From the NCBI GenBank assembly GCA_024653965.1, contig JANLGW010000149.1, positions 1-64,000 on the forward strand: a stretch of DNA of 64,000 bases. Direction: 5' to 3'. This DNA comes from Rhodospirillales bacterium (GTDB lineage Bacteria > Pseudomonadota > Alphaproteobacteria > Rhodospirillales > Magnetovibrionaceae). Of the stretch, positions 1-64,000 are shown one piece after another. Positions within the stretch are counted from its first letter, which is position 1. Each line of letters opens with the position of its first letter. Below the pieces are notes generated by a model. That model saw only the letters and a list, made by a program, of their open reading frames with translations, had not been told where the DNA came from and searched no databases. A program made the translations under genes and the position numbers.

Positions 1-1
1 G

Positions 2-685
2 GATAGGGGCTTGCTGCGCCTGTTGGCGTGGCTGTCGCCGTCGTTTCCCGTGGGCTCGTATGCATATTCGCACGGCGCGGAATTCGCCGTGGAAAGCGGT
101 CAAGTTTTGGATCGCGAAACTGCCCGGTCATGGATCGCCTTTGTCGTGGAATTCGGCAGCGGGCGGATCGATGCCGATTTATTCGTCGCCGCGTATTTGG
201 CGGCGGAAGAACATGATGTGACAAAATTTATGGAGGCCGCCGCATGGGGCGATGCGTTAAAGGGTAGCGCCGAGTTGGGTCTGGAATCGCGCGCCCAGGG
301 GCAGGCGTTTTTCGATGCCGTGTTGGCTGCATGGCCGGATGAGTCCCTGGCGCGTTTTGCCGCCGCTTTAAAAGAACACGGCGTGTATGCCTCATACGCC
401 ATTGCCGTTGCGGCGGCGGCGGCATTCGCGGGCATTGGCTTACAGGCGGCGCTGGGCGCGTATCTGCATGCGTTTGCCGCCAACATCACCAGCGCCATCG
501 TGCGCCTAGTGCCGTTGGGTCAGACCGATGGGCAAAAGATCATCGCCGCATTGGAACCGGTGATTGAATATGCCTTGGCCCAAGCCCTGGAACGCGACCC
601 TGCTGATTTGGGAAGTGCGGCCTTTAGCGTGGACTGGATGTCCATGAAACACGAAACCCAGTATTCGAGGTTGTTCAGATCATGA
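2..685 (+). CDS. ureF: Urease accessory protein UreF (5' partial)
   Basis: UreF works with UreD/UreH and UreG as the chaperone complex that delivers nickel and CO2 to the apo-urease active site in the cytoplasm. The N-terminal [20 protein letters not shown] stretch is the typical UreF opening (a leucine-rich start, then SPxFPVGxxxYSHG), and the protein is all-helical and Ala-rich as expected. The frame is open from base 2 with no convincing start inside the window (the first in-frame start-like codon is TTG at 11), so a few N-terminal residues are probably cut off by the window edge. It overlaps ureG by four bases (ATGA), so the two are translationally coupled. The rest of the urease operon should lie to the left. 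Confidence 0.93.
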
Positions 686-1338
686 GCCAACATCAAACAA
701 GCAACCCCCTGCGCATCGGCATCGGCGGTCCGGTAGGATCGGGCAAGACGGCGTTGCTGAAGACGTTGTGTCTGCGGCTGCGGGATGTTTATGACATCGC
801 CGCCATCACCAATGATATTTATACCCGCGAAGATGCCGAGTTTCTTACCCGTCACGGCGCATTGCCGTCGGAACGCATCGCCGGGGTGGAGACGGGCGGC
901 TGCCCGCACACCGCGATCCGCGAAGACGCATCGATGAACCTAGCGGCGGTGCGCGACATGACGGAACGGTTTCCCGGCCTTGAGGCGGTGTTTATCGAAT
1001 CGGGCGGCGATAACCTGTCGGCTACCTTTTCGCCGGAACTGGCCGACATTACGATCTATGTGATTGACGTGTGTGCGGGCGACAAGATTCCCAGAAAGGG
1101 CGGGCCGGGCATCACGCGCTCCGATCTTTTGGTGATCAACAAGATCGAACTGGCCCCGTTGGTGGGGGCGGATTTGGGCGTGATGGACCGGGATGCTAAA
1201 AAAATGCGCGGTGCGCGCCCGTTTGTCTTTGCCAACGTGCAAAAGGGTGATGGTGTCGATGCCATCATCGATTTTATCATCGAGGCGGGGGGATTGAATG
1301 GAGGGCGGCAATCTCCCAAGGCACATGTGCAGCTGTAA
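682..1338 (+). CDS. ureG: Urease accessory GTPase UreG
   Basis: UreG is a SIMIBI-class GTPase that hydrolyses GTP to drive nickel insertion into urease. The sequence shows the P-loop [12 protein letters not shown] near residues 13-24, the UreG-specific [17 protein letters not shown] stretch, the CPH metal-binding motif ([15 protein letters not shown]) and the NKIELAP guanine-specificity region. At 218 residues it has the normal family length. The ATG at 682 overlaps the ureF stop. It is the last gene of the urease operon here; the following 158 bases to the convergent gene at 1811-1497 hold only a GC-rich dyad around 1351-1374 and no gene that I can support. Confidence 0.96.
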
Positions 1339-1496
1339 GCATATTCTTGACCCCGCCCATGGAGCATGTGGGGGCCAGTTTACGCTTAATCCTGCCCATA
1401 ATCTGGAGGCCAGAGATACATCCCCTCTTTCCCGTAGCCAACGAATAAACGGGCAAAAATAAATTCCTGCTAGCAGGGACAATGCTGACATAGAGT

Positions 1497-1811
1497 TTAA
1501 CGGATGCGTTTTTGTTGTGCCGCTTTGAGCACGATGAAATCGTAAAGATCGCTCAGCATAAAGTGACGATTTTCCGGATAATTCATATGGCGCACGGTTT
1601 TTTCGTCGCCCGCCAGATAGTTGTGCGCCGTAACGCGAAAAGGTTTGGGCAGGGATTGGTTGAATTTGGATGGTTGAACGAGCAGGCGCGCGGCTTGCTC
1701 GAATAAAAGTTCATAACGCGTATCGCTTGGCTTTAGATAAACGCTGGAAATGTCTTCGCCATAAGCCGCGAATAGACGCACGTAATCGTCCAGGGTCGGT
1801 GGGCTGCTCAT
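1497..1811 (-). CDS. Conserved-looking small protein at the end of the rnf operon
   Basis: This 104-residue cytoplasmic protein is not recognised. It has no signal peptide or membrane segment. It is rich in aromatic and charged residues, with a central LLFEQAARLLVQPSKF segment and a C-terminal helix ending in KAAQQKRIR. Its ATG overlaps the rnfH stop by four bases (ATGA), so it is translated as the last cistron of the NifA-controlled rnf operon. That position suggests a role in Rnf assembly or nitrogenase electron supply, but this is inferred only from context. The reading frame is fully open and codon use looks like its neighbours, so I believe it is a real gene. Confidence 0.65.
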   Translation of the reverse strand: MSSPPTLDDYVRLFAAYGEDISSVYLKPSDTRYELLFEQAARLLVQPSKFNQSLPKPFRVTAHNYLAGDEKTVRHMNYPENRHFMLSDLYDFIVLKAAQQKRIR

Positions 1812-2071
1812 TCCTGATCGCGGCGCTCCACCGTATCTGGATCGGCGGTGATGGGGCGATAGATTTCCACCCGATCGCCCGCACTGAGGTGTGCGTCAAG
1901 CTTGGTTATCCTGCCGAAGATGCCGACCTCTTGTTCGGTTAGGTTGATCTCGGGAAATTTGTCCAAGATTCCGGACAGGGCGATAGCGTCCATGACGGTG
2001 GCATCGTCGGGAACTTCGATGTTGATCCACAATTGCCGTGCGGCTTTGGCGTAGCAGATGCCGACATTCAT
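1808..2071 (-). CDS. rnfH: RnfH family protein
   Basis: RnfH is a small ubiquitin-like-fold (UPF0125) protein often encoded with the rnf/rsx complex; its molecular function is unsettled. The protein has the family pattern: an N-terminal beta strand with aromatic and basic residues (CYAKAARQ), GIFG in the middle and a final GDRVEIYRPI strand. I place the start at the ATG at 2071, which is preceded by AAGGAGAA about ten bases upstream, rather than the in-frame TTG at 2092 that would overlap this ribosome site. It follows rnfE closely and overlaps the next gene by four bases. Confidence 0.88.
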   Translation of the reverse strand: MNVGICYAKAARQLWINIEVPDDATVMDAIALSGILDKFPEINLTEQEVGIFGRITKLDAHLSAGDRVEIYRPITADPDTVERRDQE

Positions 2072-2088
2072 GACCCAGTTCTCCTTGT

Positions 2089-2805
2089 TCAACCGCCCGG
2101 TGCGCTATGACAGGCGGGAGCATCGGTCGGGGCGACCCGCCTCTCGGCCCGCCCGGCAAGTTTTTGATCCAGAACACGTTTGCCCGCCAGGATGCAACCA
2201 AGCACGATAAATCCACCCGGCGGTAGGGCGAACAGCAACATGCCGTCATAGACGGGAACATCCATTTCGATGATGCGAAACGCATCGCCCAGCAAAAGCG
2301 ACATGCCGGAAAATAGTGTGCCCGCGCCCAGCACTTCGCGCACCATGCCGAGCAACACCAGCGCGAAGGTGAACCCAAGTCCCATCATCAGGCCGTCATA
2401 AGCGCTTGCCCCGGCAGGGTTCTTGGAGGCAAAAATTTCAGCACGGCCCAAAATGACGCAGTTGGTGACGATCAAGGCTAGGAATAGCCCTAAGATCTTG
2501 TGTAAGTCATGCATCCAGGCGTTCATGGTCATGTCCACCAGCGTAACGATCACTGCGATCACCAATACGAAAGCGGCAATGCGCATATCGGCAGGAATCT
2601 GTTTGCGCAAGGCAGAAATGGAAAATCCAGAAGCTACCATAACTGCGGTGGTGGCGAGACCCATGCCGAGCCCGTTGGCGGCCGTGGTGGTCAACGCTAG
2701 GCTTGGGCACAACGCCAGCATTTGCACGAGTACGACGTTGTTGTTCCATAGGCCGTCGCGAGTAATGGTTCCATAGTTCACTTTGGGCGTGGAGCTGTCA
2801 GTCAT
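2089..2805 (-). CDS. rnfE: Rnf electron transport complex subunit E
   Basis: RnfE is an integral membrane subunit of the Rnf complex, paralogous to RnfA, with six predicted transmembrane helices and inverted topology. The sequence contains NNVVLVQMLALCPSLALT near the start and ALIVTNCVILGRAE in the middle. These are the two Cys-containing motifs of RnfA/RnfE that hold the iron-sulfur site in the membrane core. I start at the ATG at 2805 (MTDSSTPK), preceded by GGAG at a good distance; upstream in-frame starts lie inside rnfG. It overlaps rnfG by eight bases. In diazotrophs this complex is thought to use ion-motive force to reduce ferredoxin for nitrogenase. Confidence 0.95.
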   Translation of the reverse strand: MTDSSTPKVNYGTITRDGLWNNNVVLVQMLALCPSLALTTTAANGLGMGLATTAVMVASGFSISALRKQIPADMRIAAFVLVIAVIVTLVDMTMNAWMHDLHKILGLFLALIVTNCVILGRAEIFASKNPAGASAYDGLMMGLGFTFALVLLGMVREVLGAGTLFSGMSLLLGDAFRIIEMDVPVYDGMLLFALPPGGFIVLGCILAGKRVLDQKLAGRAERRVAPTDAPACHSAPGG

Positions 2806-3436
2806 GGTTCGCATCTCCGGCAAACAAAATAGCGTGATTGTCATGCACGAGGCCGAGGCCCTGTTTTACCGCCTTCACTACCGCGCGCGGCGTAATGGTG
2901 GCACCGCTGAACTGGTCGAAGGCGCCGCCATCTTTTTTCACGCCCCATTGTTGGGGCGCAAGCGTGGAAAACGACAGGCCGTTGAAGCCCAAGATCCAAT
3001 TTGATTTGGGAACCTCGATTTTGTCGCCCAGCCCCGGTGTTTCCTTGTGTGAAAGTACACGCACGCCCAGCACCTCGCCTTGGGCGGTGACGCCCATGAC
3101 CAGATTGATGTCGCCGGAGTATCCCTGGCCGGTTACGGAGAGCACAACAGCCATGGCCTTGCCGCCTTGCAAGGCGCGGTAAACGGTGATGGGCGCGCCG
3201 TCGGGGCCGACGATTTTGATGGTGTCATTTGTTAAGGCATTGTCATGAAGTTGATCCGGCATCACTTGCGACAAAATGGCGTTTAGATCCTCGGCGCGCC
3301 GCAGTTCGATTTCCGATAGCGTTTGTGTGTTCCCCACCGCCAGCAATAGGGCGGAAAGGGTGGCGAACACCGTCAGGGTAAGGGCCAGTTTGATCGGGCC
3401 GGGAGCGCTTGGCTGTGTCTGGATATCATGGCTCAT
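2798..3436 (-). CDS. rnfG: Rnf complex subunit G (covalent FMN subunit)
   Basis: RnfG carries FMN bound covalently to a threonine and faces the periplasm. After a single N-terminal membrane anchor (about residues 15-35) comes an FMN-binding domain with HKETPGLGDKI and the flavinylation motif SGATITPRAV near residue 178, where the Thr of SGAT is the expected attachment site. The length of 212 residues is typical. The ATG overlaps the rnfD stop by four bases (ATGA). FMN attachment needs an ApbE flavin transferase; one is encoded at 30014-31099 in the same nif island. Confidence 0.95.
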   Translation of the reverse strand: MSHDIQTQPSAPGPIKLALTLTVFATLSALLLAVGNTQTLSEIELRRAEDLNAILSQVMPDQLHDNALTNDTIKIVGPDGAPITVYRALQGGKAMAVVLSVTGQGYSGDINLVMGVTAQGEVLGVRVLSHKETPGLGDKIEVPKSNWILGFNGLSFSTLAPQQWGVKKDGGAFDQFSGATITPRAVVKAVKQGLGLVHDNHAILFAGDANHD

Positions 3437-4524
3437 TTTGAAGTCTCTTCATAGATGAGCGGCTTGCCCCGGCGGGTGCGGCCATAGATGCGGGGTTTGA
3501 GGTAACGGTCGATTAGGGGCGTTGCCGCGTTCATGAGCAGCACCGCGAACGCTACCCCCTCGGGATAACCCGCCCAGGTGCGGATAATGTAGATCAACAC
3601 ACCGCAGCCTGCGCCGAACACGATCTTGCCTAGGGGCGAGACTGGGCTGGTTACCAGATCGGTAGCGATGAAGAACGCTCCCAGCAGCGTCGCACCAGAA
3701 AGCAGATGCACCCACAGGTCTGGATAGCGTGCAGGGTCGATGATGTTGAACAGCGTCGCTAGAAGGGCGATGGCCCCTAATAGGGCTGCGGGAATATGCC
3801 AGGTGATGATGCGCGTGCCCAACAGCAGCAACCCGCCCAGCAGCAACAAGGGGGCCGATGTTTCGCCCAGACTGCCCGGTTTTGTGCCGATCGTTAGGGC
3901 CTGGAGGTCAAGGGCGGACTTGAAGGCGTCCGTCCAGGCGACGCCGCGCCCAATCTCGGTTTTGATATAACCGAGCACCGAAGCGCTGCTGACCGCATCC
4001 ACCGCAGGCGCGCCGTACCCGAAAGTAATGGCTAGGCCATCCATAAACGTGATTGTGTCCGGTCCGATCAGGGGATGAGGGGAGATGAAATAGGTCATCT
4101 CCGCCGGGAACGAGATCAGCAACACCACGCGCGCCACCATGGCGGGGTTAAACAGGTTTTGCCCCAATCCGCCGAACATTTGTTTGGCTAAGACGATGGC
4201 GAACATCGATCCCAGTGCGCCGATCCACCACGGCGCCCACGGCGGCAGGGTCATGGCGAGAAGCCAGCCGGTCAGCACCGCCGATCCATCGCCAAGCGTT
4301 GTGCGCACAGGTCGGTTCATGACCATCAGGCACGCCGCTTCGCTTAGTATCGCCGCAAGGATGGTGACCATGAACAAGTTGATCGCGGGCCAACCGAACT
4401 GGAACAGGCCGAATAGCGTCGCGGGTGTGAGCGCTATCATGACCAAGGCCATGATGCGGCTGACACTGGGGCTTTGTTTTAAAAACGGCCCACTGACCAG
4501 CACTGGGGGGGGCGTGTTGTTCAT
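3433..4524 (-). CDS. rnfD: Rnf complex subunit D (membrane flavoprotein)
   Basis: RnfD is a polytopic membrane subunit related to NqrB that carries a second covalent FMN. The protein is strongly hydrophobic, with about ten membrane segments and the conserved KQMFGGLGQNLFNPAM stretch. The region corresponding to the flavin attachment motif reads DAVSSASVLGYIK (around residue 186), so the residue aligned with the usual Thr of SGAT-type motifs appears to be Ser. I could not align it to check this. ATGA overlaps couple it to rnfC upstream and rnfG downstream. Confidence 0.94.
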   Translation of the reverse strand: MNNTPPPVLVSGPFLKQSPSVSRIMALVMIALTPATLFGLFQFGWPAINLFMVTILAAILSEAACLMVMNRPVRTTLGDGSAVLTGWLLAMTLPPWAPWWIGALGSMFAIVLAKQMFGGLGQNLFNPAMVARVVLLISFPAEMTYFISPHPLIGPDTITFMDGLAITFGYGAPAVDAVSSASVLGYIKTEIGRGVAWTDAFKSALDLQALTIGTKPGSLGETSAPLLLLGGLLLLGTRIITWHIPAALLGAIALLATLFNIIDPARYPDLWVHLLSGATLLGAFFIATDLVTSPVSPLGKIVFGAGCGVLIYIIRTWAGYPEGVAFAVLLMNAATPLIDRYLKPRIYGRTRRGKPLIYEETSK

Positions 4525-6011
4525 GCGCTGACCTTATCTTCGTGGGTAACGGCTTCAGCTTTCTGGCGGGCCTGTTCGGCTTTGCGTTTGGCCATGGCTT
4601 CGCGTTTGGCCTGGGCGATGCGTTCCATGCGTTCGCTGCGCGCCTCGGCCAGCCGCTTGGTTTCTTTCTGCTTGTGTTCGGCGCGTTGAGTTTGCGTGAT
4701 TTTGCCCTTGGCGTAGTTGAAATACTGCACCAGCGGAATGTTGGAAGGGCATACATAAGCGCACGAGCCGCAGCCGATGCAGTCCATTAATCCTGACTTG
4801 GTGGCCATATCCATGTTTTCCTTGCGGATGGCTCCGGCCATTTCCAACGGTACCAAGCCGCAGGGGCAAGCGTCGACACAACTGGCGCAACGGATGCACG
4901 GGCCTTGCTGACCGCTCGTCTGGGCGTGCAGCCCTGCCAGCGCCAGTACTCCATTGGTGCCTTTGACGATGGGGGCGCGAAGGTCGGCCAACGGTTGGCC
5001 CATCATCGGCCCACCCAGTAACAGGCGTTCGGGATCAACCTTGAAGCCGCCGACAAAGTCGATCAGATGTTGGATCGGCGTACCGATGGCGACGCGGAAA
5101 TTGCCGGGATTATGCATGGCTTCGCCGCTCACCGTAACAATGCGTGAAATCAGTGGCCGTCCTAGGCGCACAGCATCGCGAACCGCCAACGCTGTGGCGA
5201 CGTTGTGTACTATCGCGCCGATTTCGGCGGTGAGGCCGCGTGCCGGAGTTTCTTTGCCGAGTAGGGTCTGTGTCAGGTGTTTTTCCGAGCCCATAGGATA
5301 ACGGGCGGGGACTTTCTGGATGATGACGTCGTCCAGACCCTGTGCCGCATGGGTAAGCGCGTCAATGGCTTCGGGTTTATTGCCTTCCACGGCGATGACG
5401 GCACGCTTGACGCCCAGTGCGCGGGATATGATGCGCACACCGTCAATAACGTCGGCAGCCTGCTCGCGCATCAGGCGGTCGTCGCAGGTCAGGTAGGGTT
5501 CACATTCCGCACCGTTGATGATGAGGGTGTGCAATGTGTAACGTTGACCCAAGTCGAGCTTTACCGCCGAGGGGAAGGTCGCGCCGCCCATGCCGACGAC
5601 ACCGCATTCGGCCACCCGTTTGGCGATGGCCGCGGGTTCACAGGTGAAGGGATCGAGGGGAGCGGGCAACTCCGCCCAAGCATCCAAGCCGTCCGGGCGG
5701 AGGGTGATGGTGCGCCCCGGCAAGGCGGATGGATGTGGCGCGACGTAGCGGCCCAAAGCGACGATTTCACCCGAAGTCGGGGCATGTATGGGCGACGAAA
5801 TACGCCCCTGGGCTATAGCGATGAGTTGGCCTTTTTTGACCAACTCACCTTTTTTTACCACGGCTTCGGCGGCTTGACCGATGTGCTGCTGCAACGGGAT
5901 GTGCAGCAATTCGGGCAGCGGCAAGTCGCGGATGGCTTCGCCCGCGCTTAAGGACTTGCGCCCCTGGGGGTGTACGCCGCCGCGAATTCGAAACAGTTTC
6001 ATCATGCCCAT
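4521..6011 (-). CDS. rnfC: Rnf complex subunit C (NADH/flavin/Fe-S subunit)
   Basis: RnfC is the peripheral subunit that is thought to exchange electrons with NADH through FMN and two [4Fe-4S] clusters. The sequence shows the RnfC N-terminal domain with FRIRGGVHPQ, a biotinyl-like segment (IHAPTSGEIVALG), GVVGMGGATFPSAVKL (nucleotide/FMN-binding fold) and NGAECEPYLTCDDRL, then two ferredoxin-type motifs, CIRCASCVDACPCGL and CIGCGSCAYVCPSNI. The C-terminus is a charged Ala/Lys/Glu-rich tail of about 60 residues, a common variable feature of RnfC. The first ATG (6011) has an AGGA-type site upstream; ATGs at 6005 and 6002 are alternatives. Confidence 0.95.
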   Translation of the reverse strand: MGMMKLFRIRGGVHPQGRKSLSAGEAIRDLPLPELLHIPLQQHIGQAAEAVVKKGELVKKGQLIAIAQGRISSPIHAPTSGEIVALGRYVAPHPSALPGRTITLRPDGLDAWAELPAPLDPFTCEPAAIAKRVAECGVVGMGGATFPSAVKLDLGQRYTLHTLIINGAECEPYLTCDDRLMREQAADVIDGVRIISRALGVKRAVIAVEGNKPEAIDALTHAAQGLDDVIIQKVPARYPMGSEKHLTQTLLGKETPARGLTAEIGAIVHNVATALAVRDAVRLGRPLISRIVTVSGEAMHNPGNFRVAIGTPIQHLIDFVGGFKVDPERLLLGGPMMGQPLADLRAPIVKGTNGVLALAGLHAQTSGQQGPCIRCASCVDACPCGLVPLEMAGAIRKENMDMATKSGLMDCIGCGSCAYVCPSNIPLVQYFNYAKGKITQTQRAEHKQKETKRLAEARSERMERIAQAKREAMAKRKAEQARQKAEAVTHEDKVSA

Positions 6012-6021
6012 GTCGGTCTTC

Positions 6022-6561
6022 CTATGACGCCAGCAGCAACGGTTGAGGTTTCGGCCAATGCCAGGTTTCTAGGGTCACTGGCACGTTGCGCAACGACAGG
6101 CTTTCCGTGGGGCATACCTCCACACACTTGCCGCAGCCGGTGCAGGCATCCTTGATCACCACATGGATCTGGCGGTTGGCGCCCACCAAGGCGTCGGTGG
6201 GGCAACGCTTGAAGCACTTGGTGCAGCCGATGCATAGGTTTTCGTTGACGAACGCCACCTTGAGCACCTGGTCTTCCATACCGCTCAGGTCGGTGCTTAT
6301 TCCCAATTTATCCGCTAAGGCTTGGGCCAGGACGCGTCCGCCCGGTGGGCACAGGGTGATGGGGGCTTGGCTGTTCACCAGCGCTTCGGCCGCACCGTTG
6401 CATCCGGCAAAACCGCACTGCCCGCATTGAGAACCGGGCATCATGGCAATGATTTCCTGCACCAAGGCGCCGGCTTCGACTTTTAAATATTTGGCCGCAA
6501 AGCCCAGCATGATGCCCAGACTCAGGCCAAGAAGGGCGAGCGATACAACGGCGTTGGTCAT
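6022..6561 (-). CDS. rnfB: Rnf complex subunit B (polyferredoxin)
   Basis: RnfB is the multi-cluster subunit that passes electrons to soluble ferredoxin. It has an N-terminal membrane helix (residues 3-25), a GSQCGQCGFAGCNGAAEAL four-Cys cluster motif, and two classical [4Fe-4S] motifs (CIGCTKCFKRCPTDAL and CTGCGKCVEVCPTESL). The length of 179 residues is typical. The ATG at 6561 is preceded by AGGGAGAA. It lies between rnfA (20 bases away) and rnfC (10 bases). Confidence 0.96.
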   Translation of the reverse strand: MTNAVVSLALLGLSLGIMLGFAAKYLKVEAGALVQEIIAMMPGSQCGQCGFAGCNGAAEALVNSQAPITLCPPGGRVLAQALADKLGISTDLSGMEDQVLKVAFVNENLCIGCTKCFKRCPTDALVGANRQIHVVIKDACTGCGKCVEVCPTESLSLRNVPVTLETWHWPKPQPLLLAS

Positions 6562-6580
6562 GTTCGTTATTCTCCCTTCT

Positions 6581-7156
6581 TCAGCCTAAACCTGCAAAAC
6601 CCATGAACGCTAAGGACAGCAAGCCTGCGGTGATGAAACCGATGGGCGCACCCTTGAACGGTGCGGGCACATCGGCGAGCGCCAGCCGTTCGCGCAATCC
6701 CGCAAACAAAACCATGACCAACGTGAAACCCAGGGCCGAGCCGAAACCGTACAGCAGGCTTTCGATAAAATTGTGCTGCTCTTGCACGTTCAGGATCGCC
6801 ACCCCCAGCACCGCGCAGTTGGTGGTGATGAGCGGCAAAAAGATGCCCAGCACCTGATACAGCGCGGGCGAGGTTTTCTTAATCATCATTTCCGTCAACT
6901 GCACCACGGCGGCGATGACCAAAATGAAACTGAGAATGCGCAAATAGACGATGTCGAGGGGGATCAGCACGAAACTTTCCAGCGCCCATCCCGCGACTGA
7001 GGCCAGGGTTAGCACGAACGTCGTGGCCAGCCCCATGCTGAGCGCCGAATCCACCTTGTTGGACACGCCCATGAAAGGGCAAAGGCCTAAAAACTTTACC
7101 AGCACGACGTTGTTGACCAGGGCGGTGCCGATCAAAATCAGCAAAAGGTCTTGCAT
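6581..7156 (-). CDS. rnfA: Rnf complex subunit A, first gene of the rnf operon
   Basis: RnfA is a six-helix membrane subunit paired with RnfE. The near-diagnostic motif [15 protein letters not shown] lies near residue 25 and [14 protein letters not shown] near residue 105; the two Cys are the conserved membrane Fe-S ligands. I choose the ATG at 7156 ([16 protein letters not shown]), which matches where family members begin, over the upstream ATG at 7165. The gene is first in a tightly packed operon rnfA-B-C-D-G-E-H and follows a sigma-54-type promoter with upstream NifA sites, so the complex is very probably made only under nitrogen-fixing conditions. Confidence 0.96.
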
Positions 7157-7202
7157 GGGGCGCATCCATCGGGGCTGTTGGTTCGTTCTTTTGTTTTTGG
7201 AA

Positions 7203-7220
7203 ATGCATCAACCGTACCAA
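7203..7220 (-). promoter_or_regulatory. Sigma-54 (-24/-12) promoter of the rnf operon
   Basis: On the minus strand the bases read TTGGTACGGTTGATGC. The invariant GG and GC are exactly ten bases apart and flanked as in the RpoN consensus (TGGYACG-N4-WTGC). It lies 47 bases upstream of the rnfA start. Two NifA-type sites lie about 95 and 135 bases further upstream. The match is good but not perfect (TAC for CAC). Confidence 0.75.
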
Positions 7221-7306
7221 TCTCGGACGGGAGATACGCCCCGAGACACGTCCTCAGAAATGTGCGGTTTTTGGCCAGCTGCCTAAAAAATAGGCGCATC
7301 GGAGAT

Positions 7307-7322
7307 TGTGGGATGTTCGACA
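7307..7322. promoter_or_regulatory. NifA upstream activator site, rnf/nifL intergenic (site 1)
   Basis: TGT-N10-ACA, read TGTGGGATGTTCGACA. It lies between the divergent rnf and nifL sigma-54 promoters. From its position it could serve rnf (about 97 bases from the -24 GG) or nifL (about 93 bases). Confidence 0.72.
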
Positions 7323-7347
7323 CGCCGGAGCAGGGGTCGGCGAGAAT

Positions 7348-7363
7348 TGTTGCAAATGTCACA
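7348..7363. promoter_or_regulatory. NifA upstream activator site, rnf/nifL intergenic (site 2)
   Basis: TGT-N10-ACA, read TGTTGCAAATGTCACA. It is centred 41 bases from site 1 (about four helical turns). It is about 52 bases from the nifL -24 element, the same spacing seen at several other promoters in this window. Confidence 0.72.
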
Positions 7364-7406
7364 AATATCAACGGCTTTGGGTTGCAAGATGGCTGAAATT
7401 ATAAAC

Positions 7407-7422
7407 AGGCACGGGGCTTGCA
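7407..7422 (+). promoter_or_regulatory. Sigma-54 promoter of nifL-nifA
   Basis: AGGCACGGGGCTTGCA matches the RpoN consensus at every invariant position (GG, ten bases, GC). It lies 33 bases before nifL. Because it sits beneath NifA sites, nifLA is probably autoactivated by NifA. Confidence 0.82.
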
Positions 7423-7454
7423 GTGTCTAGAAGTTAAAGAGAGCGTGGAGCACC

Positions 7455-9041
7455 ATGTCGACACACACGAACCCCGATGAAAAGGCATTGCCGCCCGCTG
7501 AGCCGAGCGGGTCGGATCGGGTTGCGCTCGATGTGTATCGTCAAGCCATTGAACATGTGTCGGTGGCGGCGTCCATTACCGATGTTAACGCCAACATTCT
7601 TTATGCCAACCCTGCGTTTGAACGTTTGACCGGATACAGTCAATTGGAAGTGCGCGGGCATAATGAATCGCTGCTTTCCGATAAAGCCACTCCGCCAGAA
7701 GTTTATCGGGATTTATGGAAGACCATTTCGTCGGGTGAGGTGTGGAAAGGCCGCTTGGTCAACCGCCGCAAGAACGGTACGCCATACCTAGCAGACCTTA
7801 CCGTCGTGCCGGTGTTGGATGAAGCGGGCCGGGTGAAGCATTTTCTGGGCATGCACCACGACGTTACCGACCAGCATCAACTGGAACGTCGGGTTGAAAA
7901 CCAAGATGCCTTGTTGAGCTCGATCATCGAAGCGGCTCCTGTATTGATCGCGTTGGTCAATATCGAAGGCGAAGTGATGTTCTCGAATCCTGCTTATAAA
8001 ATGCTGCGGCGTGATTTGCAGGGCGAGAACGTGGCCGCGCATTTTCTCGATGCCTTTAGGGAAAGTTTGAGCGTTAGCCTTCACGATATGTGTGAAAAGG
8101 GCTTTGATTTTTCCGCCGTCGAGGTGCGGGTGAATTTAAGCGACGACGAAACGCGTTGGTTTGCATGTACCGCAAGCAAGGTGCAAGAGCACGATATGAG
8201 CGCCGCAGGATATTTTACCAAAGATGGCCGTGCGGGTCTGTTATTGGTCGCTAGCGACATCACGTTGCAGCGCCGCCGCTATGAAGAGGCGCGCACCAAC
8301 GCCGTGCGTGCGTTGATGGCCGAGCAGCAGATGGTGCAGGGCATGCGCGAGGTCATTTCCGGCGCGATTTTCCAGATGCAAGGCCCCCTGAACGTGATGA
8401 GCGCCGCCGCGCAGATGTTGGAGCGTCAGGGTGAAAACGGCCACGATGCGCCGTTGAAGGCCCCGATCCATGAAATGCTGAATGCCGGAAATGCGGCCCT
8501 AGAAAGGCTGAAAGCTGCCATGCCGCGTACCGCCGATGAACCGGTCGGGCCGGTTAACATCAATGAATTGGTGCGTGAAGTTCTCGACATTTCCATTGAT
8601 GGCTTGTTGCGCCAGGGGATTTTCGTCGATTGGCGCCCCGCCCAGATATTGCCCAACATTCCCGGACGCCCCAATGCCCTGCGCTCGATGATCAAGTATC
8701 TGGTGGATAATGCCATTCTCGCCATTAAGGACGGCGGTTCCGGGCGTGAAGTGGTCATCATCACCGGCACCACCTCAGATGGCGACGTAAAGCTGGAGGT
8801 TCGCGATTTCGGGCCGGGCCTGCAGGGCGATTTGCGCCTAAAGATCTATGAGCCATTTTTCACCGCATGGAAAAAGACGCGCTCCCGCCCCGGCATGGGC
8901 TTGGTGTTGGCGCGTCAGATCGTGACCGACCAGGGCGGCAGCCTGGAAATTGAAAATGTTATGTCTGGGGGCTGCAAGGCCGAAGTGGTGTTGGCCGCCG
9001 ATGGCCTTGGCCATGACCCTGATTATGAGCAGGAAGGATAA
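7455..9041 (+). CDS. nifL: Nitrogen fixation regulatory flavoprotein NifL
   Basis: NifL is the anti-activator that binds and inhibits NifA when oxygen or fixed nitrogen is present. The order is PAS1 (about residues 30-140, with YANPAFERLTGYS, the LVNRRKNGTPYLADLTV stretch and GMHHDVTD, as in redox-sensing FAD-PAS domains), PAS2 (about 150-265), a helical linker with GMREVISGAIFQMQGPLN, and a GHKL ATPase-like domain with YLVDNAILAI, RDFGPGL and RPGMGLVLARQI. It resembles Azotobacter NifL along its length. The His of the equivalent Azotobacter H-box (AIHRLQGP) is Phe here, so it is not a phosphotransfer kinase. The start at 7455 has GGAG upstream. It is co-transcribed with nifA seven bases downstream. 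Confidence 0.92.
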   Translation: MSTHTNPDEKALPPAEPSGSDRVALDVYRQAIEHVSVAASITDVNANILYANPAFERLTGYSQLEVRGHNESLLSDKATPPEVYRDLWKTISSGEVWKGRLVNRRKNGTPYLADLTVVPVLDEAGRVKHFLGMHHDVTDQHQLERRVENQDALLSSIIEAAPVLIALVNIEGEVMFSNPAYKMLRRDLQGENVAAHFLDAFRESLSVSLHDMCEKGFDFSAVEVRVNLSDDETRWFACTASKVQEHDMSAAGYFTKDGRAGLLLVASDITLQRRRYEEARTNAVRALMAEQQMVQGMREVISGAIFQMQGPLNVMSAAAQMLERQGENGHDAPLKAPIHEMLNAGNAALERLKAAMPRTADEPVGPVNINELVREVLDISIDGLLRQGIFVDWRPAQILPNIPGRPNALRSMIKYLVDNAILAIKDGGSGREVVIITGTTSDGDVKLEVRDFGPGLQGDLRLKIYEPFFTAWKKTRSRPGMGLVLARQIVTDQGGSLEIENVMSGGCKAEVVLAADGLGHDPDYEQEG

Positions 9042-9048
9042 GGTCCAG

Positions 9049-10614
9049 ATGACGGACGACGCGGACGCGTGCGAAATGGTCAAAACGGACATGGAAACCT
9101 TGTTTAAGGTGAGCCAGGTACTCAGCCGTTCGCCCAACATGCGTGAAACTTTGCAAGAGGTTCTTAGCCTGCTCCATGAATTGGATGGCTTTACCAACGG
9201 CATGATCAGTCTGCTCGATCACGAAAGCGGCGATCTGATTTTGCGGGTTGCCCATAAGGAAGGCGTGGCATCTCTGGAAAGCGTTTCATATCGTCCCGGC
9301 GAAGGCGTGGTCGGTGAAATCATTGAAACCTGCGTGCCGGTGATTGTGCCGAAAATCGCTCGTGAGCCTAAGTTCTTAGGGCGTACCGGCTTTTACGACA
9401 GTCAGTTGCCGTTTATCGGCGTACCTATCTTTGCCGGCGATGCGCCGATGGGCGTTTTGGCCGCGCAGCCGATTTGCGAGCCGGCGCAATTGGAAGGCCG
9501 CGCCAAGTTTTTGGAAATGATTGCCAACCTGATCGCCCAAACGGTTCGTTTGTGGATGCAGTTGGAAAGTGAAACCCGCGAATTGAAGGAACAGTGCAAT
9601 ACCCTGCGCCGCGCGGTGAAACACGAACACGGTTTTAACAATATCGTTGGGCGCTCCGGTGTCATGCGCAAGGTTTTTGAACAGGTGCGTCTGGTTTCGG
9701 CGTGGAATACCACCGTGTTGATCCGTGGCGAAAGCGGTACCGGTAAAGAGCTGGTGGCCAATGCCATTCATTACAACAGCCCGCGCGCCAATGGTCCGTT
9801 CATTAAATTGAACTGCGCCGCATTGCCCGACAATTTGTTGGAAAGCGAATTGTTCGGTCACGAAAAAGGCGCGTTTACGGGTGCCAATATGCAGCGCAAG
9901 GGGCGGTTTGAACTGGCCGATGGTGGCACGCTGTTTTTGGATGAAATCGGCGAAATTTCTTCAACTTTTCAGGCCAAGCTGCTGCGCATTTTGCAAGAGG
10001 GCGAGTTCGAACGGGTGGGTGGGTCCAAAACGCTTAACGTTGACGTGCGTGTTATTGCCGCGACCAATCGTGATTTGGAAGACGAAGTGGAGCGGGGCGA
10101 TTTCCGCGAAGATTTGTATTACCGCTTGAACGTCATGCCCATTAACATGCCGCCGTTGCGGGAACGCGCCGAAGATATCCCCGATTTGGCGCGTTTTTTG
10201 GTCAGTAAAATCGCCAAGATCCAACGTCGTAATCTTGATATTACCGATAGCGCGGTGCGTGTTTTGGCCCGCCATGCCTGGCCCGGCAACGTGCGTGAGC
10301 TGGAAAACACCTTAGAGCGCGCCGCAATTATGAGCGAAAACGGAGTGATCGATCGGGACGTTATCGCGTTGTCTGGATTGACGGATCGCGGCGGTGGGGC
10401 GATGGTTTCTACCACGCCTGCCGCATTTGCAGCACCAGCATCATCGCCGAAGATTGATGTGAACGATCCCAATTTGGATGAGCGTGAACGCGTCATCGCT
10501 GCACTGGAGGAAGCGGGTTGGGTGCAGGCCAAAGCAGCCCGGCTTTTGGACATGACCCCGCGTCAAATCGCTTATCGTATTCAAACGCTCAACATTAAAG
10601 TTAGACAGATATAG
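9049..10614 (+). CDS. nifA: Nif-specific sigma-54 activator NifA
   Basis: NifA activates sigma-54 RNA polymerase at nif promoters. The order is an N-terminal GAF domain (about 25-175), an AAA+ domain (about 198-430) with Walker A GESGTGKE, the sigma-54 contact loop GAFTGA and Walker [12 protein letters not shown], and a C-terminal Fis-type helix-turn-helix ([20 protein letters not shown]). The linker between AAA+ and HTH (about residues 440-480) contains no Cys, so the C-x4-C oxygen-sensing motif of rhizobial-type NifA is missing; control should come from NifL. I use the ATG at 9049 rather than the earlier in-frame ATG inside nifL. TGT-N10-ACA sites across the window are its expected targets. 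Confidence 0.95.
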
Positions 10615-10624
10615 GCCCAATCTG

Positions 10625-11878
10625 ATGAACTTATCACTGCTCCATCATGCTTCGCTCCCGCCACGCGATGAGCTGGAAACATTTCGAGATATTTTCGAAA
10701 ATGCCAGCATCGGTATTTTTCAAAGCACCCCGCAGGGCCGTTATGTGCGGGTCAACCCTGCCTTGGCGGTTATGTATGGATATTTCAATGTGCGAAGTCT
10801 TATGGAGGCGATGACGGATATTCGCCATCAACTTTATGTCGATCCGGGCCGCCGCGAAGAGTTTGTCGAAACGCTTTTAAGCAATGGTTCGGTGGAGAAT
10901 TTCGAAAGCGAGGTATATCGCCGCGACGGTTCGACCATCTGGATTTCCGAAAGCTCGCGTATCGTTTACGACGAAGAAGGCAACATCTTATATTTCGAGG
11001 GGTTCGTCAAAAACGTCACGCAAAGGGTCAAGTTGGAACGGCAAGTCGCTGAGTTCACCCAGACTCTGGAACAGCGGGTGCAAAAGCGTACCCGCGAACT
11101 GCTGCTTGAAATTGAACGCCGTCGCTTGGCGGAAGTTTCCCTGAAAAATGCGTTGCAAGAGGCTGAGGCCGCGACCGAGGCAAAAAGCCGGTTTCTTGCA
11201 TCCATGTCGCATGAATTGCGCACCCCCTTGAATGCCGTGATCGGCTTTGCCGATGCAATGGTGGCAGAAATTTCAGGCCCGATAGAACCTCCGCAATACG
11301 CTGAATATGTGGATATCATCAAGTCGTCGGGCACGCTGTTGTTGGATTTGATCAACGATATTTTGGATCTGTCCAAAATTAATGCCGGAGCGGTGGAACT
11401 CAATTGCGATATCGTCGACGTTTCCGCGTTGATTTTGGATTGTTTGGATTTGACCAGCCATCGCGCCATGGAAGCCGGTGTGGTGCTGGAACCGATTAAT
11501 GATGGCAAGATCGACACAACGATCCAGGCCGATCCGCGCCGTTTGAAGCAGATTATTTTGAATCTGCTCACCAACGCCATCAAATACACGCCTGCAGGTG
11601 GGCGCGTTACCTCTCAAGTCAATGTTGGCGATAAAGGATGTCTGTGCATTCGCATAACGGATACCGGTGTGGGCATCGCACCGGAAAATATCGACAAGGT
11701 GCTGAGCGAGTATGGCCAAGCCGAACACGGCCTTGACCACGTGGTGGAAGGAACGGGCTTGGGCCTGCCCATTACCAAAAAATTGGTGGAACTCCATGGC
11801 GGTAAACTGACGATAGAAAGCGTCTTGGGCGAGGGTACGACGGTTACGGTTTGTCTGCCTCCAGAAGGTACCAAGTAA
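10625..11878 (+). CDS. PAS-domain sensor histidine kinase in the nifLA operon
   Basis: A soluble sensor kinase with no membrane segments. A PAS domain (about residues 18-130, with FENASIGIF and YVRVNPALAVMYGY) is followed by a coiled coil (QTLEQRVQKRTRELLLEIE, about 135-185), HisKA with phospho-acceptor MSHELRTPLNAVIGF (about 195) and a HATPase domain with NLLTNAIKYTPAGG, DTGVGI and GTGLGLPI. It begins 10 bases after nifA, so it is part of the same transcript. No response regulator lies nearby, so its partner is unknown. Context suggests it feeds redox, oxygen or nitrogen status into nif control; this is inference. The ribosome site is weak. Confidence 0.85.
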   Translation: MNLSLLHHASLPPRDELETFRDIFENASIGIFQSTPQGRYVRVNPALAVMYGYFNVRSLMEAMTDIRHQLYVDPGRREEFVETLLSNGSVENFESEVYRRDGSTIWISESSRIVYDEEGNILYFEGFVKNVTQRVKLERQVAEFTQTLEQRVQKRTRELLLEIERRRLAEVSLKNALQEAEAATEAKSRFLASMSHELRTPLNAVIGFADAMVAEISGPIEPPQYAEYVDIIKSSGTLLLDLINDILDLSKINAGAVELNCDIVDVSALILDCLDLTSHRAMEAGVVLEPINDGKIDTTIQADPRRLKQIILNLLTNAIKYTPAGGRVTSQVNVGDKGCLCIRITDTGVGIAPENIDKVLSEYGQAEHGLDHVVEGTGLGLPITKKLVELHGGKLTIESVLGEGTTVTVCLPPEGTK

Positions 11879-11888
11879 GCCTGTGCAT

Positions 11889-11904
11889 TGTCGCATATGC
11901 GACA
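11889..11904 (+). promoter_or_regulatory. NifA upstream activator site for nifB
   Basis: TGTCGCATATGCGACA, a perfect 16-base palindrome of the TGT-N10-ACA type. It is centred about 74 bases upstream of the nifB -24 element. Confidence 0.85.
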
Positions 11905-11968
11905 ATGAGGACATCGCGTCGTTCCTTGTAAATAATAATAATAACAATACATTAGCGCGATAATGCCT

Positions 11969-11985
11969 CTGGCACGGACCTTGCG
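11969..11985 (+). promoter_or_regulatory. Sigma-54 promoter of the nifB operon
   Basis: CTGGCACGGACCTTGCG is a full consensus RpoN promoter (TGGCACG-N4-TTGC). It should drive nifB, two ferredoxin genes, nifQ and draG. Confidence 0.9.
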
Positions 11986-12030
11986 ATACTCCTTTCAACA
12001 CCATCTTCGGGTGAACAGAAAGGGCGCGAC

Positions 12031-13542
12031 ATGGAACTGAAGGTCCTCGGTCAAGATAACAGCAAGTCGGCGAGCGCCCCTGCGGGCGGGTGCAGTTCCG
12101 GCACCTGCGGTAGCAGCGAAGATGGCATGGGCCATCTGCCCGATCATGTGCGCCAAAAGGTTCACAATCACCCCTGTTATTCCGAAGAAGCGCATCATTT
12201 TTATGCCCGTATGCACGTCGCCGTAGCGCCTGCGTGCAACATTCAGTGCCATTATTGCAATCGTAAATACGATTGCGCCAATGAAAGCCGCCCCGGCGTG
12301 GTTTCCGAATTGCTCAGCCCCGACCAGGCCGCGAAAAAAGTGTTGGCCGTGGCCAGTGAAATTCCACAGATGACGGTATTGGGCGTGGCCGGTCCTGGTG
12401 ATCCGCTGGCCAACCCGGAACGCACCTTTTCCACGTTCCGTCAAATTGCCGATAAAGCTCCCGACATTAAGCTCTGCCTATCCACCAACGGCTTGGCGTT
12501 GCCCGACCACATCGATGAAATCGTGGCGCTGAATGTAGATCACGTCACCATCACCATCAATTGCGTGGATCCGGAAGTCGGCGCGAAAATTTATCCTTGG
12601 GTGTTTTGGAACAACAAACGCATCAAGGGCGCCAAGGGGGCGAAGATTTTGATCGAGCGCCAGCAACAGGGCCTAGAAATGCTGATCGAGCGCGGCATTT
12701 TGGTGAAGGTGAACTCCGTCTTGATCCCCGGCGTGAACGACGAGCACTTGAAGGAAGTTTCAAAAATCGTCAAAGCCAAGGGCACATTTTTGCACAACGT
12801 CATGCCGTTGATCGCCGAAGCTGAGCACGGCACTTTTTACGGCGTGATGGGTCAGCGTGGCCCCAATAAACAAGAATTGAGTGATTTGCAGGATGCCTGT
12901 GCGGGTGACATGAACATGATGCGTCACTGCCGCCAGTGCCGCGCCGATGCGGTGGGCCTGTTGGGCGAAGATCGCGGCCAGGAATTTACACTCGATAAAA
13001 TTGATGTCTTGGATATAGATTATGCAGCAGCCATGGAAAAACGCGCACATGTTCATGCGGGCATCGAAGCGCATCGTGACGCTCTTCGTGCCGAAAAGGC
13101 TGAAAAAACATCGATTGATTTGATTGCGCCGCAGGGTACGCCGCCGGCACGCATCGCCGTCACCACCAAGGGCGGCGGCGTGATCAACGAACACTTTGGT
13201 CATGCCAAGGAATTTTTGGTTTACGAAGCCTCGCCCGAAGGGGTGCGCTTCATCGGCCCGCGCAAAGTTGAAAATGCTTATTGCGTCGGTCCCGACGTTT
13301 GTCCGGCCGGTGAAGAGAAAGGTACGGTACTGGATGCCATTTTGGCGGCGCTGGACGATTGCTCCGCCGTGCTGTCGGCCAAAGTGGGAATTGAGCCGTG
13401 GTCGCGCTTGGAAGACGCAGGCATTACGCCCAGCGGTGAATTCGCCATGGATGAAATCGACGAGGCAGTTAAAGGCATGTACCTGCAGCTGATTGAGCAA
13501 GGTTGGTCCGGCAAGGACCTGGATGTTCGGGCCGTGGGTTAA
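12031..13542 (+). CDS. nifB: FeMo-cofactor biosynthesis radical SAM protein NifB
   Basis: NifB builds the 8Fe-9S-C core (NifB-co) of the FeMo-cofactor by radical SAM chemistry. The radical SAM motif is CNIQCHYCNRKYDC (about residue 70), followed by the SAM-fold features GVAGPGDPLANPE, LSTNGLALP and VNSVLIPGVND, and the later Cys-rich RHCRQCRADAVG. From about residue 365 there is a C-terminal NifX/NafY-like domain (ARIAVTTKGGGVINEHFGHA), so this is the two-domain type. The Cys-rich N-terminal tail (GGCSSGTCGSS) is common in proteobacterial NifB. It begins 47 bases after the sigma-54 promoter. Confidence 0.97.
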   Translation: MELKVLGQDNSKSASAPAGGCSSGTCGSSEDGMGHLPDHVRQKVHNHPCYSEEAHHFYARMHVAVAPACNIQCHYCNRKYDCANESRPGVVSELLSPDQAAKKVLAVASEIPQMTVLGVAGPGDPLANPERTFSTFRQIADKAPDIKLCLSTNGLALPDHIDEIVALNVDHVTITINCVDPEVGAKIYPWVFWNNKRIKGAKGAKILIERQQQGLEMLIERGILVKVNSVLIPGVNDEHLKEVSKIVKAKGTFLHNVMPLIAEAEHGTFYGVMGQRGPNKQELSDLQDACAGDMNMMRHCRQCRADAVGLLGEDRGQEFTLDKIDVLDIDYAAAMEKRAHVHAGIEAHRDALRAEKAEKTSIDLIAPQGTPPARIAVTTKGGGVINEHFGHAKEFLVYEASPEGVRFIGPRKVENAYCVGPDVCPAGEEKGTVLDAILAALDDCSAVLSAKVGIEPWSRLEDAGITPSGEFAMDEIDEAVKGMYLQLIEQGWSGKDLDVRAVG

Positions 13543-13569
13543 GGGCCGTGGCTTAAGGGAGGCTATCGT

Positions 13570-14135
<566 letters not shown>

Positions 14136-14140
14136 GTGTT

Positions 14141-14704
14141 ATGTTGAATCCGCACCTGAAGGAACGTACCCGCCATCGTATGTTGAACCGTGCGCGCGGA
14201 CAGGGCAATGATGCCGCATTGGCGGCGATGGTGTTGAGCGCGCGCCATGGCCAAAGCGCGCTGGGGGGGTGGTTAGGTCTTTCGGCGGGGGAATTTGCGC
14301 GCTTGGTGCGGCGGCATTTCCCTGGCGTCAAAATCCCTACTGGTGTGTATTCGTCTTTGCAACGGCCGAAGGCGCGATCCTTGGAATGGGATGAATTGCG
14401 TCATCTGTTGCGCAGTCATCGTGCGGGCCGGGATGTGTCGGAATTGTTCATCGTCGATATCGTGTGCTCGGCGTGTTTGGGTTCGGATCATTTGTGGCAG
14501 GATTTGGGGCTGTTCAATCGAACGGAGCTCAGTCAGTTGATGTGGCGCAATTTCCCCACCTTAGCGGCGCGCAACATCCACGACATGAAATGGAAAAAAT
14601 TTCTCTACAAGCAGCTGTGCATCGCAGAGGGCATTTATGTCTGCCGCGCGCCATCGTGCGAGGAGTGCACCGACTATGCCGTCTGCTTCGGCTCGGAAGA
14701 TTGA
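14141..14704 (+). CDS. nifQ: NifQ, molybdenum donor for FeMo-cofactor
   Basis: NifQ carries a Mo-Fe-S cluster and supplies Mo to the NifE-NifN/NifH cofactor machinery. The C-terminal signature C-x4-C-x2-C-x5-C is present (CRAPSCEECTDYAVC), and the helical body has the family WRNFP and MKWKKFLYKQL segments. I place the start at the ATG at 14141, just after the ferredoxin stop, because the upstream in-frame start lies inside that gene. The length of 188 residues is typical. Its last 29 bases overlap draG in another frame. Confidence 0.93.
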   Translation: MLNPHLKERTRHRMLNRARGQGNDAALAAMVLSARHGQSALGGWLGLSAGEFARLVRRHFPGVKIPTGVYSSLQRPKARSLEWDELRHLLRSHRAGRDVSELFIVDIVCSACLGSDHLWQDLGLFNRTELSQLMWRNFPTLAARNIHDMKWKKFLYKQLCIAEGIYVCRAPSCEECTDYAVCFGSED

Positions 14705-15641
14705 TCGTGTTGCTTTCGATCCCGATGGACTGATCAACCGAGCGCGGGGCGCGTACTTGGGTTTGGCCATTGGTGACGCTTTGGGCGCAACGGTGGAATT
14801 TATGACGCCGCGTGAAATCGCACATGTTCATGGGCAGCATAAAGATATTCAAGGTGGTGGGTGGCTGAACCTAAAACCCGGTCAAATTACGGACGACACG
14901 GAAATGTCCCTGGCTTTGGGGAACGCCATTCTGTTGGAGGGGGGCTTTCGCGCTAAAACCATCGCCCAGGCCTTTGATGGATGGTTGAAAACCAAACCCG
15001 TCGATGTTGGCCATACGGTGCGCCGTGGCATCGTGCGGTTCCGCACCGATGGCAGCACCCATGCTAAAGAAGACGAATATGACGCCGGGAACGGTGCGGT
15101 GATGCGCGCCCTTCCGGTGGCTTTGGCGACGTTGGGCGCGTCGGATGAGGATGGGGCGCGGGCGGCAAAATTGCAGGCTCACGTTACCCACAACGCGCCC
15201 TTGGCCGATTTAGGATTATTGGCGGTCGTGCGCATGGTGCAGCGCGCCATGATGAACAGCGCCAAGGCGTATGGCGATATGCTTAAAATCGCCCATGCTC
15301 TGGCGGCGCAGTCCGCGCATTATGATTTCACCAAGAAACCACAGCTTAACCCCAGTGGTTTTTTGCCCGATACGTTGCGCGCCGTTTTTCAGGCGTTCGC
15401 GCGAACCGATGGCTTCGAAGCGGCATTGATCGAGGTGGTCAACCGGGGCGGCGACGCCGATACCACGGGGGCAATTTTAGGCTATATCGCCGGCGCGCTT
15501 TATGGCGCTAAGGCTATCCCATCACGTTGGCTCACTGCATTGGACGTCAAGGTGCATGATGCGTGTGAGGAGCAGGCTTTGCAATTGCTGGAGTTGTCGC
15601 CGATTTTGAGCGGCAAGGCCGTGCGCTTCATTCCAGATTGA
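14676..15641 (+). CDS. draG: Dinitrogenase reductase-activating glycohydrolase DraG
   Basis: DraG removes ADP-ribose from the modified arginine of NifH, restoring nitrogenase activity. It belongs to the ADP-ribosylglycohydrolase family with a binuclear Mn site. The metal-binding motifs are visible: GLAIGDALGATVEF, ITDDTEMSLALG and GGDADTTGAILGY. The start at 14676 is preceded by GAGGAG; an upstream in-frame ATG (14637) lies deeper in nifQ. It closes the nifB operon, away from draT, and its 3' end overlaps the convergent hemerythrin gene by 14 bases. In classic systems draT and draG are adjacent, so this split is unusual. Confidence 0.95.
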   Translation: MPSASARKIDRVAFDPDGLINRARGAYLGLAIGDALGATVEFMTPREIAHVHGQHKDIQGGGWLNLKPGQITDDTEMSLALGNAILLEGGFRAKTIAQAFDGWLKTKPVDVGHTVRRGIVRFRTDGSTHAKEDEYDAGNGAVMRALPVALATLGASDEDGARAAKLQAHVTHNAPLADLGLLAVVRMVQRAMMNSAKAYGDMLKIAHALAAQSAHYDFTKKPQLNPSGFLPDTLRAVFQAFARTDGFEAALIEVVNRGGDADTTGAILGYIAGALYGAKAIPSRWLTALDVKVHDACEEQALQLLELSPILSGKAVRFIPD

Positions 15642-16074
15642 GCGATATTTTCAAGTGCTGCGCCAATGCACTGTCCATGGTGACTAGGTGCAATTGAAAC
15701 CATTCGGGCATGTGGTTTTTGATGAATTCGCGGGGCATTCGTCTCCGTCCATGCTCGGCGCGCTCCAGCATTGCCTGCAGATCGCTTAGAACGCGTCGGT
15801 GTTCTTCAATGTGTTCGCGCATGGCTGAAAAGCCGGTTTCCTTCATCAGCTTTTCTTCTTGGGAAAAATGTTCATGGGTGTGGCGCACCAGTTCCTTGAA
15901 TAGGGCCACGAATACGCCGTCCGGCGTCGCGCCCAGTGCGGCCAGAATGCTAAGAAACTCCTGGTGATAACCATCCATGACCGGAACGCCCAAACCGATG
16001 CGCTCTTGCGACCACGTCAACAGGGGGTGCGGAGGGTCGGGTTCGGAGGTATCAAAAAAAGTCATATCGTTCAT
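15628..16074 (-). CDS. Bacteriohemerythrin (single domain)
   Basis: A 148-residue four-helix-bundle diiron protein that would bind O2 reversibly in the cytoplasm. The iron-ligand pattern is present in order: an N-terminal WSQERIGLGVPVMDGYHQEF (His), HTHEHFSQEEKLM (His and Glu), REHIEEHRRVL (His pair) and LHLVTMDSAL (His-x4-Asp). I use the ATG at 16074, which overlaps the stop of the SIR2-like gene by four bases (ATGA), so the pair is translationally coupled and shares a NifA/sigma-54 promoter. Hemerythrins are known to deliver or scavenge O2; here an oxygen buffer protecting nitrogenase or informing the partner protein is a reasonable inference. Confidence 0.88.
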   Translation of the reverse strand: MNDMTFFDTSEPDPPHPLLTWSQERIGLGVPVMDGYHQEFLSILAALGATPDGVFVALFKELVRHTHEHFSQEEKLMKETGFSAMREHIEEHRRVLSDLQAMLERAEHGRRRMPREFIKNHMPEWFQLHLVTMDSALAQHLKISLNLE

Positions 16075-16931
16075 GATGCGGCAACCCGGCGCGGGGCAGC
16101 GATGGTGAGCAGGTCGTCGACGCCTGCGTCCACGACTTCGAGCCCCAGCTTGGCGCAAAAGCGCTTTTCTTTGTCGGTGGCGTTTGGAATGAGCGCCCAG
16201 CCTTTTGGTTCGGCGGCGTCATAGATAATGTCACTTAACACCATGCGTTCGGTATCGCGGTTGAGCCGCATGCCCAGCAGCACATACTTAAGCCCCTTGC
16301 GCTTTTCTTTGAGAAAAGACGGAATGCCAAAACCGCCCATCAGTTCGGTGATATAGTCGACATAATCCGCATCCGATGCGATGTAGGTCGGGTCGGGCCG
16401 GGGGCTGCCCAAGGGTTTGAATAAGATGGGCAGGGCGGGATCAACCGCTTCGGGAGTGGTTGGCACGTATTTTTTGCCGTCGAAACTGTGCAATTCGAAG
16501 CGGTAGTTGGTGCCGCCGATGCGTGCGGTTCCGCGGATCAGCGTGTGGGGAGTTGCGGCATAGCTGTCTTGCAGCTGCGTGTCGCGATTGATGTCGATGA
16601 TGTATGCGGGTTTGAATTCCGCCAACAAATCGTGCAGCGGCGCGCGGGTCCAGGTTTTGTCACCGTAAAGCTGGGTCAGGAAGCGATTGATGAAGCTGCG
16701 TCCCTTTTTGAGTTCCAGGTTCATCGCGGCGCGGGGAAACTCGTACATCAGCTTAGGCGCCATGGGGCGGCCGTTGTTCATGGCCAAAATTAGGGAGTCG
16801 CTATCGGCGGGCATTGCCTCGCCAGTGTCGGTAGCGCGACAGCCCGCTAGAACGCCTGGCCCCAGATAGGGCACGGCATCGCCCTTTTGAATGAGCGTGA
16901 GCAGAGTTTGCAGGGTGGCTTCGCGGGTCAT
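16071..16931 (-). CDS. SIR2-like domain protein, nif-regulated
   Basis: A cytoplasmic protein of 287 residues that looks like a divergent SIR2/NAD-binding-fold protein. Near the N-terminus is a glycine loop (DAVPYLGPGVLAG), in the middle PAYIIDINRDTQLQDSY (compare the TTNYD strand of SIR2), and then LFKPLGSPRPDP, where a KLHGS-type motif would normally carry the catalytic His. That His appears to be Leu here, so deacylase activity is doubtful. NAD-binding or NADase-type activity is possible but unproven. The start at 16931 fits the sigma-54 promoter at 16975-16991; the upstream start at 16988 would overlap that promoter. It is coupled to the hemerythrin gene and lies between draG and draT. 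Confidence 0.65.
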   Translation of the reverse strand: MTREATLQTLLTLIQKGDAVPYLGPGVLAGCRATDTGEAMPADSDSLILAMNNGRPMAPKLMYEFPRAAMNLELKKGRSFINRFLTQLYGDKTWTRAPLHDLLAEFKPAYIIDINRDTQLQDSYAATPHTLIRGTARIGGTNYRFELHSFDGKKYVPTTPEAVDPALPILFKPLGSPRPDPTYIASDADYVDYITELMGGFGIPSFLKEKRKGLKYVLLGMRLNRDTERMVLSDIIYDAAEPKGWALIPNATDKEKRFCAKLGLEVVDAGVDDLLTIAAPRRVAAS

Positions 16932-16974
16932 GGGGGCGGCCTTTTGTTGCTGTTGCGGGCATTGCAACTGTCGT

Positions 16975-16991
16975 TGCAATAACCACACCAG
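16975..16991 (-). promoter_or_regulatory. Sigma-54 promoter of the SIR2-like/hemerythrin pair
   Basis: On the minus strand the bases read CTGGTGTGGTTATTGCA: GG, ten bases, then TTGC as in RpoN promoters, with a TGT in place of CAC. It lies 44 bases before the SIR2-like start. A NifA-type site is centred about 54 bases upstream, the same spacing seen at nifE and the iscA-type gene. Confidence 0.7.
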
Positions 16992-17034
16992 TTTAGGGGC
17001 CGTTATGAATCAAGATGTTAGGGGGATCATTGGA

Positions 17035-17050
17035 TGTCGGGGTCGCGACA
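17035..17050 (-). promoter_or_regulatory. NifA upstream activator site for the SIR2-like gene
   Basis: TGTCGGGGTCGCGACA: TGT-N10-ACA with the extended GCGACA half-site shared with nifB, nifE, the iscA-type gene and nifV. It lies between the draT stop and the SIR2-like start. Confidence 0.75.
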
Positions 17051-17057
17051 AAGAGGG

Positions 17058-17894
17058 TCAGAACGTCGCGATGGTGACGGTGTAGGCGCCGCCCAGCACA
17101 ATGTATTCGTTTTCGCCTGTCATGCGTCCGGGCAGCAGGCCGGAAAAGAAAAATAGCTTAGCCAGCGGTGTGTGGACGGTGAGAATGTAATCGCCGAATT
17201 CACCCGCCGTATCGCGATCGGTGGTGAAGGAATTGACGTTGTTGAGCAACAGAACCTGTTCGCGGGCGCTGAGTGTTTGCAAAACTTCGAAATCATCCAG
17301 TCGGTTCACGCCCCTATATAAGGTGAGGTGCGTCTTGCCTGGATAACGGCGAGCCAGTTCGTACTGACAATATGCGTGGACTAAGTCCAGTTGGGATTCC
17401 AAGGCGTTGGTGTTGTATAGCCCATCGGCGCGATCTTTGAAAAATTGCGCGAAAGCGGGATCGTCCGGGCTTTTTAAGAGGCCTTTGTGGTGGCGCACCG
17501 TCAGGCCAAAACGCGATTCCGCCCAGCTTTTTAATACCGCGCCTTCGCGCCCGTCGCTGTCGAAGAACCAGCCGCGCAGAACCCGTAGATAATCAGCCTT
17601 GGCGCGGCCCCGGCCTGCTTCGCCGCCCGCGTCTTCGGGGTGTTCGAGGCGAAACTGTACTGTCATGTAATCTTGAAACTTCTCGGCGCGTGTCTGCGGG
17701 TCAGCGCAGGCATCCAACTGAGCGAACAGATCGGCGTGAAAGCTGGTTACGCCGTCGATGGTTAGGCGTTCGGGAAAGCGCTGGAACGTCAGGCTGCCCA
17801 AGATTACCGGCGGCAGATTGCAGCGGTTGAGCGCCAAGCGCGCCCGCCTCGGCAGGGTGGTGGTTTCATCGCCGAGCGGTCGTGTCGAAGTCAT
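17058..17894 (-). CDS. draT: Dinitrogenase reductase ADP-ribosyltransferase DraT
   Basis: DraT transfers ADP-ribose from NAD+ to an arginine of NifH and turns nitrogenase off in response to ammonium or energy loss. The ART-fold residues are visible: LTLYRGVN (Arg), NNVNSFTTD (Ser-Thr-type motif) and GENEYIVLGG (Glu-x-Glu). The length of 278 residues is normal. I use the ATG at 17894; the upstream TTG at 17912 is less likely. The gene reads away from nifH, and its leader up to the start codon coincides with a NifA site. An AT-rich stretch around 17960-18005 may hold its own sigma-70 promoter. Confidence 0.94.
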   Translation of the reverse strand: MTSTRPLGDETTTLPRRARLALNRCNLPPVILGSLTFQRFPERLTIDGVTSFHADLFAQLDACADPQTRAEKFQDYMTVQFRLEHPEDAGGEAGRGRAKADYLRVLRGWFFDSDGREGAVLKSWAESRFGLTVRHHKGLLKSPDDPAFAQFFKDRADGLYNTNALESQLDLVHAYCQYELARRYPGKTHLTLYRGVNRLDDFEVLQTLSAREQVLLLNNVNSFTTDRDTAGEFGDYILTVHTPLAKLFFFSGLLPGRMTGENEYIVLGGAYTVTIATF

Positions 17895-17909
17895 GTCAGT
17901 AACCCTACA
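17894..17909 (+). promoter_or_regulatory. NifA upstream activator site for nifHDK
   Basis: TGTCAGTAACCCTACA, a TGT-N10-ACA site centred about 118 bases upstream of the nifH -24 element. It abuts the draT start codon on the other strand, covering the draT ribosome-binding region. A second near-match at 17923-17938 ends in ACG rather than ACA. Confidence 0.7.
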
Positions 17910-18016
17910 CAAGCCATGGGTTTGTTGTGTCCCGGACGGATTTTGTTGGCTTTGTAGCCCGAGGGATAAACTAAATAATTCATTTTAAAACAATATATTA
18001 GCTTAAATTTCTGCGG

Positions 18017-18033
18017 CTGGCACACCTTTTGCG
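18017..18033 (+). promoter_or_regulatory. Sigma-54 promoter of nifHDK
   Basis: CTGGCACACCTTTTGCG: RpoN consensus with GG and GC ten bases apart. It lies 72 bases before the nifH start codon. Confidence 0.9.
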
Positions 18034-18077
18034 AAGTAGGGTTCGAGAACTGATTTACGGCGTTCACGCGCCATTAA

Positions 18078-18995
<918 letters not shown>

Positions 18996-19001
18996 ATGAT
19001 C

Positions 19002-19037
19002 GAAGGCGGGCCGTTGCAATCGGCGCGGCCCGCCCTT
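19002..19037 (+). other. Intercistronic stem-loop between nifH and nifD
   Basis: GGCGGGCCG pairs with CGGCCCGCC around a 12-base loop; the outer GAAG/CTTC bases extend the stem with one bulge. There is no U-tract, so it is more likely a processing or stability element that favours nifH mRNA than a terminator. Confidence 0.7.
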
Positions 19038-19074
19038 CATCGCCAAAATAATTTATCCGGAGAGGAAACCTGAC

Positions 19075-20550
19075 ATGCCAGATTTGACGCGTGAGGAGAC
19101 CCAGAGCCTGATTGAAGAGGTTCTCGAGGTATATCCCGAAAAAGCTAAAGAAATTCGTGCTAAGCACCTGACCGTAAACGACCATGAGGTCGAGCAGTCC
19201 AAAAAGTGCATCACGTCCAACCGCAAGTCGGTTCCGGGCACCATGACCATTCGCGGCTGCGCTTATGCCGGCTCCAAGGGCGTGGTGTGGGGTCCGATTA
19301 AGGACATGATCCACATTTCCCACGGCCCCGTCGGCTGCGGTCAATACTCCCGTGCTGGTCGCCGCAACTACTACGTCGGCACCACGGGCATCAATACGTT
19401 CGGCACCATGAACTTTACCTCTGATTTCCAGGAAAAGGACATCGTGTTCGGCGGCGACAAGAAGCTCGCCAAGCTGATCGACGAAATCGAAACGCTGTTT
19501 CCGTTGAACAAAGGCATCACGGTGCAATCCGAATGCCCCATCGGTCTGATCGGCGACGACATCGAAGCCGTATCCAAGGCCAAGGGCGCTGAATACAACA
19601 AAACCATCGTTCCGGTGCGGTGCGAAGGTTTTCGCGGCGTATCTCAGTCTTTGGGCCACCACATCGCCAACGATGCCGTGCGTGATTGGGCGCTAGGCAA
19701 GCGTGACGGTGACGACACGTTCAAATCCACCCCTTACGACGTCGCCATTTTGGGCGATTACAACATTGGCGGAGACGCCTGGTCTTCGCGTATCTTGCTC
19801 GAAGAAATGGGCCTGCGCGTCGTGGCGCAGTGGTCCGGCGACGGCACCATCGCGGAAATGGAATTGACCCCGAAGGTGAAGCTGAACTTGCTGCACTGCT
19901 ATCGCTCGATGAACTACATCTCGCGTCATATGGAAGAAAAGTACGGTATTCCTTGGATCGAATACAACTTTTTCGGCCCGACCAAAATCGAAGAATCCTT
20001 GCGTAAGATTGCCGATTTCTTCGACGACAAGATCAAGGAAGGCGCCGAACGCGTGATCGCCAAGTACAAGGGCGAATATCAGGCGGTGATCGACAAATAC
20101 CGTCCGCGTCTGGAAGGCAAGAGAGTCATGCTTTATGTCGGCGGCCTGCGTCCGCGCCACGTGATCGGCGCTTACGAAGATCTCGGCATGGAAGTGGTCG
20201 GTACCGGCTATGAATTCGGTCACAACGACGACTATGACCGCACCATCAAGGAAATGGGCAACGCCACGCTGATCTATGACGACGTCACCGGCTACGAATT
20301 CGAAGAATTCGTGAAAAAGGTGAAGCCCGACCTGATCGGTTCCGGCATCAAGGAAAAGTACATCTTCCAGAAGATGGGCATTCCCTTCCGCCAGATGCAC
20401 TCGTGGGATTATTCCGGCCCGTATCATGGTTATGACGGTTTTGCCATCTTCGCCCGCGACATGGATATGACGCTGAACAATCCGTGCTGGAGCAATATCA
20501 CTCCGCCGTGGAGAAAGAGCGAAGACACACAAGCCCTCGCGGCCGAATAA
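19075..20550 (+). CDS. nifD: Nitrogenase MoFe protein alpha chain NifD
   Basis: NifD holds the FeMo-cofactor and half of the P-cluster in the alpha2-beta2 dinitrogenase. P-cluster cysteines are in [20 protein letters not shown] and [11 protein letters not shown]. The active-site residues are retained: Gln and His in [11 protein letters not shown], the cofactor Cys in [11 protein letters not shown] and the cofactor His in [13 protein letters not shown]. This is therefore a Mo-type enzyme, not Vnf or Anf. The 491-residue length is normal and a GGAGAGG ribosome site precedes the ATG. Confidence 0.99.
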
Positions 20551-20556
20551 ACCCCT

Positions 20557-20582
20557 GGGGTCGCCCCAGATGGGGCGGCCCC
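20557..20582 (+). other. Intercistronic stem-loop between nifD and nifK
   Basis: GGGGTCGCCCC and GGGGCGGCCCC pair with one G-T wobble around a four-base AGAT loop. No U-tract follows. It is probably an mRNA processing or stability hairpin. Confidence 0.65.
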
Positions 20583-20643
20583 GATCAATTCACCTTTAAC
20601 CCGCAGGTTCACAGATGGGTGACCCGGGAGGAGGAAAGAAAAA

Positions 20644-22215
20644 ATGTCACAGACCGTCGACAACATTAAACCGAGCTATCCGCTGTTTCGCGATCAGGAA
20701 TACAAAGACAGCCTGAAGAACAAGCAAGACATGTTCGAAGAACGTCATTCCGATGAAAAGATTGACGAGATTTTTCAGTGGTCCACCACGCAAGAGTACA
20801 AAGAACTCAATTTCCAGCGTGAAGCGCTGACCATCAACCCCGCCAAGGCTTGTCAACCGCTCGGCGCTGTGTTGTGCGCCTTGGGATTTGAAAAAACCTT
20901 GCCCTACGTTCACGGCTCTCAGGGCTGCGTCGCGTACTTCCGCACCTACTTCAACCGCCATTTTAAAGAACCGGTGGCGTGTGTATCGGACTCCATGACC
21001 GAAGATGCGGCAGTGTTCGGTGGCCAGAAAAACATGTGCGACGGCTTGGAAAATGCCAAGGCATTATACAAACCCGATATGATCGCCGTGTCCACCACGT
21101 GCATGGCGGAAGTGATCGGTGACGACTTAAACGCGTTCATCAACAACGCTAAAAAAGACGGTCACGTTCCCACTGAATTCCCGACGCCGTATGCGCACAC
21201 CCCCAGCTTTGTGGGTTCGCACACCACCGGCTGGGACAACATGTTCGAAGGTATTCTGCGCTACTTCACGCTGAACTATAAAGAAGGTAAAAAGGTCGGC
21301 TCCAACGGCAAGATCAACTTGGTCGCCGGGTTCGAGACGTACCTCGGAAACTTCCGCGTTCTGCGTCGTATGATGGAAGAAATGGGCGTCGGTTATTCGC
21401 TGCTGTCCGATCCGACCGAGGTGCTCGATACACCGGCAGACGGCAAGTACCGTATGTATGAAGGCGGCACCACCCAAGACGAATTGAAAGACGCGCCCAA
21501 CGCCATCGACACATTGCTGTTGCAGCCGTGGCAGTTGGTCAAAACCAAAAAGTACATCAAGGATGAATTGAGCCAGCCGGGTACGGAAGTTGCCGTGCCG
21601 ATGGGTCTTAAAGGCACCGATGACTTCTTGATGACCGTTGCCAAACTGACCGGCAAGGCCATTCCCGCCAGCCTGGAAAAAGAACGCGGTCGTTTAGTCG
21701 ATATGATGACGGACAGCCACGCTTGGCTGCACGGCAAGAAGTTCGCGCTCTATGGCGATGCGGATTATCTTATGGGGATGACCGCGTTCTTGCTCGAACT
21801 GGGTGCGGAACCGACGCACATCTTGTGCAACCACGCCAACAAGCGGTGGAAAAAGGCCATGGATGCCATGCTGGCCGCAAACCCGTATGGCGCTAAAAGC
21901 GAAGTTCATGTGGGTATGGACCTGTGGCACTTCCGCTCGCTGATGTTCACCGACAAGCCGGACTTCATGATTGGCAACTCGTACGGCAAGTTCATTCAGC
22001 GCGATACCCTGCACAAGGGCAAAGAGTTCGAAGTTCCGCTGATCCGTATCGGTTTCCCGATCTTCGATCGCCATCATCTGCACCGTATGACCACATGGGG
22101 CTATGAGGGTGGCATGTACATCCTCACCACCCTGGTGAACGCGGTGATGGAGCGCCTCGATGAGGAAACACGCGGTATGGGCACCACGGACTACAACCAC
22201 GATCTGATCCGCTAA
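20644..22215 (+). CDS. nifK: Nitrogenase MoFe protein beta chain NifK
   Basis: NifK forms the P-cluster with NifD. The three P-cluster cysteines are present in AKACQPLGAVLCALGF, GSQGCVAYFR and STTCMAEVIGDD. The N-terminal extension of about 60 residues, with long helices that wrap the alpha chain, is of the Azotobacter/Rhodospirillum type. The 523-residue length is normal. A strong GGGAGGAGGAAAG ribosome site precedes the ATG, matching the high expression expected. Confidence 0.99.
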   Translation: MSQTVDNIKPSYPLFRDQEYKDSLKNKQDMFEERHSDEKIDEIFQWSTTQEYKELNFQREALTINPAKACQPLGAVLCALGFEKTLPYVHGSQGCVAYFRTYFNRHFKEPVACVSDSMTEDAAVFGGQKNMCDGLENAKALYKPDMIAVSTTCMAEVIGDDLNAFINNAKKDGHVPTEFPTPYAHTPSFVGSHTTGWDNMFEGILRYFTLNYKEGKKVGSNGKINLVAGFETYLGNFRVLRRMMEEMGVGYSLLSDPTEVLDTPADGKYRMYEGGTTQDELKDAPNAIDTLLLQPWQLVKTKKYIKDELSQPGTEVAVPMGLKGTDDFLMTVAKLTGKAIPASLEKERGRLVDMMTDSHAWLHGKKFALYGDADYLMGMTAFLLELGAEPTHILCNHANKRWKKAMDAMLAANPYGAKSEVHVGMDLWHFRSLMFTDKPDFMIGNSYGKFIQRDTLHKGKEFEVPLIRIGFPIFDRHHLHRMTTWGYEGGMYILTTLVNAVMERLDEETRGMGTTDYNHDLIR

Positions 22216-22219
22216 AGAG

Positions 22220-22257
22220 TTGGGCGGCGGGCAATATTATCCCGCCCGTCGCCCCAA
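22220..22257 (+). other. Stem-loop between nifK and nifT
   Basis: TTGGGCGGCGGGC pairs with GCCCGTCGCCCCAA with one bulge and a short AT-rich loop. Translation of nifT begins 29 bases later, so it is more likely an mRNA stability or attenuation hairpin than a full stop. Confidence 0.6.
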
Positions 22258-22285
22258 TCTTTCGGATGGGTGAAAGGAGTATTCC

Positions 22286-22498
22286 ATGCCCAGTGTAATG
22301 ATCCGCAAGAATGAAAATGGCGAACTGCTGTTTTATGTGGCGAAGAAAGACCTAGAGGACGTCATCGTTTCCATCGAAACCGATACCCAGGAATCCTGGG
22401 GCGGTTCGATCATTATCGGTGACGGTTCCACTTGGTACATCGATCCCATCAGCCCGCCACCCACATTTCCCACCACGCTCAGGTTCAAGCGCGCTTAA
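22286..22498 (+). CDS. nifT: NifT/FixU family protein
   Basis: NifT is a small protein almost always encoded after nifK. Its function is not known, and disruption has little effect in tested species. The 70-residue sequence starts MPSVMIRKNENGELLFYVAKKDLE and contains the family WGGSIIIGDGSTWYIDP stretch. GAAAGGAG precedes the ATG. Confidence 0.93.
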   Translation: MPSVMIRKNENGELLFYVAKKDLEDVIVSIETDTQESWGGSIIIGDGSTWYIDPISPPPTFPTTLRFKRA

Positions 22499-22540
22499 AA
22501 CGCGCGGGGCCTGAGGATTGATGCGTAAGGAGACAAAATT

Positions 22541-22738
22541 ATGGCCGTCCAAATTAACGCTAAAATTTGCACCGCTTGTGGCGATTGCGAGCCGGTGTGC
22601 CCAACAAAGTCTATTGTGCCGCATAAGGGTCTTTATACGGTGAAGACCGACACCTGCACCGAATGCGAAGGCGAGGCGGATATGCCGCAGTGTATCGACG
22701 TGTGTATGGAAGAAGATTGCATCGTGTTTGTTGAATGA
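22541..22738 (+). CDS. 2[4Fe-4S] ferredoxin after nifT
   Basis: A 65-residue ferredoxin with CTACGDCEPVCPTKSI and CTECEGEADMPQCIDVCMEEDC, the second with the long C-x2-C-x8-C spacing of nif-type ferredoxins. It lies in the nifHDKT transcript, suggesting it is made in step with nitrogenase and could be a direct electron donor to NifH. It is one of five ferredoxins in this island; which is the main donor cannot be told from sequence. Confidence 0.88.
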   Translation: MAVQINAKICTACGDCEPVCPTKSIVPHKGLYTVKTDTCTECEGEADMPQCIDVCMEEDCIVFVE

Positions 22739-22747
22739 AGTGCCGTG

Positions 22748-22771
22748 GCCGTCCCTGGGTTCAGGGGCGGC
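22748..22771 (+). other. Hairpin after the nifT-linked ferredoxin
   Basis: GCCGTCCCT and AGGGGCGGC pair around a six-base loop (one G-T wobble), followed after a few bases by CTTTTT. It could act as a partial terminator that lowers transcription into nifY. Confidence 0.5.
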
Positions 22772-22811
22772 TCCGCTTTTTCCGGCGAACTAAATTTCAG
22801 GAGACGCAACC

Positions 22812-23540
22812 ATGAGCGAGCCAGAGATTTCCAGTAACGAGCTTCCCAGTAACGGGCTATCCCATAACATGGCGCTGCGTATTGGCTTGGCGGCCAGGGC
22901 GCTGGATGGGATCACGCCAGCACAAATTCTGGACGTATTGAACGATGCGGTGGGGCTGCCGCCCAGTGAAAAGAAACTCGCGGGTCTTAGTATCGAAAAA
23001 CTTCGCACCGCCGCTGATGGAAAGCTGTTTGCCCAGCCGCGCGAAGCGTTGAAGGAAGCCCTGTTGACGTTGAAGGGCAAAGGGGAAAGCGATACGGAAT
23101 CTTTGCCCGAGTTGGATGCCTATGAAGATGGCGACATGCCCGAGTCCATCCGTGTGGCGGTGGCATCCAATGGCGGTGAAGATTTTGACGGTCATTTTGG
23201 GACCTGTTCGCGGTTTTTGATCTATCAACTTTCCGGCACACAAATGCGGCTGATTGATGCTCGATCCACGGCCGCCGATGTGGATGCGGAAGACAAAAAC
23301 AAGTATCGCGCCGACCTGATTCGAGATTGTCAGGTGTTGTATGTGGTTTCCATCGGTGGGCCAGCGGCGGCCAAAGTGGTGCGCGCCGACATACACCCCA
23401 TTAAGAAATCACAAGGCGGAAAAGCCCGTGAGGCGTTGGCGGAATTGAGCCGCGTTATTGCAAGCAATCCGCCGCCTTGGTTGGCCAAGGCCATGGGCCA
23501 GGAGGCCGAGCAGCGCGTGCGCTTTCGCGAAACATCATGA
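22812..23540 (+). CDS. nifY: NifY-type FeMo-cofactor/apo-nitrogenase binding protein
   Basis: NifY/NafY proteins bind apo-dinitrogenase and FeMo-cofactor and assist cofactor insertion. The N-terminal half (about residues 15-95) is a helical domain with GITPAQILDVLNDAVGLPPSE, like the NafY N-terminal domain. The C-terminal half (about 110-225) is a NifX/NafY cofactor-binding domain with IRVAVASNGGEDFDGHFGTC, including the conserved His in HFG. The C-terminal PPPWLAKAMG also fits the family. The stop overlaps the next start by four bases. Confidence 0.88.
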   Translation: MSEPEISSNELPSNGLSHNMALRIGLAARALDGITPAQILDVLNDAVGLPPSEKKLAGLSIEKLRTAADGKLFAQPREALKEALLTLKGKGESDTESLPELDAYEDGDMPESIRVAVASNGGEDFDGHFGTCSRFLIYQLSGTQMRLIDARSTAADVDAEDKNKYRADLIRDCQVLYVVSIGGPAAAKVVRADIHPIKKSQGGKAREALAELSRVIASNPPPWLAKAMGQEAEQRVRFRETS

Positions 23541-23800
23541 TTGATGCCGCCGTTATCGATGAAGTTTTGGCGCTGGTTGAAGCCGAAGGCGCGAGTCTTC
23601 CCGTGATCGCCAAATTGCGCGAGCGGTGGAACGACGTTCACTTTACCCTTTGCATGGAAGATGAACTGTGTCTGGAAAAGCCGGTTCGTGAAGGCTCGGT
23701 AGCCAATATCTATTTGATCAACGGTCATAATCATTGCGCCACGATCACCGATCACGAACCGTCGGCCACCGGCCTGTTGATTGCGGAGTTGAGTGAATGA
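23537..23800 (+). CDS. Small nif-cluster protein of unknown function
   Basis: This 87-residue soluble protein follows nifY with an ATGA overlap and overlaps the next gene in the same way. It contains FTLCMEDELCLEKP with two Cys, and a His-rich LINGHNHCATITDHEP, which could hold a metal, but no family function is visible. It resembles short conserved proteins I have seen beside nifY in other proteobacteria (possibly the family labelled DUF6129; I cannot verify this). Its place between nifY and nifE suggests a minor role in cofactor insertion. Confidence 0.7.
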   Translation: MIDAAVIDEVLALVEAEGASLPVIAKLRERWNDVHFTLCMEDELCLEKPVREGSVANIYLINGHNHCATITDHEPSATGLLIAELSE

Positions 23801-24750
23801 GCATTCTTGCGCCGATGGGGCAATTTTCCGAGTTGCAAGCTGTCGTGGCGCGCGCACGTCCGATTCCCGGACACGGCCCTTTGATACAGGCGCTAAACGC
23901 CACTTTGGCGGATATGGATTTGAAGCTGGCGTATTCGCGCACCGGTTGGCATCGCCCGGGCGGGGTGGTGGATGCCCATGGCAATCGTGTGGCGGAAAAT
24001 TTAAGCGAATGGCTGCAACGCGAAAGCGATGGCGACGCGATGGGTCTGCTTGTGCGCTATGAGGATTCCGGCCTGCTTGCGACCAAACTGTGTGGCATCA
24101 CGCACTATTTTACCGCCAAGACCGGATCGGAGCCGTGCGACTTTGTGCAGGTCGAGGTTGATGAGTTGCGCGAAGTTACGGATCGCAGCTTATTTGATCC
24201 GTCAAATCCGCCCGACTCGATTGAAGAACTGATCGATCCCGTGGTTCCGTTGAAAGTGGACCCGACGCCGCTAGGGTCAGCATCCTACCAGTTGCGACAG
24301 GCGTGGAATATTGCCGAAGCTCACCAGTGCATGGCGACGAGCAACTACGCTGATAGCCTGTTGGCGTTGCGTTTTGTTGCGGATTGGCAGGCATCGAGTG
24401 CTGCGGGGCGCGCACTTTGTTCGGCATTTGTATTGCGTCTATTGGATTATAAGGATCGTTTTGGGGAAAAACGGTTGCAGGCGACGCCGTTGAGCACCCA
24501 TGTGCGCGCTTTGCCCCCTTTTCCTGGCGGGACCGATCGCGGGCTGGACCTCGCGCGGTTTCTTACCGCGTTCGACCGGGCGGTGGGTTACCCCATGGCG
24601 TGGTACTTCCATCTGGTGTCCGGCGCACAGCCCGCATTAAAAGGCGTGGCCCATGCGGTGTATGAAGACGTCAGTCGGGTTTACGATTACCTGCCCGAAC
24701 GCGACATTGCTGTCTTGAAGTCGTGGATTGCGGATCCGTACATGTTCTGA
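23797..24750 (+). CDS. Conserved-looking nif-cluster protein, function unknown
   Basis: A 317-residue soluble protein that I do not recognise. It has no signal peptide or membrane segment. It has an N-terminal mixed region (with TGWHRPGGVVDAHGNRV), an acidic middle (SLFDPSNPPDSIEEL) and a helical C-terminal half ending WIADPYMF. It is translationally coupled to the small gene before it (ATGA) and ends just before the NifA site of nifE, so it is the last gene of the nifHDK unit. Codon use matches its neighbours, so it is unlikely to be a recent insertion. Confidence 0.7.
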   Translation: MSILAPMGQFSELQAVVARARPIPGHGPLIQALNATLADMDLKLAYSRTGWHRPGGVVDAHGNRVAENLSEWLQRESDGDAMGLLVRYEDSGLLATKLCGITHYFTAKTGSEPCDFVQVEVDELREVTDRSLFDPSNPPDSIEELIDPVVPLKVDPTPLGSASYQLRQAWNIAEAHQCMATSNYADSLLALRFVADWQASSAAGRALCSAFVLRLLDYKDRFGEKRLQATPLSTHVRALPPFPGGTDRGLDLARFLTAFDRAVGYPMAWYFHLVSGAQPALKGVAHAVYEDVSRVYDYLPERDIAVLKSWIADPYMF

Positions 24751-24759
24751 TGTTTGTTT

Positions 24760-24775
24760 TGTCGGGTTTGCGACA
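24760..24775 (+). promoter_or_regulatory. NifA upstream activator site for nifEN
   Basis: TGTCGGGTTTGCGACA, TGT-N10-ACA with the extended GCGACA half-site. It is centred about 52 bases upstream of the nifE -24 element. Confidence 0.83.
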
Positions 24776-24816
24776 ATTCGCAAGCTGTAATAGCGTGCGT
24801 TTTCAAGTGCTTATGT

Positions 24817-24833
24817 CTGGCACGGGAGTTGCG
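24817..24833 (+). promoter_or_regulatory. Sigma-54 promoter of the nifENX operon
   Basis: CTGGCACGGGAGTTGCG: full RpoN consensus. It lies 42 bases before nifE. Confidence 0.9.
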
Positions 24834-24874
24834 ATGTCTCCCTCAGCAGCAACAATAATTTCCAGGCAGACGCC

Positions 24875-26299
24875 ATGAAACCACAAGACATCGCCCAACT
24901 GCTTGATGAACCCGCCTGTGGGCACAATCAGAAGTCAAAGTCTGGTTGCGCCAGGCCAAAACCCGGCGCATCGGCAGGCGGTTGCGCCTTTGATGGCGCG
25001 CAAATTGCGCTGCTGCCTATTGCGGATGTTGCGCACATCGTACACGGACCCATTGCCTGCGCGGGGTCAAGTTGGGACAATCGCGGCACCCGTTCTTCGG
25101 GGCCGACGTTGTGGCGCACCGGCATGACCACGGATTTGACCGAACAAGATGTCATCATGGGGCGCAGTGAAAAGCGTTTGTTCCATTCCATCAAACAAGC
25201 CATATCCGAGCACAATCCCGTTGCGGTGTTCGTTTATAACACCTGCGTTCCGGCGTTGATTGGCGATGATGTCGAAGCCGTGTGTAAAGAAGCGGCAAGC
25301 CGTTGGGGCGTCCCCGTTGTGCCCGTAGACGGCGCGGGCTTTTACGGCACCAAGAACTTAGGCAACCGCATTGCGGGTGAGGCGATGGTGAAATACGTCA
25401 TCGGCACCCGCGAGCCGGACCCGGTTCCCGATCATGCCCAGCGCGAGGGCATTCGTGTTCACGATATTTCATTGATCGGAGAATACAATATCGCGGGCGA
25501 ACTGTGGCACGTCACGCCGCTGTTGGACGAGTTGGGCTTGCGCATTCTGGGCACGTTGTCGGGTGATACGCGCTTTCGCGACGTGCAAACCATCCACCGC
25601 GCCGAAGTCAACATGATGGTCTGTTCCAAGGCCATGTTGAACGTCGCGCGCAAGCTGAAGGAAAAATACGACACCCCGTGGTTTGAAGGCAGCTTTTACG
25701 GCACATCCGATGTGTCGCAAGCCTTGCGTAAGTTCGCTGAAATCATCGACGATGACAGCCTAACCGCGCGTACCGAAGCATTGATTGAACGCGAAGAGGT
25801 ACTGCTTGATGAACGCTTAAAACCGTGGCGCGATCGACTTAAGGGTAAGCGGGTGTTGCTGTATACCGGCGGCGTGAAATCGTGGTCGGTGGTGGCGGCA
25901 TTACAGGATTTGGGGCTTGAAGTCGTTGCCACCGGCACCAAAAAATCCACCGAAGAAGACAAAGCGCGCATTCGCGATCTGATGGGTGATGATGCTTTAA
26001 TGATTGAAGACGGCAATCCGCGCGCGTTGCTCGATACGGTAGCCAAACTCAAGGCTGACATTTTAATCGCGGGTGGACGCAACATGTATACCGCGCTCAA
26101 GGCTCGCGTGCCGTTTCTCGACATCAACCAAGAACGCGAATTCGCCTATGCCGGATACGAAGGCATGGTCGAACTGGCGCGCCAGTTGGCGTTGTCCTTG
26201 GAAAGCCCGATTTGGGACGCGGTGCGCAAGCCCGCGCCCTGGGACATTTCCTCGGATGTGGTCCTCGGATGTGGGGAGGGAGGGATGAGCCATGGTTGA
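24875..26299 (+). CDS. nifE: FeMo-cofactor scaffold subunit NifE
   Basis: NifE and NifN form the alpha2-beta2 scaffold on which NifB-co is matured by adding Mo and homocitrate. NifE is a paralogue of NifD. The sequence has the NifE N-terminal [44 protein letters not shown] and the retained cofactor-site Cys region [19 protein letters not shown]. The 474-residue length is normal. It overlaps nifN by eight bases. Confidence 0.97.
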
Positions 26300-27698
26300 A
26301 ATCTTAAAGCGCAGCAAACCGTTATCCGTCAATCCGCTGAAATCGAGCCAAACCATCGGCGCGGCGCTGGCGTTTTTAGGCCTGGAACGCACCATACCCA
26401 TGCTGCACGGCAGTCAGGGCTGCACCGCATTTGGCAAGGTGTTTTTCGTGCGCCATTTTCGCGAACCCATACCGCTGCAAACGACGGCGATGGATCAGAT
26501 TTCTACCGTCATGGGTTCGGATGAAAACGTAACCGAAGGGCTGGCGACGATCTGCGCAAAATCTGCCCCCGCCATTATCGGTCTGCCCACCACCGGGCTT
26601 TCGGAGACTCAAGGCTCCGACGTGAGGTTGGGCATCAAAGCGTTTCGCGATGCTCACCCGGAATTTTCATCAACCGAAGTGGTGGCGGTCGATACCCCTG
26701 ATTTTACCGGCTGTCTGGAAACGGGCTACGCCAAGGCGGTGCTAGCGGTGATCGAGGCGTTGGTGGTTCCGGCGCCTCAGGCTGTCGAGGCCAATCGCAT
26801 CAACATATTGGTCGGCGCACACCTGACGCCGGGTGATATCGAAGCGGTTAAGGATATGGCGGAACTGTTCGGCCTGAAACCCGTCGTTATTCCCGATCTT
26901 TCGACCAGTTTGGACGGTCATCTGGCGGGAAGAGATTTCAATCCGCTCACCACCGGCGGCACGGCGCTGGATGACATTCGCCATGCGGGAACGGCCAAGG
27001 CCACCCTGGTCATTGGGCGTCATTTGGCTGCGGCGGCGGACATGCTGGCGGCAAAGACTGGTCTAGCGGACTATCGCTTCGATCATCTGTTGGGGCTGGA
27101 TGCCGTGGATGCATTTGTTCACGCACTTGCCGTCATTTCCGGTCGGTCCGCGCCGGAAAAACTGAAACGCCAACGGAGCCAACTTCAAGACGCCATGCTC
27201 GACACCCACTTCATGATCGGCCAAGCGCGGTTGGCGTTGGCGGGTGACCCTGATCAGGTCAAGGCGTTGGCCGATTTAAGCGCCGCTATGGGGGCGGAAG
27301 TGGTGGCCTGCGTGGTTCCCGCGCGCGCCGACGTGCTGAACGATTTGCCCGTGGATGTGGTGAAAATTGGCGATTTGGAAGACTTGGAAACTATGGGCCG
27401 AGACGCAGGCGTGGAATTGGTGATCGGCAATTCCCATTGTGTGCAAAGCGCCGAGCGCTTGGGTGTTCCGGTATTGCGCGCCGGTTTCCCGCAGTTCGAT
27501 TTTGTGGGCGGATTTCGCCGCACTTGGATGGGGTATGCCGGTACGCGCGATGCCTTGTTCGACATCGCCAATCTGATGCTGTCGACGGAAAAGGGCGAAG
27601 TTCATCCGCACACATCCATTTACGCGCAAACGGCAGAAAAAAGGGAGGGGGACGATGGCCATTACCCGGCATCTCCGCGTTCTGGATTGCGCCACTGA
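26292..27698 (+). CDS. nifN: FeMo-cofactor scaffold subunit NifN
   Basis: NifN is the NifK-like partner of NifE. The order of motifs is [38 protein letters not shown] (Cys retained), [12 protein letters not shown] and [13 protein letters not shown], ending with [29 protein letters not shown]. The 468-residue length is normal. It overlaps nifX by 44 bases at the 3' end, in a different frame. Confidence 0.96.
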
Positions 27699-28161
27699 GG
27701 AGGGCAGCATGCAACACAATGTGCCCAGGGGATTGAAAGTCGCTTTTGCCTCCGCCGACATGCGCCATGTGGATCAGCACTTTGGGTCCGCCAAAGCGTT
27801 CGTGATGTATGAGGTCGATCTGGAAAACGCCGCCATGACCGACGCGGTGGAGTTTGGGGCGTTGGATCAAGACGGCAACGAAGACAAATTGGATGCCAAG
27901 ATTGAAGCGCTGAAGGAATGCGCGGCGGTCTATGTGCAGGCCATCGGCGGCTCGGCCATTTCCAAACTGGCACGTATCGGCGTGGTGCCCCAAAAAGTGC
28001 AGCCCGGCACCCCGATATCCACGTTACTCGAAGACCTGCAAGAGGAACTGCGCGCAGGCCCCAGCGCATGGATCGCGCGGGCGCTGAATACCGTAGGGCG
28101 CGAAAGCAAAGAAAACTTAGGGCGATTTGATGAAATGGAAGCCGAGGGCTGGAATGACTGA
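27655..28161 (+). CDS. nifX: FeMo-cofactor carrier protein NifX
   Basis: NifX binds NifB-co and the VK-cluster and carries them to and from NifEN. The N-terminal RHLRVLDC stretch matches the opening of Azotobacter-type NifX, which supports the start at 27655 despite the overlap with nifN. The core is KVAFASADMRHVDQHFGSAKAF, with the conserved HFG, and ends with the VVPQKVQPGTPI segment. It is one of three NifX-type domains in the window, with those of NifB and NifY. Confidence 0.94.
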   Translation: MAITRHLRVLDCATEEGSMQHNVPRGLKVAFASADMRHVDQHFGSAKAFVMYEVDLENAAMTDAVEFGALDQDGNEDKLDAKIEALKECAAVYVQAIGGSAISKLARIGVVPQKVQPGTPISTLLEDLQEELRAGPSAWIARALNTVGRESKENLGRFDEMEAEGWND

Positions 28162-28597
28162 AACACTCCCCCCAACTTTTTCTGAGCCCACCGTTTCCGG
28201 TCAAGTGATGCGCGATGGCGCAGGTCGGCTGTGGCTCGATGTGCCCAGGCTTTCGGCCTGTCAATCGTGCGATAAGACTTCCACATGCTCCATGAGTGTG
28301 TTGGGCGGTCTAGCTGGCAGCGCCAGCATGCGCCTGCCCGTTGAAGGCGTGGACTTGCATTCTGGCGATCGGGTGACGGTGGCCTGTTCCAGCAATGGGT
28401 TGCTGAAGTCCGCGTTTCTCGCTTATGGCCTGCCGTCGCTGGGCCTTGTGGTCGGTGCGGCGATGATGGCCGTGATGAATTTTGACGATGGCGCGCAGGC
28501 GTTAGGCGCAGGCCTGGGGCTTATCCTGGGCGTGATGATAACTCGCTGGGCGGTGGCGCGGGGCCATCTGCCGGCGTTGACCTATTTTGAGGAGTAA
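28154..28597 (+). CDS. RseC-like (SoxR-reducing system type) membrane protein
   Basis: RseC/MucC family proteins accompany Rnf/Rsx-type complexes and are thought to act in redox signalling or complex function. The 147-residue protein has an N-terminal soluble part with the Cys motif CQSCDKTSTCSM (C-x2-C-x5-C) and two C-terminal membrane helices (about residues 83-105 and 112-128, LPSLGLVVGAAMMAVM and GLGLILGVMITR). The ATG at 28154 overlaps the nifX stop. Its presence inside the nifENX operon, with a complete rnf operon elsewhere in the island, suggests it serves Rnf during nitrogen fixation. Confidence 0.75.
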   Translation: MTETLPPTFSEPTVSGQVMRDGAGRLWLDVPRLSACQSCDKTSTCSMSVLGGLAGSASMRLPVEGVDLHSGDRVTVACSSNGLLKSAFLAYGLPSLGLVVGAAMMAVMNFDDGAQALGAGLGLILGVMITRWAVARGHLPALTYFEE

Positions 28598-28600
28598 ACC

Positions 28601-29071
28601 ATGAGCGAAGCGTTATTGATCGACCCTAAAGACCCCGTATTAGAGACCAGTTTCGTCAAGGAAATGACGCGCCAAATTCGCGCTATCGATTCTTATGGCG
28701 TTTACGACACCGCATCCGACCTGCAGGTGTTGGATCCGTTGGTGCTGACCAAGGAACGCAAGCGTGCCATTCCGGTGGTGGGCGATCCGGATGAAGAAAC
28801 GCTGGCGCGGGTGAAGGCCTTTTACAACGCCATCGCGGTGCAGACCGAAGCTGAATGCGGCAAGATGGCGGTGCCGATGATCAACATTTCTCACGAAGGA
28901 TTTGGTCGCGTCATCATCACAGTAGGCAAGTTGGTAGTGGTGGAAAAATCGCTCCGCGATGTGCATCGCTTTGGTTTCGAAAGCCTGTCAAAAATGAAGG
29001 ACGAAGCCGACAAGTTGCTGTCGGTAGCGTTGGGCATCGTTGGCAACTATCCGGAAGTTGCCGGTCTTTGA
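28601..29071 (+). CDS. NifX-associated nitrogen fixation protein (DUF269)
   Basis: This 156-residue soluble protein belongs to the DUF269 family found next to nifX in most proteobacterial diazotrophs. Diagnostic features are FVKEMTRQIRAIDSYGVYD, the KERKRAIPVVGDPDEETL segment and VGKLVVVEKSLRDVHRFGF near the C-terminus. The function is not known; the location points to FeMo-cofactor biosynthesis. It begins four bases after the RseC-like gene with an AGGAG site and precedes the DUF683 gene by 12 bases. Confidence 0.9.
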   Translation: MSEALLIDPKDPVLETSFVKEMTRQIRAIDSYGVYDTASDLQVLDPLVLTKERKRAIPVVGDPDEETLARVKAFYNAIAVQTEAECGKMAVPMINISHEGFGRVIITVGKLVVVEKSLRDVHRFGFESLSKMKDEADKLLSVALGIVGNYPEVAGL

Positions 29072-29082
29072 TGGAGTGAGAG

Positions 29083-29298
29083 ATGGACGACGACGCATTC
29101 AAGGTCGTGCAAAAAGCCGAACGCACGGCCAAACGCATTGCCGCAGAAAAGGCGATGGAACTGCACGACTTGGTGGAAGACGGTTTGCCGAGCGCATTCG
29201 AGAAACTGCCCCAGATCGCGCAGGATACCTATGACGCGTGCAAGGCATGGGCAGACGCTAACGCGGCGCTGAAAGCCGTCGAACAAGATCGTGGCTAA
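29083..29298 (+). CDS. Small helical nif protein (DUF683/CCE_0567-like)
   Basis: A 71-residue helical-hairpin protein of the family encoded after the nifX-associated gene in most diazotrophs. The MELHDLVEDGLP and TYDACKAWADANAAL segments are typical; a cyanobacterial homologue has been crystallised with bound metal. The function is unknown. Spacing of 12 bases to the gene before and 27 to fdxB shows it is in the same transcript. Confidence 0.87.
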   Translation: MDDDAFKVVQKAERTAKRIAAEKAMELHDLVEDGLPSAFEKLPQIAQDTYDACKAWADANAALKAVEQDRG

Positions 29299-29325
29299 GA
29301 ATAATGGGACGATAAGGAAAACGAC

Positions 29326-29643
29326 ATGAGCAATATCACTGGCATCACGCGGGGCGGCGTCGAATATACGCCCGAATTTATCATGACCCTGGATCAGACC
29401 AAGTGCATTGGTTGCGGGCGGTGTTTCAAAACTTGCCCGCGCGATGTGTTCGATCTGGTTGATCGCGACGACTTGGATTTGGGCGACGCTTCGGACGATG
29501 ACGATTGGGATGATGGGGATGGGTTCTCCGACGATACTTCCATGGTCATGAGCCTCAAAGACCCGATGGATTGCATCGGCTGCCAGGCGTGCATCAAGGT
29601 TTGTCCTAAGGCCTGTATGACCCATCAGCCGCAACCGCGATAA
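29326..29643 (+). CDS. fdxB: Nif-specific ferredoxin III (FdxB type)
   Basis: A 105-residue 2[4Fe-4S] ferredoxin with the FdxB opening ITRGGVEYTPEFI. The cluster motifs are CIGCGRCFKTCPRDVF and CIGCQACIKVCPKACM. Between them lies a very acidic segment (about residues 47-71, dominated by Asp), longer than the linker in ordinary ferredoxins. Acidic insertions occur in FdxB proteins; here it may steer docking to a basic partner. It lies in the nifENX operon. Confidence 0.93.
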   Translation: MSNITGITRGGVEYTPEFIMTLDQTKCIGCGRCFKTCPRDVFDLVDRDDLDLGDASDDDDWDDGDGFSDDTSMVMSLKDPMDCIGCQACIKVCPKACMTHQPQPR

Positions 29644-29672
29644 GGTTTCACATTTTTAATAGGAGAGACGGC

Positions 29673-29996
29673 ATGCCTCGTCCCGAAAAACACGTTTTTG
29701 TCTGCACCCAATCGCGCCCCCAAGGGCATCCGCGCGGCTCATGCTCGCAGTTCAATTCAAGTGAAGTGATGGATGCGTTTATGTTGGCATTCCAAGACCA
29801 TGATTTGTGGGGTAAACACAAGGTCAGCGCGTCGGGCTGCGTCGGCCCTTGTTTCACCGGCCCCAGCGTTTTGATTTACCCCGAAAGCACCATGTACCTG
29901 AAGGTAACTCCCGATGATGTGCGTGAGATCGTTGAAAAGCACCTGATCGGCGGAGAAGTGGTGGAGCGTCTTAAGGCTCCGGACGATATTTGGTAA
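29673..29996 (+). CDS. [2Fe-2S] thioredoxin-like ferredoxin
   Basis: A 107-residue ferredoxin of the Clostridium pasteurianum/Azotobacter 2Fe type, with a thioredoxin-like fold. Ligand cysteines are in VFVCTQSRP, GSCSQF and SGCVGPC. Proteins of this type are encoded near nif in several diazotrophs and interact with the MoFe protein in Azotobacter. It follows fdxB by 29 bases and precedes apbE by 17. Confidence 0.9.
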   Translation: MPRPEKHVFVCTQSRPQGHPRGSCSQFNSSEVMDAFMLAFQDHDLWGKHKVSASGCVGPCFTGPSVLIYPESTMYLKVTPDDVREIVEKHLIGGEVVERLKAPDDIW

Positions 29997-30013
29997 GAAA
30001 GGGTGCGGGCAAG

Positions 30014-31099
30014 ATGCGCGTCGTTGCAGCCTTATTATGTTTTCTGCTTGCAACGTGTACTCCACCAAAAACGGAGGTGCGCGAGACGCGTTACGTGTTT
30101 GGCACGTTGGTGGAGTTTGTCATTCGCGGCGCGGATGAGGCAACCGCCAAGCACGCCATCGCCGCCGTGGATCGTGATTTTCAGCGCATGCACAAGGATT
30201 GGCATGCTTGGAAATCGGGCGGTGAATTGGTGGCGCTCAATGAAGCCATCGCCCAGGGCGAGGATAGGGCGGTTTCGCCCTTCGTTTTGCCGCTGATTGA
30301 ACAGGCAAAGCGGTTCGAGGATATGAGCGGTGGTCTGTTTAATCCCGCCATCGGAAATCTGGTCGACGTATGGGGCTTTCATGCCGACGAACCGCCCCAG
30401 GGGCGCATGCCTGACTTAGCCGCCGTGCGCGCCCTGGCCGCGCAAGCGCCCAGCATGCATGATCTCACCATCAGCGATGGTGTGGTTCATAGCGCCAATC
30501 GCGCAGTCAGCCTCGATTTCGGTGGCTTCGCCAAAGGTGTGGCGATGGATATGGCGGTGGCCAAGTTGAAAACGATGGGCATCGAAAACGCCATCGTCAA
30601 CGCGGGCGGAGGATTGAGCACCTTAGGCGATGCAGGGGAACGGATGTGGAAGCTGGGCATTCGCGATCCGCGCGATTGGGGGGTGATCGCTTCGGTTGAG
30701 CTGATGGGTGGAGAGAGTCTGCACACCTCGGGCAATTATGAACGCTTTGTCGAGGCCGATGGGGTGCGTTATTCGCACATCCTCAATCCCCATAGCGGCA
30801 TGCCAGTGGATCATCTGGTTTCCGTGTCGGTCATTCATACCGATGGTGCGTTGGCGGACGCGGCAGCCACTGCACTTACCGTCGCCGGTCCTCAAGCGTG
30901 GACCGAGGTCGCCAAGAGCATGGGCATCGTCTTCGTGATGGTGGTGGATAAACAAGGCACCGTCTATGCCAGCTCGGAAATGCTCGCTCGCGTGACGTTT
31001 GAGCCGGGCAAGGCGCTGAAGGTTGTGGCCAGCGAACCGTTGTCGCAAGGGGTCGTTTTGTCGCAGATGCGACAATCGGTTAGCCCATCAATTCGTTGA
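30014..31099 (+). CDS. apbE: FAD:protein FMN transferase (ApbE family)
   Basis: ApbE attaches FMN covalently to Thr or Ser in flavinylation motifs of proteins such as RnfG, RnfD and NqrB/C. Family features: ETRYVFGTLVEF, GGLFNPAIGNLVDVWGF, SLDFGGFAKGVAMD, NAGGGLSTLG and SHILNPHSGMPVD. The N-terminus (MRVVAALLCFLLATC) looks like an export or lipoprotein signal, although Thr at -1 of the Cys is not a standard lipobox. I prefer the ATG at 30014 to the TTG at 29990 inside the ferredoxin gene. Being last in a NifA-driven operon, it is made when rnf is made. Its 3' end holds the NifA site of the next operon. Confidence 0.92.
   Translation: MRVVAALLCFLLATCTPPKTEVRETRYVFGTLVEFVIRGADEATAKHAIAAVDRDFQRMHKDWHAWKSGGELVALNEAIAQGEDRAVSPFVLPLIEQAKRFEDMSGGLFNPAIGNLVDVWGFHADEPPQGRMPDLAAVRALAAQAPSMHDLTISDGVVHSANRAVSLDFGGFAKGVAMDMAVAKLKTMGIENAIVNAGGGLSTLGDAGERMWKLGIRDPRDWGVIASVELMGGESLHTSGNYERFVEADGVRYSHILNPHSGMPVDHLVSVSVIHTDGALADAAATALTVAGPQAWTEVAKSMGIVFVMVVDKQGTVYASSEMLARVTFEPGKALKVVASEPLSQGVVLSQMRQSVSPSIR
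31059..31074 (+). promoter_or_regulatory. NifA upstream activator site for the iscA-nifU-nifS operon
   Basis: TGTCGCAGATGCGACA, a near-perfect palindrome of the TGT-N10-ACA type. It lies within the 3' coding end of apbE and is centred about 54 bases upstream of the -24 element. Confidence 0.83.
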
Positions 31100-31117
31100 T
31101 CTTCAAGGGGTTAAGGT

Positions 31118-31134
31118 CTGGCACGGTCTTTGCG
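31118..31134 (+). promoter_or_regulatory. Sigma-54 promoter of the iscA-nifU-nifS operon
   Basis: CTGGCACGGTCTTTGCG: full RpoN consensus with GG and GC ten bases apart. It lies 49 bases before the iscA-type gene. Confidence 0.9.
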
Positions 31135-31182
31135 ATTTCATCTCCAACACGTCCCTCGGGATAATAAACGATAGGAGATGAC

Positions 31183-31506
31183 ATGTTGCAGTTGACCGAA
31201 AGCGCGCAGGCCGCCCTCTCCCAGGTGATTGCCGGTGCTAGCAAGCCCGTTGCGGGCCTGCGCATTCAAGTATCCAGCGGCGGTTGTTCCGGATTTCAAT
31301 ATGCTCTGAGTCTCGAGGAAGCAGCGCCCGAAGGCGACACAGTCGTTCAGGCGGGCGGGCTTAGTGTGTTCGTCCACCCCGATAGCGTGGCGTTGCTGAA
31401 CGGCGCCACTATTGATTTCACCGAAAGCGTTGAAGGCGCCGGCTTTGTCTTTGACAATCCCAACGCCAAGTCGTCTTGCGGCTGCGGCAAATCTTTCTGC
31501 GCTTAA
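31183..31506 (+). CDS. Nif-specific A-type iron-sulfur carrier (IscA-nif)
   Basis: A 107-residue HesB/IscA-family protein that carries [2Fe-2S] or [4Fe-4S] clusters between the NifU scaffold and targets. The ligand cysteines are in SSGGCSGFQY and the C-terminal SSCGCGKSFC. The family fold is complete. It is the first gene of an operon with nifU and nifS, as in Azotobacter (iscA-nif). Confidence 0.92.
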   Translation: MLQLTESAQAALSQVIAGASKPVAGLRIQVSSGGCSGFQYALSLEEAAPEGDTVVQAGGLSVFVHPDSVALLNGATIDFTESVEGAGFVFDNPNAKSSCGCGKSFCA

Positions 31507-31536
31507 CGCGCCAACAAAAAAGCGAGACCTAATCGA

Positions 31537-32457
31537 ATGTGGGATTATTCCGAAACGGTCAAAGATCACTTCTTTAATCCTCGCAATGCCGGGGAAGTGG
31601 CCAGCGCCAATGCTACCGGCGATGTCGGTTCCATTTCGTGCGGTGATGCGTTGCGCCTGCAATTGAAGGTCAACCCTGAAACCGAGATTATCGAAGACGC
31701 GGGTTTTCAGACGTTCGGCTGCGGTTCGGCCATTGCATCCAGCTCGGCGCTGACGGAAATGATCAAGGGCAAGACCCTGGATGAAGCGCTGAAAGTCACC
31801 AATCAAGACATCGCCGATTATCTACAGGGGTTGCCGCCTGAAAAGATGCACTGTTCCGTCATGGGGCGCGAGGCGTTGCAGGCTGCCATCGCGGATTACC
31901 GGGGCGAAGTGTGGAAAGACGACCACGAAGAAGGCGAGTTGATCTGCAAGTGTTTCGCTGTCGATGCGGTGATGATCGAAGACACCATTCGCGCTAACGG
32001 CCTGAAAACCGTCGAAGACGTCACCAACTACACCAAGGCGGGCGGTGGTTGTTCGTCGTGCCATGAAGGGATCGAGGAAATTTTGGGCAAGGTATTGGCC
32101 GAACGGGGCGAGACTTTCGATCCTGAGGCTCGGGCGTGGCCGGAACCCATTGCGTCCGAAACCATTCCTGCGCCTACCGCTGGTAAACTCACCAATTTAC
32201 AGCGCATCAAGAAGATTGAAGCCGTCATTGAAGCGGTGCGGCCCACGTTGCAAGCGGATCGCGGCGATATTGAATTGATCGACGTGCAAGGCAATCAGGT
32301 GATGGTGCATTTGGTTGGCGCATGCGCCGGGTGCCAAATGGCGGGTCTGACGCTGGGCGGTGTGCAGCAGCAGATGATGGAAGCGCTCGGCGAATTTATC
32401 CATGTGGTGCCGGTAGCCAAAAAGCCCGCTCCCGTGAGCATCAGTGTGAGGGGCTAA
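31537..32457 (+). CDS. nifU: Fe-S cluster scaffold NifU (three-domain)
   Basis: NifU assembles clusters for nitrogenase. The three domains are visible: an N-terminal IscU-like domain (residues 1-125; cysteines in [20 protein letters not shown] and KMHCSVMG), a central [2Fe-2S] domain (about 130-190; ICKCFAV and GGCSSCHEG) and a C-terminal Nfu-like domain (about 225-300; CAGCQMAG). The 306-residue length is normal. It lies between the iscA-type gene and nifS (three bases away). Confidence 0.97.
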
Positions 32458-32460
32458 ACC

Positions 32461-33669
32461 ATGGATGGGATTTATTTGGACAACAACGCCACCACGCAAG
32501 TCGACTTAGAAGTGGTGGAAGAGATGCTCCCCTTTTTTACCGAACAATTCGGCAATCCGTCTTCCATGCACCAGTTTGGCAATAAAGTTGGCTTCGCCAT
32601 CAAAAAAGCGCGTGAACAGGTGCAAAGCCTATTGGGCGCGGCGCATGATTCGGAAATCGTCTTTACCTCGTGCGGCACGGAATCGGATTCCACCGCCATC
32701 CTGTCGGCGCTGAAGGCGTATCCCAAACGCAAAGAGATTATCACCACCGTTATCGAACATCCGGCGGTGTTGGAATTGTGCAAACACCTGGAAAAAGAAG
32801 ATTACACGATCCATTACCTGAAGGTGGATGAAAAAGGCCGCCTGGATATGGAACAGTATCAAAAATTGCTGTCGCCTGAAGTCGCGATCGTATCCGTGAT
32901 GTGGGCCAATAACGAAACGGGCAGCCTGTTTCCGGTGGTGGAGATGGCGGAAATGGCCCATGCGGCGGGGGTGTTGTTTCACACCGACGCGGTGCAGGCG
33001 GTGGGTAAGGTGCCCATCGATTTGAAGGCGACCAAGATCGATATGTTGTCGCTGTCCGGTCATAAGCTGCATGCACCCAAAGGGATTGGCGTGCTGTACT
33101 TAAAACGCGGTACGCGCTTTCGTCCGTTATTGCGCGGTGGCCATCAAGAACGTGGTCGCCGTGCAGGTACCGAAAACGCCGCCGCCATTGTGGGCTTGGG
33201 TGTTGCGTGTGAACTGGCGGCAAAGCATATGGCGTTTGAACAATCCGAAGTGAAGGCGATGCGCGATCGATTGCAACAGGGCATCTTGGATGCAGTTTCT
33301 CATTGTTTTGTGACCGGTGATCCATCGAACCGCCTGCCCAATACTCTGAATGTGGCGTTTGAATACATCGAAGGCGAAGCCATTTTGATGCTGCTCAATA
33401 AAGACGGCATTGCTGCATCCAGCGGTTCGGCCTGCACTTCTGGATCATTGGAACCGTCGCATGTGATGCGCGCGATGGGCATACCGTTTACCGCCGCGCA
33501 TGGCACGGTGCGGTTTTCTCTGTCGCGCTTCAACACGCCCGAGGAGATCGAAAAAGTCATTCAAGTCGTTCCCGGCGTGGTGGCCAAGCTTCGCAAGCTC
33601 TCCCCGTATTGGAGTGAGAATGGCCCGGCGGTAAATTGCCAAACCTCATTCGCGCCGGCCTATGCTTAA
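32461..33669 (+). CDS. nifS: Cysteine desulfurase NifS
   Basis: NifS is a PLP enzyme that removes sulfur from cysteine and passes it to NifU. The PLP lysine lies in SLSGHKLHAPKGIG and the persulfide Cys in SSGSACTSGSLEPSH. N-terminal YLDNNATTQVD is typical. The 402-residue length is normal. It starts three bases after nifU. The last gene before a new NifA-driven promoter. Confidence 0.97.
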   Translation: MDGIYLDNNATTQVDLEVVEEMLPFFTEQFGNPSSMHQFGNKVGFAIKKAREQVQSLLGAAHDSEIVFTSCGTESDSTAILSALKAYPKRKEIITTVIEHPAVLELCKHLEKEDYTIHYLKVDEKGRLDMEQYQKLLSPEVAIVSVMWANNETGSLFPVVEMAEMAHAAGVLFHTDAVQAVGKVPIDLKATKIDMLSLSGHKLHAPKGIGVLYLKRGTRFRPLLRGGHQERGRRAGTENAAAIVGLGVACELAAKHMAFEQSEVKAMRDRLQQGILDAVSHCFVTGDPSNRLPNTLNVAFEYIEGEAILMLLNKDGIAASSGSACTSGSLEPSHVMRAMGIPFTAAHGTVRFSLSRFNTPEEIEKVIQVVPGVVAKLRKLSPYWSENGPAVNCQTSFAPAYA

Positions 33670-33737
33670 CGGCATTGCGCGGTTGTTTCCAAACGTTGGG
33701 CGGGGGGATTTCTCCTCGCCCTTTTTGCCGCCATTTT

Positions 33738-33753
33738 TGTTTGATTTGCGACA
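33738..33753 (+). promoter_or_regulatory. NifA upstream activator site for the nifV operon
   Basis: TGTTTGATTTGCGACA, TGT-N10-ACA with one extended GCGACA half-site. It is centred about 60 bases upstream of the -24 element. Confidence 0.78.
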
Positions 33754-33803
33754 ATCGAGTGAGCGCTCATCCATTAGTTCATTGAAATTACGATGTAAAT
33801 TTC

Positions 33804-33820
33804 CTGGCACGTCCATTGCT
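33804..33820 (+). promoter_or_regulatory. Sigma-54 promoter of the nifV operon
   Basis: CTGGCACGTCCATTGCT: RpoN consensus with GG and GC ten bases apart. It lies 35 bases before nifV. Confidence 0.88.
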
Positions 33821-33854
33821 ACGGTTAGAGTAATCGCCGCTTTGGAGCGCAAAA

Positions 33855-35018
33855 ATGAACAATGGCAATACTCGCATAAAGCCCCTGTTGGTTATCGACG
33901 ACACCACGCTGCGTGACGGTGAACAGTCCGCAGGCGTGGCCTTTTCGTTGGCGGAAAAGCTTGCCATTGCCAGCCATCTTGATGCTATCGGCGTGCCCGA
34001 GGCTGAAATCGGCATTCCCGCCATGGGGGACGAAGAACGTTCCTCGATCCGCGCCGTTGCCGATTTAAAGCTTTCAATGAAGCTGCTGGTGTGGTGCCGG
34101 ATGCGCGACGACGACCTGGCCGAGTGCGAAGGTTTAGGTGTGCAGGCGGTCGATTTATCGATGCCGGTTTCGGACCAACATCTGAAACACAAATTGGGCC
34201 GCGACCGGGATTGGGCGCTGGCTGAAATCCGTCGCCTGGTGCCCAAGGCGGTGGATTTAGGGTTGGACGTTATCGTCGGCGGCGAAGATGCCTCACGTGC
34301 CGATCCGGATTTTTTGGCCCGTGTACTTGATGCCGCTCAGGCGGCGGGGGCAAAACGCTTTCGTTATGCCGATACGGTCGGGGTGTGTGAACCTTTTGGT
34401 GTGCGCAGCCAGTTTGAAGCGATGCGCCGCGTGAGCGATCTGGAACTGGAAATGCACGCGCATGACGATTTAGGGCTCGCCACCGCCAATACCCTGGCCG
34501 CCGTGTTGGGTGGGGCGACCCACGCCAATACCACGGTGTCTGGCTTAGGTGAGCGTGCGGGCAATGCGCCCTTTGAAGAAGTCGTGATGGGGCTTAAACA
34601 TTTGCACGGCATTGAAACGGGCATTGATCTGCGCACCATCGGCGCACTTTCCGCGTTGGTGGCGAGTGCCTCGGGCCGTCCGGTGCCGTGGCACAAAAGC
34701 CTGTTGGGTGATGGTGTGTTCACCCATGAAGCGGGCATCCATGTGGATGGCCTGTTGAAAAATCCGCTGAATTATCAAGGCATCGATCCCGCCGAAGTCG
34801 GGCGCGCGCATCGTATCGTATTGGGCAAACATTCCGGCACCCGCGCGGTCTGCGAAGCGTATCGTCATTTGGGCATGACCGTGGACCCGGTTCGCGCCGC
34901 CAGCATTTTGCACTGCGTGCGTAGCTTCACCACCTCCGTCAAACGCTCGCCCGAAGACATCGATCTATTGCGCTTCTATCAAGAAACCGCGCCCCAAGAG
35001 GATTTTGGCCATGTCTGA
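33855..35018 (+). CDS. nifV: Homocitrate synthase NifV
   Basis: NifV condenses acetyl-CoA and 2-oxoglutarate to homocitrate, the organic ligand of FeMo-cofactor. It has the DRE-TIM motif [15 protein letters not shown], the metal-binding [28 protein letters not shown] and the C-terminal [15 protein letters not shown]. The 387-residue length is normal. It is the first gene of the operon nifV-cysE-type-TPR-like-nifW-nifZ-nifM. Its last eight bases overlap the cysE-type gene. Confidence 0.96.
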
Positions 35019-35784
35019 TTCTCAAACGCCGGGCTTATTTAAACTGATCGGCGAAGACATCGCGTGTGTGTTCGATCGCGATCCCGCCGCGCGCAATCGT
35101 TTGGAAGTTCTGACCACGTACCCCGGCGTACACGCGGTTATCAATCACCGCATCGCGCATTTGCTGTGGCGGGCGAACTGGCACTATCCGGCGCGGCTGT
35201 TGGCGTTTTTCAGCCGTATGTTTTCAGGCATTGAAATTCATCCCGGCGCTACCGTTGGGCGGCGCTTTTTCATCGATCATGGGCACGGCGTGGTGATCGG
35301 CGAAACGGCGGAGATCGGTAACGACGTTACCCTGTATCACGGCGTCACGTTGGGCGGCACGTCTTGGAGCCGGGGCAAGCGCCATCCAACCCTAGGCGAT
35401 GGCGTCATCGTCGGTGGCGGGGCGATGATTTTAGGCCCCATCACCATCGGCGCACATGCCAAGGTAGGAGCCAATTCGGTGGTTATCGCCGACGTGCCCG
35501 AGCGGCGCACGGTGGTGGGCATCCCCGGTCGCGTCGTGCGCACCCAGGGAACTGCGCATTTGAATCCATCGGGCATTGATTTGAACCATCACCTGATTCC
35601 CGATCCGGTGGCCGATGCGGTCGCCTGTGTGTTTGACCGTCTGGCGGTTATCGAAAATCAACTCGGTATCGGCGAAGGCAGTTGCAAGGAGTGCGAAGGC
35701 ACGTCTGTTTGTGATGGCGCAGATGAGGACGCTCGTCGGCGGGGGCGCAATCCGGTAGTGGTCAAACAGGCGGTGGGGAGCTGA
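35011..35784 (+). CDS. Nif-linked serine O-acetyltransferase (CysE/NifP type)
   Basis: This enzyme acetylates serine in the cysteine pathway and would boost cysteine supply for NifS during heavy Fe-S cluster synthesis. After a helical N-terminal part comes a left-handed beta-helix of hexapeptide repeats (about residues 70-180), with [39 protein letters not shown] and [13 protein letters not shown]. The C-terminal tail has two Cys ([11 protein letters not shown]). I use the ATG at 35011; the TTG at 35005 is less likely. The location between nifV and nifW matches cysE1/nifP of other diazotrophs. Confidence 0.92.
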
Positions 35785-35787
35785 TCC

Positions 35788-36294
35788 ATGGACCTGTTGG
35801 ATTTCAAACCCGGCAGCATGTACTTCGATGAGCCGCTCGATCTGCGGGTCGAAGTTTTAATCCTTGAAGCAGCGATGGCCTATGGTGCGCCTAAGGCTGA
35901 AGTAAAGTTGCGCCAGGCCGAAACCCTTGCGCCAGAGCATCTAAGCGTGCTGGTGGCGCTGTATCGGTATTATTTTTACCGCCATCAACATGATGCCGCG
36001 CTGGCGGTAGCGTCCCGCGCGATGGAAGTGGTGGCGCGGCGGTTGAATTTTACCCCGTTATGGCAAGATGTTACCGCCGATGACATTGCACGCGCCACGG
36101 CGGAGCGGGGGGAACTGGTGCGCTTTTATCTGCATGCACTAAAAGGCACCGGGTATTTGTGCTTGCGCCTGGGTGATGTTGAGGCGGGGTTGCAGCGGCT
36201 CGATCACGTGGCTGCGTTGGATGCAAAAGACCGGATCGGGGCAAAGGCCCTGGCGGATGTAGCGCGTCAGGCTTTGCAAGCCAGCGCCGCTTAA
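35788..36294 (+). CDS. Helical repeat protein in the nifV-nifW operon, function unknown
   Basis: A 168-residue soluble, all-helical protein with TPR-like character (repeated Ala/Leu pairs, RQAETLAPEHLSVLVALYRYYFY and CLRLGDVEAGLQRLDHVAALD). It starts three bases after the cysE-type gene and ends 16 bases before nifW, in the same transcript. I do not know a function. Its context with nifW, nifZ and nifM suggests a helper in nitrogenase maturation or protection. Confidence 0.72.
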   Translation: MDLLDFKPGSMYFDEPLDLRVEVLILEAAMAYGAPKAEVKLRQAETLAPEHLSVLVALYRYYFYRHQHDAALAVASRAMEVVARRLNFTPLWQDVTADDIARATAERGELVRFYLHALKGTGYLCLRLGDVEAGLQRLDHVAALDAKDRIGAKALADVARQALQASAA

Positions 36295-36310
36295 ATCAGG
36301 AGATAACGCC

Positions 36311-36643
36311 ATGTTTAATTTTGACGACGCATTGGAAGACGAACTATCCGAACTGGAAGGGGCGGAGGATTTTTTAACTTACTTCGAGGTGCCCTTCGAT
36401 CAGGCGGTGGTACACGTTAATCGTTTGCATATCTTGCAGCGTTACCACGATTACATCGAAGCGGAAGATCATCCGCCTGCCGATGAAGCGGCGCGTAAAG
36501 CGCTTTACGCTGAATTGCTGAGCAAGGCTTACCAAGATTTTGTCGCTTCCGACGCGCGTACCGAAAAGGTTTTGCAGATTTACAAGGCTCAAGCTCAGGC
36601 CGCCAAACCGGCCTTCGTGCCCTTGGGACAACTGGTGAAATAA
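36311..36643 (+). CDS. nifW: Nitrogenase-stabilising/protective protein NifW
   Basis: NifW interacts with the MoFe protein and is linked to oxygen protection or maturation. The 110-residue sequence has the family hallmarks LEGAEDFLTYFEVPFDQAVVHVNRLHILQRYHDY in the first half (a run shown here only by its ends: LEGAEDFL at about 16 and HILQRYHDY at about 41) and a C-terminal AFVPLGQL. AGGAG precedes the ATG. It lies 10 bases before nifZ. Confidence 0.94.
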   Translation: MFNFDDALEDELSELEGAEDFLTYFEVPFDQAVVHVNRLHILQRYHDYIEAEDHPPADEAARKALYAELLSKAYQDFVASDARTEKVLQIYKAQAQAAKPAFVPLGQLVK

Positions 36644-36653
36644 GGAGCCGAAG

Positions 36654-37124
36654 GTGCGAGCTGAATTTGACATCGGCGATGAGGTGCGGGTGATCCGCAA
36701 CGTGCGTAACGACGGCACCTTTCCGGGAATGGAGCGGGGCCAGTTGATCATGCGCCGGGGTACGGCGGGTACCGTGGTTGATCGTGGCACGTTCCTGCAA
36801 GACCAGATCATTTACACGGTGCATTTTTTAGGCGATGACCGGGTGGTGGGCTGCCGTGAAGAAGAACTGATTCCCGCCGATGAGCATTGGGTGCCGTCAA
36901 AGTTCGAATTTCGTGAAAAGGTGATCGCGCTCAAATCGTTTGCGGTCGGTGGTGAAGTGGTGGCCGAAACGGGGGCGGAAGGCGAAGTGCTTAAAATTCT
37001 GCGCAATGCGCCGGGCGGGGTGGTCTATCACGTGCGTTTTCCCGGCCATACGTTGCAGGTCGCCGAAACCAGCCTTGACTGGGCAGACCCAGAAATCCGC
37101 GCATTGGAGGAAGCCGGGGCATGA
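36654..37124 (+). CDS. nifZ: NifZ protein with two NifZ domains
   Basis: NifZ helps form the second P-cluster of the MoFe protein. The sequence contains two related SH3-like NifZ repeats. The first is at about residues 5-70 (FDIGDEVRVIRNVRNDGTF and YTVHFLGDDRVVGCREEEL). The second is at about 80-145 (FREKVIALKSFAV and YHVRFPGHTLQVAETSLDW). It starts with GTG, supported by TAAGGAG upstream. Its stop overlaps the nifM start by four bases. Confidence 0.93.
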   Translation: MRAEFDIGDEVRVIRNVRNDGTFPGMERGQLIMRRGTAGTVVDRGTFLQDQIIYTVHFLGDDRVVGCREEELIPADEHWVPSKFEFREKVIALKSFAVGGEVVAETGAEGEVLKILRNAPGGVVYHVRFPGHTLQVAETSLDWADPEIRALEEAGA

Positions 37125-37978
37125 AGATGCCTGCCTTGAATTCGACGGATAAAGGGCTTTACGCGTATCATGTATTGCGCGTGGCGGTGGACCGTTTTGG
37201 CAAACAGCCCGCCGAGCTTGAGTCTGAGCAGTTGAAATTCGCACAGGCTCAAGCAGATAAGACCCTTGCACTGGAAGATATAGCGTTGAAGTCGCCGCAA
37301 GGCGCGCGCATCTCAATCCCCGATGCGGCGCTGGATGCTGCCGTGCGCCAGATTAAGGCGCGATACGAAGATGAAGAAACATTTCACGTCGCCATGCGCG
37401 AAAGCGGCATGACGGAAGGTGCGTTACGCCGTGCATTGTGGCGCGAACTTGCGTTCGATGCGGTGATGAGCTTGGTGGGTGATGATGTCGAACCGGTGAG
37501 CGAGGCTGAGGTCGAGGCGTTTTACGCCGAGCATCCCGAGCGCTTCGTGAAGCCTGAATTGCGCACCGCGCGTCATATTCTGATTACCCTCAACCCTGAA
37601 TATCCTGACAATACGCCGGAGGCTGCGCATGCACGCATCCATGCGTTGATGGCTGAGGCCCAGGTGCATCCGGAAAAGTTTGCTCAGTTGGCGCTGCAGC
37701 ATTCCGAATGCCCAAGCGCGTTGGATGGTGGGCAGTTGGGCCAAGTGCCGCCGGGTAAATTGTACGCCAGCTTGGATGCGGTGCTGTTTCAACTCGCTCC
37801 GGGTCAGGTAGGCGGCCCGGTGGAGACCGAGGCGGGCTTGCACATTATATACTGTGAAGCCGTTCAACCTGGCGGTAAAATCGCGTATGCGCAGGCATGC
37901 GATAAAATCCGCGCGTATCTCATGGCCGAGCGGCGCAAAACACGACAGAAAATCTGGTTTCAAGCGATGAAAATCTAA
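37121..37978 (+). CDS. nifM: NifM, PpiC-type peptidyl-prolyl isomerase for NifH
   Basis: NifM is needed in several diazotrophs to fold NifH. The N-terminal half (about residues 1-130) is a SurA-like helical region; the C-terminal half (about 145-245) is a parvulin domain with TARHILITLNPEYPDN, HSECPSALDGGQLG and LHIIYCEAVQPG. There is no signal peptide, so it is cytoplasmic, unlike SurA or PpiD. It is the last gene of the nifV operon and is followed by a strong terminator. Confidence 0.93.
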   Translation: MKMPALNSTDKGLYAYHVLRVAVDRFGKQPAELESEQLKFAQAQADKTLALEDIALKSPQGARISIPDAALDAAVRQIKARYEDEETFHVAMRESGMTEGALRRALWRELAFDAVMSLVGDDVEPVSEAEVEAFYAEHPERFVKPELRTARHILITLNPEYPDNTPEAAHARIHALMAEAQVHPEKFAQLALQHSECPSALDGGQLGQVPPGKLYASLDAVLFQLAPGQVGGPVETEAGLHIIYCEAVQPGGKIAYAQACDKIRAYLMAERRKTRQKIWFQAMKI

Positions 37979-38027
37979 GGTCGGGCGTGAACGCACAGAA
38001 ATATGAGTTAGACGGATCCTTGTCCGC

Positions 38028-38064
38028 CATAAAAAAAAGAGCCCCCACGCGGGGCCTTTTTTTT
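38028..38064 (+). terminator. Rho-independent terminator of the nif island
   Basis: GGGGC/GCCCC stem (GCCCC at 38041-38045 with GGGGC at 38051-38055) followed by an eight-base T-run. An A-run precedes the stem, so it could work in both directions. It closes the nifV-nifM transcript and marks the end of the nif island. Confidence 0.85.
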
Positions 38065-38178
38065 ATGGCGCGGGGGAGAGGTGAATGGACCCTTGTTCGG
38101 CAAAACGCGGAAGCGTTTTGCGACGGCGCAGGCGCAAAGCGCCGAGCCGCCCCTTGACGGAAGGGCCTTTGCCGTTGT

Positions 38179-38198
38179 ATTTAACCATATGGTTAAAT
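38179..38198. promoter_or_regulatory. Perfect 20-base palindrome over the arsR-type start: probable autoregulatory operator
   Basis: ATTTAACCATATGGTTAAAT is a perfect palindrome centred on the ATG of the ArsR-type regulator. ArsR-family dimers bind such dyads. Its overlap with the start codon suggests autorepression of a leaderless or very short-leader message. Binding itself is inference. Confidence 0.72.
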
Positions 38199-38539
38199 AT
38201 GAGGCCCAACTGGACGCGACTTTCACGGCTTTGGCCCACCCGGCCCGGCGGGCCATTCTGGCGCGGCTGGGCAAAGGCGAGGCTACGGTGGGTGAGCTGG
38301 CCCAGCCCTTGGACATGTCCATGCCGGCCGTCACCAAGCACCTGAAGGTGCTGGAGAGGGCCAAGCTGATCAGCCGGAGTAAAAACGCCCAGTGGCGGCC
38401 TTGTCGATTGGAGGCGGCTCCCTTGAAAACAGCGTCGGGCTGGATCGAGGAACAGCGCAAAGTCTGGGAAGCCCGTCTGGACCGCCTGGAAATTTATCTT
38501 CATAGTCTGGAAAATGAGGGAAACGATGGCAACGGATGA
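38189..38539 (+). CDS. ArsR/SmtB-type winged-helix transcriptional regulator
   Basis: A 116-residue regulator with the ArsR fold: LDATFTALAHPARRAILARL, then TVGELAQPLDMSMPAVTKHLKVLERAKLI as the recognition helix region, then a wing SRSKNAQWRPCRLE. The C-terminal EEQRKVWEARLDRLEIYL helix is typical of the subfamily paired with AHSA1/SRPBCC proteins. The usual metal-binding Cys pair of ArsR/SmtB is absent. I use the ATG at 38189 (MVKYEAQLD); the longer frame upstream starts in the operator region. It overlaps the SRPBCC gene by 14 bases. Confidence 0.88.
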   Translation: MVKYEAQLDATFTALAHPARRAILARLGKGEATVGELAQPLDMSMPAVTKHLKVLERAKLISRSKNAQWRPCRLEAAPLKTASGWIEEQRKVWEARLDRLEIYLHSLENEGNDGNG

Positions 38540-39422
38540 AAAAGACTGCGAACTGGTGCTGCAACGGGAACTCCCTTTCGCCCGCGAACTGGTCTGGAAA
38601 GCCATGACTGACCCCGCACACGTCAACAATTGGTGGGGTCCGGACGGCTTCACCTGTGAGGATGTAAGCCTGGATTTCCAGGTCGGCGGTATCTGGAAGT
38701 TCGATATGGTGGGGCCGGACGGCACCCGCTACCCCAACCACTCGGTGTTTAAGGAAATCACGCCCCCGTCCCGCATGGTTTTCGATCATGGCGACGGTCA
38801 ACGGGTCTGGTTCGAGGCCTTCGTCATCTTGGAAGAAACGGTCATCGGCACCCTCGTCACTCTGCGTCATATTTTCCCCAGCCAGGACTCCCGCGACGAG
38901 GTGGTTGAGAAGTACGGTGCTATTGAAGGCGGCAAGCAACATTTGGCGAAACTCGAGGCTTATGTCAGGGAGATATTGTCCTGCGAGAACCGCTCTGACT
39001 CCAGAAGCAAGATGCTCTCAGCCAGTCCTTCCGAGGTCTTTGCCGCGATAAGCGATTCTGCCCGGGTTGCCAGATGGTGGGGGCCAGCAGGCTTCACCAA
39101 CTCGATTCATCAGTTCGAATTCTGTCCCGGCGGAAAGTGGCTTCTAACAATGCACGGGCCGGATGGTAAGGACTATCCAAATGAGGGTCGCTTCACCCGA
39201 ATTGAAGTCGACAAGGTCTTTGAGGTCGAGCACCTCTCCGAACATCACTTCCTACTGACCATAGAACTCCAACCCAAGGCTGGCGGCACGGAAGTGAAGT
39301 GGCGTCAGACCTTTGACACTATCGAGCACTATCAGCACATAGCTGAGTTCGTGGCTGCCGCCAACGAGCAAAATCTTGAGCGTCTTGCCGCCGAAGTTCA
39401 GCGTGGGAAGAGTGCCGTCTAG
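38526..39422 (+). CDS. Tandem SRPBCC (AHSA1-like) domain protein
   Basis: Two SRPBCC (START/Bet v1-like) domains in one chain. The first is at about residues 8-145 (LPFARELVWKAMTDPAHVNNWWGPDGF, RMVFDHGDGQ). The second is at about 160-295 (ASPSEVFAAISDSARVARWWGPAGF, TMHGPDGKDYPNEG). The second lacks the usual first strand, as if two AHSA1 genes had been fused. Members bind hydrophobic ligands; no substrate is known here. ArsR-AHSA1 pairs are common self-regulated cassettes. A T-run at about 39488-39495 follows a weak dyad and may end the transcript. Confidence 0.85.
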   Translation: MATDEKDCELVLQRELPFARELVWKAMTDPAHVNNWWGPDGFTCEDVSLDFQVGGIWKFDMVGPDGTRYPNHSVFKEITPPSRMVFDHGDGQRVWFEAFVILEETVIGTLVTLRHIFPSQDSRDEVVEKYGAIEGGKQHLAKLEAYVREILSCENRSDSRSKMLSASPSEVFAAISDSARVARWWGPAGFTNSIHQFEFCPGGKWLLTMHGPDGKDYPNEGRFTRIEVDKVFEVEHLSEHHFLLTIELQPKAGGTEVKWRQTFDTIEHYQHIAEFVAAANEQNLERLAAEVQRGKSAV

Positions 39423-39493
39423 TCTCGGCAGCATTCTCACACACATCGTTATCTCCACCCTTATCGAGGGGGGCTTGTTGGTATCGGTTTTTT

Positions 39494-41137
39494 TTAATGC
39501 CGCATCTTGCGCATGAAGTTGATCAAGTTGTTGGTTGAACTGTCATGGCTGTCGGCGGGTTTGGTCCCCGTCAGTTCGGGGAGAATGCGCTGCGCCAATT
39601 GTTTGCCCAGTTCGACACCCCACTGGTCAAACGAATTGACGTTCCACATCACGCCCTGAACAAAAGTCATATGTTCGTAAAGCGCAATTAACGCGCCTAA
39701 CGTTTCAGGGTCCAGGCGGGTATACACCAAGCTGTTGGTGGGGCGATTGCCGGGGAAAACCTTGTGTGGCAATAACGCTTCCAGAGTTTCGGGCTTCATG
39801 CCCTGGGCCTGCAGCTCTTGGCGGACCTGGGCTTCGGTTTTGCCGACCATCAGCGCTTCGGTTTGGGCGATGAAGTTGGCGAGCAGGATGTCGTGGTGGC
39901 CTTCCACCAAGACATCGGGTTGGGCGGCGGCCAAAAAATCGGCGGGAATGAATTTAGTTCCTTGGTGCAGCAGTTGGAAAAAGGAATGCTGGCAATCGGT
40001 GCCCGCTTTGCCCCAGGTGACGGGCGAAGTGGCATAGTCGACCGCTTGTCCGTCGCGGTCCGTGCTCTTGCCGTTGCTTTCCATCGTGCCTTGCTGGGTG
40101 TAATCGGGAAACCAGCGCAGGTTTTGGGAGAAGGGGATCACGGCCCAGCTTTGAGCGCCAAAAAAATTGGTGTACCAGATGCGCAGCATGGCCAAGATCA
40201 CCGGCATGTTTTGTTCTAAGGGCGCGTCCTGGAAATGACGGTCCATAGCGTGCGCGCCGGAAAGCAGGCGAGAAAATCCATCTTTGCCGATTGCGACGGC
40301 GATGGAGACGCCCACCGCCGACCACAGCGAAAAGCGTCCGCCGACCCAGTCCCAGAACTCAAACAGATTTTCTTTGGGGATGCCGAACTTTTCGGCGGCG
40401 GCAACGTTGGTGGTAGCGGCGACGAAATGGCGCGCGACGTCTTTATCCCGTCCGCCTTGATCGATAAACCAAGCGCGTGCCGTTTGTGCGTTGAGCATGG
40501 TTTCTTGGGTGGTGAAGGTCTTCGAGCAAATGATGAACAGCGTCGTATCCCATGAAGTTTGGGACAGGACATGTGCGATGTGCGCGCCATCGACGTTGGA
40601 GACAAAGTGATAGCGCATTTCCTTGCTGGCGTATGCCGATAGCGCCTCGGTCACCATGTTCGGGCCTAGGTCGGAACCGCCGATGCCGATGTTGACGACG
40701 TCGGTGATACGTTTGCCGGTAGCGCCGGTCCAGGCCCCATTACGAACCGCGTCGGCAAAAGTTCCCATCCGCGCTAGCACGTCGTTGACGGCGGGCATGA
40801 CATCTGCACCATCGACGAATACCGGGGTGTTGGAACGATTGCGCAATGCTACGTGCAGAACGGCGCGGCCTTCGGTGTTGTTGATTTTTTCGCCCTTAAA
40901 CATGCGCTCGCGCCATCCTTCAAGATTGACGGCGCGCGCAAGTGTAAAGAGCAGTTCCAGAGTTTCACTGGTGATGCGATTTTTGGAATAATCGAGAAGA
41001 ATTCCGCAGGCCTGTAACGAAAGTGTCTTAAAACGATTGGCGTCGGCCATGAACCAGTCGCGCATATCTTGATTTTCGATCGTTTTGAAATGGCCGTTCA
41101 GGGCTTTCCATTGCGGCAAATCAGTGAGTTTGGACAC
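39494..41137 (-). CDS. pgi: Glucose-6-phosphate isomerase
   Basis: Pgi interconverts glucose-6-phosphate and fructose-6-phosphate, linking glycogen and glucose to central metabolism. Signature regions: VNIGIGGSDLGPNMV, the SKTFTTQETMLNA stretch, FWDWVGGRFSLWSAVG, and near the C-terminus VNSFDQWGVELGKQLA. The catalytic Glu and His lie in GTMESNGKS and the QLLHQGTK region. The 547-residue length is typical. It runs opposite to the glgBX operon and begins about 160 bases from the DUF2934 gene. Confidence 0.97.
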   Translation of the reverse strand: MSKLTDLPQWKALNGHFKTIENQDMRDWFMADANRFKTLSLQACGILLDYSKNRITSETLELLFTLARAVNLEGWRERMFKGEKINNTEGRAVLHVALRNRSNTPVFVDGADVMPAVNDVLARMGTFADAVRNGAWTGATGKRITDVVNIGIGGSDLGPNMVTEALSAYASKEMRYHFVSNVDGAHIAHVLSQTSWDTTLFIICSKTFTTQETMLNAQTARAWFIDQGGRDKDVARHFVAATTNVAAAEKFGIPKENLFEFWDWVGGRFSLWSAVGVSIAVAIGKDGFSRLLSGAHAMDRHFQDAPLEQNMPVILAMLRIWYTNFFGAQSWAVIPFSQNLRWFPDYTQQGTMESNGKSTDRDGQAVDYATSPVTWGKAGTDCQHSFFQLLHQGTKFIPADFLAAAQPDVLVEGHHDILLANFIAQTEALMVGKTEAQVRQELQAQGMKPETLEALLPHKVFPGNRPTNSLVYTRLDPETLGALIALYEHMTFVQGVMWNVNSFDQWGVELGKQLAQRILPELTGTKPADSHDSSTNNLINFMRKMRH

Positions 41138-41299
41138 GCTAAATTCTTCTCATTTTCACAGGACTTGTACGCCTCGATGGTGGCGACGCCAGGTTGATGA
41201 TGGTATTATAGTCCATTGCATGTTAGTTCATATCTTTGAATGAACACGAATGTTCGCTCAAGGGATAATTATTCTCAATTATTTTCGTGGAGATGGATC

Positions 41300-41611
41300 A
41301 TGGCTGCTGCAAAAGAACGCGAACGTATCTTGAACAAGGCCTATGAATTATGGGAAGCCGAAGGCCGCCCGACCGGTCGGGATATGGAACATTGGTTCCA
41401 GGCGGAGATTTTGATTTCCCAAGAACTTTCCAAAGCTAAGGCCAAAGCTCCGGCTAAGGCCCCAGCTAAGGCTTCAGCCAAAACGAAGAGCGATTCTCCA
41501 GCGAAACCCAAAGAAAAAGCCGCTGCAAAAGCTCCAGAAAAAGCTAAGGCAAAGCCTGCCGCCAAGGCCAAATCGTCGTCCGGCAAGGCCTCGGCAAAGT
41601 CTAAAGGCTGA
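41300..41611 (+). CDS. DUF2934 protein with a Lys/Ala/Pro-rich tail
   Basis: A 103-residue protein. The N-terminal 40 residues (KERERILNKAYELWEAEGRPTG and HWFQAEI) are the DUF2934 helical domain, often found near glycogen genes. The C-terminal 60 residues are a low-complexity tail of KA, KAPAK and AKPKAK units, like a histone H1 tail, likely to be disordered and to bind acidic polymers. I start at the ATG at 41300, with GGAG upstream. Probably the first gene of the glgB operon. Confidence 0.78.
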   Translation: MAAAKERERILNKAYELWEAEGRPTGRDMEHWFQAEILISQELSKAKAKAPAKAPAKASAKTKSDSPAKPKEKAAAKAPEKAKAKPAAKAKSSSGKASAKSKG

Positions 41612-41639
41612 TCCCCTCACCTCCGCGGATATTTAAATT

Positions 41640-43844
41640 ATGGCCTTAACAGTAAGCGATGATGCCGCCAAGGCCATCATAAACGCGGATCATTACGACC
41701 CATTTTCCTATCTTGGCATGCATGGTGGAGCCAAGGGCGGATTGTGGGTGCGGGCGTTTTTGCCCCATGCTCAACGTGCCGATGTCGTTGATGTCGCGAC
41801 GAACGAAATCGTTGCTCCCATGGAGCGTGCGCACGAGTCAGGTTTGTTCATCGCCCATTTGCCCTCGCACAAAAATCGGTTTGCCTATCGGCTGCGCGTA
41901 ACGTCCAGCGGCCAAACCAGGGACGTCATTGATCCTTATAGCTTTGGCCCGGCGCTGGGCGATGTGGATATTCACCTTTTGTCTGAAGGCACCCATTTTA
42001 GGACCTTTGACAAACTTGGCGCGCATGTGAGGACTATTGATGGCGTGAGCGGCGTTTTGTTTGCGGTTTGGGCGCCCAATGCACGGCGGGTTAGTGTCGT
42101 CGGGACGTTCAACGATTGGGATGGGCGTCGCCATCCCATGCGTCTTCATCCCAGTTGCGGCATTTGGGAAATCTTTATCCCCGAGCTTGGCGAAGGCGTT
42201 TTGTATAAATACGAGATTAAAGCTCAGAACGGCAACGTCTTACCCTTAAAGGCCGACCCTTACGCTTCTTTTATGGAGCAAGCACCCGGCACGGCCTCGA
42301 TTGTTTACGGCCTGGATGACTATTCATGGTCGGATGACGCATGGATGAGCCGTCGCACCGAAACGGCCAGATGTCAGGACCCCATCAGCATCTATGAGGT
42401 TCATCTCGGTTCATGGCGGCGTAATCCCGAAGAGGGGTTGCGCTCGTTGAGCTATCTGGAGCTTGCCGACGAACTGGTGCCTTATGTAAAGAATTTGGGT
42501 TTTACCCATATCGAATTATTGCCGGTCAGCGAGTTTCCGTTCGAAGGATCGTGGGGCTATCAGCCGATTGGTTTGTTTGCGCCCACCAGCCGGTTCGGCC
42601 CGCCTAACGATTTCCGCGTTTTTGTCGAACGTTGTCATGAAGCCGGTATCGGCGTCATCCTTGATTGGGTGGTTGGTCACTTTCCGGAAGATACACACGG
42701 TCTGGGGAAATTCGACGGCACTCATCTTTACGAACATGCTGACCCGCGATTGGGGCGTCATGCCGATTGGGGTACGTTGATCTATAACTTTGGGCGTGTC
42801 GAGGTCTCCAATTACCTGCTCGCCAATGCCCTGTTCTGGCTTGAGGCTTATCATATCGATGGATTGCGGGTCGATGCGGTGGCGTCAATGCTGTATCTCG
42901 ATTACAGCCGCAAACATGGCGAATGGATCCCCAACGTTTTCGGCGGCAATGAAAATCTTGAGGCGATTGGATTTCTCAAGCGCCTTAATGAATTGGTGTA
43001 TAGCCGACACCCGGGCGCGTTCACGGTGGCCGAAGAATCCACCGCCTGGCCGATGGTTTCCCGACCGACGTATGTGGGCGGTTTAGGCTTTGGTTATAAG
43101 TGGAACATGGGGTGGATGCACGACACCTTGCGGTATATGTCGCGTGACCCGATCTATCGTCAGCATCATCAAGATGATCTGACGTTCGGATTGCTTTATG
43201 CCTTTCAGGAAAATTTTGTGCTGCCTCTGTCTCACGATGAGGTCGTGCACGGCAAAGGTTCCCTGATCGGGCGCATGACAGGTGATAAATGGCAGCGCCT
43301 GGCCAATTTGCGGCTCTATTTTGCGTTTATGTTTACGCATCCAGGAAAAAAGCTGTTGTTTATGGGTGGCGAATTCGCCCAAGAAAACGAGTGGAATCAT
43401 AACGCCAGCCTAGATTGGCATTTGCTTGAAGATAAAGGGCACAGCGGTGTGCTGGCATTGGTGCGCGATCTCAACCGTCTCTATCGCGACGAACCTGCGT
43501 TGCATAGCCGTGATTTTGATCCGGAAGGATTTTCGTGGGTTGAGTGCCATGATCATCAACGTAGCGTCGTGGCGTTTAGGCGTAACGGTATGAACGACGC
43601 CGAACATATCTTTGTGGTCTGTAATTTCACGCCCGTGGTGCGGACCGATTATCGCCTCGGCGTGCTTGGCCCGGGACAGTATGCCGAAGTCTTGAATACA
43701 GATTCGACCTATTACGGCGGCAGCGATGTCGGTAATGCCGGAAAATTGGAAGCTCAAAACGTTCCCATGCATGGCCAGCGGTGGTCTTTGTCTGTAACGT
43801 TGCCGCCGTTGGCGACAATCGTGTTGCGATACATCGGGTCGTGA
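41640..43844 (+). CDS. glgB: 1,4-alpha-glucan branching enzyme GlgB
   Basis: GlgB introduces alpha-1,6 branches in glycogen. An N-terminal carbohydrate-binding domain (about 20-110) is followed by a second early-set domain (about 125-220, [18 protein letters not shown]) and a GH13 (alpha/beta)8 barrel. Catalytic regions are visible: [17 protein letters not shown] (nucleophile Asp), VAEESTAWP (Glu) and [13 protein letters not shown] (Asp). The 734-residue length is typical. The stop lies 14 bases before glgX. Confidence 0.97.
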
Positions 43845-43858
43845 TGGAGGGGCGCTTG

Positions 43859-46027
43859 ATGAGTGCGTCGCATATAAAAACGTTGTCGCCGGGCAAACCA
43901 TATCCTCTGGGGGCGACGTGGGATGGTGACGGCGCTAATTTTGCGTTGTTTTCCGAGCACGCGCAAAAGATAGAGCTGTGCCTGTTCGACGAGACCGGCG
44001 TCCAGGAAATTGCGCGACATGTCTTGGCCGAGTGCGCGGATTCTGTATGGTATGGTTATTTGCCGGGGGTGCGGCCGGGGCAGTTATACGGTTATCGGGT
44101 GTACGGTCCCTATGCGCCGCATGAAGGCCATCGCTTCAATCCCAATAAGCTGTTGGTTGACCCATACGCCAAGGGCTTGTTCGGGAAACTGATCAATCAC
44201 GACGCCAATTTTGGCTATGACCGTAGAAATAGTTCTGATGATTTGTCTTTTGATCGTCGCGACAATGCCTGTTTCATTCCAAAGGCCGTGTTGACGGATC
44301 CGACCCTGCCAACGGGGAACGAAAATCTGCTGAGCACGTCGTGGTCGAGCACCATCATTTATGAGCTTCACGTTGCGGGCATGACCCGCCTTCACCCCGG
44401 TATCAAAAAAGGATTGCGCGGCACCTTTGCTGGCTTGACATCCGATGAAATGCTGCGCCATTTCCAAAATTTGGGCATCAGCGCCGTTGAGTTATTGCCC
44501 ATCTATCCCTTCACCGATGAACCGCACTTGGTGGAGAAGGGGCTGACCAATTATTGGGGTTACAGTCCGTATTCTTTTTTTGCTCCGGAACCGCGCTATT
44601 TGACTGAACCTTCAAAAGGCGACGTAACGGGTGGCATGGGCGAATTTCGCGCCATGGTCCAACGGTTTCATAGCGCTGGGATCGAAGTCATTTTGGACGT
44701 CGTTTTTAACCACACCGGTGAAGGGGGACATCTCGGCACAACCCTGTCCTTGCGGGGGATCGACAACGCCAGTTATTACCGCCTCGACCCCCACAACCCG
44801 CGTTATTACGTCAACGATACCGGCTGCGGCAATACCCTCAATGTTTCTCATCCGCGCGTCTTGCAAATGGTGATGGATTCACTTCGTCATTGGACGCAAT
44901 ACGGGCAGGTGGATGGCTTCCGCTTCGATCTCGCCAGCAGTCTTACGCGCACCGAAGAAGGGTTCCATTCGCGATCCGGGTTCTTGGCGGCGGTCACTCA
45001 AGACCCCGTGCTTGCCGGAACAAAACTGATCGCCGAGCCGTGGGATTTAGGGCCGGGTGGCTACCGTTTGGGGGCTTTCCCGCCGCGGTGGTCGGAATGG
45101 AATGACCGATACCGTAATACCGCGCGCTCGTTCTGGCGTGGGGATGAAAATGTGATCAGCGAATTGGCGCACCGCATCACCGGTTCAGACGATGTTTTCG
45201 GCGTGAGGGGAAGAACGCCGCGCACCAGCATCAACTTTATCACCGCGCATGATGGTTTCACGCTTGAAGATTTGGTCAGTTACGGGCGCAAACACAACGA
45301 GGTTAATGGCGAGGATAATCGCGACGGCTGTGACGAAAATTTCAGTTGGAACTGCGGCGTCGAGGGCGTGAGCAGCGATACCGATTGGGAAGTCGGCAAC
45401 GATACCGTTAAAGAATTACGCCAGCGTCAGAAGCGAAATTTGTTGGCCACGTTACTGCTGTCCCAAGGTGTGCCGATGTTGCTCAGCGGCGATGAGCTGG
45501 GTCGCACGCAGCACGGTAACAACAATGCATACTGTCAAGACAATGAGATCAGTTGGATCGACTGGTCGAATATTGACGAAGATATTCTTGAATTTTCTAA
45601 GGAACTAATCCGCATTCGCTCCTCCTGCGCGGCGTTTCGTCGGGAAAAATTTTTTACGGGTCAACCCATAGAGGATGGGCCGGTAAAAGACATCACCTGG
45701 TGGTCGCCTAACGGCCATGAAATGTCCCATCAAGATTGGCATGTTCCTCATGCCAAGTGTTTGGGTTTTCATGTCGCCAGCAGCCGTGAGGGCGTGTGCG
45801 GGGAACGTCTGATGGTGATGATGAATGCCCATCACGGCCCGATCCGCTTCCATCTTCCGCCAATAGCGTTTGGAAAGTATTGGCGGCGTGTCGTCGATAC
45901 GGCCTTCACGCTTGACGATATGCCCACCGACGTCATTCACGCGGAAGAAATTTTTCCGGTGAAAGGGCACTCGTTTGTCTTGTTGGCAGGCGCGGCGTCA
46001 CCCATCAATGCGACGGACAAGGGATAG
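43859..46027 (+). CDS. glgX: Glycogen debranching enzyme GlgX
   Basis: GlgX cleaves alpha-1,6 linkages in glycogen already shortened by phosphorylase. It has an N-terminal domain (PLGATWDGDGANFALFSEHA), a GH13 barrel with DVVFNHTGEG, GFRFDLASSL, IAEPWDLGPGGY and NFITAHDGFTLEDLVSY, and a C-terminal beta domain. I use the ATG at 43859 (MSASHIK) with GGAGGGG upstream, not the frame opening inside glgB. The 722-residue length is typical. It lies between glgB and malQ in one operon. Confidence 0.96.
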   Translation: MSASHIKTLSPGKPYPLGATWDGDGANFALFSEHAQKIELCLFDETGVQEIARHVLAECADSVWYGYLPGVRPGQLYGYRVYGPYAPHEGHRFNPNKLLVDPYAKGLFGKLINHDANFGYDRRNSSDDLSFDRRDNACFIPKAVLTDPTLPTGNENLLSTSWSSTIIYELHVAGMTRLHPGIKKGLRGTFAGLTSDEMLRHFQNLGISAVELLPIYPFTDEPHLVEKGLTNYWGYSPYSFFAPEPRYLTEPSKGDVTGGMGEFRAMVQRFHSAGIEVILDVVFNHTGEGGHLGTTLSLRGIDNASYYRLDPHNPRYYVNDTGCGNTLNVSHPRVLQMVMDSLRHWTQYGQVDGFRFDLASSLTRTEEGFHSRSGFLAAVTQDPVLAGTKLIAEPWDLGPGGYRLGAFPPRWSEWNDRYRNTARSFWRGDENVISELAHRITGSDDVFGVRGRTPRTSINFITAHDGFTLEDLVSYGRKHNEVNGEDNRDGCDENFSWNCGVEGVSSDTDWEVGNDTVKELRQRQKRNLLATLLLSQGVPMLLSGDELGRTQHGNNNAYCQDNEISWIDWSNIDEDILEFSKELIRIRSSCAAFRREKFFTGQPIEDGPVKDITWWSPNGHEMSHQDWHVPHAKCLGFHVASSREGVCGERLMVMMNAHHGPIRFHLPPIAFGKYWRRVVDTAFTLDDMPTDVIHAEEIFPVKGHSFVLLAGAASPINATDKG

Positions 46028-46039
46028 GGAGGGACTAGC

Positions 46040-48232
46040 ATGGCGCTTCATGAAGATGTCCATCGTCTTGCCGACCTGATCGGCATTGAGCCGGCGTATT
46101 GGGATGTATACGGGAATTATCACGAAACCACGGATGAAACGCGCCAGACACTGCTCGCGGCGATAGGATTTCCTGCAGCCACGGATGCCGAGGCCGCCGA
46201 CAGTCTCGCACGCTTTGAAAATGATCCGTGGCTTCGGCTGCTTGAGCCGGTGACGGTGTTGCGTGTCGGCGAAAATTGTCTTGAGCCAATGGTCTCGGTT
46301 ACGCTGCCGATCGACGATGCCAACGCGATTTTGGAGTGGGTGCTGGAATGTGAAGATGGCCAGAGGTCGCACGGTAAAATAAACCGCTCCGACCTACCCA
46401 TCATCGAAGAGCGCACGATCGATACCATACGATACGCGCGCTTGCGTCTTGCCTTGCCGCGTGACATGGCGTGCGGTTATCACCATTTGCGGGTGAAGAC
46501 GGCACAGCATAAAGCATCCTGTCAGGTGATCGCAGCACCGCCGTCCGCCTATCGCCCCGATTGGTTGGTTAAGGGACACCGCCGCGTGTGGGGCGTCGCT
46601 TGTCAGCTTTACGCCCTGCGGTCGAAAAATGATTGGGGCATCGGTGATTTCAGCGACCTTGCCATCATCAGCGGCGCAACCGCGAAATTGGGTGGCGCGG
46701 CGGTAGGCCTGTCGCCGTTGCATGCTTTATTCCCGGGATGCCCGGAGCGGGCCAGTCCCTATTCTCCATCCAGCCGATTGTTTATCAATCCGCTTTATAT
46801 CGACATCACGGCGGTGCCTGAATTCGCCGCTTGCGACGCGTTGCGCACCTACCTTTCAGATTCCGCCCTGATGGAGCGCAAAAAGGCCGTCGTAGCAGGA
46901 GACCAAGTCGCTTACAGCGATGTGACTGCTCTTAAGCTGAAATCCATGGCCTTCTTGTTCAATGACTTTGAAACAGCGCACCCCGCCGGTTGCGGGTCCG
47001 ATCGACGCGCGGCTTTTGACGCCTTTGTTAAAGCCGGGGGCGACAGGTTGATGCGCTTCGCCACATTTGAGGCTTTGCACGAACATTTCAATGGCTGCGT
47101 CGCCGACCAATGGCCGGAGGAATATCGCCACCCCGATACACCGCAATGCAAGAAATTCGTGCGCACGCACATCAATCGGATCAATTTCTTCATTTATCTG
47201 CAGTGGGAAGCAGAGCGGCAACTGGCCGCCGTTGCGTCGCACTGCACCAAGGATGGTATGGGCATCGGCCTATACCGCGATTTGGCCGTCGGGGTCGCCC
47301 CGGGCGGCGCCGATGCCTGGATCGATGCGGAAGCATTTGTTGCGGGGGTCAAGTTCGGCGCGCCGCCCGATCCCTTTGCCCCGGCAGGGCAAGATTGGGG
47401 TATGCCGCCGTTCGATCCCATTCGTCTGCGTGAGATGGCTTATGCGCCGTATATCGATATGCTGCGTTCCAATATGCGTCACGCGGGGGCTGTTCGTATC
47501 GACCACATTATGTGGATACAGCATATGTTTTGGATTCCGCACGGCAAAGATGGCCGAAGCGGCGCTTATGTGCATTATCCCAAAGATGACTTGTTTGCGA
47601 TTCTAGCTTTGGAGAGCGAGCGAAATCGTTGCTTGGTCGTTGGTGAAGATCTCGGTACCGTGCCTGAAGGATTTCGCGAGCGCATGGAGGCCGAGGGTAT
47701 TTTGTCGTATCACCTGCTGCACTTTCAGCGCCATTCGGATGGCCTGTTTCATCGGCCTGAAGCTTATCGTGCTTTGTCGCTCGCGGCGCCGGCCTCGCAC
47801 GATTTGCCGACCTTAGCAGGATTTTGGATGGGAAAAGACCTGCAATTGTTGGCCGATATTGGTCTTATTGCGGGTGACGAGGCACTTGAAGCCCGCCGCT
47901 CGCAACGTGTCCGCGAGCGTCAATTGTTGCTGGCGGCATTGATCGATCAGGGCTTGGTGGATGAGGATTTTTCCCCCACCCCCAACATGGATGGCGTTAA
48001 AACCCTGATCGCGGCGGTACATCGTTTCCTGGCGCGCTCGCCCGCCGCTATGATGATGATGAATCTTGAAGACGTCATCGCCACAACGGATCAGATCAAC
48101 GTGCCGGGCACGGTCGATGAACATCCGAATTGGCGCTATCGCCTGCACCTCGATGTCGAGGAACTGGTCAATGATCCGTTCTTTTGCGAATTGGCGACCG
48201 CCATTAGCCAAGAGCGTGCCAACCGAATCTAA
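46040..48232 (+). CDS. malQ: 4-alpha-glucanotransferase (amylomaltase)
   Basis: MalQ transfers maltodextrin chains and recycles short oligosaccharides released by GlgX and GlgP. This is a long GH77 enzyme of 730 residues with an N-terminal extra domain (about 1-170). GH77 regions: GVACQLYALRSKNDWGIGDFSDL, ASPYSPSSRLFINPLYIDI, VRIDHIMWIQHMFWIP (nucleophile Asp), VGEDLGTVP (Glu) and SHDLPTLAGFWMG (Asp). It follows glgX by 12 bases and ends in convergent orientation with glgP. Confidence 0.95.
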   Translation: MALHEDVHRLADLIGIEPAYWDVYGNYHETTDETRQTLLAAIGFPAATDAEAADSLARFENDPWLRLLEPVTVLRVGENCLEPMVSVTLPIDDANAILEWVLECEDGQRSHGKINRSDLPIIEERTIDTIRYARLRLALPRDMACGYHHLRVKTAQHKASCQVIAAPPSAYRPDWLVKGHRRVWGVACQLYALRSKNDWGIGDFSDLAIISGATAKLGGAAVGLSPLHALFPGCPERASPYSPSSRLFINPLYIDITAVPEFAACDALRTYLSDSALMERKKAVVAGDQVAYSDVTALKLKSMAFLFNDFETAHPAGCGSDRRAAFDAFVKAGGDRLMRFATFEALHEHFNGCVADQWPEEYRHPDTPQCKKFVRTHINRINFFIYLQWEAERQLAAVASHCTKDGMGIGLYRDLAVGVAPGGADAWIDAEAFVAGVKFGAPPDPFAPAGQDWGMPPFDPIRLREMAYAPYIDMLRSNMRHAGAVRIDHIMWIQHMFWIPHGKDGRSGAYVHYPKDDLFAILALESERNRCLVVGEDLGTVPEGFRERMEAEGILSYHLLHFQRHSDGLFHRPEAYRALSLAAPASHDLPTLAGFWMGKDLQLLADIGLIAGDEALEARRSQRVRERQLLLAALIDQGLVDEDFSPTPNMDGVKTLIAAVHRFLARSPAAMMMMNLEDVIATTDQINVPGTVDEHPNWRYRLHLDVEELVNDPFFCELATAISQERANRI

Positions 48233-48261
48233 AGCGACCCGACCCTAATTGGCACGCTTTA
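48230..48261. terminator. Weak dyad between malQ and glgP
   Basis: TAAAGCG and CGCTTTA pair around an 18-base spacer between the convergent genes, overlapping the malQ stop. There is no long T-run. It may end transcription in both directions but is a weak candidate. Confidence 0.35.
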
Positions 48262-48286
48262 AACCGGTTGCCATTCAGTGGATTTT

Positions 48287-50785
48287 TTACGATTCAATCT
48301 GATGGATGTTCCAGATTTCGCGGGCGTAATCATGAATGGTGCGGTCGGCGGAGAATTTACCCATGTGCACCACATTGAGGATCGCTCGCCGCGCCCAGTC
48401 ATGGGTATCGCGATGCGCCCGGGCCACGGTTTCCTGGCATTGAACATAGGATGCATAGTCGGCGAGCAACATATAGTGGTCGCCGCCACGCAGCAAGGAA
48501 TCGACGATCGGCCTGTAACGTCCTTGATCGTCGGGAGAGAAATAACCGCTGCCGATCATGTCGAGACAGCGCTTGAGTTCGGCGTTTTCATTGTAACGCG
48601 CCCATGGATCATAGCCACTCATGCGCAGCGATTGAACTTCCTCGGCGTTCATGCCGAATATAAAGATATTGTCGCCGCCCACTTCTTCTTTAATTTCAAT
48701 ATTGGCGCCGTCCAGCGTGCCGATGGTCAATGCGCCGTTCAGAGCGAATTTCATATTGCCAGTGCCGGATGCTTCGGTGCCGGCGGTGGAAATCTGTTCA
48801 GACAGGTCGCTGGCGGGAATAAGAATTTCCGCCTGAGAAACGCTGTAGTTCGGCACAAACAAAATCTTTAGCTTTTCTGATACCACCGGGTTGTTGTTGA
48901 CCGTTTCGGCGACATCGTTGATCAGATGGATGATCAGCTTGGCCATGTCGTAACCGGGCGCGGCTTTGCCGGCGAAGAAAATGGTGCGCGCAGCGTGGTG
49001 TCCTGCGGGATTTTCGCACATCCGGTTATAAAGGGTGATGACATGCAGCACGTTGAGGAGCTGGCGCTTGTATTCATGGATACGTTTCACCTGCATGTCG
49101 AAAAGGCTGTCGACATTGATGGTCGTATTGAAGCGTTCTTGCAGCCAGTTGCCCAAGCGCACCTTGTTTTCACGCTTGATTGCGATGAACCGTTCCCGGA
49201 ATGCGGCATCGTCCGCCATTGGCGCTAGGCGGGTCAGTTGCGATAGGTCACGCATCCAATCGTTGCCGATGTGTTCGCTGATCAGGGTTGAAAGCCCGGG
49301 GTTCGATTGCAACAACCACCGCCGGGGCGTAATGCCGTTGGTCATGTTGATGAACTTGTCCGGGTAAAGTCGATCAAAATCGGGGAACATGTTCGAGCGC
49401 AAAAGCTGGGTATGTAGCGCCGCCACGCCATTGACCTTGTGGCTGCCGACGATCGAAAGGTGAGCCATACGAACGGCATGCCGATCATCGTCGATCAGCG
49501 ACAGGCGGCGCAAAATAGCAGGATCGCCAGGGAAGGTGTGCCGGATCTTGCGCAAGAATTCGTCGTTGATTTTAAAGATCAAGTCCAGATGACGCGGCAG
49601 AAGGTTCGACATCATATTGATGGGCCATGTTTCCAGCGCTTCCGAAAGCAACGTATGATTGGTGTAGGAGAACGTGCGCACGCAAATTGCCCACGCTGCT
49701 TCGAAAGTGTAGTTGTGAACATCCATCAGCAGGCGCATCAATTCCGGCACCGCCAGTGCGGGGTGGGTGTCGTTAAGCTGCATCGATGTTAGGTCGGGCA
49801 GGTCATCCAAAGAGTCGTGGTAGCGCAGGTGGCGGGCGATGATGTCTTGCAATGAAGCGCTGACGAAGAAGAATTCCTGCTTCAGGCGCAGTTCCTTGCC
49901 CAGTTGGGTTTTGTCGTTGGGGTATAAAACCTTGGATAGGTTCTCCGATGAGGTTTTTTCCCGCACCGCATCTTCATAGTCGCCTTCATTGAAGTAACGC
50001 AGATTGAAGTCGCGAGTTGCGCGCGACGACCACAGACGCAGATTGCCGACCGTATTGGTGCCATATCCGGAAATGGGCACGTCAAAAGCCATCGCCATGA
50101 CTTCTTCGGTATCCACCCAATGGCATTCCTGAGCGCCGTGGGCGTTCTTAAAACATGATATGCGCCCGCCAAAATGAACGGGATACAGGATATCGGGGCG
50201 TTCTACCTCCCAAGGATTGCCGTAGCGTAGCCAGTTTTCGGGATGCTCAACCTGCTGCCCATTTTTAATGTCCTGGGTGAAGATGCCGTATTCGTAACGG
50301 ATGCCGTAACCAAAGCCCGGATAGTTATGGGTCGCGAGAGAATCCAGAAAACATGCCGCGAGACGGCCCAAGCCGCCGTTACCCAACGCCGCATCGAACT
50401 CGATTTCTTTAATGTCGTTTAGGGAAAGTCCGAAGTCTTCCATGGCGCGGGCGGCTAATTCCTCAATCCCGAGGTCAAGCAGCACTTTGTTAAGGCTGCG
50501 CCCCATCAGGTATTCCATAGATAGGTAATAAACTTTTTTGGAACCATTTTTGTAGTGGTTGCGCGCTGTCTTAATGTGGCGCTGGCTCAATACGCCGCGC
50601 AGCAGGCGGGCAAAGGTATAAAACCAGTCGCGCGTGGAAGCTTCGGACGGATCCTTGCCGATGGTATGCAGCATGGTTCTGATAAGCGCAGTTTTCATGT
50701 CCTCGACGCTGCCAAAGCGGCTGAGAAAATCGGTTTTTAGGCATGCTTCGGTTTCTTTGCCGATTTCCGTATTTCTGTCGATCAT
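48287..50785 (-). CDS. glgP: Glycogen/alpha-glucan phosphorylase
   Basis: GlgP releases glucose-1-phosphate from glycogen. Key regions: YYLSMEYLMGRSL near the N-terminus, AALGNGGLGRLAACFLDS, and the PLP lysine site EASGTGNMKFALNGALTIG. The 832-residue length is standard for the short bacterial form without an N-terminal phosphorylation site. I use the ATG at 50785 (MIDRNTEIG), 22 bases after the glgA stop; an upstream ATG at 50833 would lie in glgA and is possible. It runs with glgA on the minus strand. Confidence 0.96.
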   Translation of the reverse strand: MIDRNTEIGKETEACLKTDFLSRFGSVEDMKTALIRTMLHTIGKDPSEASTRDWFYTFARLLRGVLSQRHIKTARNHYKNGSKKVYYLSMEYLMGRSLNKVLLDLGIEELAARAMEDFGLSLNDIKEIEFDAALGNGGLGRLAACFLDSLATHNYPGFGYGIRYEYGIFTQDIKNGQQVEHPENWLRYGNPWEVERPDILYPVHFGGRISCFKNAHGAQECHWVDTEEVMAMAFDVPISGYGTNTVGNLRLWSSRATRDFNLRYFNEGDYEDAVREKTSSENLSKVLYPNDKTQLGKELRLKQEFFFVSASLQDIIARHLRYHDSLDDLPDLTSMQLNDTHPALAVPELMRLLMDVHNYTFEAAWAICVRTFSYTNHTLLSEALETWPINMMSNLLPRHLDLIFKINDEFLRKIRHTFPGDPAILRRLSLIDDDRHAVRMAHLSIVGSHKVNGVAALHTQLLRSNMFPDFDRLYPDKFINMTNGITPRRWLLQSNPGLSTLISEHIGNDWMRDLSQLTRLAPMADDAAFRERFIAIKRENKVRLGNWLQERFNTTINVDSLFDMQVKRIHEYKRQLLNVLHVITLYNRMCENPAGHHAARTIFFAGKAAPGYDMAKLIIHLINDVAETVNNNPVVSEKLKILFVPNYSVSQAEILIPASDLSEQISTAGTEASGTGNMKFALNGALTIGTLDGANIEIKEEVGGDNIFIFGMNAEEVQSLRMSGYDPWARYNENAELKRCLDMIGSGYFSPDDQGRYRPIVDSLLRGGDHYMLLADYASYVQCQETVARAHRDTHDWARRAILNVVHMGKFSADRTIHDYAREIWNIHQIES

Positions 50786-50807
50786 GATTTGGCACTCATT
50801 TATGTCG

Positions 50808-52253
50808 TTATCGCGTTTCGGAGGCGAGGGCATCTTGGTACAGGTTGATGTACGCCTGCGCAGCTTGTTTCCAGCTCAAATCTTGGCTCATCGCATTTCT
50901 TTGGGCTTTCTGCCACGATTTTGGTTGGCGATAAAGGGTAATCGCCCGTTCTGCGCATTCTACCAGGGCTTTGGCGCTGAGCACGTCGATAAAAAACCCC
51001 GTTCCACCCGTTTTGTCATGAATATCGACGACGGTGTCGGCTAGGCCGCCGGTTTTCGCCACTAAGGGCAAGGTGCCGTAGCGCATCGCATACATCTGGG
51101 TCAGTCCGCATGGCTCGAAACGCGATGGCATTAATAATACATCTGCCCCTGCGATTAGGCGGTGCGCCAGGGGATCGTTATAGCCGATGGTAACGGCAAT
51201 GCCTGCGTCGGTATCGGCAAGTTGCATCAGTTCGTCTTGGAAATGATGGTCGCCGGTGCCGAGAATGGCGAGTTGAATGCCCCGTGCGCGTAACGCGGCG
51301 GCAGATGCGATGATCAGGTCGATGCCCTTTTGTTCGGTCAGGCGGCTGATGACGCAAAAAAGCGGAGCCTTGTCATCGACCGGCAGACCCATTTCGTATT
51401 GTATCGCCGCCTTGTTAAGCTTCTTTCCGGTTCGTTTGGTCACGTTGAAAGGGTGGGCAATGTGCGGATCGGTCTTGGGGTTCCATATTGTATCGTCAAT
51501 ACCGTTGAGAATGCCAAAAACGGAATTGGCGCGATGGCGCAGCAACCCATCAAGACCGCAGCCTAACTCGGGGCCTAAGATTTCTTTGGCATAGGTTGGG
51601 CTGACTGCGGTGATGATATCGCTGTAACTGAGCCCGGACTTGAGCAAAGAGACATGGTCGTGAAACTCCAACCCGTCTATGGAATATGCCTCTTCGGGCA
51701 AACCCACCTTGGGCAGGATCGAGCGCGGGAACAGTCCCTGGTACTGAAGATTGTGAACCGTAAAGATGGTGCGTGCGTGGTGACCGCCCCAAAAATGCAG
51801 ATAGGCCGCCGTCAATCCGGTTTGCCAATCGTTGGCATGGACGATATCCGCCGTCCAACCGGTCACATTGCCGGGCACGGACAACATTGCGGCAACCCGG
51901 GAAAGCAAAGCAAAACGGAGATGATTGTCGGGCCAGTCGGTGCCGTCATCTTGAACGTAGGGATTGCCGGGTCGGGCATAAAGGGAAGGGCAGTCGATCA
52001 GCCAAACGGGGACGTTGCTTGCCGGGATTCGCGCCTCGATCAAGCGAACATCGCCCGCATCGAGCGGATCGCCGAGTTCGATGATATTGTGTTTGTCTTG
52101 CGCCACTTCCATGGCCAGGGGGTATGCGGGCAATAGCATGCGCACATCTACGCCTGCAGCAACCAAGGCGGTGGGCAGGGCACCAGACACGTCAGCCAGA
52201 CCGCCAGTTTTTAACAGCGGGTATGCTTCGGAAGTAACGAAAAGAACCTTCAT
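50808..52253 (-). CDS. glgA: Glycogen synthase (ADP-glucose) GlgA
   Basis: GlgA extends alpha-1,4-glucan with ADP-glucose. It is a GT5 GT-B enzyme with the N-terminal EAYPLLKTGGLADVSGALP motif (the KTGGL nucleotide-binding loop), DIVHANDWQTGL, VHNLQYQGLFPR and the C-terminal MPSRFEPCGLTQMYAMRYG and VAKTGGLADTV. The 481-residue length is normal. I start at the ATG at 52253 (MKVLFVTSE), the usual family start. It is divergent from glgC. Confidence 0.96.
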   Translation of the reverse strand: MKVLFVTSEAYPLLKTGGLADVSGALPTALVAAGVDVRMLLPAYPLAMEVAQDKHNIIELGDPLDAGDVRLIEARIPASNVPVWLIDCPSLYARPGNPYVQDDGTDWPDNHLRFALLSRVAAMLSVPGNVTGWTADIVHANDWQTGLTAAYLHFWGGHHARTIFTVHNLQYQGLFPRSILPKVGLPEEAYSIDGLEFHDHVSLLKSGLSYSDIITAVSPTYAKEILGPELGCGLDGLLRHRANSVFGILNGIDDTIWNPKTDPHIAHPFNVTKRTGKKLNKAAIQYEMGLPVDDKAPLFCVISRLTEQKGIDLIIASAAALRARGIQLAILGTGDHHFQDELMQLADTDAGIAVTIGYNDPLAHRLIAGADVLLMPSRFEPCGLTQMYAMRYGTLPLVAKTGGLADTVVDIHDKTGGTGFFIDVLSAKALVECAERAITLYRQPKSWQKAQRNAMSQDLSWKQAAQAYINLYQDALASETR

Positions 52254-52488
52254 GAGCAGCAATACGTTCCCTACGGGTTGTTTTTAGCGCTGCGGGCGCG
52301 AATCTGGTTTAGGCCTGCAATGCATTTTAGGGGTTGGGCATCATATATTTAATTAAAACCATTACAATAGGTGCTGTTATTTGGGGCTAAAATTGAGGTA
52401 AGTTATTGTATGAGACGCGACAGCGCATGTAGGTTGCAGATCAGGTTAAAACGTCTGTTGATTGGTTGTAGTAAGGGGAGATGTACCT

Positions 52489-53763
52489 GTGGAGCAAATT
52501 AACTATGATCTCAATAAGGCGCTCAAAAATACGTTAGCCTTGGTTCTTGCAGGAGGGCGTGGATCGCGCCTGATGCATCTGACCGAGAACCAATCCAAAC
52601 CGGCGGTGGCGTTTGCCGGCAAATTCCGCATTATCGATTTTCCACTTTCAAACTGCATCAATTCTGGTATTCGCCGAATTGGTGTGGCAACCCAGTACAA
52701 GGCCCACACCCTTATTCAGCACATCCAGCACGGATGGAGCTTTTTACGCTCCGAATTGAAGGAATTTGTCGAAATCTGGCCGGCTCAGCAGCAGACCGAT
52801 GAAGAAAGCTGGTACCGGGGCACGGCCGATGCGGTGTATCAAAACATCAACGTCATCAAAGGGCATGACCCTCAATACGTGCTCATCTTAGCGGGTGACC
52901 ACGTCTATAAACAAGATTACAGCCGTCTGCTTGCCCAGCACATCACTCGTGGCGCGGATGTGACGGTGTCTTGCATCGAGGTTCCGCGCAAGGACGCGAC
53001 GGCGTTCGGCGTCGTGAACGCGGATGCGGAAGGCAACATTTTAGGCTTTTTGGAAAAGCCCTCTGATCCGCCATGCATTCCCGGTCAGCCGGATAAATCG
53101 TATGCCAGTATGGGCATCTACGTTTTCAATGCGGATTTTTTGTACGAGCAATTGGACCGCGACAACAAACTGGAGCATTCCAGCCGCGATTTTGGTCAGG
53201 ACATCATTCCGTACTTGGTCGGGCGTTGTAAATTGATGGCGCATCGCTTTGCCGACAGTTGCGTGGTTTCCATTGGACAGTCGGAAGCGTATTGGCGCGA
53301 CGTTGGAACCCTTGACGCTTATTGGGCGGCGAATATCGACCTTACCTTTGTGACCCCATCGTTGGATTTATACGATAAGGACTGGCCGATTTGGACCGAT
53401 CAGGCCCAAAGCCCGGCGGCGAAATTCGTATTCAATAAAGGCGAACGCCGCGGTACGGCCATTGATTCGTTGGTTTCGGCGGGCTGTGTCGTTTCGGGCG
53501 GGATGGTGCAGGGGTCGCTGCTGTTTTCAAATGTGCGCGTGAACTCTTATGCCTTGGTTCAAGATTCCGTCATTCTCCCCGGCTGCGATATCGGTCGGCA
53601 TGCCCGTGTCCGCAAGGCGGTGATGGCGAGAAACTGCCGCATCCCTGCGGGCATGATCATTGGCGAGGACGCGGCAGAAGACGAACGGCGGTTCTATCGT
53701 TCCGAAGGCGGCGTCACGCTGGTGACGCCGGGCATGTTGGAAAAGCTGGCTCAGGAAGCGTAA
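52489..53763 (+). CDS. glgC: Glucose-1-phosphate adenylyltransferase GlgC
   Basis: GlgC makes ADP-glucose from glucose-1-phosphate and ATP, the committed and allosterically controlled step of glycogen synthesis. It has the pyrophosphorylase loop ALVLAGGRGSRLMHLT, YRGTADAVYQN, AGDHVYKQDY and YWRDVGTLDAYWAAN, and a C-terminal left-handed beta-helix. I start at the GTG at 52489, preceded by AAGGGGAG; the frame extends to a TTG at 52462 without a ribosome site. The 424-residue length is typical. The 230-base gap to glgA holds divergent promoters that I cannot place exactly. Confidence 0.96.
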   Translation: MEQINYDLNKALKNTLALVLAGGRGSRLMHLTENQSKPAVAFAGKFRIIDFPLSNCINSGIRRIGVATQYKAHTLIQHIQHGWSFLRSELKEFVEIWPAQQQTDEESWYRGTADAVYQNINVIKGHDPQYVLILAGDHVYKQDYSRLLAQHITRGADVTVSCIEVPRKDATAFGVVNADAEGNILGFLEKPSDPPCIPGQPDKSYASMGIYVFNADFLYEQLDRDNKLEHSSRDFGQDIIPYLVGRCKLMAHRFADSCVVSIGQSEAYWRDVGTLDAYWAANIDLTFVTPSLDLYDKDWPIWTDQAQSPAAKFVFNKGERRGTAIDSLVSAGCVVSGGMVQGSLLFSNVRVNSYALVQDSVILPGCDIGRHARVRKAVMARNCRIPAGMIIGEDAAEDERRFYRSEGGVTLVTPGMLEKLAQEA

Positions 53764-53780
53764 TCCGAGCGCGCTTTTTC

Positions 53781-55478
<1,698 letters not shown>

Positions 55479-55577
55479 TCATGACTTGGCGCAAAAAATC
55501 ACGGTTGCAGGCGTGTGTTTCTTTAATATATGCAAAGAACGAGTGCGTTGTTTTGAAGATACGATTAGGCTTAGGCC

Positions 55578-56567
55578 ATGAACAATGAAAATTCTACCGC
55601 CGACCCTATTTTGATTGCCGACATTGGCGGCACCAATGCGCGCTTTGCTTTGGCGCGGGCGGGGCGGATATGGGGCGAGGTGACGGCGCTGGCGTGCCGG
55701 GACCATGCGAGTTTGGCTGCGGCGGCAACCGTTTTTCTCGATTCTGTGCCTGAAACTGCCCGCCCCCGATCGGGTGTGATTGCGGTTGCATCGCCGATTT
55801 CGGGGGACCGAGTGCAACTCACCAATCTTGATTGGGCGTTCTCCATCGATCAACTGCGTCAGGATTTGCGCTTCGATACGCTCGATATTGTCAACGATTT
55901 TGCCGCGATCACTTGGGCCGTGCCGAGTTTTAATGACGGCGACCTATCCCCGGTAGGGAGGGGTAGCGCATGTGCGGGCGCTCCTATTGTCGTCATGGGC
56001 CCTGGATCCGGCCTCGGGGTTGCGGTGATGGTCCCCGTTTCGGGGGGGTGGGTCGTCCTGCCTACAGAAGGCGGTCATGTCACGATGGCCGCAGCGACGA
56101 CTGAGCAAGATCGGGTTCTCAATGTGCTGCGCCACAAATTCGGTCATGTGTCGGCAGAGCGCGTGCTTTCAGGTCCCGGCTTGGTGAATATTTATACCGC
56201 TTTAGGGGAACTGGAGGGGCAGTTGCTCCCAGCGCTTGACCCTGCAGGCGTCAGCATGCTTGCGGTAGCGGAGCCGGGATCGCGTGCGGCGGCGGCGCTG
56301 GATTTGTTTTTTGATTTTTTGGGCACGGCGGCATCCAACGCGGCGCTGAGCTGTGACGCGCGCGGCGGCGTGTATCTGGCGGGGGGCATCCTTGGCAAGG
56401 TGGAAGCTGCGCTGGTCGCATCCGGCTTCCGTGCTCGTTTTGAGGCCAAGGGCCGGTTTACGGATTATCTTTCACATATTCCAACGCTTGTGATCCGTCA
56501 CCCTTACCCCGCCTTGGCGGGTTTGGCCAAGGGCTCGCCCACGCCGTTAGCGGTCAGGGCTAAATGA
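55578..56567 (+). CDS. glk: Glucokinase (bacterial type, ROK-unrelated)
   Basis: Glk phosphorylates glucose with ATP to glucose-6-phosphate. It has the phosphate-1 loop LIADIGGTNARFALA, the catalytic region DIVNDFAAITWAVP with its Asp, VMGPGSGLGVAV, and LPTEGGHVTM; the C-terminal GGVYLAGGI completes the ATP site. This is the Escherichia-type glucokinase family (329 residues). It completes a full glucose-glycogen set and is divergent from pgm. Confidence 0.95.
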   Translation: MNNENSTADPILIADIGGTNARFALARAGRIWGEVTALACRDHASLAAAATVFLDSVPETARPRSGVIAVASPISGDRVQLTNLDWAFSIDQLRQDLRFDTLDIVNDFAAITWAVPSFNDGDLSPVGRGSACAGAPIVVMGPGSGLGVAVMVPVSGGWVVLPTEGGHVTMAAATTEQDRVLNVLRHKFGHVSAERVLSGPGLVNIYTALGELEGQLLPALDPAGVSMLAVAEPGSRAAAALDLFFDFLGTAASNAALSCDARGGVYLAGGILGKVEAALVASGFRARFEAKGRFTDYLSHIPTLVIRHPYPALAGLAKGSPTPLAVRAK

Positions 56568-56582
56568 GGATGACGATTGCAC

Positions 56583-56620
56583 AAAAAAAAGACGCCAGAG
56601 GGGGAAACCGCTCCGGCGTT
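56583..56620 (-). terminator. Rho-independent terminator facing the minus strand
   Basis: On the minus strand, AACGCC...GGCGTC with three more paired bases inside a mismatch is followed by eight T residues. No known minus-strand gene precedes it, which is the main reason for proposing a small RNA here. Confidence 0.65.
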
Positions 56621-56704
56621 AGATATTTGACCCCTTACTCTCCTACAAAGGAGAGGCCACTGGATATGCGAATGGGGACGCAGGCCAGTGAACACACACA
56701 CACA
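56583..56704 (-). ncRNA. Candidate small RNA with three hairpins and a terminator
   Basis: Read on the minus strand, an unbroken series of stem-loops ends in a strong terminator although no minus-strand gene lies upstream. Hairpin A: CACTGG/CCAGTG (56685-56690 with 56658-56663), with an inner TGCG/CGCA stem and a UCCCCAUU loop. Hairpin B: CTCTCC/GGAGAG around a six-base loop (56638-56655). Hairpin C: ACGCC...GGCGT with an eight-base U-run (56583-56620). Putative -10 and -35 elements lie just upstream. CUCUCCUUU in hairpin B is complementary to a Shine-Dalgarno sequence. Predicted length about 120 nt. No homologue was checked. Confidence 0.5.
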
Positions 56705-56709
56705 CTGAC

Positions 56710-56737
56710 ATACTATCCTGGTTATTTATGTGGTAAA
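56710..56737 (-). promoter_or_regulatory. Putative promoter of the candidate small RNA
   Basis: On the minus strand TTTACC and TAGTAT are separated by 16 bases. The start would be near 56703. This is a moderate match to sigma-70 elements only. Confidence 0.35.
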
Positions 56738-56904
56738 TTGTCCGGTCGGATGATCGGTGTAGTCTTTAAGGATTATTTCTCCTTGCGGGGAATTGGTGTT
56801 GATAAACAAATACAATGAGTTCGTGGAAGCAGATGGTCTTTCGCGGAGAGCCGGGGGAGCGTCTATCGAGTATGGACGCGCGGCGATACCAGGGGATGAC
56901 GTGC

Positions 56905-57543
56905 ATGAAAATTCTTCTGGCCGATGACCATAAGCTGGTCCGTGCTGGCCTTGTTTTAGTGCTGAAACAAATGGAATCAGGGATCGAGCTGCTTGAGGCC
57001 GGCACTGGCCGTGAGGCCGTCGCTTTGGCTGAAGCGCACGATGACATCGATTTGGTGCTGATGGATCTTGATTTGCCCGATGGCAGCGGCCTTGAAGCGT
57101 TGAGTTCCATCAATGCCAAGTCTTTGAATGTGCCTGTGGTGATTTTGTCCGCCATGGAAGATCAGGCGATGGTTTCTCGCGCTATGGAATTGGGGGCGCG
57201 TGGGTTTATTCCAAAATCTGCATCCGGCGAAGTGATGGTGAATTCCCTGCGTTTGGTATTATCTGGCGGCATTTGTTTGCCCCCGGGATATGGCGATGGT
57301 GTGCGGGGGGAAAAAAATGCGGAATTGCCGAATCTGACTCATCGGCAGTTGGAAGTTTTGCGCTTTATGGCGCAGGGCAATTCCAATAAGGAAATCGCGC
57401 GTGAATTGGGGATTTCTGAAAATACGGTGCGAGTGCATATTTCGGCGATCATTAGCGCCTTGGACGCCACGAACCGTACCGAAGCGGCCTACTCGGCCAT
57501 GCGTTTGGGGTTAATTCCACGCGCGAATATGGCGCTTTCATAA
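56905..57543 (+). CDS. NarL/LuxR-family response regulator
   Basis: A two-domain response regulator of 212 residues. The receiver domain (about 1-120) has the acidic pair ADDHK, phospho-acceptor LMDLDLPDGSGL, the conserved Ser in ILSAME and Lys in FIPKSASG. The C-terminal LuxR-type helix-turn-helix (about 145-205) has LTHRQLEVLRFMAQGNSNKEIARELGISENTVRVHISAI. I start at the ATG at 56905 with AGGGGA upstream. The hybrid kinase at 60081-57694 lies convergently next to it and is the likely partner, though no direct link is shown. Confidence 0.9.
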   Translation: MKILLADDHKLVRAGLVLVLKQMESGIELLEAGTGREAVALAEAHDDIDLVLMDLDLPDGSGLEALSSINAKSLNVPVVILSAMEDQAMVSRAMELGARGFIPKSASGEVMVNSLRLVLSGGICLPPGYGDGVRGEKNAELPNLTHRQLEVLRFMAQGNSNKEIARELGISENTVRVHISAIISALDATNRTEAAYSAMRLGLIPRANMALS

Positions 57544-57566
57544 ACTGAATTTTTGCGTCTAGGGTC

Positions 57567-57646
57567 GGATCGCTTTAGCTGGAATCGCTTATGTGATCTC
57601 AGCTAAAGCGTAAATTTTCCCCGATCAATATGTTAGAGGGCGATCC
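57567..57646. repeat. Palindromic dispersed element, copy 1 (about 80 bases)
   Basis: Bounded by GGATCG and its complement CGATCC, with an inner 10-base perfect inverted repeat (CGCTTTAGCT at 57571-57580 and AGCTAAAGCG at 57601-57610). Its left part is nearly repeated at 61249-61286 and its right part (ATCAATATGTTAGAGGGCG) recurs at 63198. It lies between two convergent genes and could also slow transcription. Confidence 0.65.
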
Positions 57647-57693
57647 ACACAATCGGCTGAAGCAAGAACGATTCAACAGATTGCGATCGCACT

Positions 57694-60081
57694 CTATAAC
57701 GCGGTCTGCGTTTCCTGAGGCGGTGTTGGGGGGGCGTTGCGCGCGTTCAATAAAATTTCATGGATCGTCGCGATCAACTCTTCGGGGCGCACCGGTTTGT
57801 GCAGAATTGGGAGGCCGCTTTTTTTGGCTTCGCGCAGCCGTTCCGGGGCGGTGTCGCCGGTGATGATGATGGCGGGAATGTTTTTGCCCAAGATATCGCG
57901 GATGGATTGGATGGCTTCGCTGCCGGTCGTCTGTGCTTCTAAGCGGTAGTCGGCGATGATCAAATCCGGCGTGCGTTGTTTGACGGCAAAGGCGTTCTTG
58001 AGAGATAGGCGGCTTGCCTCTTGGAAGGCGAGGGTCGTAAACCCCTGCATCTCCAACAAGGACTGCAAACCCATCAACACCTGCTCATCGTCTTCGATTA
58101 AAACAATATGGCCCTTATCTGAAGAAGGGGCGACATCGAGGAGGTGTGGCGCCACGGAATGGACAATGATTGAATTGTCCAAGGAAATTGGCGCTTCTAC
58201 CCAGAATAAAGATCCCTTGCCCAGCGTTGAGTGGCACCCCATGGCGCAGCCCATCAAATTCGACATGCGTTTAACGATGGATAGGCCAAGCCCAAGGCCT
58301 TGGCTGCGTTTTCGGGCGGCGTTGTCTATTTGGTAGAAATCTTGGAAAATCAGATTGAGTTGATCTGCGGGGATGCCGGGTCCGGTATCGCGGACCTCGA
58401 ACCGCACGCGGTTTCCGCGACGTCGGCAACCCACTAAAACCCGGCCTTGTTCGGTATATTTAATGGCATTGTCCACCAGATTTCGCACGATGGTCCCCAA
58501 TAGGGCCGGATCGCAATGGACGATGGCGCTGCTGGGAACGGTTCTGAGTTCCAAGTCGTTGGCCCAGGCCACGGCGGTGAGTTCGCTTTTGATGCGTTCA
58601 ATCATGGCCCCGGCGGAGAAATCCCGCATATTCGGTTGCACCACGCCGGCTTCTAGCTTGGATATATCAAGCAGCGTATTGAGCAGCTCTTTTAAGGAGT
58701 CCAAGGAATTGCGGATCAGGTTGATGATGTCGCGTTTTTCTTCGTCCTTTTCTTTGCCTTCCAGGGCATAGACGAACAGATTTAACGCCTGCAGGGGTTG
58801 GCGCAGGTCGTGACTGGCGGCGGCCAAAAAACGGGTCTTTGCGACGGATGCGTGCTCGGCTTCTTCCTTGGCTTGCGTAAGACCCGCCTCGCGCTGGCGC
58901 AACGTGTCGACCAGATACTGCAGAGATCGCGCCATGTCGGTAATTTCGTCTTCACCTTCCATGTCGATGGTGGTGGCGGTGCCTTCAGCGTGAGCCACCA
59001 TGGAACGGCGGAGACTGACCAAACGGTGCAACACGGTACGGTTGACGTACAGGAACGTTGCAACGGCTAGGAACGCGGAAATTAAGATAAACCCGACCAT
59101 CGCGTGCAAGATCATATCCATGGATCCGCTGGATACTTGATTGGTGGTATTGATGGATTTGCGGATGTCCCTTGTTGCAAGTTCCGACGCTGACATGAAG
59201 CGTTCGGAAATGGTGCGCGCAGAGCGCATGGTGGAGTCAATCTGGTCTTTCGCCAAGAAGTCTGCGTTTTTGACCGTAAACAGACTGTCTTTGCCTTCCG
59301 TTATGGTTTTCAGGCTTTGGTATATGTCTTCGGCGTCTAGCTTTGCCTCGACGGGTAAATAGTTCTTTTGCTGTTCTATATTATTGAGCGCTTTTTTGAT
59401 TTTGCTTTCCAACTGTTGGAGGGGCGCTGGGTGCTGGGCGGTTCTGGCCGCCATCAAACTGAAAATAATGGCATGAATGGATTGGTTCCATTGCTGAAGC
59501 GGTCCTGAGGCGACAAATGCTCCATTCGGCATGTTGGTGCTGAACTGCACGGACACCATGTCTTGCTGCAATTGCAAAATATTGTTGTCAATTTCATCAA
59601 GTTGTTCGGCGTAGATGATGCGGTTTTCGGTCAGTGTGTTGAGCGTCGTGTAGGTATCGAGCAGCAATCCCTTAAGGTCTAAAAGCTCTTGTTTGCGGTT
59701 GCCCGACAGGTTTTCATTTGAAATGCGGGCCAGGATTTCTTCCAGCCATTGAGCATCGTCGTCGACCTGTCCCATGAGGTTTAAGCGCGCCCATGTTGTC
59801 GGTGAAATGATCAGGTTGGCGCCAAGGCTGGCCATCGTTACGGACAATTGGCTGATATTGGAGGTGTCTTCAAGGGTGGGGATTTCGCGGTTGATCAGCG
59901 AGTCAAAATTATTTTGAAATCGGTTCAGCGCCAGAATGGATGCAATACCGGCGACAATGGCGGTGATGGTGATGAACCCTAAGGCCAAAAACAGTTTGGT
60001 GGAAATAGTTGATTGTGATTTCAAAGAATGCTGCGGTTGTGCCGTAGCTTCTGAAATTGGGTTATCTTCCGCCGTGTTCAT
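57694..60081 (-). CDS. Hybrid sensor histidine kinase with receiver domain
   Basis: A 795-residue membrane kinase. Predicted order: membrane helix (about 28-52), periplasmic helical sensor region (about 53-325), second helix (about 326-350), HAMP-like linker (about 350-405), HisKA with AAASHDLRQPLQALNLF (about 430), HATPase (NLVDNAIKYTEQG, DTGPGIP, GLGLGLSIVKR) and a C-terminal receiver (about 660-790: IVLIEDDEQ, LIIADYRLE, HKPVRPEE). The helical sensor region is of the TorS/four-helix kind. It is convergent with the LuxR-type regulator and divergent from a solute-binding protein, a layout that suggests a signalling trio. Confidence 0.9.
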   Translation of the reverse strand: MNTAEDNPISEATAQPQHSLKSQSTISTKLFLALGFITITAIVAGIASILALNRFQNNFDSLINREIPTLEDTSNISQLSVTMASLGANLIISPTTWARLNLMGQVDDDAQWLEEILARISNENLSGNRKQELLDLKGLLLDTYTTLNTLTENRIIYAEQLDEIDNNILQLQQDMVSVQFSTNMPNGAFVASGPLQQWNQSIHAIIFSLMAARTAQHPAPLQQLESKIKKALNNIEQQKNYLPVEAKLDAEDIYQSLKTITEGKDSLFTVKNADFLAKDQIDSTMRSARTISERFMSASELATRDIRKSINTTNQVSSGSMDMILHAMVGFILISAFLAVATFLYVNRTVLHRLVSLRRSMVAHAEGTATTIDMEGEDEITDMARSLQYLVDTLRQREAGLTQAKEEAEHASVAKTRFLAAASHDLRQPLQALNLFVYALEGKEKDEEKRDIINLIRNSLDSLKELLNTLLDISKLEAGVVQPNMRDFSAGAMIERIKSELTAVAWANDLELRTVPSSAIVHCDPALLGTIVRNLVDNAIKYTEQGRVLVGCRRRGNRVRFEVRDTGPGIPADQLNLIFQDFYQIDNAARKRSQGLGLGLSIVKRMSNLMGCAMGCHSTLGKGSLFWVEAPISLDNSIIVHSVAPHLLDVAPSSDKGHIVLIEDDEQVLMGLQSLLEMQGFTTLAFQEASRLSLKNAFAVKQRTPDLIIADYRLEAQTTGSEAIQSIRDILGKNIPAIIITGDTAPERLREAKKSGLPILHKPVRPEELIATIHEILLNARNAPPTPPQETQTAL

Positions 60082-60215
60082 GCCGATGGTCCTTGATGTG
60101 TAGGGTGAAACAATAGTATTACCTTAGGGATATCTCAATGATCACGCGTGCGCGGTAGGGGCTTTTTCTTTGGGCATGTGTAAAATGGCACAATACTTAA
60201 GCAAGGGGTAAAGCG

Positions 60216-61250
60216 GTGAAGCAAGCACGGATTGGTTTCTTGGGATGGGTGATGTTCGCAAGTGCGGTTTGCACTCCCGTGTCGGCTGCGGAAAAGTCGA
60301 CGGTAGAAATGGTGCGGGATCGTGGTTATGTCGTTTGTGGCGTGACGGATCGTATACCGGGCTTCGCCACTCAGGGCGAAAACGGGATGTGGAGCGGTTT
60401 CAATATTGATTTTTGCCGCGCCCTGGCATCTGCCGTATTGGGTGACGCCAGTGCTTTTCAGGCCGCTGATTACTGGATCGATGCCCTGGTCGCCAAAGAT
60501 ATTGACGTCTTGCATGCGGGTTCGACCTGGACCTTTAACCGTGACACGACTGAAAAGGTCGATTTTCCGGGTATTAATTTTTATGACGGCCAAGGCTTCA
60601 TGGCCCATGCCCAGCTTGGCGTGAAAACGCTTAAAGAAGCGATGGGCCACAAAGAGGTAAAAATTTGCGCCATTGGACCGACTTCCACGGCAAAAACAAA
60701 CCTTGACGATTTCATGGCGAAAAATGCGGTGCCTTGGCAGGTTATTCCTGTGCAGACCATGGACGGCATGTGGCGCGCTTTTTTTGGCGGACGGTGCAAT
60801 TTGGCCATTCATGATCGTACCGCGTTGGCCGGTGTACATGCCGGGCGGTTGAATGATTCCGCCGATTATGTCGTATTCCCCGAAGTGATCAGCAAAGAGC
60901 CTTTGTCTCCGGCGGTGCGTGACGATGACTCGGTTTGGCGCGATATGGTTACATGGGTAACCTATGTCACCATTGTGGCGGAAGAATTGGGCGTCACCCA
61001 GGCCAACGTGGATGATTTGAAGGCGAATTCGACAGTGCCCGAAGTGCGCCGGTTGTTGGGCGTTGAACCCGGTTTGGGCAAGGGGCTGTCCGTTGATGAC
61101 GAATGGGCCTATCGCGTGATTAAGCAGGTTGGCAATTATGGTGAAATTTTTAACCGCAACTTAGGGGATGGCTCCACGCTTAAGATGTCGCGTGGGCTCA
61201 ACACGCTGTGGACCAATGGCGGGCTGTTGTATGCCCCACCAATCCGTTAG
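60216..61250 (+). CDS. Amino-acid-type ABC solute-binding protein (orphan)
   Basis: A 344-residue periplasmic binding protein of the general L-amino acid (AapJ-like) family. The signal peptide is about residues 1-25 (GWVMFASAVCTPVSAAEKS). The mature part starts VEMVRDRGYVVCGVTDRIPGFA and has GFNIDFCRALASAVLGD and QVIPVQTMDGMWRAFFGGRCNLAIHDR. The start is GTG at 60216 with AAGGGG upstream. No permease or ATPase gene lies on either side, so it may serve another transporter or act as a sensor partner for the divergent hybrid kinase. Confidence 0.88.
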   Translation: MKQARIGFLGWVMFASAVCTPVSAAEKSTVEMVRDRGYVVCGVTDRIPGFATQGENGMWSGFNIDFCRALASAVLGDASAFQAADYWIDALVAKDIDVLHAGSTWTFNRDTTEKVDFPGINFYDGQGFMAHAQLGVKTLKEAMGHKEVKICAIGPTSTAKTNLDDFMAKNAVPWQVIPVQTMDGMWRAFFGGRCNLAIHDRTALAGVHAGRLNDSADYVVFPEVISKEPLSPAVRDDDSVWRDMVTWVTYVTIVAEELGVTQANVDDLKANSTVPEVRRLLGVEPGLGKGLSVDDEWAYRVIKQVGNYGEIFNRNLGDGSTLKMSRGLNTLWTNGGLLYAPPIR

Positions 61251-61286
61251 GGTCGGATCGCTTTAGGCGGAATCGGTTATGTGATT
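61249..61286. repeat. Palindromic dispersed element, copy 2 (left part)
   Basis: The 38 bases from AGGGTCGGATCGCTTTAG to GTTATGTGATT match the left part of copy 1 at 57561 with only a few changes. The copy starts within the stop codon of the solute-binding protein gene. Nothing else was identified in 61287-61497 apart from a possible promoter (TTGACC at 61391, TACCAT at 61415). Confidence 0.6.
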
Positions 61287-61497
61287 CAAGGGTGCGGGCG
61301 GCATTATCACTTTAGACCCCTACCAGCGAAGTTCGCAGCCCACGATTGAATATCGCATTATTGAAAAATCTTTTTTAAATCAACGCGCTATTGACCAATG
61401 TGCCGGGAATTGGGTACCATCTTCGCGTTAAATGTTTCCCAACAAAAGCAATAAATAAAATGGGCGCTCAACCGAGAGGGATTGGAAGTTTATCCGC

Positions 61498-62847
61498 ATG
61501 GGCGTTTTGACACTCATCTTACGCATCGGCCTCGTCATCTTTGTGGTCGAGGCATTTATCATGCTCGGCTTTTCGCTATTGCCGATTGAATTGCATTCGG
61601 CAACGGAAGCGTTGGTTGACGCCGTGTTGTTGACGTTATTAAGTGCCGCGCCGTTGTTGATGTGGGTGATTCGCCCATATGTGCGCGACCGGCGCGCGGT
61701 GGAGGTTGAAGCTCTGCACGCCCGCCACAAAAGCGAACGGCAATTGGCGCAAATTCTCAATGCCGTGGTGGATGGTATCATTACGATCGATAATCGCGGC
61801 TTTATTCAAATGTTCAATCCGGCAGCAGAAAAGATTTTCGGTTACAGCGCGGATGAAATTGTGGGCAAAAGCATCAATATGTTGATGCCGCCAAATGAAG
61901 CCCACCATCACGACGCCCATATGCAAAAATACAACAGCACGGGTAAGGCCAATATCATCGGTTTTGGTCGTGAAGTGATGGGGATGCGCAAAGATGGCAC
62001 CCAATTCCCCATCGAATTAGCCGTCAATGAAGTCGAAATCGAAGGCCAGCGTTTATTTACCGGCGTGGTGCGCGATATCACCGAACGAAAAAAGAATGAA
62101 CGGATATTGATCGAGGCTAGGGATCAGGCCGAGCGCGCAAACCGGGTCAAATCTGAGTTTATGGCCAACATGTCCCATGAACTGCGCACGCCCTTGAATG
62201 CCATTATCGGTTTTTCCGAAGTGTCGCGTACCCAGATGTTCGGCCCCTTAGGAAACGATAAGTACGTTGAATACGCAGGCGACATTCAAGATTCAGCCCA
62301 ACATCTGCTGGATTTGATCAACGATATCTTGGATATGGCGCGGATCGAGGCCGATAAGCTGGAATTATATGATGAAGTGTTTGATGTGTCCGAAATCGTC
62401 AGCACCCCGATGCATTTGGTGAACTCAGGTCGGGTATTGTTGCGCAATGACGTATCAAATGATTTGCCCTTGTTGCGCGCGGATAAACGCAGGGTGAAGC
62501 AAATCTTGCTCAACCTGCTGTCCAATGCCGTCAAATTTACTGCGGAGGGCGGAGAAGTTCGTGTCGAGGCTCAGGTCGGTGAAAACGGTGGGATCGAGAT
62601 TTGTGTTTTTGATACGGGAATCGGCATGACTTCGGAAGAAATCGTGCGGGCATTGAAGCCGTTCGAGCAAATCGACACTGGGTTGAACCGGAAATATGAA
62701 GGTACGGGTCTTGGGTTGCCTTTAGTGGAACGTTTGGCGCGGTTAAATGGTGGTAAGCTTGTAATCGAGAGCGAGCCAGGCCGCGGAACCTGTGCCCGGG
62801 TATGCTTTGAGTCTGAGCGCACCGTGGCGCGCAAACCCGATCTTTGA
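61498..62847 (+). CDS. Membrane-anchored PAS sensor histidine kinase
   Basis: A 449-residue kinase. Two N-terminal membrane helices (about residues 5-30 and 40-62) are followed by a PAS domain (about 80-200: ILNAVVDGIITIDNRGFIQMFNPAAEKIFGY, FTGVVRDITERK), HisKA with MSHELRTPLNAIIGF (about 222) and HATPase (NLLSNAVKFTAEGG, DTGIGMT, GTGLGLPLVERL). The PAS with a HHHDAHMQKY segment resembles FixL-type PAS sequences, whose heme-binding His lies in a similar stretch (IIGFGREVMGMRKDG follows), so an oxygen- or redox-sensing role is possible but unproven. No response regulator is adjacent. Confidence 0.88.
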   Translation: MGVLTLILRIGLVIFVVEAFIMLGFSLLPIELHSATEALVDAVLLTLLSAAPLLMWVIRPYVRDRRAVEVEALHARHKSERQLAQILNAVVDGIITIDNRGFIQMFNPAAEKIFGYSADEIVGKSINMLMPPNEAHHHDAHMQKYNSTGKANIIGFGREVMGMRKDGTQFPIELAVNEVEIEGQRLFTGVVRDITERKKNERILIEARDQAERANRVKSEFMANMSHELRTPLNAIIGFSEVSRTQMFGPLGNDKYVEYAGDIQDSAQHLLDLINDILDMARIEADKLELYDEVFDVSEIVSTPMHLVNSGRVLLRNDVSNDLPLLRADKRRVKQILLNLLSNAVKFTAEGGEVRVEAQVGENGGIEICVFDTGIGMTSEEIVRALKPFEQIDTGLNRKYEGTGLGLPLVERLARLNGGKLVIESEPGRGTCARVCFESERTVARKPDL

Positions 62848-62875
62848 AAAAACATCTAAAATTCCATTCCATAGG

Positions 62876-62904
62876 TTGACAGGAGGGGGTAAGCCCCTTA
62901 TGTT
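62876..62904 (+). promoter_or_regulatory. Strong sigma-70 promoter of rpmJ
   Basis: TTGACA at 62876-62881, a 17-base spacer and TATGTT at 62899-62904. The spacer contains a small GGGG/CCCC dyad. Such a strong promoter fits a ribosomal protein gene. Confidence 0.75.
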
Positions 62905-62957
62905 CCGCGGCCTCAGGGACATTTGCGGCCTTGGGCACTTTATTTAGGATGGATGTT

Positions 62958-63083
62958 ATGAAGGTCAGGAACTCGCTTAAATCTGCGAAAAACCGCGACA
63001 AGAACTGCGTTGTGGTGCGCCGTAAGGGCCGCGTCTATGTGATCAACAAGAAAAATCCGCGCTTTAAAGCGCGTCAGGGTTGA
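62958..63083 (+). CDS. rpmJ: 50S ribosomal protein L36 (C-minus type)
   Basis: A 41-residue ribosomal protein: [17 protein letters not shown] opening and [21 protein letters not shown] ending. Its start, length and basic character are those of alphaproteobacterial L36. It lacks the zinc-binding CxxC/CxxxxH pattern of the C-plus form and has a single Cys. A clear sigma-70 promoter lies 54 bases upstream and a terminator follows, so it is a single-gene unit. Confidence 0.96.
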
Positions 63084-63140
63084 TCTAGAATTTCGGGCGG
63101 TGGCGCGGTGATGCGCTCCCCTTGAGTACGTTTAAATGAG

Positions 63141-63170
63141 ACCGCGCCTCGTAAAGAGCGCGGTTTTATT
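63141..63170 (+). terminator. Rho-independent terminator of rpmJ
   Basis: ACCGCGC (63141-63147) pairs with GCGCGGT (63158-63164) around a ten-base loop and is followed by TTTATTT. Confidence 0.85.
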
Positions 63171-63183
63171 TATGGAAAAGCAA

Positions 63184-63223
63184 ATGGCCGCGCCCCTATC
63201 AATATGTTAGAGGGCGCGGCCAT
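63184..63223. repeat. 40-base hairpin sharing its loop with the dispersed element
   Basis: ATGGCCGCGCCC and GGGCGCGGCCAT form a perfect 12-base inverted repeat around CTATCAATATGTTAGA. Loop and adjacent bases (ATCAATATGTTAGAGGGCG) are shared with copy 1 at 57623-57642. It lies between the rpmJ terminator and a convergent gene and could end the latter's transcript. Confidence 0.65.
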
Positions 63224-63255
63224 TGTCATGAGAATATCCGGGCGCGGGAGTTTTT

Positions 63256-64000
63256 TTATCCTTGCGCCGGGGTGCGCCACTGCAGTTTACCGTTACGGCA
63301 TGCTACGCCCATGTAGGTTTGCGTATTGCCTTTGCGGGTCAGGTGCTGCTTGTAGGTGCGGCAGAATTGTCCATTTTGCGCACGGTAGGTCACCAGCGGC
63401 TCAACCTGCACGGACGTTTTGGTCTTTTTGTCGGCCCAGCTGTGCATTTCCCCGCTTTGCTTGGATTCCAGAGCTAACTGCCACGCATGAATGAGCTTCT
63501 GGCGCACTTTGTCGGGTTCATCTTGCAGCGATGGGCGCACTGCAGTGAGTTCGCGGATGCGTTCGGCACCGCCCTTTTTATAATAATCCCGCTGTAAGAC
63601 GGTTGTACCGACGGCTGGAGCGTAATACCACGTACGAGTTTGCCACCATTTCCCAGTGGTGGAGTAGCGTTTGCATTCCACACGGTAGGTGTCGAATTCA
63701 CCCGCTAGGACGCGGATGTGCTCGGTTCCGGCAACCTCACACGCCCATTTTTGTTTGTAGTCGGTAATGGCGCCGCTGTTTTTGCTTATGGTCCGGCCAT
63801 CGGTGGAAAAGCGCGCCGATTGGCCGACGCTTAAGGGCCACAGCACGTTGGTCGGCGCATTGGTTTTTTTGAAGTATTCGCTGGTCGAGCCTTCCGCATA
63901 GGGCTGGGGGAGCACGAAGTTGCGGAAGTTCGTCAGTTTGCGATTGGAACTGTTGAGGAGATTGACCATTTCACCATTGATGCTCGCCACTTGCTCGCGT
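63256..64000 (-). CDS. Surface-antigen-like protein (5' partial)
   Basis: The C-terminal 245 or more residues of a basic, Trp/Tyr/Arg-rich protein. The frame remains open to the window edge and the GTG at 63990 is only an internal candidate, so the N-terminus lies outside. The C-terminal TYMGVACRNGKLQWRTP, with the repeated YRVECKRY and FCRTYKQHL patterns, resembles the envelope surface-antigen-like domain (RT0821/Lpp0805 type) of alphaproteobacteria, which I recall only approximately. An exported outer-membrane or periplasmic role is likely. Confidence 0.6.
   Translation of the reverse strand, partial: REQVASINGEMVNLLNSSNRKLTNFRNFVLPQPYAEGSTSEYFKKTNAPTNVLWPLSVGQSARFSTDGRTISKNSGAITDYKQKWACEVAGTEHIRVLAGEFDTYRVECKRYSTTGKWWQTRTWYYAPAVGTTVLQRDYYKKGGAERIRELTAVRPSLQDEPDKVRQKLIHAWQLALESKQSGEMHSWADKKTKTSVQVEPLVTYRAQNGQFCRTYKQHLTRKGNTQTYMGVACRNGKLQWRTPAQG

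Follow-up and report, generated by a model that had tools for sequence, protein, structure and literature searches.

Organization of the locus

The window, that is, the whole 64,000-nucleotide stretch of DNA analysed here, comes from a Rhodospirillales bacterium of the Magnetovibrionaceae and carries a two-gene module between draG and draT (Table 1). A SIR2-like gene is followed by a bacteriohemerythrin gene, and the two ORFs share an ATGA at 16074..16071 (minus strand). These ORF calls agree with the initial annotation, which had described a coupled SIR2-like and hemerythrin pair at this place. The exact ATGA coupling is kept in the homologous loci L001-L004. An alternative SIR2-like ORF of 305 aa would start from a GTG codon at 16988. 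Since this GTG precedes the -12 element of the promoter, ATG 16931 is the likely start codon.

Table 1. Features of the SIR2-like/hemerythrin module and its neighbours (positions in the window)
Feature	Position	Strand	Remarks
SIR2-like gene, PnfA-type nitrogen-fixation accessory, no Asn+His catalytic pair	16071..16931	-	ORF, 286 aa, 31.6 kDa
Bacteriohemerythrin gene	15628..16074	-	148 aa; ATGA translational coupling; PF01814 and TIGR02481 above cut-off
draT, upstream neighbour	17058..17894	-	PF07357; outside the module in most genomes
draG, convergent downstream neighbour	14637..15641	+	TIGR02662 above cut-off
Sigma-54 -24/-12 promoter TGGTGTGGTTATTGC	16976..16990	-	Pattern match
NifA upstream activator site (UAS) TGT-N10-ACA	17035..17050	.	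Pattern match; UAS-promoter pairing

The nif region of the window has other genes of interest on the plus strand. A PAS-domain histidine kinase gene (10625-11878) lies immediately behind nifL-nifA, ahead of the nifB promoter, and its product is a possible extra sensor of the region. A 317-aa protein with no Pfam or NCBIfam match is encoded after the second NafY/NifX-type gene (23797-24750), and nif clusters of Methylococcaceae and other groups encode homologs at the equivalent position (16/95 loci). An RseC/MucC-like protein is encoded between nifX and the NifX-associated gene (28196-28597).

Predicted control by NifA and sigma-54

The SIR2-like gene has its own promoter, apart from draT. Taken singly, the -24/-12 pattern and the TGT-N10-ACA pattern each occur near the chance level in the window. 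In contrast, correctly spaced UAS-promoter pairs were observed six times, while 0.06 are expected per window. The gap between the UAS and the -24 element is 44 bp at both the SIR2-like gene and the iscA-type gene and 42 bp at nifE, which bears out the earlier remark that the spacing is the same at the three genes. Among 94 homolog loci, a UAS lies upstream in 67 (6.5 in shuffles), a sigma-54 site in 71 (6.0 in shuffles), and both together in 50 (0.2 in shuffles). In most homologs of subfamily 1, one of the two subfamilies described below, the sigma-54 site lies some 50-60 bp upstream of the start codon. Thus, the NifA/sigma-54 control of the SIR2-like gene that had been proposed earlier is supported by predicted sites, which are paired above chance both here and across the homolog loci.

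When the window was scanned for the -24/-12 pattern, no match lay ahead of draT, which may mean that sigma-54 does not control this gene. The start of draT overlaps with what is probably the NifA site of nifH (17894-17909).

A SIR2 fold without the catalytic pair

An AlphaFold2 model of the SIR2-like protein, built from 62 sequences, has a pLDDT of 95.3 and a pTM of 0.93. In a Foldseek search of the PDB, the best 50 matches were all SIR2 structures from defence systems (E ~1e-9 to 1e-7, TM ~0.6), and the best solved structures were DSR2, KomC/HAM-SIR2, ThsA, and AVAST5. The Pfam SIR2_2 profile (PF13289) matches 59 of the 62 family members, with a best E of 1.2e-10 and relatives above the cut-off. 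The window protein alone did not match this profile. Searched as a single sequence against PDB, Pfam, and NCBIfam, it gave nothing useful, and searching PDB sequences with a profile gave no match either. The claim of a SIR2 NAD-type fold is thus supported by the model, the Foldseek result, and the Pfam matches of relatives. The initial annotation had called the protein SIR2-like and had held that a predicted structure lacking an NAD-fold would speak against its proposal; the structure predicted here is a SIR2 NAD-binding fold, and all of its top solved matches are SIR2 domains. The model had no significant match in a viral structure library.

The motifs of the protein can be aligned with those of SIR2 domains: GPG corresponds to GAG, DINRD to TTNYD, and KPLGS to KLHGS. 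The register comes from a profile alignment of weak score that is backed by the fold match, with which the order of the motifs is colinear. The reading of KPLGS as a SIR2 KLHGS motif whose His is replaced by Leu, made in the initial annotation, was correct. The positions of the catalytic dyad were defined by N112/H152 of ThsA and N133/H171 of DSR2. None of 110 homologs has both Asn and His. In 91 of them, the Asn is kept and Met, Leu, or Thr replaces the His. In the other 19, which form the rhizobial-type subfamily, Trp replaces the Asn, and the His is found in only nine. Subfamily 1 keeps the Asn and the next Asp, while the Tyr after the Asn has become Arg.

In ThsA, N112A and H152A each abolish NAD+ cleavage (PMC7272460). 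DSR2 uses residues matching the ThsA dyad, and Ala at Tyr134, Asp135, or His171 clearly lowers its activity (PMC11263360). Since no family member has both catalytic residues, NADase or deacylase activity appears unlikely from the alignment, and the same holds for the NAD+ hydrolysis that the initial annotation had left as an option. An active sirtuin-type deacylase or NADase working on nitrogenase proteins has been proposed for ZMO1821 of Zymomonas (PMC8600466). The SIR2 annotation and the conserved Asn and Asp of subfamily 1 would fit such an enzyme, but the missing dyad, the Arg of subfamily 1, and the ThsA and DSR2 variants make it very improbable, and this reading was rejected. Because N112A of ThsA also loses NAD+ binding (PMC7272460), the nif SIR2-like protein may even bind no ligand at all.

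The defence SIR2 domains (DSR2, ThsA/Thoeris, HAM-SIR2/KomC, and AVAST5) share the predicted fold (Foldseek E ~1e-9, TM ~0.6) and the colinear motifs. However, they are NADases with an Asn-His dyad that belong to defence systems, whereas the nif SIR2-like protein consists of one domain, lacks the dyad, and lies outside any defence locus. The window protein had no match among the PADLOC defence families. An anti-phage role of the Thoeris or DSR type was rejected on this result, the lack of the dyad, and the membership in the nif regulon.

Distribution among nitrogen fixers

At least 507 relatives of the SIR2-like protein turned up when genome contigs were scanned; they sit in nif clusters of Chromatiaceae, Methylococcaceae, Rhodocyclaceae, Thiothrix, Thiodiazotropha, Magnetovibrio, Cohaesibacter, and others. 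Among 398 genomes of the phylum, the gene is present in 19 of 45 nifD-positive and 2 of 353 nifD-negative genomes (Fisher p = 3e-18). Among 41 near relatives, 9 of 11 nifD-positive genomes and none of 30 nifD-negative genomes have it, so that all nine carriers have nifD. The family is widespread and specific to nitrogen fixers, and it belongs to nitrogen fixation. The survey thus upholds the link to nif made in the initial annotation, which had named a lack of co-occurrence with nif or dra genes elsewhere as a point that would tell against it: co-occurrence with nif is strong, while that with draT is not positive.

Is the pair a part of the DraT/DraG switch, sensing O2 and NAD+ and controlling the ADP-ribosylation of NifH, as had been suggested from its position? 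The order draT, SIR2-like gene, hemerythrin gene, draG is kept in Magnetovibrionaceae and in several beta- and gammaproteobacteria, and hemerythrin pairing is commoner at dra loci in the raw counts (18/33 versus 7/38, p = 0.0025). However, the latter association is not significant after phylogenetic pairing. Moreover, the 45 nifD-positive genomes comprise 9 with both draT and the SIR2-like gene, 10 with the SIR2-like gene only, 19 with draT only, and 7 with neither (odds ratio 0.33, p = 0.12). In other words, draT is carried by 9 of 19 diazotrophs with the SIR2-like gene versus 19 of 26 without it; 10 of the 19 SIR2-like hosts lack draT, and 19 of the 28 draT genomes lack the SIR2-like gene. 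The SIR2-like gene also has a promoter separate from that of draT, and Pseudomonas stutzeri A1501 requires its pnfA gene (see below) while having neither draT nor draG (PMC2820453). A DraT/DraG module is thus very unlikely, and it was rejected on the co-occurrence counts. That the pair sits between draT and draG reflects a gene order conserved in some lineages, with no functional dependence. A literature search found no paper naming draT, draG, and hemerythrin together.

The hemerythrin partner

The product of the second gene scores above the cut-offs of PF01814 and TIGR02481 and below that of NF033749. Its seven diiron ligands (H37, H69, E73, H88, H92, H129, and D134) are invariant in six orthologs, and it is by sequence a true bacteriohemerythrin. 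Of the 88 loci that extend far enough to show the next gene, 27 have a hemerythrin gene immediately after the SIR2-like gene; these loci come from alpha-, beta-, gamma-, and zetaproteobacteria. Cohaesibacter and Methylomonas have the pair with no dra genes nearby. Since the other 61 of the 88 loci have no adjacent hemerythrin, the hemerythrin is not essential to the SIR2-like family; it is a recurrent and lineage-variable partner. Along the SIR2-like family tree, its pairing was gained or lost at least 14 times, and other small proteins take its downstream place at other loci. The whole genome (3 Mb) encodes 13 hemerythrin domains, only one of which is paired with a SIR2-like gene. In gammaproteobacteria, a conserved protein of 73-80 aa with a CxGKxxCRDxGxxCxxCGR motif is encoded directly after the SIR2-like gene (L062:8878-9117; also L021, L046, L054, L063, and L070), and the one member scanned has no Pfam match.

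Probable correspondence to PnfA of Pseudomonas stutzeri

In P. stutzeri A1501, the product of pnfA (PST1325) is a diazotroph-specific protein of 31.7 kDa. The gene is transcribed divergently from nifHDK behind TGT-N10-ACA and -24/-12 elements and depends on nifA and rpoN for expression (PMC2820453). Relatives of PnfA occur in Azotobacter vinelandii, Azoarcus BH72, and Dechloromonas aromatica and form two subfamilies that are about 20% identical (PMC2820453). The window gene has the same traits: its product is 31.6 kDa, it is found only in diazotrophs, it has the same type of promoter and is transcribed divergently from nifHDK, and its family has a second subfamily at 22-24% identity. The gene order in A1501 is nifH, then pnfA, PST1324, PST1323, and nifY2, with a NafY-type gene in the pnfA operon and rnf genes close by (PMC2820453). 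A relative from Methylobacter psychrophilus (L071) matches this layout: nifHDK adjoins a row made up of the SIR2-like gene, a gene of no known type, a rhodanese gene, and a NafY-like gene. The second gene of this L071 operon (8867-9436) encodes a 189-aa protein without a Pfam match, which is the probable counterpart of PST1324.

On the basis of context, size, promoter, and subfamily structure, with PnfA compared by its published description, the window SIR2-like protein is very probably a PnfA ortholog. The two loci differ in that draT lies between the SIR2-like gene and nifH in the window, and that the hemerythrin gene follows in place of PST1324-PST1322. The published work mentions neither the SIR2 fold nor the loss of the dyad (PMC2820453). 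The family itself was already known. It was named PnfA in a 2010 description, and other nif clusters have members annotated as "SIR2 family protein".

One member of the second subfamily is the SIR2 protein encoded after nifZ-nifT in Rhizobium etli, and a "SIR2 family protein" likewise follows nifT in Rhizobium plasmids. These Rhizobium members are homologous over the whole length (22-28% identity), linked to nif, and also without the Asn+His pair. In contrast to the window gene, they lie inside a nifB-fdxN-nifZ(T) operon with no promoter of their own, have Trp in place of the Asn, and have no hemerythrin. Rcc03262 of Rhodobacter capsulatus is encoded in a NifA-dependent nifB1-nifZT-rcc03262 operon (PMC6925177). 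Having the same operon position as the Rhizobium genes and NifA dependence, it probably belongs to the second subfamily, judged by that position. ZMO1821 of Zymomonas mobilis, likened here by published description only, is a SIR2-like gene of the nif cluster that is upregulated under N2 fixation in a host with neither draT nor draG (PMC8600466, PMC8594446); it differs in having been proposed as a deacetylase (PMC8600466).

Proposed role

Oxygen and nitrate respiration both bring gases and oxidants (O2 and NO) that are harmful to nitrogenase, and hemerythrins bind these. At 0.5% O2, nitrogenase activity in the pnfA mutant of A1501 is 23%, with normal nifH transcription; under anoxia without nitrate, the activity equals that of the wild type, and the mutant shows no nitrate-supported fixation (PMC2820453). 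The mutant fails exactly with a respiratory acceptor, and thus a protecting or poising role during respiration is favoured. The nitrogenase protection suggested in the initial annotation gains support through this published mutant (PMC2820453).

The best overall explanation, to which I give a probability of about 0.6, is that the SIR2-like protein is a PnfA ortholog acting as a non-enzymatic accessory of the nif regulon. Its synthesis would be confined to nitrogen fixers and controlled by NifA and sigma-54, and it would probably be a factor that binds a ligand of the NAD(H) or ADP-ribose type and a protein. Thanks to it, nitrogenase would stay active during O2 or nitrate respiration; most likely, the protein would shield or poise either nitrogenase or the electron supply of nitrogenase against oxidants of the O2 and NO type. 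In the family of the window organism and a number of other lineages, a co-translated or co-transcribed bacteriohemerythrin would bind O2 (and probably NO) beside it; DraT/DraG would not be needed. The ligand, the partner, and the direct target named here are all inferences. Among the points against this explanation, the pnfA phenotype stems from an organism without a demonstrated hemerythrin partner, and a defect of electron supply would also explain the nitrate phenotype.

The latter reading is the main rival. The SIR2-like protein would aid electron supply, for example by coupling NADH, Rnf, or ferredoxin to respiration, with no protection from O2 or NO. It would account for a mutant that fails with O2 and nitrate and equals the wild type without an acceptor (PMC2820453), and the NAD-type fold, the NafY-type gene in the L071 and A1501 operons, and the rnf genes near the latter are in line with it. 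On the other hand, a defect might then be expected under strict anoxia too, the protein has no redox cofactor motif that could be found, and the hemerythrin partners of many lineages point to a diatomic gas. I consider this reading unlikely. A different doubt concerns the partner itself, which might be an unrelated O2-scavenging gene of the nif cluster that shares the promoter, with no interaction between the two proteins. The repeated gain or loss of the pairing, the abundance of hemerythrins in the genome, and their replacement by different downstream genes elsewhere would agree with this, but the exact ATGA coupling conserved in L001-L004 and the recurrence of the adjacency in distant classes argue against it. 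Separate action of the two proteins is a real possibility, if the less probable one. A bolder version of the protecting role is quite unlikely: the dead SIR2 domain would sense NAD(H) or ADP-ribose and, together with an O2- or NO-sensing diiron hemerythrin, would reversibly and directly clamp or shield nitrogenase as a fast, DraT-independent protection switch.

How nitrogenase survives while the cell respires has long been a problem, and it holds back the transfer of nitrogen fixation to crops. These results argue against the idea of a "nif deacetylase" and separate the gene from DraT/DraG. They also provide a predicted fold, a predicted non-enzymatic mode of action, and a candidate gas-binding partner for a nif gene whose mutant has a strong published phenotype but whose mechanism had not been assigned.
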